Below, in pieces: positions 1-44,802 of a stretch of DNA of 44,802 bases. Position 1 is the first letter of the stretch. Each line of letters starts with the position of its first letter. Under the pieces are notes generated by a model. That model saw only the letters and a list, made by a program, of their open reading frames with translations. It was not told where the DNA came from and made no database searches. The translations under genes and the position numbers were made by a program. Origin of the DNA: Dehalococcoidia bacterium (lineage in GTDB: Bacteria; Chloroflexota; Dehalococcoidia; Lucifugimonadales; Australimonadaceae); contig JAKUPZ010000014.1 of the NCBI GenBank assembly GCA_022449765.1, positions 1 through 44,802 of the forward strand, written 5' to 3'.

Positions 1-508
1 AAGCAGGGAAGCCAAAAGTTCCACAGCACGCATCTCTAGCGCCATGAGTGCAAATAAAAAACTCGCGATTACCAGCGGTTTCATTCTTGAAAGAGTCAAA
101 TTTCTGCAAATCATCAGTATCAAGTTGTAAGGCACGGATAAGGCCTGCAACTTCTGCTTCTGGAACAAGATAATCGTCTTTTTCAAATCCAGAAAATAAT
201 CCTTCTGGCCTGGACCAGCGAATCACATGCCGGAATCCCTCCACCGAGTAGTCGTCATCTGGAACCAGACCTAAGACCGTAAGATCCTGGCCTGAGTCCG
301 CGACTTCTTTCACCACGCTTGGAACACCTTCAGGGATCGAAGCAGCTTCAACAAAATTAGATGGCCATGGGAGAGCGGATTCTAGGAAAATTAAATGATT
401 AGGAAATCTTGCCTGCCCTATAGCCTCATCACCGCTTGACTCAGAAAACGGAGAACACTTCTGCATCGAATCAAAAGTGTCCTTATCAACAGTAATTTGA
501 TCTACCAT
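1..508 (-). CDS. Sucrase/ferredoxin-like family protein (partial, 3' end outside window)
   Basis: The reverse strand is open from an ATG at 508 to the window edge, about 169 codons, so the C-terminus is missing. The last visible residues read CTHGARDACCGTFGFP, which is the cysteine-rich signature of the Suc_Fer-like family (thioredoxin-like ferredoxin fold; these cysteines are expected to help hold an Fe-S cluster). The part before it is acidic and matches the usual N-terminal half of the family. Substrate and partner are unknown for most members. It is divergent from the Lon-domain gene at 587, with about 78 bases between the two starts. Family assignment is good; function is not known. Confidence 0.75.
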   Translation of the reverse strand, partial: MVDQITVDKDTFDSMQKCSPFSESSGDEAIGQARFPNHLIFLESALPWPSNFVEAASIPEGVPSVVKEVADSGQDLTVLGLVPDDDYSVEGFRHVIRWSRPEGLFSGFEKDDYLVPEAEVAGLIRALQLDTDDLQKFDSFKNETAGNREFFICTHGARDACCGTFGFPA

Positions 509-586
509 ATTAACCTCGCACTATCGTTTACTTAGCATATGATACCTCATCTTTAACATCCTGCTTAGACTGTGTAGACTTTTACG

Positions 587-1246
587 ATGAGCGAAAATCA
601 AGAATCGAAAAATTTAAGGTTATTCCCTTTACAGTCTGTAGTCTTATTTCCAGGTATGGAATTGCCATTAGTGGCCTTTGAACCGCGCTACCTGCAATTG
701 GTTAGCGAATGCGTAGAAGCAAATGAGCCTTTCGGCGTATTACTTCTTAAAGAAGGTTTTGAAGTAGGCGACAATGACCTTAGTCCATTTGAAATAGGAA
801 CCACAGCTCACCTCTTAAACACTGAGAATACCCCCGATGGGCGTATTCGACTAACAGCAATCGGCGGATACCGATTTAAAGTAATCTCATTTCATTACGA
901 TATGCCGTATCTTTCTGCAGCCGTCGAATATATCGAGGACAGCAGCCATGAAATGATAGACCCTTCATTAACCGAGAACGTGATGCATGATGCCGGCTCA
1001 TTTGTAAAACAATTTATTGCCTCTCAGGGAGGCTACATCCGTGAAGTCCCATTCCCGGAGGACCCAGTGATACTTTCCTACCAAGTTGCGCAGCTTTTTT
1101 CAGGCAACCCAGTCAAGCAGCAAAGGCTCTTAGAAACATCCACTTTTGATCGCCTATGGGAGGAATTAGATCTGCTGAAAGAGGCACGAGAACAGCTAAA
1201 AACTAAAAGGAAACATAATCCAAAGAGCTCTTTTTCTAACAACTAG
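587..1246 (+). CDS. Lon N-terminal (substrate-binding) domain protein
   Basis: A 219-residue protein that is almost entirely a Lon N-domain (PUA-like), starting with LFPLQSVVLFPGMELPL at residues 12-28 and followed by EPRYLQLV. There is no AAA+ ATPase or Ser-Lys protease part, so it cannot be a Lon protease itself. Stand-alone LON-domain proteins are widespread; their role is poorly defined, probably binding of unfolded or tagged substrates. The tail (about 190-219) is charged and helical. No Shine-Dalgarno sequence precedes the ATG. The hexamer TAGACT occurs twice just upstream (566-571 and 575-580), the second only 6 bases before the ATG, so a very short or absent leader is possible. The 3' end overlaps the convergent Nudix gene by 4 bases. 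Confidence 0.85.
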   Translation: MSENQESKNLRLFPLQSVVLFPGMELPLVAFEPRYLQLVSECVEANEPFGVLLLKEGFEVGDNDLSPFEIGTTAHLLNTENTPDGRIRLTAIGGYRFKVISFHYDMPYLSAAVEYIEDSSHEMIDPSLTENVMHDAGSFVKQFIASQGGYIREVPFPEDPVILSYQVAQLFSGNPVKQQRLLETSTFDRLWEELDLLKEAREQLKTKRKHNPKSSFSNN

Positions 1247-1794
1247 TAATTACTGAGATGCTTCCTCACAAGTAGTAAAGAGGCTAAAGTTTTCCCGTCA
1301 ATCACCTCACCAGCATCAACCATTTCCATCAATCGTGTATAAGGGATTCTTTCAAGGCTTATTCTTTCATCTTCGTCAGGGGGCAGCGGACTTGAATATA
1401 AATCAGTTGCATAGTAGGCATAAAGTTTCTCAGTAAGTGTCCCCGGGGCAGCAAAAAATTCTCCAAGCAAGACAAGCTTACCTGCATCTAATCCAGTTTC
1501 TTCTCTTAACTCGCGTCGAGCAGCCTCTAAAATACTGTCATCATCATCAATCACACCCGCAGGTAATTCCAGCAATACCAAGTCGGCTGCTTTACGAAAC
1601 TGCCGGACCATAACAATATTCTGTCCTTCATCAATCGGAACAATAACAACAGAATTAGGATGGTAGATTACATCTCTCACCGACTCAGTACCGTCATCTA
1701 ATAAAATAACTTCCTGACGAACGTTAACTCTTGTTCCCGTATATTCATTTAAAACACGGATAGTTGGTTCAGTTTGATCCAAGTCTTTTTGCAT
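1243..1794 (-). CDS. Nudix hydrolase, ADP-ribose pyrophosphatase type
   Basis: A 183-residue Nudix protein. The Nudix box lies at residues 80-102 and ends in RRELREETGL; the first glutamate of the consensus (Gx5E) is replaced by aspartate, a mild change. It is preceded by LLELPAG and followed by FFAAPGTLTE, the arrangement of ADP-ribose pyrophosphatases, which cleave ADP-ribose to AMP and ribose-5-phosphate. The start overlaps the end of the NAD kinase gene by 26 bases, so the two are co-transcribed and probably translationally coupled. Pairing NAD+ phosphorylation with clean-up of an NAD breakdown product makes sense. The exact substrate is inferred from the family. Confidence 0.88.
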   Translation of the reverse strand: MQKDLDQTEPTIRVLNEYTGTRVNVRQEVILLDDGTESVRDVIYHPNSVVIVPIDEGQNIVMVRQFRKAADLVLLELPAGVIDDDDSILEAARRELREETGLDAGKLVLLGEFFAAPGTLTEKLYAYYATDLYSSPLPPDEDERISLERIPYTRLMEMVDAGEVIDGKTLASLLLVRKHLSNY

Positions 1795-2668
1795 CCTCTT
1801 CTGCTAGCTGTCGAGCCAAATTCACGGACTGCTCCGCACCTCTCCTCAATCTATATACCAAGGTCTCATAAAAGCTATCAGCTGATCCTTTTCTTAAAAA
1901 CTGAGTCCGATATGGACTACTACTCACCTGAATGTAGTTGCCTTGTGACATTGGAACGTCCATGAATCCATCAGCAGTCATAAAGGCATCATGATCGCTT
2001 TTAATCGTTAGCCGGATATTACTTCCTTCTGGAACAACTACTGGGGCATCTAGGTCACCGTGGGTAGCTACAGGTACAATGACGATATCTCCAGACGATG
2101 GGTACAAGATCGGCCCCCCCGCAGACAAAGCATATGCCGTGCTACCCGTTGCAGTAGCAACAATCACCGCATCAGCCTGGTAAGTCGTGAGCTCAACGTT
2201 GTTGATTGAAACGCTAATTCTTGAAAGATTAGCTATTCTACCTCTACCAACAACTACATCATTAAGTGCATGCATAGAAGTATGTAATCCATTGAAATTA
2301 GCTGTTTGGCAACTAATCATACGACGCTCATCAATCCAAAAAGCGTCATCCCCTGCTAGGTATTGGGGTACCTGCTCAATGGCATCGTTAGCTTCAATCT
2401 CAGTTAAGAAACCAAGCCGCCCTAAATTCACTCCCAATAACGGAACATTATGCCCAGCTGTTAGCCGAGCAGCACGCAACAAAGTTCCATCGCCGCCGAT
2501 GGTTATCATTATTTTAGTCGCCTCAGGTAAATCAGTCGCCGGTTCATCTTTCGTTGAGAGAAGCGGAAGCCTTGCACCTAACATGCTGGCCAATTCATTG
2601 GCTAAAGGTAATGCTAAGTCAGAGTCTGAATTATAGAGAATTGAAATTTCATGCTTTTCTATACGCAA
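1769..2668 (-). CDS. nadK: NAD kinase
   Basis: A 299-residue ATP-NAD kinase that makes NADP+ in the cytosol. It has the GGDGT motif at residues 58-62 with its catalytic aspartate, the NE/D-type segment LNDVVVGRG near residue 135, and the conserved TATGSTAYALSAGGP stretch (about 172-186) that binds NAD and carries the GSTAY signature. Length is normal for bacterial NadK. It is the first gene of a two-gene operon with the Nudix hydrolase and is divergent from ispH, with 90 bases between the two starts. Nothing unusual is seen in the catalytic motifs. Confidence 0.95.
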   Translation of the reverse strand: MRIEKHEISILYNSDSDLALPLANELASMLGARLPLLSTKDEPATDLPEATKIMITIGGDGTLLRAARLTAGHNVPLLGVNLGRLGFLTEIEANDAIEQVPQYLAGDDAFWIDERRMISCQTANFNGLHTSMHALNDVVVGRGRIANLSRISVSINNVELTTYQADAVIVATATGSTAYALSAGGPILYPSSGDIVIVPVATHGDLDAPVVVPEGSNIRLTIKSDHDAFMTADGFMDVPMSQGNYIQVSSSPYRTQFLRKGSADSFYETLVYRLRRGAEQSVNLARQLAEEDAKRLGSN

Positions 2669-2758
2669 AATTATTTACCCCACTCAATTATAGACAATCA
2701 CACAATCCAATAGGAATGAATAATAATTGAACCATTGTTATGATATCTAAGAAGACTT

Positions 2759-3721
2759 ATGAAAGTATTACTTAGTGCACCCAGAGGTTTTTGCGCAGGA
2801 GTCGTTCGTGCAATTGATATTGTTGAAATTGCATTAGAAAAGTTCGGCTCGCCTGTATATGTGCGACATGAAATTGTCCATAATCAATACGTTGTAAATA
2901 GCTTGAAGGCCAAAGGAGCGATTTTTGTAGAAGAAATCGATGAAATACCCTTTGATAGTACGGTGATTTTCAGTGCACATGGGGTTGCGCCTGAAATCTG
3001 GCATTCTGCTAAATCTCGTAATCTACGAATTATTGACGCTACCTGCCCATTGGTTATAAAAGTCCACAATGAATCTCTCAAGTATGCAAATGATGATTAT
3101 TCTGTAATTGTTGTAGGGCACCAAGGGCACCCTGAGGTCATTGGAACTGTAGGCCAATCACCAGATAAGTCCATATTGGTTGAAGATGAAATTGACGCAT
3201 CCCAGCTTGAAATTAAGAATCCCGACAAAGTTGTTGCGTTAACACAAACTACTTTAAGTGTGGATGACACTAAAGAAATTATCGGAGCATTAAAAAATAG
3301 GTTCCCAAATATTGTGGCAAGAAACGATATCTGCTATGCAACAACTAATCGACAAGATGCGACAAAATTATTGGCACAAAAAGTAGAGGTTGTGCTGGTC
3401 ATAGGAGCTGAGAACAGTTCAAATTGCAATCGACTTAGAGAAGTCGCAGAGCTTTCTGGAGTACCTGCGTACCTGATCAATGATGCAAAAAGCATCAACC
3501 CCGACTGGTTAGCGGATATCAATACAGTCGGTATCACGTCGGGTGCATCCACACCCGAGTCACTGGTTGAAGAAGTAATTGATCTTTTAAAACCAGAGTC
3601 AATAGATACACTTGAAATTACAAAGGAAGATGTTGTTTTTGTACTGCCCAAGGAATTGCGGGGAGGAACTGAGAATGAGAAATGGGCATGGCAAAGGCAA
3701 GGTGACCAAGCAGTTAGGTAA
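2759..3721 (+). CDS. ispH: 4-hydroxy-3-methylbut-2-enyl diphosphate reductase
   Basis: A 320-residue IspH (LytB), the last enzyme of the MEP isoprenoid pathway, converting HMBPP to IPP and DMAPP. The three cysteines that hold the [4Fe-4S] cluster are at C12 (RGFCAG), C96 (DATCPLV) and C192 (NDICYATTNRQ), and the H124-x-E126 pair for substrate and proton transfer is present. The protein has a short extra C-terminal tail of about 30 residues after the last conserved strand. It stands alone on the plus strand between a minus-strand operon and a convergent dehydrogenase gene whose stop lies 10 bases away. Isoprenoids must therefore come from the MEP pathway here. Confidence 0.96.
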   Translation: MKVLLSAPRGFCAGVVRAIDIVEIALEKFGSPVYVRHEIVHNQYVVNSLKAKGAIFVEEIDEIPFDSTVIFSAHGVAPEIWHSAKSRNLRIIDATCPLVIKVHNESLKYANDDYSVIVVGHQGHPEVIGTVGQSPDKSILVEDEIDASQLEIKNPDKVVALTQTTLSVDDTKEIIGALKNRFPNIVARNDICYATTNRQDATKLLAQKVEVVLVIGAENSSNCNRLREVAELSGVPAYLINDAKSINPDWLADINTVGITSGASTPESLVEEVIDLLKPESIDTLEITKEDVVFVLPKELRGGTENEKWAWQRQGDQAVR

Positions 3722-3731
3722 ACCTTATTTT

Positions 3732-4802
3732 CTAGATCATATTAGCGATTATTTCACCTGCCCTTGCGGTGCCGCTTTCAGGCTGCCCTAGTCTATTGAT
3801 TTTTAATTCTCCAGATCGGAGCGCGTCATTCACAGCGATTCTAATCGCATCACCTGCGCTAATTTCCCCTAAATAGTCATACATCATGGCCAAAGTCAAA
3901 ATCTGCGATATGGGGTTAGCCTTATCCATTCCAGCTATATCAGGAGCAGATCCGTGTATTGGCTCAAAATAAGCATGCTCGTCTCCAATATTTCCGGAAG
4001 AACAAAGCCCTATCCCGCCAACAGTTGCTCCACCTAAATCACTGAGAATGTCACCTATGAAATTTTCCATTACCAGCACGTCAAACCGATTAGGGTTCAG
4101 TACTAGCTCTTGAGCTGCAGCGTCTGAATATAAATGTTCCTTTTGTATTTGGGGAAAAGTCTCGCCAACTTCGTCGAAAATTCTCCGAAAAAATGCCATC
4201 GATGGCAGCACATTTGCTTTATCTACACAAGTAACTCGTCTAATACCATCTCTAGGTGATCCATTACGTTTTTCCGCAATTTGAAAAGCACGCCTTACGA
4301 CACGTTCTGTACCTTTACGCGTAATCATTAAGGTGTCTGCTGCAGCGGTATCCGTCTGCACACCTTTACCCCGTGACAGATATAACCCCTCAGTATTCTC
4401 CCTAACAATCACGTAATCAACTTCACCAGGGTTCGCATTAATTGGTGCCAATACCCCTGGTAATAATCTAATGGGCCTTATATTTGCATAAGTGTCTAAT
4501 CCTGTGCGAAGCACACCACCAAGCACTCCAGCTTCAGTACCGTCAGACAACCTAACTTCAGGTAAACCCACGGGCCCTTTCATAGTGGCATCTGCGTTTC
4601 TAATGGCATTTAAGGTATCAATACTAAGATTACTTCCCGTGTTTTTAAAATGCAGGGCTCCGCCGGGCTCGATATCAATTTCAAGCCTAAACGTCTTAAA
4701 TCTTGTTTCAATAGAACGTAAAACTAATGAAGCAGCATTCATTAATTCAGGGCCTATTCCATCTCCGTTTATAAATATTGCCTTATAAATTTGTTGCTGC
4801 AT
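3732..4802 (-). CDS. Isocitrate/isopropylmalate-family dehydrogenase (NAD(P)-dependent beta-decarboxylating)
   Basis: A 356-residue member of the isocitrate/isopropylmalate/tartrate dehydrogenase family. It begins with INGDGIGPELM (residues 11-21), contains VRENTEGLYLSRGKG (substrate-binding loop), the DKANVLPS segment with the catalytic lysine, and the C-terminal FEPIHGSAPDIAGMDKANP cofactor and metal region. The RENTEG form, not the leucine-pathway form, points to isocitrate, homoisocitrate or tartrate/D-malate as substrate rather than 3-isopropylmalate. No leu genes are nearby to decide it. The ATG at 4802 is preceded by GAGGG-type purines. Family certain, substrate open. Confidence 0.88.
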   Translation of the reverse strand: MQQQIYKAIFINGDGIGPELMNAASLVLRSIETRFKTFRLEIDIEPGGALHFKNTGSNLSIDTLNAIRNADATMKGPVGLPEVRLSDGTEAGVLGGVLRTGLDTYANIRPIRLLPGVLAPINANPGEVDYVIVRENTEGLYLSRGKGVQTDTAAADTLMITRKGTERVVRRAFQIAEKRNGSPRDGIRRVTCVDKANVLPSMAFFRRIFDEVGETFPQIQKEHLYSDAAAQELVLNPNRFDVLVMENFIGDILSDLGGATVGGIGLCSSGNIGDEHAYFEPIHGSAPDIAGMDKANPISQILTLAMMYDYLGEISAGDAIRIAVNDALRSGELKINRLGQPESGTARAGEIIANMI

Positions 4803-4857
4803 AATTCCCTCAGATATCTTATAAATTGGAGTATATCAACCGAGCAACATACATGTA

Positions 4858-5790
4858 GTGCATGTAGAATTAAATTATAAAATGATTGACCAACCTGAAC
4901 TGAAAGAAATTGAATCGAAAGCCATTGAAATCGCTAGTAATGCCGGCGAATTGCTGCTTCAATATTTTGATAAACCATTGTCAGTAGATTACAAATCTGC
5001 AAATGGCCGGAACCCTGTCACAGACGCCGACCATGCGGCAGACGAATTAATAAGAAATGAAATTTCCAAATATTTCCCATCGCATACCACTGTTACCGAA
5101 GAAACAGAAAATACATCGAATGAAATCGGCCAATTTACCTGGGTAGTCGACCCATTAGATGGAACCACTAATTTTCTACATGGACTTCCGATTTTTGCGT
5201 CCATGCTGTGCCTGTTGCTTAATGGTGTTCCCGTAGTGAGCGCGGTTTACTTGCCCAAAATTGGAAGTGCAAAAGGGACCATCTACCATGCAAGCCATGG
5301 AGGCGGTACCTTCGAAAATAATATTCCTGTCCGATTAGATAATAGCGAGCAAGGTAGATTGATGGCTTCAGTCCCTGGGTATTTTTTGAGAATGTTTAAT
5401 TATCACAAAAGCTTAAGAAGAAAATTAGGGGATATTAGAAGTTTAGGTAGTGCAGGCTTCGAACTGGTAATGACAGCTAAGGGTACCACTGATTACATGG
5501 TGTCAAGCGGCCCGCGTGTATGGGATATTGCCCCTGGCCTTCTTTTGATACTAGAAGCAGGTGGAGCTGCTCTGGTGAGAAATAAAAACACTCGCAACTG
5601 GGAAAACTTTGAATCGTTTTGTTCTTCACCTGATTTAGATCCCTCTCCGGAGGAGCTGAGAGATTGGAAAGAAACTCTAATACTAGGGAAACCCTATGCG
5701 GTAGAAAAAATCGCATCGGGTTTATCCGTACGTTCCTACCCTTTGCGCAGCCTACGCAACAAAATTTACGCGATGACTAAGCACTTCTAA
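4858..5790 (+). CDS. Inositol monophosphatase family phosphatase
   Basis: A Mg2+-dependent phosphatase of the IMPase/FBPase/CysQ superfamily. The two metal-binding motifs are seen: DPLDGTTNF at residues 98-106 and WDIAPG near residue 222, with upstream glutamates at 81-82 as third ligand region. Substrates in this family include inositol-1-phosphate, histidinol phosphate, fructose bisphosphate and PAP; the sequence alone does not choose between them. Two starts are possible: GTG at 4858 or ATG at 4882, eight codons later; neither has a clear Shine-Dalgarno sequence. The C-terminal 40 residues (after about 265) extend beyond the usual fold. Confidence 0.87.
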   Translation: MHVELNYKMIDQPELKEIESKAIEIASNAGELLLQYFDKPLSVDYKSANGRNPVTDADHAADELIRNEISKYFPSHTTVTEETENTSNEIGQFTWVVDPLDGTTNFLHGLPIFASMLCLLLNGVPVVSAVYLPKIGSAKGTIYHASHGGGTFENNIPVRLDNSEQGRLMASVPGYFLRMFNYHKSLRRKLGDIRSLGSAGFELVMTAKGTTDYMVSSGPRVWDIAPGLLLILEAGGAALVRNKNTRNWENFESFCSSPDLDPSPEELRDWKETLILGKPYAVEKIASGLSVRSYPLRSLRNKIYAMTKHF

Positions 5791-5842
5791 AGGTATAGAA
5801 ACCATCTTCGGTTATTCTAAACCGCGGTTCTCATAAGCTTTA

Positions 5843-6613
5843 TTACACTAACGGCCATGGTAAATCTCTCCGGGTCTGAGGAGAGGGCAATTCTGGTTTT
5901 TCTATATACGCATCAAGTCGCTCTATTAACGATGTTATTTCCATGGGAAGTAAATAAGAGCTTATCTTCACTTTTTCAGTATCTTCGATAAGTTGAAAAT
6001 GAAGATTTCTCATATCCGATACCAAATTATCAGGTATTTTTTCACCAGCAAAATCCCAAATAACAGTACGCAATTTATGTTCCAAATGAAACGTAAGGCC
6101 ATTATCAATAGCCCAAATTTTCCCATCAATTCCTAGCAAGCAATGACCTCCTTTCCGATCTGCATTATTTATAAGCAAATCGAATACAGCTAATTGTAAT
6201 AATTCCTCTTTGTGTTCTTCAAAAAATGTAAAGTAATGGGAATTGTTTTGATTTGGAATAAATAATTGAAGTGATCCAATTCCTGCCTCGCCTTCTCGTA
6301 CTACAGTAGGTGGAACCAACCTCCAATTTAGCGCCTTACTCAGTTCGTACGTTGCACATTCACGCAAATACAAACTCCCAGGAGGAAAATCCCTAAGAGG
6401 AGCTTCTCCGATCTGGGGTTTGTAAACACCTAAGCCTTTGCCTTGTTCAGAGAGCAGCTCAACGATGAATGTATAATTGGACGCTCCGGGGTGTAACCAA
6501 CCATCTCCAATTTCAGCGCCCACGAGAAATGATTCTCCATCTTGCAATAAAGCTGGCGCATAGGTATCTATATTCACTAATGCTTGGTCAGGGTAATTCG
6601 AATAAAGAGTCAT
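5843..6613 (-). CDS. SCO1664-family protein (PI3/PI4-kinase-like fold, unknown function)
   Basis: A 256-residue protein of the SCO1664 family, distantly related to PI3/PI4-kinase-like catalytic domains. Visible landmarks are GVYKPQIGEAPL (near residue 64, with the nucleotide-binding lysine), LLINNADRKGGHCL (about 147-160, catalytic-loop-like N-N-x-D-R) and IWAIDNGLTFH (about 166-176, DNG in place of DFG). These positions match the lysine, catalytic aspartate and metal-binding aspartate of such kinases, so it may be active, but its substrate is unknown. Its ATG overlaps the stop of the DUF3090 gene by one base (TAATG), so translation is coupled. This pair also occurs together in Actinobacteria. 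Confidence 0.85.
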   Translation of the reverse strand: MTLYSNYPDQALVNIDTYAPALLQDGESFLVGAEIGDGWLHPGASNYTFIVELLSEQGKGLGVYKPQIGEAPLRDFPPGSLYLRECATYELSKALNWRLVPPTVVREGEAGIGSLQLFIPNQNNSHYFTFFEEHKEELLQLAVFDLLINNADRKGGHCLLGIDGKIWAIDNGLTFHLEHKLRTVIWDFAGEKIPDNLVSDMRNLHFQLIEDTEKVKISSYLLPMEITSLIERLDAYIEKPELPSPQTRRDLPWPLV

Positions 6614-7101
6614 TAGTTATAGCGGGGGCAAGAATGAGCTTTGTCATCTGCAATAAGTGAGTGGCATAAGGGACACTTAGAACGACCCGAACCATGAACT
6701 TCAAACGCACGATCTGCAAGCCAATTCATCACACTCGGTTCTAACCACATCAGTACAGCATCTTCGATTGAACCGGGGATTGAAGCTAATATCATATACC
6801 GTCCGGACTCTTGATCGTAACCAAGCGAAAGACCTGTGACTTTCTGGTCAACATCAACATCGATTCCCACGTCGGCACTATAAGTTGGTTCTCCAGTTTC
6901 TCTAACTGGGCTTCTTAATAGTTGTTTGATAGTAAGAGCAAGTTCGTATAATTCTTCTTTTTCTAGCCAAAGAAGTGCTGATTCATTCTCACCTAGTACG
7001 TAAAGGCGAAAGGTACGAGCCCCTGGAACCCCAACGAATTGCGGCTCAATTAAGCTACAAACTCCTAAATCATATCGAGCAAAAGACCACTCATTTACCA
7101 T
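6613..7101 (-). CDS. DUF3090 family protein with C-terminal zinc-finger-like motif
   Basis: A 162-residue member of DUF3090 (TIGR03847). The N-terminal segment carries the family-typical stretch with PGARTFRLYVLGE (residues 26-38). The C-terminus holds CPLCHSLIADDKAHSCPRYN (143-162), with a CxxC pair, a histidine and a further cysteine that could bind one zinc ion. No enzymatic function is known to me for the family. It lies 3 bases after prs and overlaps the SCO1664 gene by one base, so it is the middle gene of a coupled trio. The context suggests a link to PRPP or nucleotide metabolism, which is an inference only. Confidence 0.88.
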   Translation of the reverse strand: MVNEWSFARYDLGVCSLIEPQFVGVPGARTFRLYVLGENESALLWLEKEELYELALTIKQLLRSPVRETGEPTYSADVGIDVDVDQKVTGLSLGYDQESGRYMILASIPGSIEDAVLMWLEPSVMNWLADRAFEVHGSGRSKCPLCHSLIADDKAHSCPRYN

Positions 7102-7104
7102 GGA

Positions 7105-8055
7105 TCACTTATCAAACATTGCTCCCACAGACATCCCACGATGTATACGGTAAATAGCTTCTCCGATCACATTGTCAACGCTCACAATTTTTATCTTGGA
7201 GGTATTCTCCGTTGAAATGAACGGAATCGTATCAGTACACACTAGTTCATGAATTGGGCTTCCTTCGAATTTTGTAACGGCACCACCAGAAAGCACAGCA
7301 TGTGTAGAAGAGGCGTATACGCCTTTGACACCCGCCTGTAAAAGCGCAGTCGCTGCGTTAACCATGGTTCCACCTGTATCTACTTCATCATCCATCAAAA
7401 TAGCTGTACAGCCTTCCACGTCACCGATGATATTCAGCAATTCTGATTTATCTTCATTACCCATCCTTCTTTTTTCGATAATAGCTAGGGGAACGCCAAG
7501 TTTTTCCGCCATATCCCTAGCTCGCTTAGAAATACCAATATCTACGGCTACAACTATAGGGTTATCTAATTTAAGATTTTCAAAATAATGCACAATAATT
7601 GGCAATGCAGTCAATTCATCTACAGGTATGTTGAAAAATCCCTGTATCTGCCCCGCGTGTAGATCCATAGTAAGTACACGATTAGCGCCTGCAGTTGTAA
7701 GTAAGTCTGCAACAAGCCTAGCTGTAATAGGAACTCGTGGTTGATCTTTTTTATCAGTTCTTCCGTATCCGTAATAAGGAATGACTGCGGTAATACGACC
7801 AGCAGACGCCCGCTTGGCAGCATCAATCATAATCAGCATTTCCATAATACTGTCGTTCACAGGCATGCAAAAAGACTGAATTAGGAAAACGTCCCGCTCC
7901 CTGATATTTTCCTGAATCCTGACAAATGTATTGTCATTACTAAATTTGAAAGCCTCAATGGTTCCTAGGTCGATATCCAAGTACTCAGCGACTCTAGTCG
8001 CTAGAGGATTATTAGAATTCCCCGAAAAAACTTTTAATTCCTCATATATAGCCAT
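7105..8055 (-). CDS. prs: Ribose-phosphate pyrophosphokinase
   Basis: A 316-residue PRPP synthetase, which transfers pyrophosphate from ATP to ribose-5-phosphate to give PRPP for purine, pyrimidine, histidine and NAD synthesis. The flexible-loop and metal region DLHAGQIQGFF is at residues 131-141, the YYGYGRTDKKD ATP-site segment at 94-104, and the PRPP-binding loop MDDEVDTGGT at 221-230 (the family usually has DDMIDTGGT; the change to EV is mild). It follows purM on the same strand after 77 bases and precedes DUF3090 by 3 bases, which puts it in a purine-supply operon. Confidence 0.96.
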   Translation of the reverse strand: MAIYEELKVFSGNSNNPLATRVAEYLDIDLGTIEAFKFSNDNTFVRIQENIRERDVFLIQSFCMPVNDSIMEMLIMIDAAKRASAGRITAVIPYYGYGRTDKKDQPRVPITARLVADLLTTAGANRVLTMDLHAGQIQGFFNIPVDELTALPIIVHYFENLKLDNPIVVAVDIGISKRARDMAEKLGVPLAIIEKRRMGNEDKSELLNIIGDVEGCTAILMDDEVDTGGTMVNAATALLQAGVKGVYASSTHAVLSGGAVTKFEGSPIHELVCTDTIPFISTENTSKIKIVSVDNVIGEAIYRIHRGMSVGAMFDK

Positions 8056-8132
8056 TGGTGTTCTCCAAATAAATAGCGCATTACGCGTAGTTTCGGCCTG
8101 ATTCTACACTCATCCCAGTTAGTTTAAAGTTC

Positions 8133-9227
8133 CTAGGTACTGACAAAATACCCTCGTTCGCCAAGGAGGCTGTATTCTTCAACAATCACATTACGTTTCC
8201 CTTTTTCTATACGCCCAATTACCTGAACATCGTCGCCGTCATTCTGAATCAACGATAACGCTAAATCTACTTGCGCTTCAGGTATAACTGCACAAAATCC
8301 CACTCCCATATTAAATACACGAAACATTTCTTCATTGCTGATTTTGCCTATTTCTTGAATTGCATTGAATATTGGTGGAATAGTAATCATATTATCGATT
8401 CGGTAAGTTACTTCAGCATCAAGGCGAAGCAAATTCAATAAACCATCGCCAGAAATATGCGCAAGCCCATGAATATCTACGCCAGAATTCATCATCTTCA
8501 TCACTTGAGGTATATAAATTGCTGTAGGTCGTAACAATTCCGTCGCTACGGTATTTCCTGTACCTTTTATAGGAGTATCAATCTCACTGGAAGTGGATGT
8601 ATTAAATATTTTCCTTGCCAAGGTCAAACCATTGGCATGTATCCCATTACTTGGAAAACCTAGAACAATGTCTCCTAGTTTTATACCCGCACCTGTAATT
8701 GGCTCTTTGTTTTCCAAAATTCCAATACAGGTTCCCGAAATATCAAATGCGTAACCGTCCCTTGGTCCTATCAGAGTATCCGGATGTTGTGAAAGTTCAC
8801 CACCAACAATGGAAATGCTTGCTCTTTTAGCAGCATCACGCATTCCACGTCCAAGTTCCGATAACAAATCCTCATGCGGAAACTGCAGTGCAATGTAATC
8901 AACCATAGCCAATGGCGTCGCCCCTGTACAAATCACGTCATTCACATTGACTGCAACACAATCCCAACCAATTGCACTAAAATCACCCGATAGTTGAGCT
9001 AAGGCGCTTTTTGAACCTACTCCATCAGTAGAAATTGCGATCGAAAAGTTATCAGAAATTCTCAATACATTCGCAAAAAAACCTGAGGGGACTACCTGCT
9101 TCCCACGATCTTCAGAGAAATTTTTTGTCTCAGCGATCCATCGCAACAAACCAGATAAGCCTCTACCCGCAGCCTCAGTATCAACGCCCGAGCTCGCATA
9201 TGTATTGATTGATTGGTCTTCATTCAT
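8133..9227 (-). CDS. purM: Phosphoribosylformylglycinamidine cyclo-ligase (AIR synthase)
   Basis: A 364-residue PurM, which closes the imidazole ring of AIR in de novo purine synthesis using ATP. Typical landmarks are YASSGVDTEAAGRGL (10-24), the ATP-binding STDGVGSKSALA segment (about 66-77), the VGGELSQHP region with the conserved glutamate, and FPSNGIHANGLTLAR in the C-terminal domain. It is slightly longer than the usual 340-350 residues. It is the first gene of the purM-prs-DUF3090-SCO1664 run. TATAGT (complement of 9253-9258) about 25 bases before the start is a possible -10 box; no good Shine-Dalgarno sequence is visible. Confidence 0.95.
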   Translation of the reverse strand: MNEDQSINTYASSGVDTEAAGRGLSGLLRWIAETKNFSEDRGKQVVPSGFFANVLRISDNFSIAISTDGVGSKSALAQLSGDFSAIGWDCVAVNVNDVICTGATPLAMVDYIALQFPHEDLLSELGRGMRDAAKRASISIVGGELSQHPDTLIGPRDGYAFDISGTCIGILENKEPITGAGIKLGDIVLGFPSNGIHANGLTLARKIFNTSTSSEIDTPIKGTGNTVATELLRPTAIYIPQVMKMMNSGVDIHGLAHISGDGLLNLLRLDAEVTYRIDNMITIPPIFNAIQEIGKISNEEMFRVFNMGVGFCAVIPEAQVDLALSLIQNDGDDVQVIGRIEKGKRNVIVEEYSLLGERGYFVST

Positions 9228-9425
9228 GTCTGCACATTCTATTACGAAATCAACTATACCCCGAGGATTAGCAATTCGACGTAGAAATTACTTTTAAATC
9301 AGAGTATCTAGAATATTCTTCCCGCAAAATGACAATTATTCTCCAAAAATTCCTGAAGTTTCTCTACCTAAAAATCCCGTAAAACTAATGTACATTCAAG
9401 AAGTAATTAGGTATTATCTCGGCCG

Positions 9426-10292
9426 CTAAAAACCGTGCAAGGAATCATTCCCTTGCTTGTAACTCTGTAGCGATTGCATAGGGTTACGATTCACCAATGC
9501 CCTACCGTACATAGGGTGCAACATACTACGAACTTCGTGTTCAAGGTCGTACAATTTGTTTCCTGTTTTGAGGTCGGTAATCGAATCAAATCTATACTGT
9601 GATTCATTACTTTCCTCGGTAATTAATCCCATTTCATCTAGTCTTTGGTGAGGGCCCGAAAAATCAGCAATATATATTGCGATATGATGCCTATCATATT
9701 GCCTCTGGGGAGATTCGGATTCCCGGAAAATCAACGCCTGCCTTTTCCCCGCAGAATTAATTGTTACTGACTTGGCTCCCCTTCTTTCACCAAATACTAC
9801 ATCTGCTCCAAGGATGCTTTCATAGAAAGCACCTATTCCTTCTGCTGTACCCGAAGGCACGTTAAAGAGTAAGTACTCAAGACCAATGCTACGACCACCT
9901 AAATGTGTCCCTTGCTGATGACATCGAAATTCATTCCCCCAGGGATCACGCACGTCTACATAAGTGTCATGCAATGTAAATTCAAATTCAGATGTGTGGA
10001 GTTGAGGCTTAATTCCAATTAAGCGTGTTATAAGTTCGTGTATGTCGGGTACTACTAATCCAATTCTTCCTCTGAGTATTTGAGGTGTTTCACGTGTGGG
10101 TAAATGAAATTGCTGTTCTCCTGCATTAATCCACATATTGTTCAAGCCAACTGTCATATACGGATCACGGGTAAAACCTAAGCCCTCCACATAAAAGAGA
10201 GTAGCAAGTTGCTGATCAGGAACAGTCAAATTTAAGTGATCTAATGCAATAAGATTTCCCATATCCTGCGCAGTACGATCGTATTTGCCCAT
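9426..10292 (-). CDS. VOC-family (glyoxalase/dioxygenase fold) protein, two domains
   Basis: A 288-residue protein with two vicinal-oxygen-chelate modules. Module one starts at LDHLNLTVPDQQLATLFYVE (17-36), with a histidine in the metal-ligand position. Module two begins near GLEYLLFNVPSGTAEGIGAF (about 137-156) and includes HHIAIYIADF. Members include extradiol dioxygenases, glyoxalases and epimerases; the second module lacks the clear first histidine of a dioxygenase, so activity is uncertain. The ATG at 10292 is preceded by GGAGGT at a 7-base distance, a strong ribosome-binding site. It stands alone and is divergent from the ROK kinase. In marine Chloroflexota, proteins of this type are thought to act on aromatic or recalcitrant organic matter. 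Confidence 0.8.
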   Translation of the reverse strand: MGKYDRTAQDMGNLIALDHLNLTVPDQQLATLFYVEGLGFTRDPYMTVGLNNMWINAGEQQFHLPTRETPQILRGRIGLVVPDIHELITRLIGIKPQLHTSEFEFTLHDTYVDVRDPWGNEFRCHQQGTHLGGRSIGLEYLLFNVPSGTAEGIGAFYESILGADVVFGERRGAKSVTINSAGKRQALIFRESESPQRQYDRHHIAIYIADFSGPHQRLDEMGLITEESNESQYRFDSITDLKTGNKLYDLEHEVRSMLHPMYGRALVNRNPMQSLQSYKQGNDSLHGF

Positions 10293-10422
10293 TTAAATGA
10301 CCTCCTATCAACCCGCTACTTGTTACTCAACAATTGAATTAGAATTAGAGACCTACAATACTTCGATAAAAATCACAATATGATTATCAACTTTACCAAC
10401 AGACTACCAGAAGGTACCTATA

Positions 10423-11394
10423 TTGAATGAAGACTATTACATAGGAATTGATGTCGGCGGAAGCAAAATCTTGGCCCTAGTGGCAAACGGTAATGGAGTC
10501 ATTTTGAGTTCAGCTACTCGAAAAACACCATCGCAAGACAAAGCAGAGTCTTTAATTGAAGCAATGGCAATGACGGCTAGAGAAGCTGCTTCTTTGGCGG
10601 ATATAGAAATGGTCGGTATATCTGCAGTAGGGGTAGCAGCTGCGGGAGCTGTAGATCCTGACAACGGCACAATCGTATTTTCTCCTCACTTACCGTCAAT
10701 GGATACAACACCAGTGGGAGCCATGTTAAGTAGTGAATTACAACGAAAAACATTCATGGGGAATGACGCAAATCTTGCGGCACTGGGTGAACAACATTTT
10801 GGTGCCGGACAAGACGTAAGCAATTTTATTTTCATCACCATAAGCACTGGAATTGGTGGAGGGATCGTATTGGACGGCAACCTATGCACAGGAAATTCTG
10901 GTTTTGCAGGAGAAATCGGCCATATGACTGTAGATGCTAATGGACCTTACGGAGTAAGCACGACTCCAGGAGCCTGGGAATCTTTGTGTTCAGGAAGTGC
11001 TCTGGTACGGATTGCAAAAGAGAGTATTGCGAAAGGTTCTGTTACTTCACTTACTGAAACAGATGAGACAGGGATTCGTAATGAAATAACAGCAAAGGAA
11101 ATATTTTTAGCAGCAAGATCCGGTGATAATTTGGCCAATGAAATCATTGCTGAAGCTACTAAGTATTTGGGTACCGGACTTACCAGTATTGTCAATTTAT
11201 TGAGCCCAGAAAGAATTATCATCGGCGGAGGGCTTGCAAATGAATGGGATAGCTACATTTCACCCGCTATAAATCTTATGCGTGATCAATCTTATGCTCG
11301 TATTGGCTATTCGGTCGACATCATACCGGCAGCTCTAGGACCTAACGCAGGAGCCTTAGGCGCTATTGTATTGGCATCCCACACCATTCAATAA
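10423..11394 (+). CDS. ROK-family sugar kinase (glucokinase-like) lacking the zinc cysteines
   Basis: A 323-residue ROK protein. GIDVGGSKILALV (8-20) is the phosphate-binding loop of the actin-like fold, GNDANLAALGE (113-123) carries the catalytic aspartate D115, ISTGIGGGIV (140-149) the second phosphate motif, and GEIGH (163-167) the sugar-binding Glu/His. The CxCGxxGCxE zinc motif expected right after is replaced by YGVSTTPGAWE (176-186): all three cysteines are gone but the final glutamate remains. There is no DNA-binding domain, so it is a kinase type, not a ROK repressor. It starts with TTG, preceded by a weak AGAAGG eight bases before. The sugar could be glucose, fructose or an amino sugar. 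Confidence 0.85.
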   Translation: MNEDYYIGIDVGGSKILALVANGNGVILSSATRKTPSQDKAESLIEAMAMTAREAASLADIEMVGISAVGVAAAGAVDPDNGTIVFSPHLPSMDTTPVGAMLSSELQRKTFMGNDANLAALGEQHFGAGQDVSNFIFITISTGIGGGIVLDGNLCTGNSGFAGEIGHMTVDANGPYGVSTTPGAWESLCSGSALVRIAKESIAKGSVTSLTETDETGIRNEITAKEIFLAARSGDNLANEIIAEATKYLGTGLTSIVNLLSPERIIIGGGLANEWDSYISPAINLMRDQSYARIGYSVDIIPAALGPNAGALGAIVLASHTIQ

Positions 11395-11487
11395 ACTCGC
11401 GAAATTCTAACTGTCTGATATACTCTGCTCGGCCTGTGCCTAAAGTGCAGGTAAATTTTTTGCCTTAGAGGCAAAAGGAGCGTGCCG

Positions 11488-12774
11488 TTGCCAGCATACG
11501 GCATCGTCGGAGCCCAATGGGGCGATGAAGGTAAAGGTAAAATAGTCGACTTCCTCGCTGAGAACGCCGATATGGTGGTGCGTTACTCCGGAGGGAGTAA
11601 TGCTGGACATACCGTCATTAATCAAATGGGCGAATTTGCTTTGCATTTAGTGCCCTCTGGAATATTCCACAAAACTGTTGATGTAGTTATAGGCCCTGGT
11701 GTGGTTGTGGATGCTCCAGTACTACTGAAAGAGCTTGAAGGGCTTCATGCTAATAATGTCGATACGAGTCGACTCCTCATAAGCGACCATGCTCACGTAG
11801 TGATGCCATATCATTTAATGCTTGATCAGCTTGAAGAAAAAGAACGCGGCGGCAGTGCTATCGGTACTACTGGTCGTGGAATTGGGCCAGCATATGTAGA
11901 TAAAGTGGCACGAGTTGGTATACGAGTTGGAGATTTGCTAGACCCTTCCTATTTGTCAGAGCGCCTAGAAAATGTTCTTCGTACTAAGAATAAGATTTTA
12001 GAAAAAATTTACGGAGCAGATCCCATACAATTCGAAAAACTTTACAAAGAAGCACTTGAATGGGGACAGGCATTACAACCATATGTCGCCTCTGTTGAGC
12101 AAAGAATTTTGGATGCTCTTTCTGTAAAATCCAAGATTGTCCTGGAAGGCGCGCAAGGCGCTATGTTAGACCTTGATCACGGAACGTATCCATATGTCAC
12201 TTCTTCTTCGGTCTCTATTGGTGGTGCCTGCACCGGACTAGGCATACCGCCTTCACAAATAATTGGGATCATAGGTGTTTACAAGGCGTATTCCTCAAGA
12301 GTCGGAGCCGGTCCAATGGCTACAGAATTAAATGACTCTATGGGTCACGAAATACGCGAAAAAGCATGGGAATACGGAACAACAACTGGAAGGCCCCGCC
12401 GAGTTGGCTGGTTTGATGGCGTAGCAGCAAAATACTCGTCAACGATCAATGGCTTCACGTCTGCTGTTTTGACTAGACTAGACGTATTAGACGGCATTGA
12501 CCCTGTGAAAATTTGCGTTGCCTATGAAATTGACGGTAAGCGAGTTGAGAATTTCCCTAGTCAATCAAAGCATCTGAGTAGTGCTGTCCCAATTTGGGAA
12601 GAGATGTCTGGTTGGTCAAAGCCTACGGCTGGCGCTACGAATTTAGCGGATTTACCAAATGAAGCCAAAGCATACGTAGAGCGGATTCAAAAAATCATAG
12701 GATGCCCCATAGATATAATTTCAACTGGGCCGAAGCGCGATGAAAGTATTATCGTCCGATCCTTAGTTGAATGA
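11488..12774 (+). CDS. purA: Adenylosuccinate synthetase
   Basis: PurA joins IMP and aspartate with GTP to give adenylosuccinate in AMP synthesis. The signature GAQWGDEGKGKIVDFLAE is at the N-terminus (P-loop with catalytic Asp), then SGGSNAGHTV, GTTGRGIGPAYVDK, TTGRPRRVGWFD and the late GTP-binding part STGPKRDES. Length (428) is normal. Start choice: AAGGAG at 11474-11479 lies only 2 bases before a GTG at 11482, which is too close, but 8 bases before the TTG at 11488, so I take TTG as the start; the GTG start would add two residues. It follows the ROK kinase after 93 bases. Confidence 0.95.
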   Translation: MPAYGIVGAQWGDEGKGKIVDFLAENADMVVRYSGGSNAGHTVINQMGEFALHLVPSGIFHKTVDVVIGPGVVVDAPVLLKELEGLHANNVDTSRLLISDHAHVVMPYHLMLDQLEEKERGGSAIGTTGRGIGPAYVDKVARVGIRVGDLLDPSYLSERLENVLRTKNKILEKIYGADPIQFEKLYKEALEWGQALQPYVASVEQRILDALSVKSKIVLEGAQGAMLDLDHGTYPYVTSSSVSIGGACTGLGIPPSQIIGIIGVYKAYSSRVGAGPMATELNDSMGHEIREKAWEYGTTTGRPRRVGWFDGVAAKYSSTINGFTSAVLTRLDVLDGIDPVKICVAYEIDGKRVENFPSQSKHLSSAVPIWEEMSGWSKPTAGATNLADLPNEAKAYVERIQKIIGCPIDIISTGPKRDESIIVRSLVE

Positions 12775-12806
12775 TAGATATTTAAAGGTAACACTGGGAG
12801 GTCAAT

Positions 12807-13751
12807 ATGAAATTAGGTTTCTATAATGACGGAACGAATGACTGGATTCTAGGCGTTGTAAAAAACGATACTCATATCGTTGATGTATCCGAAGCGCTTG
12901 AAGGAGTACATGCTCACGGCGCACAGGAATTAATTACATTAATTATTGCCAATTTTGATAAAGTTAAAGATACCTTCCAGAAACTTGTTGATGTATCTGA
13001 TGGCATACCACTAGAGCAAGTAAAAATTCGCCCTCCTTTACCAAGGCCTGATCAGATTTTTTGCATGGCTGTTAATTATCTTGAATTCGGGCAACGCCCA
13101 ATGCCTCAAATAGATGCATTTCAAAAGTCTTCTGACTGTGTCATTGGGGATGGTGATACCGTCCGCCTAGATCCGAATTGTGAAGCAACAATTTTCCATC
13201 ATGAAGCTGAGCTAGCAGTAGTTATTGGCTCAGATGCAAAAAATGTCTCCCAGGCAGACGCTATGGATAAAGTTTTTGGTTATACAGGCTTTATAGATGT
13301 ATCAGCGAGGGGTTTTGAACCAGGCGGGCGAACAAGTTTTTTCCAGGTGAAATCATGGCCTACTTTCGGACCTATGGGCCCATTCATCATCACAAAAGAT
13401 GAAATTGAAGATCCTCATGCAATCAGCCTTCACATAACCAACAATGGAGAAGAACGGCAGGCCTTCAGCACCGATGATATGGCTCACAAAATACCTGAAT
13501 GCATTGAATTCATTACCCGCATAGCACATTTGGGTCCGGGGGATGTCATTAGTACAGGCACAAATCACCAAGGACTGGGTGCACTTCAACATGGTGATCA
13601 GATCCAATTCACCGTGGAAAAAATTGGCACCCTCAGCGTCAATGTCGACGACCCGGCCCGCAGAGAATGGCGAAGGGGCGTAGACGAAGAAATGGCTGCG
13701 AGAATGCGAACATCTGACGGAACTTCAATGGGCATGGGGGATAGAAAATAG
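12807..13751 (+). CDS. Fumarylacetoacetate hydrolase (FAH) family protein
   Basis: A 314-residue FAH-fold enzyme. The C-terminal domain (from about residue 75, RPPLPRPDQIFCMAVNY) holds the metal ligands: E-x-E in HHEAELAVVIG (about 126-136) and the aspartate of YTGFIDVSARG, then KSWPTFGPMGPFI and STGTNHQGLG (the catalytic-lid and end motif). In most relatives the D/SARD stretch ends in aspartate followed by glutamine; here it is SARGFEPGG, so substrate contacts may differ. Family reactions include hydrolysis of fumarylpyruvate/acylpyruvates and decarboxylation in aromatic-ring catabolism. GGGAGGT five bases before the ATG is a strong ribosome-binding site. It sits 32 bases after purA with no obvious metabolic link. 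Confidence 0.85.
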   Translation: MKLGFYNDGTNDWILGVVKNDTHIVDVSEALEGVHAHGAQELITLIIANFDKVKDTFQKLVDVSDGIPLEQVKIRPPLPRPDQIFCMAVNYLEFGQRPMPQIDAFQKSSDCVIGDGDTVRLDPNCEATIFHHEAELAVVIGSDAKNVSQADAMDKVFGYTGFIDVSARGFEPGGRTSFFQVKSWPTFGPMGPFIITKDEIEDPHAISLHITNNGEERQAFSTDDMAHKIPECIEFITRIAHLGPGDVISTGTNHQGLGALQHGDQIQFTVEKIGTLSVNVDDPARREWRRGVDEEMAARMRTSDGTSMGMGDRK

Positions 13752-13777
13752 CCCTCTGTCTATTGCATGCTAGCCCT

Positions 13778-13786
13778 TGATATACT
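13778..13786 (+). promoter_or_regulatory. Possible extended -10 promoter for dapB
   Basis: TGATATACT matches the extended -10 pattern TGnTATAAT with one change in the hexamer (TATACT). No good -35 lies at 16-18 bases. The dapB ATG is only 17 bases downstream of the hexamer and has no Shine-Dalgarno sequence, so a very short leader would result. Confidence 0.35.
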
Positions 13787-13802
13787 ATGCATGTGAATTT
13801 CA

Positions 13803-14591
13803 ATGGCTAATAAAGAAAAAATTAAAGTCGCGGTTCATGGAGCTGCGGGGCGAGTCGGTCAAGAAGTAATTTCTGCAGTAGACAAGGCTGCAGATTTAGA
13901 CCTGACCTGCGCGATAGATAAAATCAGCGAGTATCAAAGCAATGTGCAAGTCCCTTATTACAATAATGTGCACGAGGCTTTATCAAATCACCCTTCAGAC
14001 GTCATCGTAGATTTCAGCCTAGCAGCTGCATGCTTGGAAATGATTCCGCAGGCAGTTGCCCTTCATGTCAGCCCTGTAATAGGTACAACCGGTTTCAATG
14101 AAAGCGACTTGGAGACGATCAAAAAAACCTGCAATGGAAACAACGTCCCAGGGTTTATTGCACCTAATTTCACGATAGGTGCAGTTCTGCTCGGAAAATT
14201 AGCTGCGATGGCTGCACCTTATTTCGAATATGTCGATCTAATAGAAGAACATCACGAGAATAAAATCGATTCTCCGTCTGGTACTGCTATCCAAATAGCA
14301 AAGGCAATTCATGATGCGCATCCAAATTCTTTTTCTCAAAATAATCCGCAAAGAGAACCTCTGGAAGGAGCTAGAGGAGCTTCATTCCATGGAATAAATA
14401 TTCATTCTTCCCGAATGCCAGGACGCCTAGCACATCACCAAGTTACTTTCGGAGGCCCTGGCCAAACTCTCGTTGTCCGACATGATACTAACGATCGAGA
14501 GTGTTACATGCCTGGAGTTCTACTAGCGGTACGTCGAGTTTTAACTTTGAGTACATTCACTACGGGACTAGAACAATTACTGGATTTTTAA
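13803..14591 (+). CDS. dapB: 4-hydroxy-tetrahydrodipicolinate reductase
   Basis: A 262-residue DapB, second enzyme of the diaminopimelate/lysine branch, reducing HTPA to tetrahydrodipicolinate with NAD(P)H. The nucleotide-binding loop GAAGRVG is at residues 13-19, the GTTGF and APNF segments at 94-98 and 120-123, and the catalytic EEHHENKIDSPSGTA at 148-162 with H150, H151 and K154. It is the first of three clustered genes, dapB-asd-dapA, covering aspartate semialdehyde to tetrahydrodipicolinate. The ATG has no ribosome-binding site, and the extended -10 at 13778 suggests its own promoter with a short leader. Confidence 0.95.
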   Translation: MANKEKIKVAVHGAAGRVGQEVISAVDKAADLDLTCAIDKISEYQSNVQVPYYNNVHEALSNHPSDVIVDFSLAAACLEMIPQAVALHVSPVIGTTGFNESDLETIKKTCNGNNVPGFIAPNFTIGAVLLGKLAAMAAPYFEYVDLIEEHHENKIDSPSGTAIQIAKAIHDAHPNSFSQNNPQREPLEGARGASFHGINIHSSRMPGRLAHHQVTFGGPGQTLVVRHDTNDRECYMPGVLLAVRRVLTLSTFTTGLEQLLDF

Positions 14592-14631
14592 ATTCCAAAA
14601 ATAAATGTAACGGCAATTACGCTTAGGAGGC

Positions 14632-15648
14632 ATGGTGGCAGATCCACGAGTAACAATTATCGGAGCAACAGGTGCCGTAGGGAAAATTGCACTTGAAGTC
14701 TTATCTCAAAGAAATTTCGCAATGAGCAATCTGAGATTAACTGCTTCAGAAAGATCAGTAGGGAAGAAAATAGATTTTGCTGGAACTTCAATTACTGTTG
14801 AAGCCACGACAGAAGAAGTTTTTAAAGAGACTGATATTGCATTTATATCAGCGAACGATGATATAAGCAGAGCGCTAGCGCCGATTGCCCGACAAAACAA
14901 CTGTATAGTCATCGACGATAGCGGTGTTTGGCGTATGGACGAGAAAGTTCCCCTTGTCGTACCTGAAATTAATGCTAGTGATTTAATTGAACATAGCGGA
15001 ATTGTTTCAATACCTAACTGTTCCACCACCCCACTAGCTATGGTTCTGGACGCCTTACGAAAAGAAAACAACATTATTCGCGTCATTGTAGCCACTTACC
15101 AATCAGTATCAGGAACAGGTGCAGCGGCAGTCGCTGAATTAGATCAGCAATCACGGAATATTTTAGACAACAAACCTTTAAAAATAGAGCAATATCCCTA
15201 TCAGATCGCCTACAATCTTATACCGCAAATTGGATCGTTTAATGAAAATGGCTACACTTCAGAAGAGTTAAAAATGCTCAATGAAACTCGTAAAATTTTG
15301 CACGAACCATCTTTACCAGTTTCAGCCACGTGCGTCAGGGTGCCAGTGAATATTTGCCATAGTGAATCGGTAAATATTCAACTCGAGAGACCATTAGAAG
15401 TCGCAAAAGCACGTGAATTACTTGCTAATTATCCCGGTATAGTAGTGATAGACAATCCTGAAGATAATTCGTACCCGATGCCGATTGATTGTACAGGGGA
15501 AGATGAGGTTTTTGTTGGCAGGGTTAGGCAGGACAATGCTTTGGAAAACGGACTCTCGTTGTGGATAGTTTCTGACAATTTACGTAAAGGTGCAGCAACT
15601 AACGCAATTCAAATCGCTGAAGAGATAATAAAACTCAATGCCTGGTAG
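14632..15648 (+). CDS. asd: Aspartate-semialdehyde dehydrogenase
   Basis: A 338-residue Asd, which reduces aspartyl phosphate to aspartate semialdehyde, the branch point to lysine/diaminopimelate, threonine and methionine. The NADP loop GATGAVG is at 11-17, the catalytic cysteine is C130 in SIPNCSTTPLA, and the later VPVNICHSESV segment carries the catalytic histidine. AGGAGG ends one base before the ATG at 14632, which is very tight; GTG at 14635 gives a spacing of 4, so the true start may be one codon later. It lies 40 bases after dapB and 38 before dapA, consistent with one operon. Confidence 0.95.
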   Translation: MVADPRVTIIGATGAVGKIALEVLSQRNFAMSNLRLTASERSVGKKIDFAGTSITVEATTEEVFKETDIAFISANDDISRALAPIARQNNCIVIDDSGVWRMDEKVPLVVPEINASDLIEHSGIVSIPNCSTTPLAMVLDALRKENNIIRVIVATYQSVSGTGAAAVAELDQQSRNILDNKPLKIEQYPYQIAYNLIPQIGSFNENGYTSEELKMLNETRKILHEPSLPVSATCVRVPVNICHSESVNIQLERPLEVAKARELLANYPGIVVIDNPEDNSYPMPIDCTGEDEVFVGRVRQDNALENGLSLWIVSDNLRKGAATNAIQIAEEIIKLNAW

Positions 15649-15686
15649 ATTGGCATTATAGCTTTGTGAAAACAAGAGGAGTGTAG

Positions 15687-16583
15687 ATGTATATCGGAAG
15701 ATTACTTACAGCAATGGTTACACCATTTGATGCCTCTTTAAGAGTTAACTATCAACAGGCTAAAATTTTGGCGAATTCATTGGTACGTTCAGGAAGTGAA
15801 GGACTGGTCGTTACCGGCACTACAGGAGAAAATCCCGCACTAGATCATGAAGAGAATTATTATCTTTGGTCTGAAATTAAAGAAAGCGTCGGCAATGATA
15901 TCCCCATCATTGCAGGCTCGGGGACTAACGGGACTGGGGAAACTATCAAGCTCGCGCAAATGGCTGAAAAAGCTGGTGCTGATGCGCAATTACTTGTAGT
16001 TCCTTATTACAACAAGCCCACACAAGAGGGGCTCTATCAACACTTTAAAGCTGTAGCAGAAAGTACCTCATTACCATGCATTTTATATAACGTCCCTAGT
16101 AGGACAATTGTAAATATGACACCTGAAACAACGCTTCGTTTAGCGGCAGATGTTCCGAATATAATCGGTACCAAGGAAGCTTCTGGTGATCTAGGGCAAA
16201 TTAAAGAAATTATCGACCACGCGCCTGCTGAATTTCGAGTCTGGAGTGGTAACGATAGCGATACATTCGATATTTTAAAGCTAGGTGGGTGGGGTGTTAT
16301 AAGTGTCGCATCTCATCTTATTGGAAGTCAGATCCAAAACATGATCACACTTGCCACTCAAGATAAATGGGACGAAGCAGAAGAAGAGCATAAACGGCAA
16401 CTCCCGATTTTCACCGGCCTATTCACAATAACCAGTCCCATTCCAGTGAAATATTGCCTAAACAAAATTGGCTTTAATGTAGGAGGATTGAGGCTGCCAT
16501 TGGTGAATGCCGACAAAGAAACTTCTTTGTTTTTAGATGAATTGATATCAAAATACGAAATTGACCTACCTTTGAGTAGCTAG
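15687..16583 (+). CDS. dapA: 4-hydroxy-tetrahydrodipicolinate synthase
   Basis: A 298-residue DapA aldolase that condenses pyruvate with aspartate semialdehyde. The Schiff-base lysine is K163 in IGTKEASGD, Y134 and R139 are in YNVPSRT, and the threonine pair T45-T46 in TGTTGENP completes the proton relay. Length is typical. GAGGAG lies 5 bases before the ATG. The last 4 bases overlap the convergent small membrane protein gene. A few NanA/YagE-type relatives share these motifs, but the neighbours dapB and asd settle the assignment. Confidence 0.95.
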   Translation: MYIGRLLTAMVTPFDASLRVNYQQAKILANSLVRSGSEGLVVTGTTGENPALDHEENYYLWSEIKESVGNDIPIIAGSGTNGTGETIKLAQMAEKAGADAQLLVVPYYNKPTQEGLYQHFKAVAESTSLPCILYNVPSRTIVNMTPETTLRLAADVPNIIGTKEASGDLGQIKEIIDHAPAEFRVWSGNDSDTFDILKLGGWGVISVASHLIGSQIQNMITLATQDKWDEAEEEHKRQLPIFTGLFTITSPIPVKYCLNKIGFNVGGLRLPLVNADKETSLFLDELISKYEIDLPLSS

Positions 16584-16882
16584 GAGTAACGTAATCCGAT
16601 CAATCCAATTCCAATCAACCCTATGACTATAGTCATACCTGTTATGAATTCTGAGCCACCTACACGCTTTAATTGTGCTTGGGCAAAATAGTTCGTAAAA
16701 GCTGCAGCGATTGCACCAAAAAACGCAAGCCATAAACCTATTACGGTTCCATTAAATGCTGCAGTTGCCATATCAACACGACCGTCTTCAGTCCAAAAAA
16801 CTGAAATTGCCGCGCCTGAACCCGCTCCTATAGGCAAAGCTATAACTAACCAAAGTACCAACCGTTTAACGAAACCGCTCAT
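16580..16882 (-). CDS. Small membrane protein, function unknown
   Basis: A 100-residue protein with three predicted membrane segments (roughly residues 6-28, 45-63 and 82-97) and short polar loops. I do not recognise a family. A TTG lies directly before the ATG at 16882; the ATG is the better start, though no Shine-Dalgarno sequence is seen. It is on the same strand as pnp, 47 bases after it, and may be co-transcribed from the rpsO promoter. Its end overlaps dapA by 4 bases. Confidence 0.65.
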   Translation of the reverse strand: MSGFVKRLVLWLVIALPIGAGSGAAISVFWTEDGRVDMATAAFNGTVIGLWLAFFGAIAAAFTNYFAQAQLKRVGGSEFITGMTIVIGLIGIGLIGLRYS

Positions 16883-16929
16883 CAATAAACCATCTATAAA
16901 TAGTCGTTATATAAACTTTGATTCAACTA

Positions 16930-19137
16930 TTAGTCTCTAGGGCGTCTAGGACCCCTGTCCCTGTCCCTGTCTCTGCCGCCTCTTCGGTCGCCTCCATCAC
17001 GTGAACCGCCAGAGCTTCGGCCGCTTGGACTTGGTCGCCTTGCTACGACTTCTTCTGGACTAGAATCCTCTAATATTGCTCTATGGGACAAATTAACTCT
17101 ACCCATACGATCAACTTCATAAACCAAAACATCTAGTTCGTCACCAATTTTAAGGACGGATTCAACTGACTCGACTCGCTTTGTATCTAGTTCACTTACG
17201 TGAACTAGTCCATCTTTCCCTGGGAGGATTTCAACAAACGCACCGAAGTTCTCAATACGGGTAACCTTACCGGTATAACGCTCTCCGGTAACAACTTCTT
17301 TCGTCAGCCCTTCAATCATTTTTATTGCTTCTTCAGCTGATGCTCCATCGGAGGAGCCAATAGTTACAGAACCGTCATTATCAACATCTACCGAAGCACC
17401 TGTAGCTTCTATAATCCCTCGGATATTCTTGCCGCCGGGTCCAATTAAAGCACCAATCTTATCAACGGCGATGGTTAGTCGAGTCATTCGCGGAGCATTT
17501 GAGTTCAACTCGCTTCTTGGTTGCTCAATAGTACTTAGCATATGGTCGAGGATGAACGATCTTCCTTCTTTTGCTTGCGCTAAGGCCTGGCGAAAAATTT
17601 CCTGAGTGATTCCCGCAACTTTTATGTCCATTTGGAGCGCAGTAATTCCTTCGGTAGTACCAGCAACTTTAAAATCCATATCTCCGAAGAAATCTTCAAC
17701 GCCTTGAATATCAGTGAGTACTTGAAAATTACCATTCTCATCTGTCATTAATCCCATTGCCACACCAGAAACTGGCCGCGTGATTGGGACACCAGCATCC
17801 ATCAAGGACATTGTGCTACCACACACACTTCCCATCGAAGTGCTTCCATTTGAAGCTAAGGCCTCAGAGACTACTCTGAACGCATATGGGAAATCCACTT
17901 TATCTGGGATCACCGGCAATAATGCTCTCTCTGCTAAAGCGCCATGCCCGATCTCGCGCCTGCCAGTACCCATCCTACGGGCTTCACCTGTTGAATAAGG
18001 AGGGAAGTTGTAGTGGTGCATATAGCGCTTAGTATCTTCAGGATTCAAGCCGTCGAGCTTTTGTTCCAATGTCAGAGAACCCAAAGTTGCAATTGTTAAT
18101 ATTTGAGTTTCACCCCGTTGGAAAAGAGCAGAGCCATGAGTACGTGGTAGTAGCCCAACTTCACTTGACAATGAACGCACCTCGGTAAGCTTTCTTCCGT
18201 CAGGGCGTTTACCTTCCTTAATCACTTTTTCACGAACTATTTTCTTAAGAACTTCATCAAAAACTTTAGCAACGTCTGACGATTCATATTCCTCTGCCAG
18301 AGCAGTAATAGCCGAATCCTCAGCTTCCTTTATATTTTCGTTCCGCTCTCCTCTTCCCTGGCCACGGTCAATAACACCTTCAATTGAAGAACGCACTATG
18401 CTGTCAACTTTAGATACTAGGTCTGGGTCAGATTGACTCGCTAGCGTAACCTCTGCTTTTGCCTTACCAATATCTTTTACGAGCTGATCTTGCAATTCGA
18501 TAATCTTGACATTAGTTTCTTGGCCAATTCTCAAGGCTTCCAACACGATTTCTTCACTAACTTCTTTTGCTCCAGCCTCAATCATGATTACCGCATCTCG
18601 ACTGCCAGCAATAGTCAAATCTAATTTACTTTCCTCTAATTGTTCAAATGTGGGATTAACCACTACCTCATCATTTACATAACCCATACGAGTCGCGGCT
18701 ACAGGGCCATTGAATGGAATTTGGGACGTAGAAAGAGCAGCTGATGCACCAATTATCCCAAGAATATCTGGTTGGTTTACTTGATCAGCAGATAACACCG
18801 TAACTATTACTTGAACTTCATTTCGCATGCCTTTTGGAAAGCGTGGGCGCAATGGCCTATCGGTCAAGCGTGCAGCCAAAGTAGCTTCGGTAGTAGGACG
18901 ACCTTCCCTTCGGAAGAAACTCCCCGGAATTCTACCGACAGCATAAAGACGCTCTTCGTACTCAATTGTGAGAGGGAAGAAATCGAGTCCTTCACGAGAC
19001 CCTCCCATAACGGCAGTAACTAAAACCACCGTATCTCCATACCTGACAACTGCTGAGCCATGGGCCTGCGGTGCAAGTTTTCCGGTTTCTATTGAGAGAG
19101 TTCGCCCCCCAATTTCGATTTCATGGTAAGTAGGCAT
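16930..19137 (-). CDS. pnp: Polynucleotide phosphorylase
   Basis: A 735-residue PNPase, the phosphorolytic 3'-5' exoribonuclease of the RNA degradosome. It has two RNase PH domains (about 5-230 and 310-540), a KH domain with IGPGGKNIRGI (near 560) and an S1 domain (about 615-685), then a basic Arg/Gly/Asp-rich tail with RDRDRDRG, probably an extra RNA-contacting tail. FFRREGRPTE-like and GTGRREIGHGALAERAL active-site segments are present. The start is the ATG at 19137, because GCGAGGAG stands 5 bases before it; the longer TTG reading from 19158 runs through this ribosome-binding site. It follows rpsO by 86 bases, the classic rpsO-pnp order. Confidence 0.97.
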   Translation of the reverse strand: MPTYHEIEIGGRTLSIETGKLAPQAHGSAVVRYGDTVVLVTAVMGGSREGLDFFPLTIEYEERLYAVGRIPGSFFRREGRPTTEATLAARLTDRPLRPRFPKGMRNEVQVIVTVLSADQVNQPDILGIIGASAALSTSQIPFNGPVAATRMGYVNDEVVVNPTFEQLEESKLDLTIAGSRDAVIMIEAGAKEVSEEIVLEALRIGQETNVKIIELQDQLVKDIGKAKAEVTLASQSDPDLVSKVDSIVRSSIEGVIDRGQGRGERNENIKEAEDSAITALAEEYESSDVAKVFDEVLKKIVREKVIKEGKRPDGRKLTEVRSLSSEVGLLPRTHGSALFQRGETQILTIATLGSLTLEQKLDGLNPEDTKRYMHHYNFPPYSTGEARRMGTGRREIGHGALAERALLPVIPDKVDFPYAFRVVSEALASNGSTSMGSVCGSTMSLMDAGVPITRPVSGVAMGLMTDENGNFQVLTDIQGVEDFFGDMDFKVAGTTEGITALQMDIKVAGITQEIFRQALAQAKEGRSFILDHMLSTIEQPRSELNSNAPRMTRLTIAVDKIGALIGPGGKNIRGIIEATGASVDVDNDGSVTIGSSDGASAEEAIKMIEGLTKEVVTGERYTGKVTRIENFGAFVEILPGKDGLVHVSELDTKRVESVESVLKIGDELDVLVYEVDRMGRVNLSHRAILEDSSPEEVVARRPSPSGRSSGGSRDGGDRRGGRDRDRDRGPRRPRD

Positions 19138-19223
19138 GTATTCTCCTCGCTTATACAAGCAGCACTAATCTATCTATGAATTTGATTCGGTAAAAACGCT
19201 AGTGTCGAAGAATAAAGTATGGC

Positions 19224-19490
19224 TTAGCCGCGTAGGCCCAAGCTTTCCACTACGCTTCGGTAACGACCAACATCCTCTTTTGCAAGATATCGCAGTAAGC
19301 GACGTCGTTGTCCAACCAATTTCAAAAGACCTCTTCGTGTTGCATGGTCTTTGTGATTCTGGCGGAGGTGATCTGTCAGGCCGCGTATTCGCTCAGATAG
19401 AAGCGCAACTTGCACTTCTGTAGAACCAGTATCTCCTGGCTTCTTCTGGTATTGACTAATAATCTGTTGTTTTGTTTCTGTACTTAACAT
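19224..19490 (-). CDS. rpsO: 30S ribosomal protein S15
   Basis: An 88-residue S15, which binds the central domain of 16S rRNA early in 30S assembly. [17 protein letters not shown] and the LGLRG C-terminus are family hallmarks; the [19 protein letters not shown] segment carries the RNA-binding residues. The start is the ATG at 19490, giving the standard length; the frame is open further upstream but that part is not S15. A perfect extended -10 promoter lies upstream, and the leader between them can fold into two competing hairpins (see the leader entry), a likely autoregulatory site because S15 commonly controls its own mRNA. Confidence 0.96.
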
Positions 19491-19494
19491 TACT

Positions 19495-19514
19495 GGTCCG
19501 CGGACCGAGTCCTT
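19495..19514 (-). promoter_or_regulatory. rpsO leader: palindrome and competing hairpins between Shine-Dalgarno and AUG
   Basis: On the rpsO strand AAGGA (19514-19510) is 19 bases before the AUG, too far for normal initiation. Two exclusive hairpins are possible: GGAC-TCG-GTCC (19512-19502), which buries part of AAGGA, or GGTC-CGCG-GACC (19506-19495, inside a perfect 12-base palindrome), which would leave AAGGA free and bring it to an effective distance of about 7 bases from the AUG. This is a plausible S15 or growth-rate switch; it is inferred from base pairing only. Confidence 0.5.
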
Positions 19515-19544
19515 CTTTTTCCGCTCTTTTCTTATTTCGAATTC

Positions 19545-19553
19545 ATTATAACA
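19545..19553 (-). promoter_or_regulatory. rpsO-pnp promoter, extended -10
   Basis: On the minus strand TGTTATAAT is a perfect extended -10 (TGn plus TATAAT at 19550-19545). GGGACA at a spacing of 16 is a fair -35. Transcription would start near 19538 and give a leader of about 48 bases before the rpsO ATG. Confidence 0.7.
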
Positions 19554-19655
19554 TGACTGTGCTAATTGTCCCACAAAACGTACTTTTAAGAGTACCAAGC
19601 GTATCTCTGATTAGCATAATTCAATGTTTTCGTTCTTTTATATGAGGGAGTTTAA

Positions 19656-20747
19656 ATGAAGATCACCAGAGTGTTAGCCACTACCCACAATGTACCTGTA
19701 CCAGTACCACTTCTTGAAGAGCCTGTAATGAGGCCATTAGTTTTCTGTTCAATCGAAACAGACACAGGGATTTCAGGCTATGGTATTTCTGGTCCAATTC
19801 AACGTAATGCTGTACGTGAGCACATTAATACTGAAATGGGTCCAATGATCTTAGGTTCTGATCCGTTCAATACTGAACGAATATGGCACCAACTCTATGT
19901 CGAGCATAACCCTCGATCTCAAACTGGTACTTGGTCGTCTGCAATAAGCGCAATTGATATTGCGCTGTGGGATATAAAAGGAAAAGCTACAAATCTACCA
20001 GTATGGAAATTACTTGGAGGAGCGCAATCAATAGTGCCAGCGTATATCACATTTGGTCTCCCTGAGTATTCACAGGAACAATTAGTAGAAGTAGCAAAAT
20101 CTTTTGTTGATCAGGGAGAGGATAAGCTCAAAATGGTAGTGGGCGTCGCAGGTGATCATCAAGGATGGAAGGAAGATTCAAAAAGAGTACATGCGGTCAG
20201 AGATGCTATTGGCCCTGATGTGCAGCTCTCTATGGATGCTAACTACATGTTCCAATTCAATAATGCACTGAACCTGGCGAAAGCAGTTGAAGAATGTAAT
20301 ATTGAATGGTTTGAAGAGCCCGTATGGGGAAATGATGCTCAATTGTTGCATGATCTAAGGATGCGCACCAGCATTCCTATATCTGCTGGTCAGAACGAAG
20401 GCCATCGCTTCCGTGCGCGAGATCTATTGGTGAACAAGTCTGTAGATATTTTACAACCAAATGTTGCCTATTGCGGTGGGTTTTCAGAGGGTATGAAATT
20501 TGCGACTCTTGCGCACTCGTTCAACCTTCCAATTGCTAATGGCGGAGGCTGGCCCCACCACAATATGCATCTGCAAGCAGCAGTGCCCAATGGCTGGCGC
20601 ATTGAGTATCACTACGTAATGTGGAAATGTGGCGAAATATTATTTGACGGATGCGTGGGACCTGAAAAAGGGTGGACAATTATGCCTGAAGCCTCTGGCT
20701 TAGGACTTGACCCTAAATGGGACGCATTAAAAGAATACCAAGAGTAA
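19656..20747 (+). CDS. Enolase-superfamily enzyme, mandelate racemase/muconate lactonizing type
   Basis: A 363-residue MR-type enolase-superfamily protein. The capping domain covers about 1-120, and the barrel holds K157-x-K159 (DKLKM), metal ligands D194 (MDANY), E220 (WFEEPV) and E248 (GQNEG), and a histidine at 301/302 in GGGWPHHNMH. Lys on one face and His on the other is the MR-subgroup arrangement for removing the alpha-proton of an acid sugar or similar carboxylate; racemisation or dehydration of an aldonate is the likely reaction, but the substrate is unknown. GAGGGAG lies before the ATG. A strong terminator follows. Large families of such paralogs are a known feature of SAR202 genomes. 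Confidence 0.87.
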   Translation: MKITRVLATTHNVPVPVPLLEEPVMRPLVFCSIETDTGISGYGISGPIQRNAVREHINTEMGPMILGSDPFNTERIWHQLYVEHNPRSQTGTWSSAISAIDIALWDIKGKATNLPVWKLLGGAQSIVPAYITFGLPEYSQEQLVEVAKSFVDQGEDKLKMVVGVAGDHQGWKEDSKRVHAVRDAIGPDVQLSMDANYMFQFNNALNLAKAVEECNIEWFEEPVWGNDAQLLHDLRMRTSIPISAGQNEGHRFRARDLLVNKSVDILQPNVAYCGGFSEGMKFATLAHSFNLPIANGGGWPHHNMHLQAAVPNGWRIEYHYVMWKCGEILFDGCVGPEKGWTIMPEASGLGLDPKWDALKEYQE

Positions 20748-20785
20748 TTTAAAAGGGGCCAGATATCGATCTGGCCCCTTTTAAA
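20748..20785. terminator. Bidirectional intrinsic terminator, perfect 17-bp stem
   Basis: The 5' arm at 20748-20764 (with AAAAGGGGCCAGAT) pairs perfectly with the 3' arm at 20769-20785 around the loop ATCG. The A-run before and T-run after the GC core make it work on both strands. It lies between the end of the enolase gene and the stop of the P-II gene, which converge on it. Confidence 0.9.
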
Positions 20786-20789
20786 ACCG

Positions 20790-21143
20790 TTAAATTGCAG
20801 ATTCCCCTCGTTCTCCGGTTCTAACACGCACAAGATCAGATACAGGAGAAACAAATATTTTCCCGTCTCCAATTTCTCCTTCATCAGGACTACGGGCTGC
20901 ATCAATAATTGCATTAATTACCACTTCCTGCATGTCGTCATTGACTACCGTTCGTACTAATGTTTTTGGCACCGAAGATCTACTTGCCATACTTCCCCCG
21001 CGGCCGACAAATACTTCAACGCCTCTTTGTCTCCCCTGGCCCGTAACATTGTAATAGTAGAAACCCTGACACCCTACAGCTTCAAGAGCTGCGGTAACTG
21101 AACCCACTCGCTCAGGTCTAATAACAGCTTCAATACTAATCAT
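20790..21143 (-). CDS. P-II nitrogen regulatory protein with atypical T-loop
   Basis: A 117-residue GlnB/GlnK-family trimer that senses 2-oxoglutarate and ATP/ADP and controls ammonium uptake. It has IRPERVGSV near the start, GQGRQRGVEV (35-44) and GEIGDGKIFVSPV with RVRTGERGESAI at the end, all normal P-II landmarks. In the T-loop, RGGSMASRSSVPK (48-60) replaces the usual RGAEYMVDFLPK: the tyrosine that is uridylylated in proteobacteria (Y51) is a serine, and the loop is two residues longer. The start is the ATG at 21143, because GAGGG precedes it by 5 bases; an ATG four codons earlier overlaps that site. It lies 51 bases after amt in the same operon. Confidence 0.92.
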   Translation of the reverse strand: MISIEAVIRPERVGSVTAALEAVGCQGFYYYNVTGQGRQRGVEVFVGRGGSMASRSSVPKTLVRTVVNDDMQEVVINAIIDAARSPDEGEIGDGKIFVSPVSDLVRVRTGERGESAI

Positions 21144-21194
21144 TTTATCCCTCATTCTAAGACTGATGTCGCAAGTCTTTTTAATTGTTATTCT

Positions 21195-22388
21195 TTAGTC
21201 AGCACCGTCATGGACATATGCTCTTTCACCATGAGCAGAAACGTCTAGTCCCTGATCCTCTTCTCTTGCTGAAACTCGTAAACCTAACCCAGGAATAACA
21301 TCCAATATTTTAAGAATGATCAAGCTTGCTACAAATGAGTAAACCAGCGTAGCTCCTACACCAGTTAATTGAATGCCAAGTTGGGCAAAATCACCCTCAA
21401 TCACTCCTTTTACCCCTGCAAAAGCCTCCACGGTGAAAATCCCAGTAGCAATGGCACCCCAAATACCACCAATTCCGTGAACAGCAAAGACGTCCAGTGA
21501 ATCGTCTATACCTAATCTAGGGCGGAGTAAAACCGCACCGTAGCACAATAATCCAGCACCAATACCAATACCCAAAGCGCCCATAACACCAACTGCACCA
21601 GCAGCAGGAGTAATCGCTACCAATCCTCCAACTGCACCTGTTGCTACACCCGCAGCGCTCATTCGATTATGCTGAAATTGTGAAAGTAATCCCCAAGTAA
21701 GCGCAGCCGAAGCTGCAGCTGTATTAGTAACTAAAAATGCGTTGATCGCCACACCGTCAGCCGCCAATCCTGACCCCGCATTGAACCCAAACCACCCAAA
21801 CCACAGAAGCGCCGCACCAATAACAACGTAAGGTACATTCCCAGGTTCAAGTCCTGGATTTCTTCGTTTACCAATCAGAAGAGCCGCCGCTACCGCAGCT
21901 ACTGCCGCATTTATATGAACCACTGTCCCACCGGCAAAATCCAATGCACCTAATTCGAATAGCCATCCCTTTTCAGCCCATACCCAATGGCAGATAGGTG
22001 CATAGACCAATGTTATCCAAGCAACTAAGAACACTAGGTATGTGGTGAACTTGAACCTCTCCACAACCGCACCAGTTATAAGTGCTGGAGTTATAATCGC
22101 AAACATCATTTGGAATATTGCGAACAACATATCTTCACCTGGTTCAATCCCGCTAAGACCTAAAAGGCTAAGATCTCCAACCCAGGCATTGCCTTCACCA
22201 AAAGCTACGCTGTATCCCCATAGTACCCATACAACACTAACTACTGCCATACTCATAAAGCTCAGCATGATCGTGCTAAGGACATTTTGACTTCGGACCA
22301 AACCCCCATAAAAAAAGGCTAATCCTGGAGTCATCAGTAACACTAAAGCTGAGGCTGTTAATAACCAAGCTATTGAACCACTATCCAT
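21195..22388 (-). CDS. amt: Ammonium transporter
   Basis: A 397-residue Amt/MEP/Rh channel with about 11 membrane segments. Family marks are MTPGLAFFYGG (19-29), the DFAGGTVVHI segment carrying the first pore histidine (near residue 154), WFGWFGFNAGSG, and VHGIGGIWGA with the second pore histidine. The C-terminal tail after about 365 is cytosolic and would meet P-II, which is encoded just downstream. AAAAGGAG precedes the ATG by 8 bases. A four-box GlnR-like operator lies at 22438-22475, 50-87 bases upstream, and a TAGAAT -10 candidate at 22414-22409, so nitrogen control is likely. Confidence 0.95.
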   Translation of the reverse strand: MDSGSIAWLLTASALVLLMTPGLAFFYGGLVRSQNVLSTIMLSFMSMAVVSVVWVLWGYSVAFGEGNAWVGDLSLLGLSGIEPGEDMLFAIFQMMFAIITPALITGAVVERFKFTTYLVFLVAWITLVYAPICHWVWAEKGWLFELGALDFAGGTVVHINAAVAAVAAALLIGKRRNPGLEPGNVPYVVIGAALLWFGWFGFNAGSGLAADGVAINAFLVTNTAAASAALTWGLLSQFQHNRMSAAGVATGAVGGLVAITPAAGAVGVMGALGIGIGAGLLCYGAVLLRPRLGIDDSLDVFAVHGIGGIWGAIATGIFTVEAFAGVKGVIEGDFAQLGIQLTGVGATLVYSFVASLIILKILDVIPGLGLRVSAREEDQGLDVSAHGERAYVHDGAD

Positions 22389-22437
22389 AATGGCAACTCC
22401 TTTTAAAAATTCTATGAACTTACAATGCCATCCAAGT

Positions 22438-22475
22438 TTTACGTAAGTGTTACTTCATGGTTACAAACATGTAAC
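22438..22475 (-). promoter_or_regulatory. GlnR-like four-box operator upstream of amt
   Basis: Read on the amt strand the sites are GTTAC (22475-22471), GTAAC (22464-22460), GTAAC (22453-22449) and GTAAA (22442-22438), each separated by exactly 6 bases, an 11-base period. This follows the actinobacterial GlnR pattern gTnAc-n6-GaAAc repeated twice. It ends about 23 bases before the TAGAAT -10 candidate, which is a usual activator position. No GlnR-type regulator is encoded in this window. Confidence 0.6.
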
Positions 22476-22534
22476 AAAAATAGACTGGTATATTTTGACT
22501 GCTGGGTATTAGACTCCTTGCACAGAAGGCCATA

Positions 22535-23443
22535 TTGCTAAACGTATTCTTCACAGTTGTACTGCCCATATTCTTGGTCGCAAGCTCAGGTGCTCTATTG
22601 CAGCGCCTCCGGCCAGGTGTATTAGGAATGCTGGGTCCAGCTGCGCTATACCTACTCAGTCCTGCACTAGTATTGGATGGGCTTCTAGAAACAAATCTGT
22701 CAGCTGATGTCTCTCTCAAAATAATTGCAGCCACTGTTAGTGCAGTCATTTCAATGGCCGCAGTTTCATGGCTTGTATCCAAACTTCTCAAGCATGACAG
22801 GCCAACTCAGAGTGCATTCCTGCTAACGGGGACGTTTGCAAATGCCGGGAACATGGGATTACCAATTGCATATCTTGCGTTTGGTGAAGAAGGCCTAGCC
22901 GTAGCAATTTTAATTTTTGTGGCACAGGGGTCTTTAAGCTGGCCTTTAGGTATATACCTAGCTGCTAGAGGACGCACGAAAGGTTGGCAACCATTGATTA
23001 AGGCAATCAAGGTTCCTACTCTCTATGCAGTACCGCTAGCCCTAATAATTAGGGCTTTTGGGTGGGATTTACCTCAAACATTTGATACCACTATCAGCTT
23101 AATGGCCGACGCGACGATTCCTGCAATGCTACTTGTATTAGGCTACCAACTTGCTCAAGGCATACAGCTGGACAAAGCACTCAGCCTAGGCAGTGCACTT
23201 TTTACAAGGCTAGTGCTAGGAGCCATTATTAGCATAGGTCTTGCTGAATTGTTTGGTCTCGACGGTACCGCACGTAATACTGTAGTAGTGGTATCTGCAA
23301 TGCCTACAGCAGTATTCACCACAATTCTTGCTACAGAATTCCAAGCCATGCCAAGGTTCGTCGCAAGTGCAGTCGTAACCAGCACGCTAGCCAGTCTTAT
23401 AACCCTTACAGTATTAATTGATTTATTACAGAAGTACGGCTAG
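22535..23443 (+). CDS. AEC-family permease (auxin efflux carrier-like)
   Basis: A 302-residue membrane protein with about ten transmembrane segments in two halves of the AEC (bile/arsenite/riboflavin-type) fold. TGTFANAGNMGLPIAYLAFG (residues 97-116) is the broken-helix signature of the family, and VVVSAMPTAVFTTILATEF is its counterpart in the second half. Bacterial members export or take up malonate, malate or other organic acids; the substrate is not clear. It starts with TTG, preceded by AGAAGG at a 5-base distance. It is divergent from amt, so the GlnR-like operator could affect it too. Its stop lies 4 bases from that of the convergent OsmC gene. Confidence 0.83.
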   Translation: MLNVFFTVVLPIFLVASSGALLQRLRPGVLGMLGPAALYLLSPALVLDGLLETNLSADVSLKIIAATVSAVISMAAVSWLVSKLLKHDRPTQSAFLLTGTFANAGNMGLPIAYLAFGEEGLAVAILIFVAQGSLSWPLGIYLAARGRTKGWQPLIKAIKVPTLYAVPLALIIRAFGWDLPQTFDTTISLMADATIPAMLLVLGYQLAQGIQLDKALSLGSALFTRLVLGAIISIGLAELFGLDGTARNTVVVVSAMPTAVFTTILATEFQAMPRFVASAVVTSTLASLITLTVLIDLLQKYG

Positions 23444-23447
23444 TAAT

Positions 23448-23993
23448 CTAAAGAGGGTTTCCATTTAAAGTAATGACTGTTGTCGTTTCAACATTTTGAA
23501 TCATTGACTGCATTGCAAAACAACTAGATTCTGCCATTTTTACCAAATGTTGAATTTTGTCAGGAGGCTCGGAAGATTCAATATCGAGATTGGACTCAAG
23601 TCCGACTGGCCCTCCAGTTAGGGTTCCAGCCAAAGCCGATCCATCTCTGTAAAATCTTGCTGTCTGTTTTACTCTTGCCTTCGTGTATTCAATGTGCAAC
23701 ATCTCGCTCAACCGAGCAAGCTGTGTAAGCAGTCAGAAAGCTATACCTGCAGAAAAATACGCTAATGGAGGGGGAGCAGTATCATCTCCTCCTAAATATT
23801 GTCCTTCATCAGATAGCATCTCGAATGTGCTACCGCGCCCTGCATGAACCCTTGCAATTTTTTTCTGACGATCCAAGGTTTCTGCTTCTAAGCTAATGAC
23901 TATCTCCCGGCGAGATCCATCTTGACCTCCTAAGCCTGGCTCAGATTCTTTTAACTCTATTTTTCTAACAATTTGTTCCACAATATCACCCAA
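23448..23993 (-). CDS. OsmC-like redox protein, probable selenoprotein (Sec at in-frame TGA)
   Basis: One 181-residue OsmC-fold protein interrupted by a TGA at 23735-23733 (codon 87). The halves are in the same frame with no shift: residues 1-86 end in APPPLAYFSAGIAF, and after the TGA the reading continues LLTQLARLSEMLHIEY to 23448. The TGA sits where OsmC/Ohr proteins have the reactive cysteine (AGxAF-C). The second family cysteine is kept at about 158 (MAESSCFAMQ), so a Sec-Cys pair would reduce peroxides. A SECIS-like hairpin lies just downstream. OsmC-like selenoproteins have been described from marine metagenomes. The start is TTG at 23993 or GTG at 23981. The alternative is a nonsense mutation or sequencing error. 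Confidence 0.82.
23703..23720 (-). promoter_or_regulatory. Bacterial SECIS-like stem-loop
   Basis: On the mRNA CUUGCUC (23720-23714) pairs over all 7 positions (one G-U) with GAGCGAG (23709-23703) around the loop GGUU. The loop starts 20 bases after the UGA and has G in its first two positions, which fits the published bSECIS rules (loop 16-37 bases away, short loop with a leading G, upper stem of at least 4 pairs). Below it, ACA/UGU and UGC/GCA can extend the helix with small internal loops. Confidence 0.75.
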
Positions 23994-24023
23994 TCATTTA
24001 ACAGCTACTATGTAATGATCACA

Positions 24024-24044
24024 CGATGAGTTACTATCTCATCG
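24024..24044. promoter_or_regulatory. Inverted repeat between OsmC and MFS genes
   Basis: CGATGAG (24024-24030) and CTCATCG (24038-24044) form a perfect 7-base inverted repeat with a 7-base spacer in the short divergent region of the OsmC and MFS genes. It may be an operator shared by both; no regulator is recognised. Confidence 0.35.
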
Positions 24045-24074
24045 CTATCAGCATACCGTAAACCGGAGCATTTG

Positions 24075-25781
24075 TTGAAACTATCGGATCTATCGAAGCA
24101 AGAACGTAAAATTATTCGCGCGTGGTGCATGTACGACTGGGCAAACTCAGCGTTTGCTACCAGTGCGATTACAGCGATACTACCTGTTTATTTCGTTTTC
24201 CTTTTTCAAGATGCTCTCGGATCTGAATTGCTGATAGGCGGATTTTCATTCACCGGAAGTTCTCTTTGGAGCCTAGGGGCCGCGCTATCAACATCAATCG
24301 TTGCAGTCACTAGTCCTGTTTTAGGTGTGTTGGGCGATAGAATGGCCATCAGGAAAACCCTATTGGCTATCTATATGACAGCAGGATCGCTTTTCACAGT
24401 ACTTGCGTTTTTTTCTGCATATACTTCGTCTCCATGGGCTTGGCTACTAGGGACATTTTTCTTAGGTAATATTGGCTTCGCAGGAAGCCTAGTCTTCTAC
24501 AATTCTTTGCTCCCTCATGTATCCCCAAATGATGAGCTTCTAGATGATATTAGTTCACGGGGATATGCATATGGATATCTAGGAGGAGGTCTTCTTCTTC
24601 TCGTACATCTTGGCCTTAATTTAGCCTTCTCAGGTTCCTCATTCGCAGATTTGGTTACTCGGCTATCTCTCGCATCCGTTGGAATATGGTGGTTTCTTTG
24701 GGGTCTGTGGACGATTAAAGTTGTTCCTGAGCCGCCACTTTTGAATGCAAATAAAGCTGCTCCATTTAGTTCTGCCTTCAAAGATTCGTTCAGCCAATTA
24801 GCAAAAACTTTCAGAGAACTGAAAAATTTTAAAGTTATGCTTCTGTATTTTGGGGCGTTTTTATTATTCAACGATGGAATTCAAACAATCCTAGCAGTAG
24901 CCGGTGCATTTGCGGCAGATACCTTAGGCATTTCACTGACCTTCAACATGATTACTATATTAACCATTCAGTTTGTTGCTGCATTTGGAGCAATGCTATT
25001 TAGTCGCATAGCCAAATTAACCAGTACCAAAAAGGCTCTTACTGTTTCCCTAGTCGGATGGTCTTTCATAGTTTTATTAGGAGTAGGAATTGCACCTTTG
25101 GAGCCAAGTAAGCTAGAGGATCATGACTATCAATTTGTTTATGTAGAAAATACAAATATTTACAAAGTAGATGTAGCTCCTGATCTGAGTGATTCAAAGC
25201 TTGATAAAGAATGGGAGCAAAATATTGAAGGCCTCATAGATGCAAATACTAAGACCTTATCGATTGATCAAGCGCACAGCTTGCACAACTTAGTTGCAGA
25301 AAAATCGCAATATAGCAGTATGCTTTTCCAAGGACCGCTCAACGTATTAAATGGTGCCAGTGCAATTGGTCCAAATCATCCTTCCACATTAGGGTCAGGG
25401 ACATTGGACTGGTGGCCAATCGCATTGCGCGAAACTGTATGGAAGCCTTTAGGCATTCCTGCAGACTTTCAATGGTTATTGCTCGGTATCGGCGTAGGCC
25501 TTGTTATGGGAGGTAGTCAAGCGCTTGCCAGGAGTTTATTTGCGCAAATTGCTCCTAAATCAAGAAGTGGAGAATTCTTTTCTTTCTTCGGTTTCCTTAA
25601 TCGCGCTTCATACGTTTTTGGTCCTGTCCTGTACGCATTAGTTACGGGCATACTGGACACCCGTACAGCTGTTTTTTCGATACTAGTAATAATTGTTGCA
25701 GGCGCAATTCTTTTAAGTCGTGTAAATGTTGAGGAAGGGATACGCGTTGCTAAAGAAGAAGATGCGAGGATGGGACTCTAA
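24075..25781 (+). CDS. MFS transporter, UMF1/Atg22-like, with large soluble insert
   Basis: A 568-residue permease of the vacuole-effluxer Atg22-like MFS group, recognised by IRAWCMYDWANSAFATSAITAILPVYF (about 15-41, typical W-x-x-YDWANSAF). About twelve membrane segments are seen. Between about 340 and 465 there is a non-membrane insert, rich in Asp, Glu, Ser and Asn, that normal relatives (about 430 residues) lack; it probably lies outside the membrane between two helices. The family exports amino acids in yeast; bacterial substrates are unknown. Two TTG codons stand in a row at 24072 and 24075; GGAG at 24065-24068 is better spaced for the second. It overlaps the convergent GDPD gene by 4 bases. 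Confidence 0.83.
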   Translation: MKLSDLSKQERKIIRAWCMYDWANSAFATSAITAILPVYFVFLFQDALGSELLIGGFSFTGSSLWSLGAALSTSIVAVTSPVLGVLGDRMAIRKTLLAIYMTAGSLFTVLAFFSAYTSSPWAWLLGTFFLGNIGFAGSLVFYNSLLPHVSPNDELLDDISSRGYAYGYLGGGLLLLVHLGLNLAFSGSSFADLVTRLSLASVGIWWFLWGLWTIKVVPEPPLLNANKAAPFSSAFKDSFSQLAKTFRELKNFKVMLLYFGAFLLFNDGIQTILAVAGAFAADTLGISLTFNMITILTIQFVAAFGAMLFSRIAKLTSTKKALTVSLVGWSFIVLLGVGIAPLEPSKLEDHDYQFVYVENTNIYKVDVAPDLSDSKLDKEWEQNIEGLIDANTKTLSIDQAHSLHNLVAEKSQYSSMLFQGPLNVLNGASAIGPNHPSTLGSGTLDWWPIALRETVWKPLGIPADFQWLLLGIGVGLVMGGSQALARSLFAQIAPKSRSGEFFSFFGFLNRASYVFGPVLYALVTGILDTRTAVFSILVIIVAGAILLSRVNVEEGIRVAKEEDARMGL

Positions 25782-26533
25782 GCATATCCAAGGCTTTGGC
25801 GTGCAATGGACGGCCAGTTTACGGTGATTCCATGTATTCCAAGCGAAGAAGCTCTTTCGATATCGCCTTCTGATTCAATACCCCACGCACCGACAAAAAG
25901 TTGATTACCAATTGCCTTGTTAACAATCTCTTGTTGCATCATACCTATATAAGGTAAAAACCCTTTGATTTGATTATCAAGGCAAAATTCGATCGCGTCA
26001 TTTGACGGCTCGATCATTAGGAACCCATGCATCGCAGCACCAGGAATTATTTCTTTTGCACGAACAATCTGATCAGGTAAAAAGGAAATTAGCGATACTC
26101 CAGGTACAGGTATTTCCGTGTATGTCTGTTTTTCCAATGGATCTATCCAGCCCTGTTCAATAAGAAGCTCCCCAACCGTTTCCAATAGAGCTTCTTCATT
26201 AGATTTAATTTCGATAAATATGTGTGCTCTGTTCTTATATCGGATGAGAATTTCCTCCAACGTAGGAACCTGTTGATTGGAATATGCAACATCGAACCAA
26301 GAGCCTGCATCGAGTTTCTTAATTTCTTCTAGTGTCAATGAATTAATGGGCCCTGTACCATTAGTGGTTCTATCAACGTCAGAGTCGTGCATAACCACGG
26401 GAATTTTATCTAGCGTTAAATGTGTATCGAGTTCAATCAAGGGAAACCCAGAATTTACAGCTAAGTCAAAGCTAGCAATCGTATTTTCTGGCCTTTCAGC
26501 TGAATAGCCTCTATGAGCGATTATTTCAATCAA
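25778..26533 (-). CDS. Glycerophosphodiester phosphodiesterase family protein
   Basis: A 251-residue GDPD TIM barrel that splits glycerophosphodiesters into glycerol-3-phosphate and an alcohol. The key residues are visible: H7-R8 in IAHRGYSAERPENT, E35 and D37 in IELDTHLT, and H48 in VVMHDSDVDRTT. There is no signal peptide, so it is cytosolic. It lies 17 bases after the RNA methyltransferase gene on the same strand, which suggests co-transcription without an evident functional link. It could feed on phospholipid head groups, giving phosphate and glycerol. Confidence 0.92.
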   Translation of the reverse strand: MIEIIAHRGYSAERPENTIASFDLAVNSGFPLIELDTHLTLDKIPVVMHDSDVDRTTNGTGPINSLTLEEIKKLDAGSWFDVAYSNQQVPTLEEILIRYKNRAHIFIEIKSNEEALLETVGELLIEQGWIDPLEKQTYTEIPVPGVSLISFLPDQIVRAKEIIPGAAMHGFLMIEPSNDAIEFCLDNQIKGFLPYIGMMQQEIVNKAIGNQLFVGAWGIESEGDIERASSLGIHGITVNWPSIARQSLGYA

Positions 26534-26550
26534 TTTTACCTCGAATTTAT

Positions 26551-27306
26551 TTATTTCTTGTGCATAATTGCTGTGTATAAAACTATCCCGACAGTTGCAG
26601 CTAAGTTAATACTACTTACTCCATGTCTCATTGGTAGTCCCAAAGCCACATCAGCTAAATCCGCCAAATTACTACTCAGCCCCTCTCGTTCGGTTCCAAA
26701 TGCAAAAATTGCATTCTCAGGTAAATCATACTCCGTAATAAGAGATCCTTCTGGGTCTAAAGCAATAATTGGACGTCCAGAACCTATCAATTGATCTAAA
26801 GTCGCGGTTACCACTGGAATTGCAAATTGGAGGCCAGCTGCCCCGCGTATTGCAGCTGGTTCCCAAGGAGATGCACCGCTAATCAACATTACTCCAGCAG
26901 CTCCAGTTGCAGCTGCAATACGTATGCAAGCACCTAAATTCCCATAGTTATAGGGATTTTCCAATAACACAATGTGGCCAGGTGTCTTTAATACATCAGG
27001 TACCTTGTAATCAGGGCGTACTGCCACGCCATAAACACCCGTCCAATGAGAACGAGTTTTTCTTAATTTATCAACTATATTGGGCTTAATTATTTTGCAT
27101 CGTCCCAAAAATTGACTATCTAGGTCAGGAGCATAATCGCGAATAAGGTCCTTGAGTTTTGAAGGATATGCACAAGCGATAAGCTCAATCTGCGCATCAA
27201 ATCGCAACGCATGTTTTACAGAGTGAAAGCCATCCAAAAATACTAATTCATCGCGTTGAAGTGCATTAATTAGCAGATTATGGTCGTCTGTTGTTATGGG
27301 ATTCAT
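26551..27306 (-). CDS. SpoU/TrmH-family RNA 2'-O-methyltransferase
   Basis: A 251-residue SPOUT methyltransferase. The knot motifs are LLENPYNYGNLGACIRIAAA (motif 1, near 99-118), FGTEREGLS (motif 2) and LPMRHGVSSINLAATVGIVLY (motif 3) near the C-terminus. The N-terminal 90 residues form a substrate-binding part. Members modify 23S rRNA (RlmB type) or tRNA; in motif 3 the usual SLN is SIN, and the target cannot be chosen from sequence. It starts with an ATG 24 bases downstream of the 3' end of tRNA-Cys, so the tRNA and this gene may share a transcript. Confidence 0.86.
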   Translation of the reverse strand: MNPITTDDHNLLINALQRDELVFLDGFHSVKHALRFDAQIELIACAYPSKLKDLIRDYAPDLDSQFLGRCKIIKPNIVDKLRKTRSHWTGVYGVAVRPDYKVPDVLKTPGHIVLLENPYNYGNLGACIRIAAATGAAGVMLISGASPWEPAAIRGAAGLQFAIPVVTATLDQLIGSGRPIIALDPEGSLITEYDLPENAIFAFGTEREGLSSNLADLADVALGLPMRHGVSSINLAATVGIVLYTAIMHKK

Positions 27307-27326
27307 AAAAGAAGAATTATTAAATT

Positions 27327-27402
27327 TGGAGGCGACGGGCAGAATCGAACTGCCGAATAGGAGTTTTGCAGACTCCCGCCTTAACCACTTGGCTACGTCG
27401 CC
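27327..27402 (-). tRNA. tRNA-Cys (GCA)
   Basis: A complete cloverleaf on the minus strand: acceptor GGCGACG/CGTCGCC, anticodon stem GGAGT/ACTCC with loop CTGCAAA (anticodon GCA), T-arm with GTTCGATTC, discriminator U and an encoded CCA (27329-27327). Confidence 0.96.
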
Positions 27403-27450
27403 TTACAAACACGTAGGTTACTGAGATGTCATTAGAGTCGTCAAATCATT

Positions 27451-28503
27451 CTACAGTTCTAGTAATTCACTAACGTCATATTCAACTGATAAATCAACTA
27501 ATTTCCCCCACGTTGAATCCTCAACAAATATTCCATCCTGTAATCTTTTTTGAGTATTACGATGCTCTATTTCACCCGGGTATAAGATCTCTTCAAAGCC
27601 AGCAGCCATTTTTGAAGCTTTCAAATAACCTGCGAGATCGGTCACTTGTTGCTTGAATTCCTCAATAGGCCTGAACGCAGATACATTGAAAACCGCCATA
27701 AAACACCCATCGTTATGAAAACCTCGCGGGTCATGACCGAACCCAAGACCAGTCAATATTCCTGACAAAATCTCTACAATTACGGATAAACCGTATCCTT
27801 TATAACCCTCAGACCCGCCTAAAGGCAGGAGTGCGCCACCTTTTTCTCGCAACACCGATGGATCTGTAGCAGGGTTTCCTTCACTATCTACTACCCAACC
27901 TTCAGGTATATCAACTCCTCGTGCTTTTGCAAGCTCTACCTTCCCCGCAGCAACTGCGCTTGTTGCCATATCGATAAATAACGGACCATCTAAATTACTG
28001 GGCACTGCCACACATATAGGATTTGTACCCAATCTGGGTTCTCTTCCACCAAAAGGTGCGACGGCTTTGGCAGTTCTCCCAGAATCCGCAGTCATTAGTC
28101 CAATTAGCCCCTCCTTAGCGGCCATTAAGGGATAATCAGCTACTCTACCAACATGACTTTGCCTGTACACTGTTGCAGCAGCAGCCCCTTGTGTCTTCGC
28201 CTTTTCTATAGTCATTCGCATAACATGTTCGGAGACTACATAACCGAAGCCCCAGTGACCATCCGCAACAGTGGTAGAGGGAGTTTCTTGGACAATATCA
28301 AAAGGAGCCCCTGGGATAATATGACCGCGCTTTACCCTATCTATGTAAGTAGGTATTTGAATAATCCCATGCGAGTCGTGGCCTGCTAAGTTAGCACCAA
28401 TAACATGCCGTGCAATAATTTCAGATTCATCTGAGCTTGCTCCTGCGCATTGCAATAATTTATCTGTAATCTCTAAGAGACGCTTGTGTCCCACAATAGG
28501 CAT
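27451..28503 (-). CDS. Malate/L-lactate dehydrogenase family (Ldh2/YlbC-type) oxidoreductase
   Basis: A 350-residue NAD(P)-dependent dehydrogenase of the Ldh_2 family (unrelated to the Rossmann LDH/MDH), which reduces 2-oxo acids such as malate, ureidoglycolate, sulfolactate or 2,3-diketogulonate. It shows NLAGHDSHGIIQIPTYIDR with the catalytic histidine, a GFGYVVSE segment, YRQSHVGRVADYP and FGGREPRLGTNPI, which binds the cofactor. The start is the ATG at 28503, which begins right at the family's N-terminus; an upstream GTG at 28551 would add 16 unlikely residues. tRNA-Leu lies upstream on the same strand. Substrate unknown. Confidence 0.87.
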   Translation of the reverse strand: MPIVGHKRLLEITDKLLQCAGASSDESEIIARHVIGANLAGHDSHGIIQIPTYIDRVKRGHIIPGAPFDIVQETPSTTVADGHWGFGYVVSEHVMRMTIEKAKTQGAAAATVYRQSHVGRVADYPLMAAKEGLIGLMTADSGRTAKAVAPFGGREPRLGTNPICVAVPSNLDGPLFIDMATSAVAAGKVELAKARGVDIPEGWVVDSEGNPATDPSVLREKGGALLPLGGSEGYKGYGLSVIVEILSGILTGLGFGHDPRGFHNDGCFMAVFNVSAFRPIEEFKQQVTDLAGYLKASKMAAGFEEILYPGEIEHRNTQKRLQDGIFVEDSTWGKLVDLSVEYDVSELLEL

Positions 28504-28578
28504 TGTTTCACCATGTTTATCTTTTAGTAGGGTTAAAATTGGAAGCCCCACTTGCCTTGCATGGAGCGTTGTCAGTAA

Positions 28579-28664
28579 TGGTGCGCAGGAAGAGACTCGA
28601 ACTCTTACGGGATTGCTCCCACTGCCCCCTCAAGACAGCGTGTCTACCATTCCACCACCTGCGC
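28579..28664 (-). tRNA. tRNA-Leu (GAG)
   Basis: Class II tRNA on the minus strand: acceptor GCGCAGG/CCTGCGC, D-arm GGTGGAATGGTAGACA, anticodon stem CTGTC/GGCAG with loop TTGAGGG (anticodon GAG), a long variable arm, T-arm GTTCGAGTC, discriminator A and encoded CCA. Confidence 0.95.
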
Positions 28665-28791
28665 GGGATATGAATTGTAGAACGCAAACGCAGCTCTGCC
28701 AACAGGTATAGCTTTAATATCATTAATTACTATAAAAACACCAGTGTAAAAAAGAGCATATACTCGTACAAAAATTACAAAAGGAGCACAG

Positions 28792-29154
28792 ATGGGAACT
28801 TCGAGGATGTACGCTGATGTTAACGGCGACACGACTTGGCAACCGATTAATTTAGATGATCACCCAGAATGGATAGATGGATTTGAAGCTAAAGATATCA
28901 AATTTGGAATTAGACAGCCTGATATTGAGCAAGATTGGCATCCTGCACCAAAACGTCAGTTCGTAATTATTTTATCAGGGGCTCTTCAAATCACTTATCC
29001 GGATGGTTCTAAAAAAGTCTTCGGATCGGGAGAAGCACGTCTTATGGACAATATTACAGGCAAGGGCCATAAAACAATTGCTGTCGGTGGAGTTCCTTGC
29101 ATAACGGCAACTGTAGTACTGAACGATCAGGAGCCCCGTATCGGAGCTATTTAA
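28792..29154 (+). CDS. Cupin-domain protein
   Basis: A 120-residue single-domain cupin. The first cupin motif is weak: [22 protein letters not shown] (about 45-66) has one histidine and a glutamine where further ligands are usual, and the second motif carries a histidine in [11 protein letters not shown]. With so few ligands metal binding is doubtful, and it may bind a small ligand instead. AAGGAG stands before the ATG. The gene is alone on the plus strand and overlaps the end of the photolyase operon by 4 bases. Function unknown. Confidence 0.75.
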
Positions 29155-30575
29155 GTGAGCGATCGGTGCTTTCGAGAAGCTAAGTAAGCAACTCTCTTTG
29201 CCAATCCATCAAAGACAATCCTGTGGATTGGCAAAAGGGCATACCAGTAAATAATTCCAAAGGATCCCTTGGGAGCAAAATAAGACTGCTGTACAAGAGT
29301 ATTAGTTTCGCCGTTTGCGATCACTCTGAATTCCAACCATGCGTTACCAGGTACTTTCATTTCTGCCCGGAGCAAAAGCCGTGAATTTCTTTCAATACTT
29401 TGTACACGCCAAAAATCTACTGCATCACCAACTGAAAGCATTCCATCCGGCCGACCTTTGCGCAATCCTATACCACCGAATATACGGTCTATAAATCCTC
29501 TTAATCTCCAGCCCCAATTAAGGTACCAACCGCTAGAACCGCCTAAAGAGCAGAATGCTTGAAAAATTTCCTCTACAGTAGCATTCACTTCTACTTTTCG
29601 TGTTTCAACAATCATGCCTCGCTGAACAGATTTGCTAAATTTGGATCGCGCTAATGGATTGTAATTGAGTTTATCGGGGTTTAAATCTTGCAAAGCAATT
29701 CGAACCGAATCTCGGTACCCTAACGGGTTAATTCTGGGGAAAATCTGTTGGCTGTCCTTACTTCTTAAAACTACTTCACTTCTTAAACCTTCGACTAGAG
29801 GTCGAGCAAAGCTGGCTTTCAATGGAGTGACCCAGTGTACCCAATACGACGATAGCCTAGGTGTTAAAACAGGGACTCGAATCATCGCACGTTTCAATCC
29901 CCGTTCTTTCGCATAACCTGTCATCATTTCTCCGTAGCTAAGTACCTCTGATCCTCCTATTTCAATTACTTGATGGCCTTGTTGCGAAATATTCAAACTA
30001 CTAACTAAATATTCCAATGCGTCGCCTAAGCCAATTGGTTGAACTTGTGTGAACACCCATCTCGGGCAAATCATTATTGGCACTCTTTCAGTCAGGTAAC
30101 GCACCATCTCGAATGGCAAGCTACCAGCTCCTACTACAGGACCTGCCCTCAATTCTATGACATCAGCGCTAAATTTCGCTAAAGCCTTCCCTGTTGCATG
30201 GCGAGATTTCAAGTGTGATGTGAGAAGGGAATCGGGATTTCCCAATGCGCCTAGGAAAATTATACAAACTGAATTGGACGCGGCCGACTGGCCAAAAGAC
30301 TCCGCTGCCTTTATGTCGTCGTGATGAAAAGAATTGCTTGAACCACGCATACTATGAATCAAATAATATGCGACTTCCACCTCATTAAGAGCAGCGTCTA
30401 CAGCATCTTTATTGCGAGCGTCCCCCACAAATATTTTTATTTTTGATACCCATTCAAAAAATTCCAATTGTTGGGGATCACGAACCAGTACTGAAACATC
30501 ATGTCCATCGTCTAATAATTGAGGTACTAAGTTGCTCCCAATATAACCAGTCACACCCGTCACTAGAATCCTCAT
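29151..30575 (-). CDS. SDR/NmrA-like NAD(P)-binding protein fused to DUF2867
   Basis: A 474-residue two-domain protein. The N-terminal atypical SDR domain has the [10 protein letters not shown] loop (7-16), VLVRDPQQL and YYLIHSMRG segments. From about residue 325 ([11 protein letters not shown]) a DUF2867 domain follows, an SRPBCC-like ligand-binding fold. The same fusion occurs next to photolyase, DUF1365 or SRPBCC genes in other bacteria. The substrate is unknown; a lipid or isoprenoid-like molecule is a reasonable guess. It is the last gene of the 11-gene operon, its ATG overlapping the photolyase stop by 4 bases. Confidence 0.82.
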
Positions 30576-31996
30576 CGATTGTTTCCTCTAGTAGTTTTGT
30601 ATACCGATAGCGCTCGATCGCGGGCTGCATTTAAATCTACAATTGGAGAAGGGTAGTTCTCTGAGTCAGAATTTTTTCTATTTTGTTCATTAAGCAACCA
30701 GGGTTCATGAATATTTTGAGATTGGATAGATGCAAGCTCAGGCACCCAACGTCTCACGTATTCTCCATGGGGATCGTATTTCTTCGCCTGAAGTACCGGA
30801 TTGAAAATTCTGAAATAAGGAGCAGAGCCAACGCCTACTCCAGCAACCCATTGCCACCCTCCTGAATTTGCAAAAGGATCTCCATCAATTAATTTTTTCA
30901 TAAACCAATCGGATCCCCAGCGCCAATCGATAAGTAATTGCTTGGTGAGGAATGACGCAGTTACCATTCTTGCCCTATTAGAAATCCAGCCCTCGCTGCA
31001 CAATTGGCGCATAATTGCATCAATAATTGGTATTCCCGTCTGGCCGGCGCACCACTTTTCATACTGTTCAGTATCGTATCTCCACGGAAAATATTCTGAC
31101 GAATCTGATCTTTCTATTTTTTTTGAACTAAGAAAGTGATGGGTTTTGCTAATATAAAAATCTCGCCAAGCTAATTCAGAAATCCACGAAGTGGCACCTG
31201 TAAAAGTACTGGCATCTGTACGCAGAATTTCAATAGCCTTTTTCGCCATTAGCCTTGGAGAAATTAGACCAAATCTCAAATAAGGGGACATTTGAGAAGT
31301 CGCAGTCATATCTAATCTATCTTTATATGAATTGTAATTAGATAACATCGAACCCGATTCAGCATTGGAAAAAAATAACGAAAGTCGTCGATTCGCTTCT
31401 ATTTCAGACGCAGGAAAATTTTTGTTCAATCGAGTTGGAAAGCTACCAAGCAGTGAACTCTCACCAGAATTTGTAAATCTTCCTATATTCAATGATTCGT
31501 CAGCCTTAGTGATTTCAATCAGTGCTTTGGGCATCCATGCACGATAGTATGGAGAAAATATTTTGTAAGAGTTACCACTCCCAGCTAGTACTTCATCAGG
31601 GTTAGTGATAGACAATCCAGGAGTCATAGTTAGTGGGAGTATTTTCGCAACTTCAGCATCTCGTGATCTTGAGTAAGAGCCTGGATCGTATTGAGCAAGT
31701 ACTTCATCCGCTCCTGAGCTAGCTAAAATTCTAGGTAAAAGCTCAATGGGGTTCCCGTAATGTACGGATAATTGACCTCCGCAGCTCTCAATACTATTGC
31801 TCAATGAGCGTAATGAATTAAGCATAAAATCTAATCTGGGGTTATCTTCAGGATAATTATTAAGTATTTTTGGATCGAGCACGAAAACAGGATGAACAAC
31901 TAATCCTTTTTTCTTTGCAAGTAGCAACGCTGGATTGTCAGTCAATCTCATATCACGCCGGATCCACCAAATTGCTTTAGAGGTAGATCTATTCAT
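30572..31996 (-). CDS. phr: Deoxyribodipyrimidine photo-lyase (class I CPD photolyase)
   Basis: A 474-residue FAD photolyase that repairs UV-made cyclobutane pyrimidine dimers with blue light. The antenna domain begins [17 protein letters not shown]. In the FAD-binding C-terminal half are [42 protein letters not shown] and [21 protein letters not shown], which contain the tryptophan electron-transfer chain and FAD contacts. The ATG at 31996 overlaps the end of the DCC gene; a TTG at 32041 would add 15 residues but overlaps further, so I prefer the ATG. It fits a light-response operon. Confidence 0.95.
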
Positions 31997-32333
31997 TCTT
32001 ATTACTAAAAAATGTATTGATTTTTTTTCGGTTCGCTGCAAACAAGCGGTAAAAAGGTATCAAGCACAAATATAAAGGCCACACTGACATAATACGTGCA
32101 CTCAATCCAATCAAGCCTTTAGTTTGCCCTATTGCAATGAGCACAGCCCTAGTGCCTACAATTTCTTTCCCTCCTGTGTCTATAAACCCAAGTCCATTAG
32201 AGAATCTGGCGTTTTCGCCCGATCCTTCAAACTCCAATTGCCCATGCTCATCTCTTGATTCAAGCCAATCTTTGAAATTACTGCATATACGGCAATCGTC
32301 GTCGTAAATTACTTTAGATTTACTAAATCCCAT
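31989..32333 (-). CDS. DCC-family thiol-disulfide oxidoreductase-like protein (DUF393)
   Basis: A 114-residue DUF393 protein. It opens with VIYDDDCRICSNFKDWL (8-24), where the CxxC pair of a thioredoxin-like active site follows YDDD, the family's D-C-x-x-C signature. After about residue 75 there is a hydrophobic helix (VWPLYLCLIPFYRLF), probably a membrane anchor. It lies one base after the SRPBCC gene and overlaps the photolyase start. Its partner in this operon is unknown; a thiol or quinone related role is often guessed. Confidence 0.84.
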   Translation of the reverse strand: MGFSKSKVIYDDDCRICSNFKDWLESRDEHGQLEFEGSGENARFSNGLGFIDTGGKEIVGTRAVLIAIGQTKGLIGLSARIMSVWPLYLCLIPFYRLFAANRKKINTFFSNKNE

Positions 32334-32334
32334 G

Positions 32335-32784
32335 CTATATCTTTACTAATTCACGAACATTCAGGCATTTTTCTAGCCCCGCTGCAGCTTTATCTCCAGT
32401 CCGATTAAAAATTAGCTGCATTAGAGGTGAAAGTAATTTCCAAAAACCAGAAAAATTCAACTCTGCTTGGTATTGGACAACAGTACCCCCATTATTTTCC
32501 CGAAATTTCATAACATCACGTGCTACAAAATTAGGTGCTAAAGCCATGAGCTCAATCTCACGAGAAGCAACAAGTTTTACAATTTCATACCGCAAAGGAA
32601 CTTTGCTGACTCCAAATTTCGCAATGACTTCGTAAGAGGATCCTATTTCGGCAGAGGACCCGACAATTTGGTTGGCTTCAATAACGTTTGGATCCCATTG
32701 AGTAACACTGCAGAAATTTGATAAGTATTCAAAGACATCTGCAAGATCGTGCTTCGATTGAATCGTCGCTTCGTATTTAACCAT
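32335..32784 (-). CDS. SRPBCC-superfamily (polyketide cyclase-like) protein
   Basis: A 149-residue START/Bet-v1-like protein with a hydrophobic cavity that holds lipids or similar ligands. The N-terminus (ATIQSKHDLADVFEYLSN, about 5-22) has the usual start of this fold, followed by a WDPN segment, and the C-terminus ends in a long helix. It overlaps the SDR gene upstream by 8 bases. The role is probably ligand binding or transfer for the neighbouring oxidoreductases; no catalytic residues are identified. Confidence 0.75.
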   Translation of the reverse strand: MVKYEATIQSKHDLADVFEYLSNFCSVTQWDPNVIEANQIVGSSAEIGSSYEVIAKFGVSKVPLRYEIVKLVASREIELMALAPNFVARDVMKFRENNGGTVVQYQAELNFSGFWKLLSPLMQLIFNRTGDKAAAGLEKCLNVRELVKI

Positions 32785-33547
32785 TTGATCTCCTCTTCGT
32801 AATTTTCGCTATTAGGAATCTCTTCAAGGATTCTGGCAAAAGCCTTATTATTTTTAAAGGCACTGTAAGTTTCCATGGAAAATGGATTTCTTTAGATCCT
32901 CCTTCAATTCCTGTAATAATTGCTTTGGTCGAATCAGCTACCGAACCTAAAAACGGCATATAAAAATCGTTTTTCTCTGTTAGTGGAGTGTCAATAAACC
33001 CTGGGTTTACCTCAATTACTTCGATCTTCGTATGAACTAGGTCAATTCGAAGTGATTGCAGAAAATACATTACCGCTGCTTTGCTTGATCCATACGCTTC
33101 AGCACGCGGAAGAGGGGTATAACCAGAAGCGCTTGAAATACCAACTATAGCACCACTATTCCGCTTCATCATTCCAGGTAAAACAATCGAAACAGCCTTG
33201 GCTAATCCCAGGAAGTTGACCCTTACTTGGTAATCAAATTGCTTTGAATCCCATTGAGGTATATCAATCGGCTTCCAACTACCTGCACTATAAATTAGAA
33301 CATCTATAGGATCCTGTAACTCTGGAAAAAGATCGGGCCATTCTTCATCTGACACATCTAGTTTTAGCGGCTCTATTCCATTCAACCTCAGTCTTTCTAA
33401 TGCATCGTCGGATCTTCCACTACCAATGACAATTGCTCCTGCTTCAGAAAGCTCTTCAGCAAGACCTAAGCCTATGCCACTAGTGGCCCCAATTATCCAA
33501 ACTCTTTTACCTCTCCAATACGATTTTTTAGCGTGCCACATGGTCAT
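32777..33547 (-). CDS. Short-chain dehydrogenase/reductase
   Basis: A 256-residue classical SDR. GATSGIGLGLAEEL (20-33) is the cofactor loop, IYSAG replaces the NNAG motif, and the catalytic residues are in ISSASGYTPLPRAEAYGSSKAA (serine, then Y-x-x-x-K). A serine/arginine-rich SGRSDD after the second strand suggests NADP(H). The C-terminal about 60 residues are basic and helical (LPESLKRFLIAKITKRR). Its start overlaps DUF1365 by 20 bases. Relatives sit next to DUF1365 and amine-oxidase-like genes in other light or singlet-oxygen responsive clusters. Confidence 0.88.
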   Translation of the reverse strand: MTMWHAKKSYWRGKRVWIIGATSGIGLGLAEELSEAGAIVIGSGRSDDALERLRLNGIEPLKLDVSDEEWPDLFPELQDPIDVLIYSAGSWKPIDIPQWDSKQFDYQVRVNFLGLAKAVSIVLPGMMKRNSGAIVGISSASGYTPLPRAEAYGSSKAAVMYFLQSLRIDLVHTKIEVIEVNPGFIDTPLTEKNDFYMPFLGSVADSTKAIITGIEGGSKEIHFPWKLTVPLKIIRLLPESLKRFLIAKITKRRSNG

Positions 33548-34283
33548 TATCTCTTTCTTCTTGCTGAGGCTCCAGATAGGGTAGGCCTTTTAGTTTTAAT
33601 TTCAGTGCCTGCAGATATATAGCGGCTACTGTTCTCCATGGGATAATCGGATGTGTGAACAATGATGCAGCCAAGTTACGGTCATTCAATGGAAAGGCTT
33701 TGAGTTCAAGTGAAGCTTGAAAAAGTAAGCCATTTGAATCATATTCATCAAAATTTAGCTTTATGAATTTCTCTTCATCTACGATTGAGAATTCATACCA
33801 GCAATCCATTGAGAGAAACGGAGAAACATAAAATTTTTTATCAAATCGAGCTCTTTCTGTTCCATCTGAAACGATGGAATGAAGATCATATAAATGACGC
33901 TGACCAATCCGATTATGAACTTCAGCAACCACCGTAGTATCCCGTATGTCCTCATCTAACCCTATATAGAATGAGACTGGATTAAAAACGTAACCATAAG
34001 CGCTAGGTTGTGTAATCAAACGTAAATTATTGGGAGTTTTTCCTTTGCTGCGCATATGCCAATACATTGATTTAGTTAACCCCATATTGTCATGTGAGAA
34101 GTGGTCTTTATCATTCACCGCGTACGCATTAAATTTATTTCGACTTAATAAGCGTAACTGATATTGCAGGGTATCTAATTCATCGCAATCGAGATCTAGA
34201 TATAGGACTTTTTTTCGAAATTCGTTGACAACAGGTCGGTGTCGTTTGTGCCAAAGTACCCCTTTCAATAATTTAGACTTCAA
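33528..34283 (-). CDS. DUF1365 family protein
   Basis: A 251-residue DUF1365 protein. It starts with KGVLWHKRHRPVVNEFRKKV and has the family segments LLSRNKFNAYAVNDKDHF, LITQPSAYGYVFNPVSFY and VVAEVHNRIGQRHLYDL. The biochemical function is not established; the gene often lies beside the FAD amine-oxidase-like gene and is part of the LitR/ChrR-controlled photolyase clusters of proteobacteria, where lipid modification has been suggested. It overlaps the FAD gene by 11 bases and the SDR gene by 20, so translation is strongly coupled. Confidence 0.87.
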   Translation of the reverse strand: MKSKLLKGVLWHKRHRPVVNEFRKKVLYLDLDCDELDTLQYQLRLLSRNKFNAYAVNDKDHFSHDNMGLTKSMYWHMRSKGKTPNNLRLITQPSAYGYVFNPVSFYIGLDEDIRDTTVVAEVHNRIGQRHLYDLHSIVSDGTERARFDKKFYVSPFLSMDCWYEFSIVDEEKFIKLNFDEYDSNGLLFQASLELKAFPLNDRNLAASLFTHPIIPWRTVAAIYLQALKLKLKGLPYLEPQQEERDNDHVAR

Positions 34284-35541
34284 TGGACTTGCTCCAATTA
34301 ATTAAAGAGTTAGCCGCAAATAAGCCTGACTGAAACCCATCCTCGTGAAAACCATGGCCTAAATACGCGCCTGCAAAAAAAGTCGGACTATGGGAAGCAT
34401 TAAGCGCTTGAATAATAGATTGGGACTTTAGGCTATTTTTTGAGTACATTGGATGAGACTGCTTAAACTCAGATAATACAGCATCATCATTAATCTGATC
34501 GCCCATATTCAAAGACACAAAATAATTTCTTGCCGAATCTAGTCTCTGCAATCTGTTCAAATGGTACGTCACTTGAGAAGTTTCTGGTCTAGAGGCACAC
34601 TCATCAGTTCTATAATTCCAAGAGCACCAGGCTCTGGGTCTTTTGGGCATCACCGAATCATCAGTATGCAAATATACATTGCTCTCACTATATTTAATTC
34701 CGCCCAAAGCTTTAAATTCAAGTTCAGATGGATCAGAAAGCAAGGAAAGGCTCTGGTCCGAATGAGTTGCCAAAATCACTGCATCAAATTGTAGTGGAGC
34801 ACGTTTCTTAAAACTTAGCGTCACTTTAGACGCATCACGGTTTATGCCTGTAACTGTTGTATTTAAATGTACTCCATATGGAAGGCGAGACACTAATGAA
34901 TCGACATAATTTTGCGATCCGCCTTTTATTGTTTGCCATACTCGTCGTTCAGTGAAACTGAGCATGCAATGGTTATCCATAAACCCAAAAAGATACTTTG
35001 CAGGAAAAGAACCTACTTTAGCCGCTGGAGTAGTCCAGACAGACGCAACCAACGGAATCACCAAGTGGCGAACCAGCTCATCGCTATATCCCCCTTTGAG
35101 CAGAAATTGGTCCAAACTAATTTCATCATCGCCATCTAAAAGCAAGGATCGAGCGTCCGTATAAAACTTACGCATCTGAAACGGAATAGTAATCCATGAG
35201 GGTCTGAATATTGCTGAAGGCTGCGCTAACATGCTCTGTAGTCCTCTGTTCCCGTATTCAAAGTCACATTTTGAACAAGTTACCCCAAAGGACATATCAC
35301 TGTCTTGTTGCTCTACTTCAAGTTCCTCAATAAGCCCAGTAAAACCAGGATAGTTGGTATTGTTGTAAACCATAAAGCCAGTATCTAAGTGCAACTGAGA
35401 GTTGGGTTCCTCAACAGAGAACGTTCGGGCATGGCCACCTGCTTGATCTTCTGACTCATATACATGCACATCATGCAGGGCTCGAAGATAGTAGGCAGCA
35501 GTTAATCCACTAATTCCAGATCCTACGACTGCAACTCTCAT
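34273..35541 (-). CDS. FAD-dependent amine-oxidase-like oxidoreductase
   Basis: A 422-residue flavoprotein with the Rossmann dinucleotide loop VVGSGISGLTAAYYL (5-19), the E-x-GGHARTF segment that contacts FAD, LDTGFMVYNNTNYP, and a C-terminal FAGAYLGHGFHEDGFQSG motif closing the FAD site. It belongs to the group next to DUF1365 (formerly annotated as dehydrogenase or cyclopropane-fatty-acid related), also resembling phytoene-desaturase-like enzymes. The substrate may be a fatty acid or carotenoid-like lipid; that is inference. Its ATG overlaps the stop of the SRPBCC gene by one base (TAATG). Confidence 0.87.
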   Translation of the reverse strand: MRVAVVGSGISGLTAAYYLRALHDVHVYESEDQAGGHARTFSVEEPNSQLHLDTGFMVYNNTNYPGFTGLIEELEVEQQDSDMSFGVTCSKCDFEYGNRGLQSMLAQPSAIFRPSWITIPFQMRKFYTDARSLLLDGDDEISLDQFLLKGGYSDELVRHLVIPLVASVWTTPAAKVGSFPAKYLFGFMDNHCMLSFTERRVWQTIKGGSQNYVDSLVSRLPYGVHLNTTVTGINRDASKVTLSFKKRAPLQFDAVILATHSDQSLSLLSDPSELEFKALGGIKYSESNVYLHTDDSVMPKRPRAWCSWNYRTDECASRPETSQVTYHLNRLQRLDSARNYFVSLNMGDQINDDAVLSEFKQSHPMYSKNSLKSQSIIQALNASHSPTFFAGAYLGHGFHEDGFQSGLFAANSLINWSKSIEV

Positions 35542-35993
35542 TAATCGAAAATACCCTTCATTGTTTCAGCGCGATAGTTAAAGATTTTTTGCAAATCGCG
35601 TCTGACATAAAAAAAGTTCAAGATTGGAGCCAGAGGTCCGCCAGGAACCTTATACCAGATTTTATCTGTAACTAATGTACCAGCGCCATTTTCTTCGAAT
35701 TTATGCTCATGTCTCCAATATTTATAAGGCCCTTTAGTTTGTTCGTCTGTAAAACCAAAAGGGGGATTCCAATCCATGATAGTACTTGTCCATTTCACAG
35801 GAATTCCACGAAGCTTAAGCCTATAACTAATTCTTGTGCCTTCCTCCATTTTGATAGGAGGTGAAGTAACAATAGAGAATTTTAGAAACTCTGGTGTTAT
35901 CCGCTCTAAATTGTATGGCTCAGCAAAAAAATCGAATACATCTTGAAGCGGTGATTTGAATTCCTGTGTGCGCTCTAACATAAAATAAGTCAT
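35541..35993 (-). CDS. SRPBCC-family ligand-binding protein
   Basis: A 150-residue SRPBCC protein. FKSPLQDVFDFFAEPYNLERITPEF (about 12-36) is the typical N-terminal helix-strand entry, and WRHEHKFEENGAGTLVTDKIWYKVP the central sheet. This subtype is often found with NAD-dependent epimerases and photolyases. A hydrophobic cavity is expected, no catalytic residue is known. It is the fourth gene of the operon, 13 bases after the 52-residue membrane peptide. Confidence 0.82.
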   Translation of the reverse strand: MTYFMLERTQEFKSPLQDVFDFFAEPYNLERITPEFLKFSIVTSPPIKMEEGTRISYRLKLRGIPVKWTSTIMDWNPPFGFTDEQTKGPYKYWRHEHKFEENGAGTLVTDKIWYKVPGGPLAPILNFFYVRRDLQKIFNYRAETMKGIFD

Positions 35994-36006
35994 CTGCCAC
36001 CATATC

Positions 36007-36165
36007 TCAATCTCGTATTTTGACAGGGACGCGCTCTAATTGAGCGCGTTCCTCATCATGTTGCTGAATTTGCTTCATAGTAATTATTCCACCAATCATA
36101 GACATCGTGAAAACTACAAGCCCAATGCTGAAAATTGTTAACTGGAGTGTGATGTCACCAATCAT
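36007..36165 (-). CDS. Small single-span membrane protein (52 aa)
   Basis: A 52-residue peptide with one membrane helix (about 7-30, hydrophobic, Gly/Met rich) and a charged C-terminal tail (QQHDEERAQLERVPVKIRD). AAGGAG lies 6 bases before the ATG at 36165, so this is the start; the longer reading to 36327 covers the neighbour gene in another frame. The start overlaps the end of the 61-residue gene by 4 bases (ATGA). Family unknown; it resembles the short subunits of membrane oxidase complexes in size only. Confidence 0.72.
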   Translation of the reverse strand: MIGDITLQLTIFSIGLVVFTMSMIGGIITMKQIQQHDEERAQLERVPVKIRD

Positions 36166-36347
36166 TTCGTTCTCCTTCGAACAAGTGTTCCAAATGCGAG
36201 TATTGAAGGGACCCATGTAGCAACAAATAGCCCTGTCATCTGATCGACAAAGAACCAAATTGCAACTGAAAGCAAAAACGAGGCGAACGCTGCAAGCAGC
36301 CATAGGGTCAACGGCCAATCCAACCATTTACTAGAGTCTGTATCCAT
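36162..36347 (-). CDS. Small two-span membrane protein (61 aa)
   Basis: A 61-residue protein with two hydrophobic segments (about 11-33 and 37-54), a short polar N-terminus and a basic end (LVRRRTK), suggesting the C-terminus is inside. AAGGAG stands 6 bases before the ATG. It lies 11 bases after the zinc-ribbon gene and overlaps the next small gene by ATGA. Not recognised as a family; its presence as a coupled pair with the 52-residue peptide suggests that they act together. Confidence 0.7.
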   Translation of the reverse strand: MDTDSSKWLDWPLTLWLLAAFASFLLSVAIWFFVDQMTGLFVATWVPSILAFGTLVRRRTK

Positions 36348-36358
36348 TGTTTACTCCT

Positions 36359-36550
36359 TCACGCAGCCTTCTTAGTTTTTTGTGCACTGCGAGTTGTTTT
36401 CCTACGCGACGATCTACGACGTCGCTTTTCTACTTGATGCCCACATTGAATACATTCTTTGTATTCCCCCCAGATATCAGAAACGTCCGTCTGATCGCCG
36501 GAGCATCGGGGGCAGGATCGAAGATAAAACTGTGCTTTTGTGTTGTGCAT
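36359..36550 (-). CDS. Zinc-ribbon protein with basic C-terminal tail (63 aa)
   Basis: A 63-residue protein with one zinc ribbon, SCPRC ... CIQCGHQ (CxxC at about residues 12-15 and 34-37), followed by a tail almost made of Arg and Lys (VEKRRRRSSRRKTTRS), good for nucleic acid binding. The start is the ATG at 36550, 8 bases after AGGA; the earlier frame to 36607 runs into the promoter. It is the first gene of the 11-gene operon, next to the promoter controlled by the B12 regulator, so it may be an auxiliary regulator. Function not known. Confidence 0.7.
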   Translation of the reverse strand: MHNTKAQFYLRSCPRCSGDQTDVSDIWGEYKECIQCGHQVEKRRRRSSRRKTTRSAQKTKKAA

Positions 36551-36578
36551 ATTCAACATCCTGTAATGTAATGTTAGT

Positions 36579-36622
36579 AATATCTTACATACTTGCAGAT
36601 TTGTCAACTATATGCAGATAAT
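36579..36622. promoter_or_regulatory. Overlapping divergent promoters with two TGCAGAT repeats (putative regulator operator)
   Basis: Minus strand: a perfect -35 TTGACA (36607-36602) with GATATT at a 17-base distance as -10. Plus strand: GATAAT (36617-36622) as -10 with TTGCAG (36593-36598) as weak -35. TGCAGAT occurs at 36594-36600 and again at 36613-36619, 19 bases apart and on either side of the minus-strand -35. A protein bound here would block or steer both promoters, so this is the likely operator of the adjacent regulator. Confidence 0.55.
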
Positions 36623-36649
36623 TAGTAAATAAATTGGTAAAAGGTCGAC

Positions 36650-37525
36650 ATGAACCAAGATTACAGTCCGCTCCACGCAGCTTGCCAAAGCTATCTTGAT
36701 GCCATCCTGGCAGGAGACAAGAATCTCGCTCATCAGGTTATTTTGGGGGAGCTTCAGTCTGGGACGATGCCTATGGATGCGTATTTGCATATTCTTGTTC
36801 CTGCGCAGCGTAGGATCGGCGAATTGTGGCTAAATGGTGATTTGAGTATTGCCAACGAGCATATGGCAACTGAAATTACTACTCTGGAAATGGAATTACT
36901 CCGTGGAATTGCAAATAGGAAACCTAGTATTAATCGAAAAGTATTGGTTGCCACTGCCCCAGGTGAACGCCATTCCCTCGGTGCTCGAATAGTTTCTGAT
37001 TTTTTGTACATTAATGGATGGGATGTAGATTTTTTGGGAACAGATATACCAGCTGACGAACTTGGTATATTTGCAAAAGAGCGAAAACCCGATGTAATCG
37101 CGCTTTCCATTGTACTTTCAGAAAATATAAACGGTGCCAAGGAAGCCATTACAATGGTCAAACAGTATGCTCCAGCAATCCCAATTATGATTGGTGGGCC
37201 AGGAGTTAATGGGGAAGATCAAGCAAAGGAGCTTGGTGCAGATGGCTTTGCAGCAGATGCATCTGCCGCAGTTCGCACTGCAAGGGATCTTGCAGGAATA
37301 GGCCAAACCGAAAGCCTTGAGCAAGCTTTAGCCGAGCTCGGAAGCCGCATTCAGGCTGCTAGGCGTGCAGTTAATTGGAACCAACAAAACTTGGCAGAAT
37401 CAGCAGGTATGGATCGGACATATATAAGCGCTTTAGAAAACGGCAAACAAAATTTGACAATTAGCGCGCTACTAAAAATTGCTAACGCTCTTGATGTACC
37501 TGCAAGTAGCTTAATTCCGGATTAA
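36650..37525 (+). CDS. Cobalamin-binding photosensor-like regulator with C-terminal XRE helix-turn-helix
   Basis: A 291-residue regulator. Residues 5-90 are a B12-binding-2 helical bundle with W60-x9-E70-H71, the motif placed over the upper face of adenosylcobalamin in CarH/LitR photoreceptors. Residues 96-215 are the Rossmann B12 domain with E106-R-H108-S-L-G111 (lower-axial histidine), ALSIVLS (151-157) and IGGPGVNG (181-188). Residues 228-290 are an XRE/Cro helix-turn-helix (WNQQNLAESAGMDRTYISAL). In CarH/LitR a MerR-type DNA-binding domain comes first; here order and DNA-binding family differ. It is divergent from the photolyase operon, so light- and B12-dependent control of it is inferred. 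Confidence 0.88.
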   Translation: MNQDYSPLHAACQSYLDAILAGDKNLAHQVILGELQSGTMPMDAYLHILVPAQRRIGELWLNGDLSIANEHMATEITTLEMELLRGIANRKPSINRKVLVATAPGERHSLGARIVSDFLYINGWDVDFLGTDIPADELGIFAKERKPDVIALSIVLSENINGAKEAITMVKQYAPAIPIMIGGPGVNGEDQAKELGADGFAADASAAVRTARDLAGIGQTESLEQALAELGSRIQAARRAVNWNQQNLAESAGMDRTYISALENGKQNLTISALLKIANALDVPASSLIPD

Positions 37526-37585
37526 AATGCTTTGGATTTTTATGATTGATCGCTATCATTACGATTGAGATTTGCAGGAGGCTCT

Positions 37586-38332
37586 ATGGCACTAAAAGCG
37601 CAGAAAGCAAATATTAGCGATGAAGAATGGCAAGCGCGAGTAGATTTGGCTGCAGCGTACCGGCTCACAGACTATTTCGGCATGACGGATTTAGTTTATA
37701 ACCATATTACTTCAAGAGTACCTGGCACCCACGATCAATTCCTTATCAATGAATTCGGGCTTGGTTACGATGAAATAACCGCATCAAATTTAGTGAAAAT
37801 TGATATTGATGGGAATATTCTCGAAGAAGGAGAACATCGAATCAACATACCTGGTTACGTCATTCATTCTGCTGTTCACGCCGCAAGGCATGATGTGGTG
37901 ACAGTGATGCATACTCACACCATATACGGCATGGCAGTATCTGCACTTGAGGATGGGTTTATTCCCTTACAACAGGACACCTATCAGTTTTATAACCGTG
38001 TGGCTTATCACGAGTTTGAAGGCCTCGCCTTTGACACTGATGAAAGGGAAAGGCTTGTGACAGACCTTGGTGACAAGGATGCCATGATTCTCAAGAATCA
38101 CGGCCTCTTGACGGTTGGTAGATCAGTTGCAGAAGCTTGGACTTCAATGTGGCAATTAGAACGAGCTTGCCAGGTTCAAGTTCTTGCCCAATCTACGGGA
38201 CGTGAAATACATCAGGCTCCCGAAGAGGCGATGGAAAAAACTGCGAGTATTTTCGACAAAAGAAATGGTGGCATCGAATGGCCATGGCTATTACGAAAAA
38301 TTGACGCAAAGGATCCGTCCTACAAGAATTAA
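37586..38332 (+). CDS. Class II aldolase/adducin-family protein
   Basis: A 248-residue zinc aldolase-fold protein. Zinc ligands are H109 and H111 in VMHTHTIYG and the histidine of LKNHGLLTVG; LINEFGLGYDEITASNL (53-69) is the usual substrate-side segment. Family members split fuculose-, rhamnulose- or ribulose-phosphates, or decarboxylate hydroxy acids, while some act on unphosphorylated substrates; this one cannot be assigned. The start is the ATG at 37586, with AGGAGG 4 bases before it; the reading from 37565 is not needed. It follows the B12 regulator by 60 bases on the same strand. Confidence 0.87.
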   Translation: MALKAQKANISDEEWQARVDLAAAYRLTDYFGMTDLVYNHITSRVPGTHDQFLINEFGLGYDEITASNLVKIDIDGNILEEGEHRINIPGYVIHSAVHAARHDVVTVMHTHTIYGMAVSALEDGFIPLQQDTYQFYNRVAYHEFEGLAFDTDERERLVTDLGDKDAMILKNHGLLTVGRSVAEAWTSMWQLERACQVQVLAQSTGREIHQAPEEAMEKTASIFDKRNGGIEWPWLLRKIDAKDPSYKN

Positions 38333-38389
38333 TTCTATCCTCAATGCAATTGGAAATAATATCGGGATTCAGCAAATAATTACGAATCG

Positions 38390-38683
38390 TCAGTTCAATA
38401 ACGCTTCATGTTTTTTCCGGCGAGCAAATCGCTTAATTCTTCGAACTATGGCTAGTAACACAATACTTAGACCTGTTGAACCGGCAATTGCACCCGCCTT
38501 GGCTATTGATCCAGTATTTTCCACGTATGGTATACCCGCGGTAATAATGTAAATTATTGCGGTAATAGCAAAGAAGGTTATAAGCCATTGCAATAAGTAC
38601 GCTAGTTGAGCTAATCCAGTGTATATCCTATACATGGGCAAATCGTACCAAAAGTTCCTAGTAAAAACTAATCCTTCTTTCAA
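38390..38683 (-). CDS. Small membrane protein, function unknown
   Basis: A 97-residue protein with two or three membrane helices (about 24-50 and 58-82) and a very basic C-terminus (RRIKRFARRKKHEALLN), suggesting that end faces the cytosol. No family is recognised. Its ATG overlaps the stop of the pyridoxamine-oxidase-like gene by 4 bases, so the two are coupled. Convergent with the aldolase gene after 57 bases. Confidence 0.65.
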   Translation of the reverse strand: MKEGLVFTRNFWYDLPMYRIYTGLAQLAYLLQWLITFFAITAIIYIITAGIPYVENTGSIAKAGAIAGSTGLSIVLLAIVRRIKRFARRKKHEALLN

Positions 38684-39192
38684 GTCTTTTTCCCTTTGTA
38701 AAGTCTCCCTCTATTTCCAATCGTTCTTTCTGCATCGAAAGACATTACAGGAACTCCATACCCACAACTTGTGCTTGTACTTTCAATATCGATAACAACC
38801 AATTGCCTCTCAGGTAATGCAATATTCTCAGCTACTTTATGATGAAGTAGCTCTGACAAATTCTCATCGTTCAAATCCCTTATAGAGGCACGTCCATATA
38901 ACCGGACTACTGCAGCATTTTGTTGATCAAATGCGCAAACCATTATGGTGATAGGCCCACCTTTTAGTGAATGTCGAACCGTTTCATTTCCACTTCCAAC
39001 ATAATCAAGATAGGCAACCTGATTTGGATTTAATATTTGCAAGGGGACACCCCCTTTAGGGGAAAGATTAACCGGGCCTGCACCTAAATTGCTAAATCCT
39101 AAGCTTGGGTCTGCAGTGGCAACAAAGAAAAGCTTAGAGTCCTGGATCAACTTATCTTGTTCAGGTGTGATGTAATCGTAAAAATCAGCCAT
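38680..39192 (-). CDS. Pyridoxamine 5'-phosphate oxidase-family (flavin-binding split-barrel) protein
   Basis: A 170-residue split-barrel protein with the family's FFVATADPSLGFSNLGAG (22-39) and an SPKGG segment, as in PNPOx-like proteins that bind FMN or F420. It lacks the full pyridoxal-phosphate-site residues of PdxH, so it is not a clear PdxH. Likely a flavin- or F420-dependent reductase of unknown substrate. GGAGG stands before the ATG at 39192. It is the first gene of a two-gene unit with the small membrane protein. Confidence 0.83.
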   Translation of the reverse strand: MADFYDYITPEQDKLIQDSKLFFVATADPSLGFSNLGAGPVNLSPKGGVPLQILNPNQVAYLDYVGSGNETVRHSLKGGPITIMVCAFDQQNAAVVRLYGRASIRDLNDENLSELLHHKVAENIALPERQLVVIDIESTSTSCGYGVPVMSFDAERTIGNRGRLYKGKKT

Positions 39193-39258
39193 AGTTCCTC
39201 CCTGAAACTAAAAGATTATTGATTCCATAAATTTAGTGATATTTCAAGGGAACTTGAT

Positions 39259-39453
39259 TCACTTTTTATTATTTATCGCATCTACAATCTTTTGATTTCT
39301 TTTTTCCGCTTTAGAGTTGTTTACGACAATAAATGCGTGGATTACACCAGGAACATAAAAACATAGCGTTAATATTGTATTAAATACGAAAGACCAGAAA
39401 CCGCCTGATATTAGGGCCGCTAGCGGTGGTAGAAAAATACATAAAATAAACAT
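39259..39453 (-). CDS. YqaE/Pmp3-family small membrane protein
   Basis: A 64-residue protein with two membrane helices. FLPPLAALISGGFWSFVFNTILTLC and YVPGVIHAFIVV are the PMP3/YqaE (PF01679) signature, with the PP near the N-terminus and the P-G-x-I-H-A segment. Such peptides affect membrane potential and salt or cold tolerance in yeast and plants; the bacterial role is not known. AAGGAG precedes the ATG by 6 bases. Two AT-rich palindromes lie upstream (39474-39497 and 39507-39524), probable control sites. Confidence 0.85.
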   Translation of the reverse strand: MFILCIFLPPLAALISGGFWSFVFNTILTLCFYVPGVIHAFIVVNNSKAEKRNQKIVDAINNKK

Positions 39454-39473
39454 CTATACTCCTTAATTTAGTA

Positions 39474-39497
39474 GACGAATTAATCAATTAATTCGTC
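39474..39497. repeat. 24-base palindrome upstream of the Pmp3 gene
   Basis: GACGAATTAAT (39474-39484) is perfectly inverted as ATTAATTCGTC (39487-39497) around CA. It lies 21-44 bases before the Pmp3 ATG and could be an operator or a leader hairpin. Confidence 0.6.
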
Positions 39498-39506
39498 CAG
39501 TGAGTA

Positions 39507-39524
39507 AACAATATCAGTATTGTT
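39507..39524. promoter_or_regulatory. Inverted repeat AACAATA-n4-TATTGTT
   Basis: AACAATA (39507-39513) and TATTGTT (39518-39524) are perfect inverted arms with the spacer TCAG. An operator-like dyad 54-71 bases upstream of the Pmp3 start. No matching regulator is identified. Confidence 0.45.
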
Positions 39525-39787
39525 ATGACTTGTATCCGATTCACCGTCTAGTGTTAGCGTTTAAGGTAATAATTTACTGATCTGCGAGTATATTTTCTGA
39601 CCATATAGTCAATGATACGGTATTGCTGGTAACTGACCAGATCACGAACTCTCGTCCCAAAGATCTTTATTTCATACACACGCCAAGGGTAGTAATTAAG
39701 CTGCAAAGTTAGGTTGCAAATGCCCATTTGAGTCTTTTACCGTTGGTGGTTCTGGGCCATTTGGCTACTATTTACTCGTAAAACGAC
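39525..39787. other. Non-coding stretch between Pmp3 control region and tRNA-Trp
   Basis: Part of a gap of over 300 bases without a protein gene (39454-39787). I find no open frame with coding character, no Shine-Dalgarno plus start, and no strong hairpin in this part. It may hold the 3' processing region of tRNA-Trp and the distal promoter of the Pmp3 gene. Confidence 0.5.
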
Positions 39788-39863
39788 TGGCAGGAGTGGA
39801 AGGATTCGAACCCTCGGCCCTCGGTTTTGGAGACCGATGCTCTGCCAGCTGAGCTACACTCCT
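39788..39863 (-). tRNA. tRNA-Trp (CCA)
   Basis: Complete cloverleaf on the minus strand: acceptor AGGAGTG/CACTCCT, D-arm TAGCTCAGCTGGCAGAGCA, anticodon stem TCGGT/ACCGA with loop CTCCAAA (anticodon CCA), T-arm with GTTCGAATC, discriminator G and encoded CCA (39790-39788). Confidence 0.96.
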
Positions 39864-39992
39864 GCGTATTATCGATCAGCGTCGTTCATATGAAGGTAAT
39901 TATACCAATTATTTAAATAAAATTCTCTTCCATATATAGTAGGCTAGGCCTAGAGAAAATTCCAAAATATATTTTACTTAAAGGTTTAATCC

Positions 39993-40409
39993 ATGTCCCT
40001 TATAACAGAAAAAATGAATGCGACCATCGGAATTTACAGTGAGCCTGAGCAAACAGTAGTTGAACGAGGAGCAATTGAACGATTTGCAGCAGCTATTGGT
40101 GATGGGAATTTTTCTTTCCCTGATATCGCTCCGCCTACCTTTCTTAGGTCAGTAGGAAGGGCAATTCCCGATATTCCCAATCAGGAAAGTGTTCCAAGAG
40201 TGATTGATGGTGGAAGTGAATGGTCCTACGGTACCGTAATTCGCTCGGGGGACGTAATTACTTACAAGTCTAAAATAGAATCAATGACTGAACGAGAAGG
40301 TCGCATGGGACCCATGCTAATCATTATTTACATCACGGACTACATTAATCAAAATAATGAGTTTGTTGCATCACAACGTAATACATTAATTAGGATGCCA
40401 GCAGTATGA
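39993..40409 (+). CDS. MaoC-like dehydratase, N-terminal-type subunit (FAS1-like)
   Basis: A 138-residue single hot-dog protein of the MaoC_dehydrat_N group, with FAAAIGDGNFSFPDIAPPTFLRS (about 28-50), as in the regulatory subunit of (3R)-hydroxyacyl-ACP/CoA dehydratases such as HadA/HadC. It has a structural, non-catalytic role in a heterodimer whose active residues are in the partner. The partner gene follows with a 4-base overlap. A preceding ATG at 39993 is used; AAAGG lies 8-9 bases before it. It may take part in beta-oxidation-like or CoA-ester hydration; the substrate is unknown. Confidence 0.84.
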   Translation: MSLITEKMNATIGIYSEPEQTVVERGAIERFAAAIGDGNFSFPDIAPPTFLRSVGRAIPDIPNQESVPRVIDGGSEWSYGTVIRSGDVITYKSKIESMTEREGRMGPMLIIIYITDYINQNNEFVASQRNTLIRMPAV

Positions 40410-40840
40410 ATAACATACCGTTCTTAGAAGACATTTCGGTCGGTGATGAAATACCGCCTCTGACTAAATCTGCGACAACCCGTCAATTGGTAATGTACGC
40501 AGGAGCATCTGGTGATTTTTATGAAATACACTACGATCAAGAGTTCGCAACAAAGCAAGATCTTCCAGGAGTGATCATTCACGGAGCTCTTAAAAGTGCA
40601 TTCCTTGGACAGTTAATGACCGATTGGGTAGGCGCCGAAGGTAATTTAAAATCTCTTTCTGTCCGCTACCGCGATATGGATGGCCCAGGAGACTTACTCT
40701 CATGCAAAGGTGTTGTTACCTCAATTAACAAAGAAACAGCAACTGTTAGCTGTGACATCTGGATTGAGCGAGATGACGGAAGGAAGACAACTACAGGCGA
40801 GGCGACAGTGATACTGCCGTCAAAGGAATCTAATTCCTAG
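40406..40840 (+). CDS. MaoC-like dehydratase, catalytic-type subunit
   Basis: A 144-residue hot-dog protein. ASGDFYEIHYDQEFATKQDLPGVIIHG (about 34-60) is the hydratase-2 motif with the catalytic aspartate and histidine (D..IHYD and a later HG). With the preceding subunit it makes up a HadAB-like (R)-specific enoyl-CoA/ACP hydratase. The 4-base ATGA overlap couples the two. Its end overlaps the convergent GNAT gene by 11 bases. The pathway is not given by the neighbours. Confidence 0.87.
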   Translation: MNNIPFLEDISVGDEIPPLTKSATTRQLVMYAGASGDFYEIHYDQEFATKQDLPGVIIHGALKSAFLGQLMTDWVGAEGNLKSLSVRYRDMDGPGDLLSCKGVVTSINKETATVSCDIWIERDDGRKTTTGEATVILPSKESNS

Positions 40841-41369
40841 TCTTGAGCCAGTTTTCTCGTAAGATTTCCATTAATATAAAATCCCTGCCTGCACGGCGAA
40901 CTGGTTCAACCTCTCTAAAGCCACAACCTGCAAAAGCCCGTCGAGCTCTCGCATTCCATGCAAGCGTGTGCAGATAGAGGCGTTTCATATTGTCCATCTT
41001 GAAGCACTCATTAATAAGTAATCCCACTGCCTCTCTCCCGTAACCAGATCCCCAGTAATTTCGATTACCCACCAAGATGCCAATCTCACATTGACCACCT
41101 ATCGTATCGATATCGTAGATCATGCAGTTGCCAATGTGCTCTCCTTCTAGAGTATCAATCCCATATCGATGAACCCAAGGTGTAGGAAATTTGAGTTCAT
41201 TTTCATAATCTCGTAAAAAATCTTTTAGCGACTGACGAATAGGCATGGCTGCATCCAATTCCGCAAGCTCTGGATTTGCCCTCCAGTTATGGTCATTTTC
41301 TCCATCTTCATAGCGTTTTTCGCGGATTAATACCTTTTCGCCTTTAGCAATAATGTCATTCATTATCAT
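40830..41369 (-). CDS. GNAT-family acetyltransferase (RimJ/RimL-like)
   Basis: A 179-residue GNAT protein. The acetyl-CoA loop is in IGILVGNRNYWGSGYGREAV (about 96-115), with the typical G-S-G-Y-G-R-E variant of Q/RxxGxG/A, and the helix after FKMDNMKRLYLHTLAWNARARRAF carries the N-A-R-A-x-x-x-F segment of RimJ/RimL-like enzymes. The acceptor (N-terminal amine, amino group of an antibiotic, or other) is unknown. It overlaps the Nudix gene by 14 bases and ends the tldD-tldE-HEAT-Nudix-GNAT operon. Confidence 0.87.
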   Translation of the reverse strand: MIMNDIIAKGEKVLIREKRYEDGENDHNWRANPELAELDAAMPIRQSLKDFLRDYENELKFPTPWVHRYGIDTLEGEHIGNCMIYDIDTIGGQCEIGILVGNRNYWGSGYGREAVGLLINECFKMDNMKRLYLHTLAWNARARRAFAGCGFREVEPVRRAGRDFILMEILRENWLKTRN

Positions 41370-41796
41370 TCCTCAACACTAGTGCAGATACTGCTTTAGT
41401 AGCGATCTCTTGCTCAGATACATGAGTTAGCATTTCAGGGAATTTCCCCTTCCCTAGCCAATGAATTTCATCAAATTCATCATCATGGTAATCGGTAGAC
41501 CCACCGGTAGCTTTCATGAGGAAAAAGTACACTCGTTTATGGAACATACGGTCAGATTTTTCAAAAAAATACTCAATAAACCCTAAATCCGATTCAATCT
41601 CTATTTCAAGGCCCGTTTCTTCCGAAACTTCCCTCAAGGCAGTTTCGGCTATCGACTCGCCTTCATGTGGAGTACCTTTAGGCAATGCCCATAAATTTGA
41701 TGAGTAACGATGGCATACTGCAAACTGCCATTCGCTAGGTGCAATACGGTAAACTATGCCTCCCGCCGACACTGCTTCAATAGGCTCAGACTTCAT
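41356..41796 (-). CDS. Nudix hydrolase (Ap4A-hydrolase-like)
   Basis: A 146-residue Nudix protein with an exact box: GTPHEGESIAETALREVSEETGL (Gx5Ex7REVxEExGL). The sequence before it (WALPKG) is the form found in diadenosine-polyphosphate hydrolases and related enzymes. The start is taken at the ATG 41796, which has AGGA 8 bases upstream; an earlier ATG at 41811 would overlap the HEAT gene by 26 bases. It may clean up dinucleoside polyphosphates or other damaged nucleotides. Substrate not proven. Confidence 0.87.
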   Translation of the reverse strand: MKSEPIEAVSAGGIVYRIAPSEWQFAVCHRYSSNLWALPKGTPHEGESIAETALREVSEETGLEIEIESDLGFIEYFFEKSDRMFHKRVYFFLMKATGGSTDYHDDEFDEIHWLGKGKFPEMLTHVSEQEIATKAVSALVLRNDNE

Positions 41797-42730
41797 CAAT
41801 GTAATCCTCATGGGTGTTTAGCATTGAAAAATCAGATTCGTCTGACTCAAGTTCTTTCAATGCCTGCTCTGCTGCCTCGCTGATTGGAGCATCGCCGTTT
41901 TCTATGTAATTGTGTAAAAGCTTCTTAGCATTTACACCTCCAATACCACCAATAGCGTTCACAGCAGCGATCGCTACCTGTGAGTCAGAATCACTCACCG
42001 CATCGTGCAAAACAGGCAGGGCTTCTGGGTCTGCAATTTCGCGCGCAGCATTAGCAGCCTCATATCTTATAGCAGGCTCTTCGTTTTCAAGTTCATCCAA
42101 AATTACAGGCATCCATCGTGAATCGCATGTCCTGCCCATTGAATACAAGGCACTTTGTTTCATGTCTAAGCTTTCATTTGCGTAAGCCCAATGAATCCAG
42201 TTATTTATAGAATTCGTATTAGTCGCCGCTAACGCCTCTAGTGCTCTTCGCCTGACAGCCAAATCAATATTTTGGTCTTCTAAAATACAATTGAGGGATT
42301 CACAGAGTTTGTTGCCGTCCCTCTCTATCAACTTCCCAGCTACGTAAAGTTCGACAAAATGCGCTAGAGCAATTGCTGCTGCTGCACGAACATCCAAAGA
42401 TTGATCTGCTTCTAATGTGTTAATTAAAGGAGCAATAGCATTACGATCAGTGGTTTCCCATAGGCCAGAAGCCGCAAGTATCCGTATATCGGGTTCACTG
42501 TCGGCTAGTGATGAGCAAAAAACTCCAAGGAAATCTAGCTCAATATTATCGTCAGACATTGCCACTAATGACGTTAATATCTTCCGCCGCCTAAGGGCAG
42601 GTATATCTGCAAAAACTTCAGCTATTTGTTCATTTTCTTCACGTGATAAGCCGCTCAACTGCCCCAGCATGCCCGGAGTTAAATCTAATTGCTCATTGGA
42701 TAGATCCTTTGCTAGCGATTCAAAATCCAT
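41786..42730 (-). CDS. HEAT-repeat protein
   Basis: A 314-residue protein mostly built of HEAT/PBS-lyase-type repeats: repeated units such as DIRILAASGLWE, DVRAAAAIALAHF, DLAVRRRALEALAA, AIRYEAANAAREIA and QVAIAAVNAIGGIG from about residue 85 to 290. Such proteins are scaffolds that hold partners. The N-terminal 80 residues are acidic and helical (MDFESLAKDLSNEQLDLTPG). The ATG at 42730 is preceded by AAGGG 5 bases before and lies one base after the TldE stop. In this operon it may organise the proteolytic TldD/E pair, but this is a guess. Confidence 0.82.
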   Translation of the reverse strand: MDFESLAKDLSNEQLDLTPGMLGQLSGLSREENEQIAEVFADIPALRRRKILTSLVAMSDDNIELDFLGVFCSSLADSEPDIRILAASGLWETTDRNAIAPLINTLEADQSLDVRAAAAIALAHFVELYVAGKLIERDGNKLCESLNCILEDQNIDLAVRRRALEALAATNTNSINNWIHWAYANESLDMKQSALYSMGRTCDSRWMPVILDELENEEPAIRYEAANAAREIADPEALPVLHDAVSDSDSQVAIAAVNAIGGIGGVNAKKLLHNYIENGDAPISEAAEQALKELESDESDFSMLNTHEDYIDEV

Positions 42731-42731
42731 T

Positions 42732-44063
42732 TCAACCCTTACTAGAGATCGATACGCCTTCAATCATAATCGAAGGTGTATATAAACCGCCGCCAAGCCA
42801 TCTACTATCACTACCAATCTCAATCAGCTGATTAAGCACTTTATATGTGTTGCCAGAAACCATTGTATCTTTGACGCGACCTACGATTTCACCATGTTCA
42901 ATTTTATATCCAAGCAACACATTAGCATTGAAATCCCCACCCAAAACATTGCCTTGCCCTGCGCCTAACAAACGCTCGATTATTAATCCTTCGTCTAAAG
43001 AAGCGATCATCTCGTCCAAGCCAGTGTTGCCAGGGCCTACTTGCAATACTCCTGTTGAAGGCGACGGTAATGACCCTAAGCCACGTTCACCTGAACCAGT
43101 GCTGATGGTGCCTGCCTTGCCTGCAGTTTGTAGATCATAAAAAAAAGCCTGAGCAATACCATCTTCAATTAATGGTAATTTCTTTGAAATCACGCCTTCA
43201 TCGTCACAAGGTCTGCTACCCGGTACGAACGGAAGAGTCGGATCATCCACTAAGTTAAATCTGCTATCTAAGATTTTCTCGCCTAATTTCCCAATCAGTG
43301 GAGATGTTCCCAATAAAACTGATTTCCCATTTAACCCTGCTAGTAAAGGAGACAATAGAATGCTGGATACTGCGGTAGGAAGTAATATCACGGGCAAAGA
43401 CTCATTACCCACGGTTGCAGTTCTTGCAGCCCAGCGCAGTTGCCGTTCAATTGAATTCACTACAAAAGAAGAATCCATTAAAGGGGAAACGCTACTTTGT
43501 CCATCGAAAGTAAAGAGCATATCTTCACCTCTAATGACTGTCCCTTCAAAACCTAGCCCAAACCGCGTTCTAGGGTATTGAATCTGAGCCCCATTACTAT
43601 TAATTAGAGTAATAGTTGAAGATGACTTGGAAACACTACCTTCGACTTGCACCTCATCTGATAGCGAACGTAAGTTTGCAATCGCGTTCTCACCCAATGC
43701 AACCATCTCTTCTAAAGTTGTTTGCTCTACCGTATTGTCATACCCACTAACGTCAGGATAATTCTGACGTTCCGGAAAATTAAATTGTGCTTCTGCTCCG
43801 AAAGGTGCTGTTTCCAATGCGGCCTCTACCAATCCAGCAATGTCGTCTAGATTAGAGGTAGAACTGAAGCCTATTCGTCCGTTTTTAATTATCCTTAGCG
43901 CAATCCCAGCAGCATCATTAGCATCAACTCCTTTGATAGCATTTGCCTCAAAATAGACTGGCGTTGATGATGCTTCCACGCAGAACACTTCTGCCTGGTC
44001 GGCAACATTTTGCGATAGTGCTAATACTTCCTCAGCTTTAGCAAAGGCGTCTTTTGAATGCAC
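42732..44063 (-). CDS. TldE/PmbA-family metalloprotease subunit
   Basis: A 443-residue PmbA/TldE homolog, the partner of TldD in a zinc protease that trims unfolded or peptide substrates such as microcin B17 and CcdA. The N-terminal AEVFCVEASSTPVYFEANAIKG and the conserved C-terminal GQGNVLGGDFNANVLLGYKIEHGEIVGRVKDTMVSGN (about 371-407) are typical. It lacks HExxxH, as expected, because TldD carries the metal. It follows tldD by 5 bases and precedes HEAT by 1 base. Confidence 0.93.
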   Translation of the reverse strand: MHSKDAFAKAEEVLALSQNVADQAEVFCVEASSTPVYFEANAIKGVDANDAAGIALRIIKNGRIGFSSTSNLDDIAGLVEAALETAPFGAEAQFNFPERQNYPDVSGYDNTVEQTTLEEMVALGENAIANLRSLSDEVQVEGSVSKSSSTITLINSNGAQIQYPRTRFGLGFEGTVIRGEDMLFTFDGQSSVSPLMDSSFVVNSIERQLRWAARTATVGNESLPVILLPTAVSSILLSPLLAGLNGKSVLLGTSPLIGKLGEKILDSRFNLVDDPTLPFVPGSRPCDDEGVISKKLPLIEDGIAQAFFYDLQTAGKAGTISTGSGERGLGSLPSPSTGVLQVGPGNTGLDEMIASLDEGLIIERLLGAGQGNVLGGDFNANVLLGYKIEHGEIVGRVKDTMVSGNTYKVLNQLIEIGSDSRWLGGGLYTPSIMIEGVSISSKG

Positions 44064-44068
44064 AATAA

Positions 44069-44802
44069 TTAGACACCCCCAATCAAACAGTTTTGGATTC
44101 GTATATGAGGGCTTCCATTCGAGACAGGCAAAGGGCTTTGCCCTCCTTTACCACATCCTCCGCCCTCGTTCATGAGTAAATCATGCGCAATTCCATCAAT
44201 ATTATGAAGAGTAGTAAAAACATTACCCGAGAGCATTACAGGACGACATAGTTCCGCAATTTCACCATTACGGACTCGATACGTTTCACCTGCAGAGAAG
44301 GTAAACATTTCCATTGAGGTCATTCCGCCATACCAGTTTTTGACATATAAGCCATCTTTTACACCTGAAAATAAATCAGAGACGGTAGATTCACCTGGTA
44401 CTATGAACGTGTTAGTCATACGAACAATAGGGGCAAAGCGGTAATTCAATGCTCTCGCATTACCAGTCGGTCTTTCTCCAAGTTTTGCAGCTGTTTCTCT
44501 AGAATGTAACCGACCGACCAAGATTCCTTCCTTAATCAGGTCAGTCTCTTGCCCCTGCACTCCCTCGTCATCGTACGCATAAGACCCACGTAAAGTTGGA
44601 CTAGGAACAGTAGCTCCGTCTTTAACATTCAGGTGAACGCCGCCAAATCGTTTTCCTGGCTTCATTAATTCCTGCAGGCGTGGTTCTGCGTAAATATGAT
44701 CTGCCTCTGAAAGATGTCCAAATGCTTCATGTATAACTACTCCTGCGAGGATTGCGTCTAAAATTACTGAGTACTCCCCTCCATTTACCTCCGGAGCGTT
44801 TA
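44069..44802 (-). CDS. tldD: TldD-family zinc metalloprotease subunit (partial, 5' end outside window)
   Basis: The C-terminal part (about 244 residues visible) of TldD. The frame stays open from 44802 and includes VVIHEAFGHLSEADHIYAEP (within 44680-44760), i.e. the HExxxH zinc site with the following E-x-D. After it come YAYDDEGVQGQ and LYVKNWYGGMTSMEMFTFSAGE, a normal TldD C-terminus with GGGCGKGGQSPLPVSNGSPHI. The methionine at 44665 is internal, not the start. It forms a heterodimer with the TldE encoded right downstream. The real N-terminus is outside the window. Confidence 0.93.
   Translation of the reverse strand, partial: NAPEVNGGEYSVILDAILAGVVIHEAFGHLSEADHIYAEPRLQELMKPGKRFGGVHLNVKDGATVPSPTLRGSYAYDDEGVQGQETDLIKEGILVGRLHSRETAAKLGERPTGNARALNYRFAPIVRMTNTFIVPGESTVSDLFSGVKDGLYVKNWYGGMTSMEMFTFSAGETYRVRNGEIAELCRPVMLSGNVFTTLHNIDGIAHDLLMNEGGGCGKGGQSPLPVSNGSPHIRIQNCLIGGV

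Follow-up and report, generated by a model that had tools for sequence, protein, structure and literature searches.

An OsmC-like protein of the UxxT family that very probably contains selenocysteine, encoded in a SAR202-type Chloroflexota genome

On the minus strand of the window (the whole 44,802-nucleotide stretch of Dehalococcoidia DNA analysed here) we found a gene that very probably encodes an OsmC-fold selenoprotein in which UGA specifies selenocysteine (Sec); we infer insertion from the sequence, the machinery of the genome and a conserved hairpin. The gene is a member of the known UxxT family of OsmC-like selenoproteins, and so of a kind already described, because it scores over the cut-off of the family model, carries TGA at the cysteine column, has a hairpin and is accompanied by the Sec machinery.

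Gene, frame and family

The minus-strand frame 23993-23451 is interrupted only once, by a TGA at 23735-23733, and reading this codon as Sec yields a single OsmC-like protein instead of two halves. An earlier note on this DNA had described two in-frame halves of one OsmC-fold protein split at this TGA, and the frame is indeed open otherwise. The note gave the extent as 23448-23993; the stop end at 23448 holds, and the start moves, as GTG at 23981 is most likely the start rather than TTG at 23993, because relatives begin at the homologous MEEIVRK. The features are as follows.

23448..23981, minus strand: predicted OsmC-like selenoprotein gene; 177 aa including Sec, open frame but for one TGA, with NF041052 and Pfam OsmC matches
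23981-23979, minus strand: probable start codon GTG; VEQIVRK, aligning with the ATG start MEEIVRK of relatives
23733..23735, minus strand: in-frame TGA, putatively Sec; residue 83 from GTG (87 from TTG), where other OsmC-like proteins have Cys
23703..23720, minus strand: SECIS-like hairpin; 7-pair stem and GGUU loop, with compensatory changes in relatives
23520..23522, minus strand: codon TGT of the second (resolving-type) Cys; residue 154 from GTG, conserved in every Sec-type family member read
23450-23448, minus strand: stop codon TAG

Read through the TGA, the gene matched Pfam OsmC (PF02566) at 46.4 bits (cut-off 27.5) and the curated NCBIfam model of the selenoprotein family, NF041052 'OsmC-related (seleno)protein', at 166.1 bits (cut-off 95). 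The UxxT motif at the reactive-cysteine column is ULLT in the window gene. A 2005 study of the Sargasso Sea described 3 OsmC-like selenoprotein sequences with UxxT (PMC1088965), and a 2008 study of the GOS described 5 OsmC-like selenoprotein sequences (PMC2398784), which bears out the earlier note's mention of marine metagenomes, and the family also appears in reviews of 2022 and 2026. With the described members the window gene shares Sec at the same column, ULLT, a small hairpin with a G in its apical loop and a score above the curated cut-off. It differs in nothing of substance besides an N-terminal stretch of ~25 residues, which is common to its own taxonomic family, and in its SAR202-type Chloroflexota genome.

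Fold and predicted reaction

The structure model of the protein (pLDDT 87) places Sec83 within a long helix (72-95) and Cys154 just past helix 140-153. The best Foldseek matches in the PDB were OsmC/Ohr proteins, led by 3cje and 2opl, which were also the two best by sequence, and fold and PF02566 match both identify an OsmC protein. These two structures have Cys where the window protein has Sec, and 2opl lacks a second Cys at the aligned place. In Ohr, the reactive Cys61 is assisted by Arg19 and Glu51 and is resolved by Cys125 (PMC5962072). The window protein resembles the Ohr/OsmC peroxidases in its OsmC fold, in a reactive residue in the central helix and in a second, C-terminal Cys at the corresponding place; this second catalytic cysteine, which the earlier note had reported as kept, is encoded by TGT at 23522-23520. 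It differs from them in having Sec for the peroxidatic Cys, in its weak match to an Ohr model (14 bits, where the cut-off is 240) and in the residue 10 before Sec, which is Glu in Ohr and Leu both here and in 3cje. The Ohr triad Arg-Glu-Cys is therefore not intact by sequence, with Leu standing for Glu and Sec as the reactive residue.

By analogy with Ohr/OsmC enzymes, Sec83 would be the reactive residue of the central helix, and its selenolate would most likely reduce an organic or lipid hydroperoxide. Cys154 would then resolve the selenenic acid so formed, giving a selenenyl sulfide that a dithiol reductant would reopen. We favour hydroperoxide reduction via a selenenyl sulfide as the most likely reaction, with modest confidence. 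A selenoprotein that is no hydroperoxidase, a YhfA-type OsmC-like protein with some other redox role such as a persulfide or thiol-disulfide reaction, is a substantial though less probable alternative: a review assigns the family to COG1765, the YhfA type, YhfA has no known activity (PMC5962072), and the triad Glu is replaced. Hydroperoxide reduction is favoured over it by the retention of the reactive residue pair and the OsmC fold, and by the OsmC and Ohr enzymes that have been tested, which are thiol peroxidases (PMC5962072).

Hairpin and selenocysteine machinery

Behind the TGA lies a hairpin whose stem, CUUGCUC/GAGCGAG, pairs exactly (23720-23714 with 23709-23703) around a GGUU loop (23713-23710). 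The stem begins at the 13th base past the TGA and the loop at the 20th; pairing, loop and spacing are exactly as the earlier note had described. The apical loop contains a G, in keeping with the rule for SECIS-like elements stated in PMC1088965. SelB and Sec-tRNA(UCA) would bind this hairpin just behind the UGA, and Sec would be inserted at residue 83.

The plain minimum free energy (MFE) of the 61-nt region was unremarkable (z -1.21). After this proved not significant, we used synonymous-codon shuffles and covariation counts, together with a hairpin scan. Against protein-preserving synonymous shuffles the window gene gave p ~0.002 by MFE and 0.012 by loop-G stem score; most relatives showed similar or stronger values, and four loci were weak by MFE (L028, L031, L035 and L075). 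In the window, a GG-loop hairpin of the same kind stands behind 7 of 1724 TGAs, and of these only the one at 23735-23733 also links two halves that are open in the same frame. The remaining long junctions across an in-frame TGA, at 7107 and 10688, had no hairpin and were set aside. At 7107 (7101-7107) there is no read-through: gene 7105-8055 ends in a TGA that is by chance in frame with the next gene downstream and has no SECIS-like hairpin. Rfam gave no matching family.

In relatives the stem is maintained through compensatory changes, in two registers. Eight distinct sequences follow the window gene's register; of the seven stem positions, six are paired in every one of them and the seventh in 7/8, with both-side exchanges at fixed positions (C-G/A-T, C-G/G-C and G-C/T-A); the second register, GGTTC or GGTAC, is maintained in 7 further sequences. 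This recurrence with compensatory changes goes, in most members, beyond protein-coding expectation.

The window's genome (35 contigs, 96.8% complete) encodes selB on contig C1 (350.9 bits), selA on C7 (537.3 bits), selD on C3 (372.6 bits) and a tRNA-Sec with anticodon tca (UCA) on C16. The general requirement for bacterial selenoproteins, selA, selB, selC and selD, is thus present in full, as the earlier note had expected of the organism. The selD gene has an in-frame TGA of its own (TCAGUAGK; L009:1501-2424, minus strand), which makes its product a selenoprotein too, as in many bacteria. A selA match at E 1e-60 is present in 17/18 class genomes bearing the TGA form above cut-off; G352, the one without it, is assembled only as a draft in ~260 contigs and does carry selB. 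Across the class, selA exceeded the family cut-off in 254 of 393 genomes; Sec use is therefore common there.

The same data bear on whether this UGA is instead decoded as Trp or Cys, owing to an altered genetic code or a suppressor. Most stops nearby are not UGA, as that reading would have it, but UGA still terminates genes. With 4 of 30 neighbouring ORFs closed by UGA, and CCA as the anticodon of the tRNA-Trp in the window, nothing points to an altered code overall. With the full Sec machinery in the genome, and the TGA at the reactive-cysteine column with a hairpin behind it, reading as Trp or Cys is extremely improbable.

Relatives and exchange of Cys and Sec

In a class sample of 393 genomes, NF041052 matched above cut-off at 19 places with exactly one in-frame TGA and at 2 without a stop; a phylum sample of 301 genomes gave 18 and 1, respectively (3 common to the class sample). 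Pooled, the samples hold 34 places with one in-frame TGA and three without. The earlier note had set the TGA at the position of the reactive cysteine. This was so in 28/28 TGA genes read above cut-off (window gene included), and the column is retained as TGA in relatives down to ~30% identity. The nearest relative, in SAR202 cluster bacterium OSU_TB62 (L020), has 86% protein identity and keeps the TGA; its locus is collinear with window positions 17425-29975, at 77% DNA identity over 12.6 kb. It was the one close relative in the contig scan of genomes. Viral contigs yielded no relative, and plasmid matches were to OsmC family proteins at ~33% identity.

Alignment with Cys-form homologues, which the earlier note had proposed, revealed Cys/TGA interchange at this column. 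L080, a member of the family, is a Cys form: its codon is TGC (CLIT) and the stem is absent (-0.6 kcal/mol), against stems of -7.3 to -11.8 kcal/mol in its Sec-type relatives L081-L083 and L085. Further Cys forms without a stem are L066, L067 and L054. The genome of L080 (G649) still has selB, and two genomes, G337 and G270, each carry one Sec copy and one Cys copy. Another genome, G119, carries two Sec-type OsmC genes (L027 and L035); in the second, which reads UTLSVAASL, the hairpin is a different one with weak statistics.

A pseudogene or sequencing error, in which a Cys codon TGC or TGT became TGA and left two dead halves, is consistent with the single base that separates these codons and with the existence of Cys forms. 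Yet many independent genomes carry the same TGA with both halves conserved, and their hairpins are maintained with compensatory changes. Sequencing error, which the earlier note had named as a possible refutation, is excluded because independent genomes carry the same TGA; with TGA and hairpin conserved across genomes, this reading as a whole, to which we give almost no weight, is already refuted. The proposal of a probable selenoprotein is supported by the machinery, the conserved TGA, the Cys/TGA interchange and the conserved SECIS-like hairpin.

Five further loci of the same class (L068, L069, L070, L071 and L073) belong to other OsmC branches and have one TGA at the reactive-cysteine column, in the motifs UTVI, UTAI, UTVV and ULSV; hairpins are good in L068, L069 and L073 and weak in L070 and L071. 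Sec may have been acquired repeatedly at this one reactive position, by separate OsmC branches of these Chloroflexota, a proposal that we regard as evenly balanced.

Our literature search found no paper joining SAR202 and selenoprotein, although most sampled class genomes carry selA. This analysis adds a set of genomes across which the family is widespread in Chloroflexota, with the phylum deduced from the SAR202 relative; a Cys-type member of the UxxT family; and other OsmC branches whose TGA falls at this column, three of them with good hairpins. Standard gene calling would split the gene into two hypothetical fragments and so overlook a redox protein that abundant ocean bacteria conserve. 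The natural Sec and Cys forms of the family make a direct comparison of selenium's contribution feasible.
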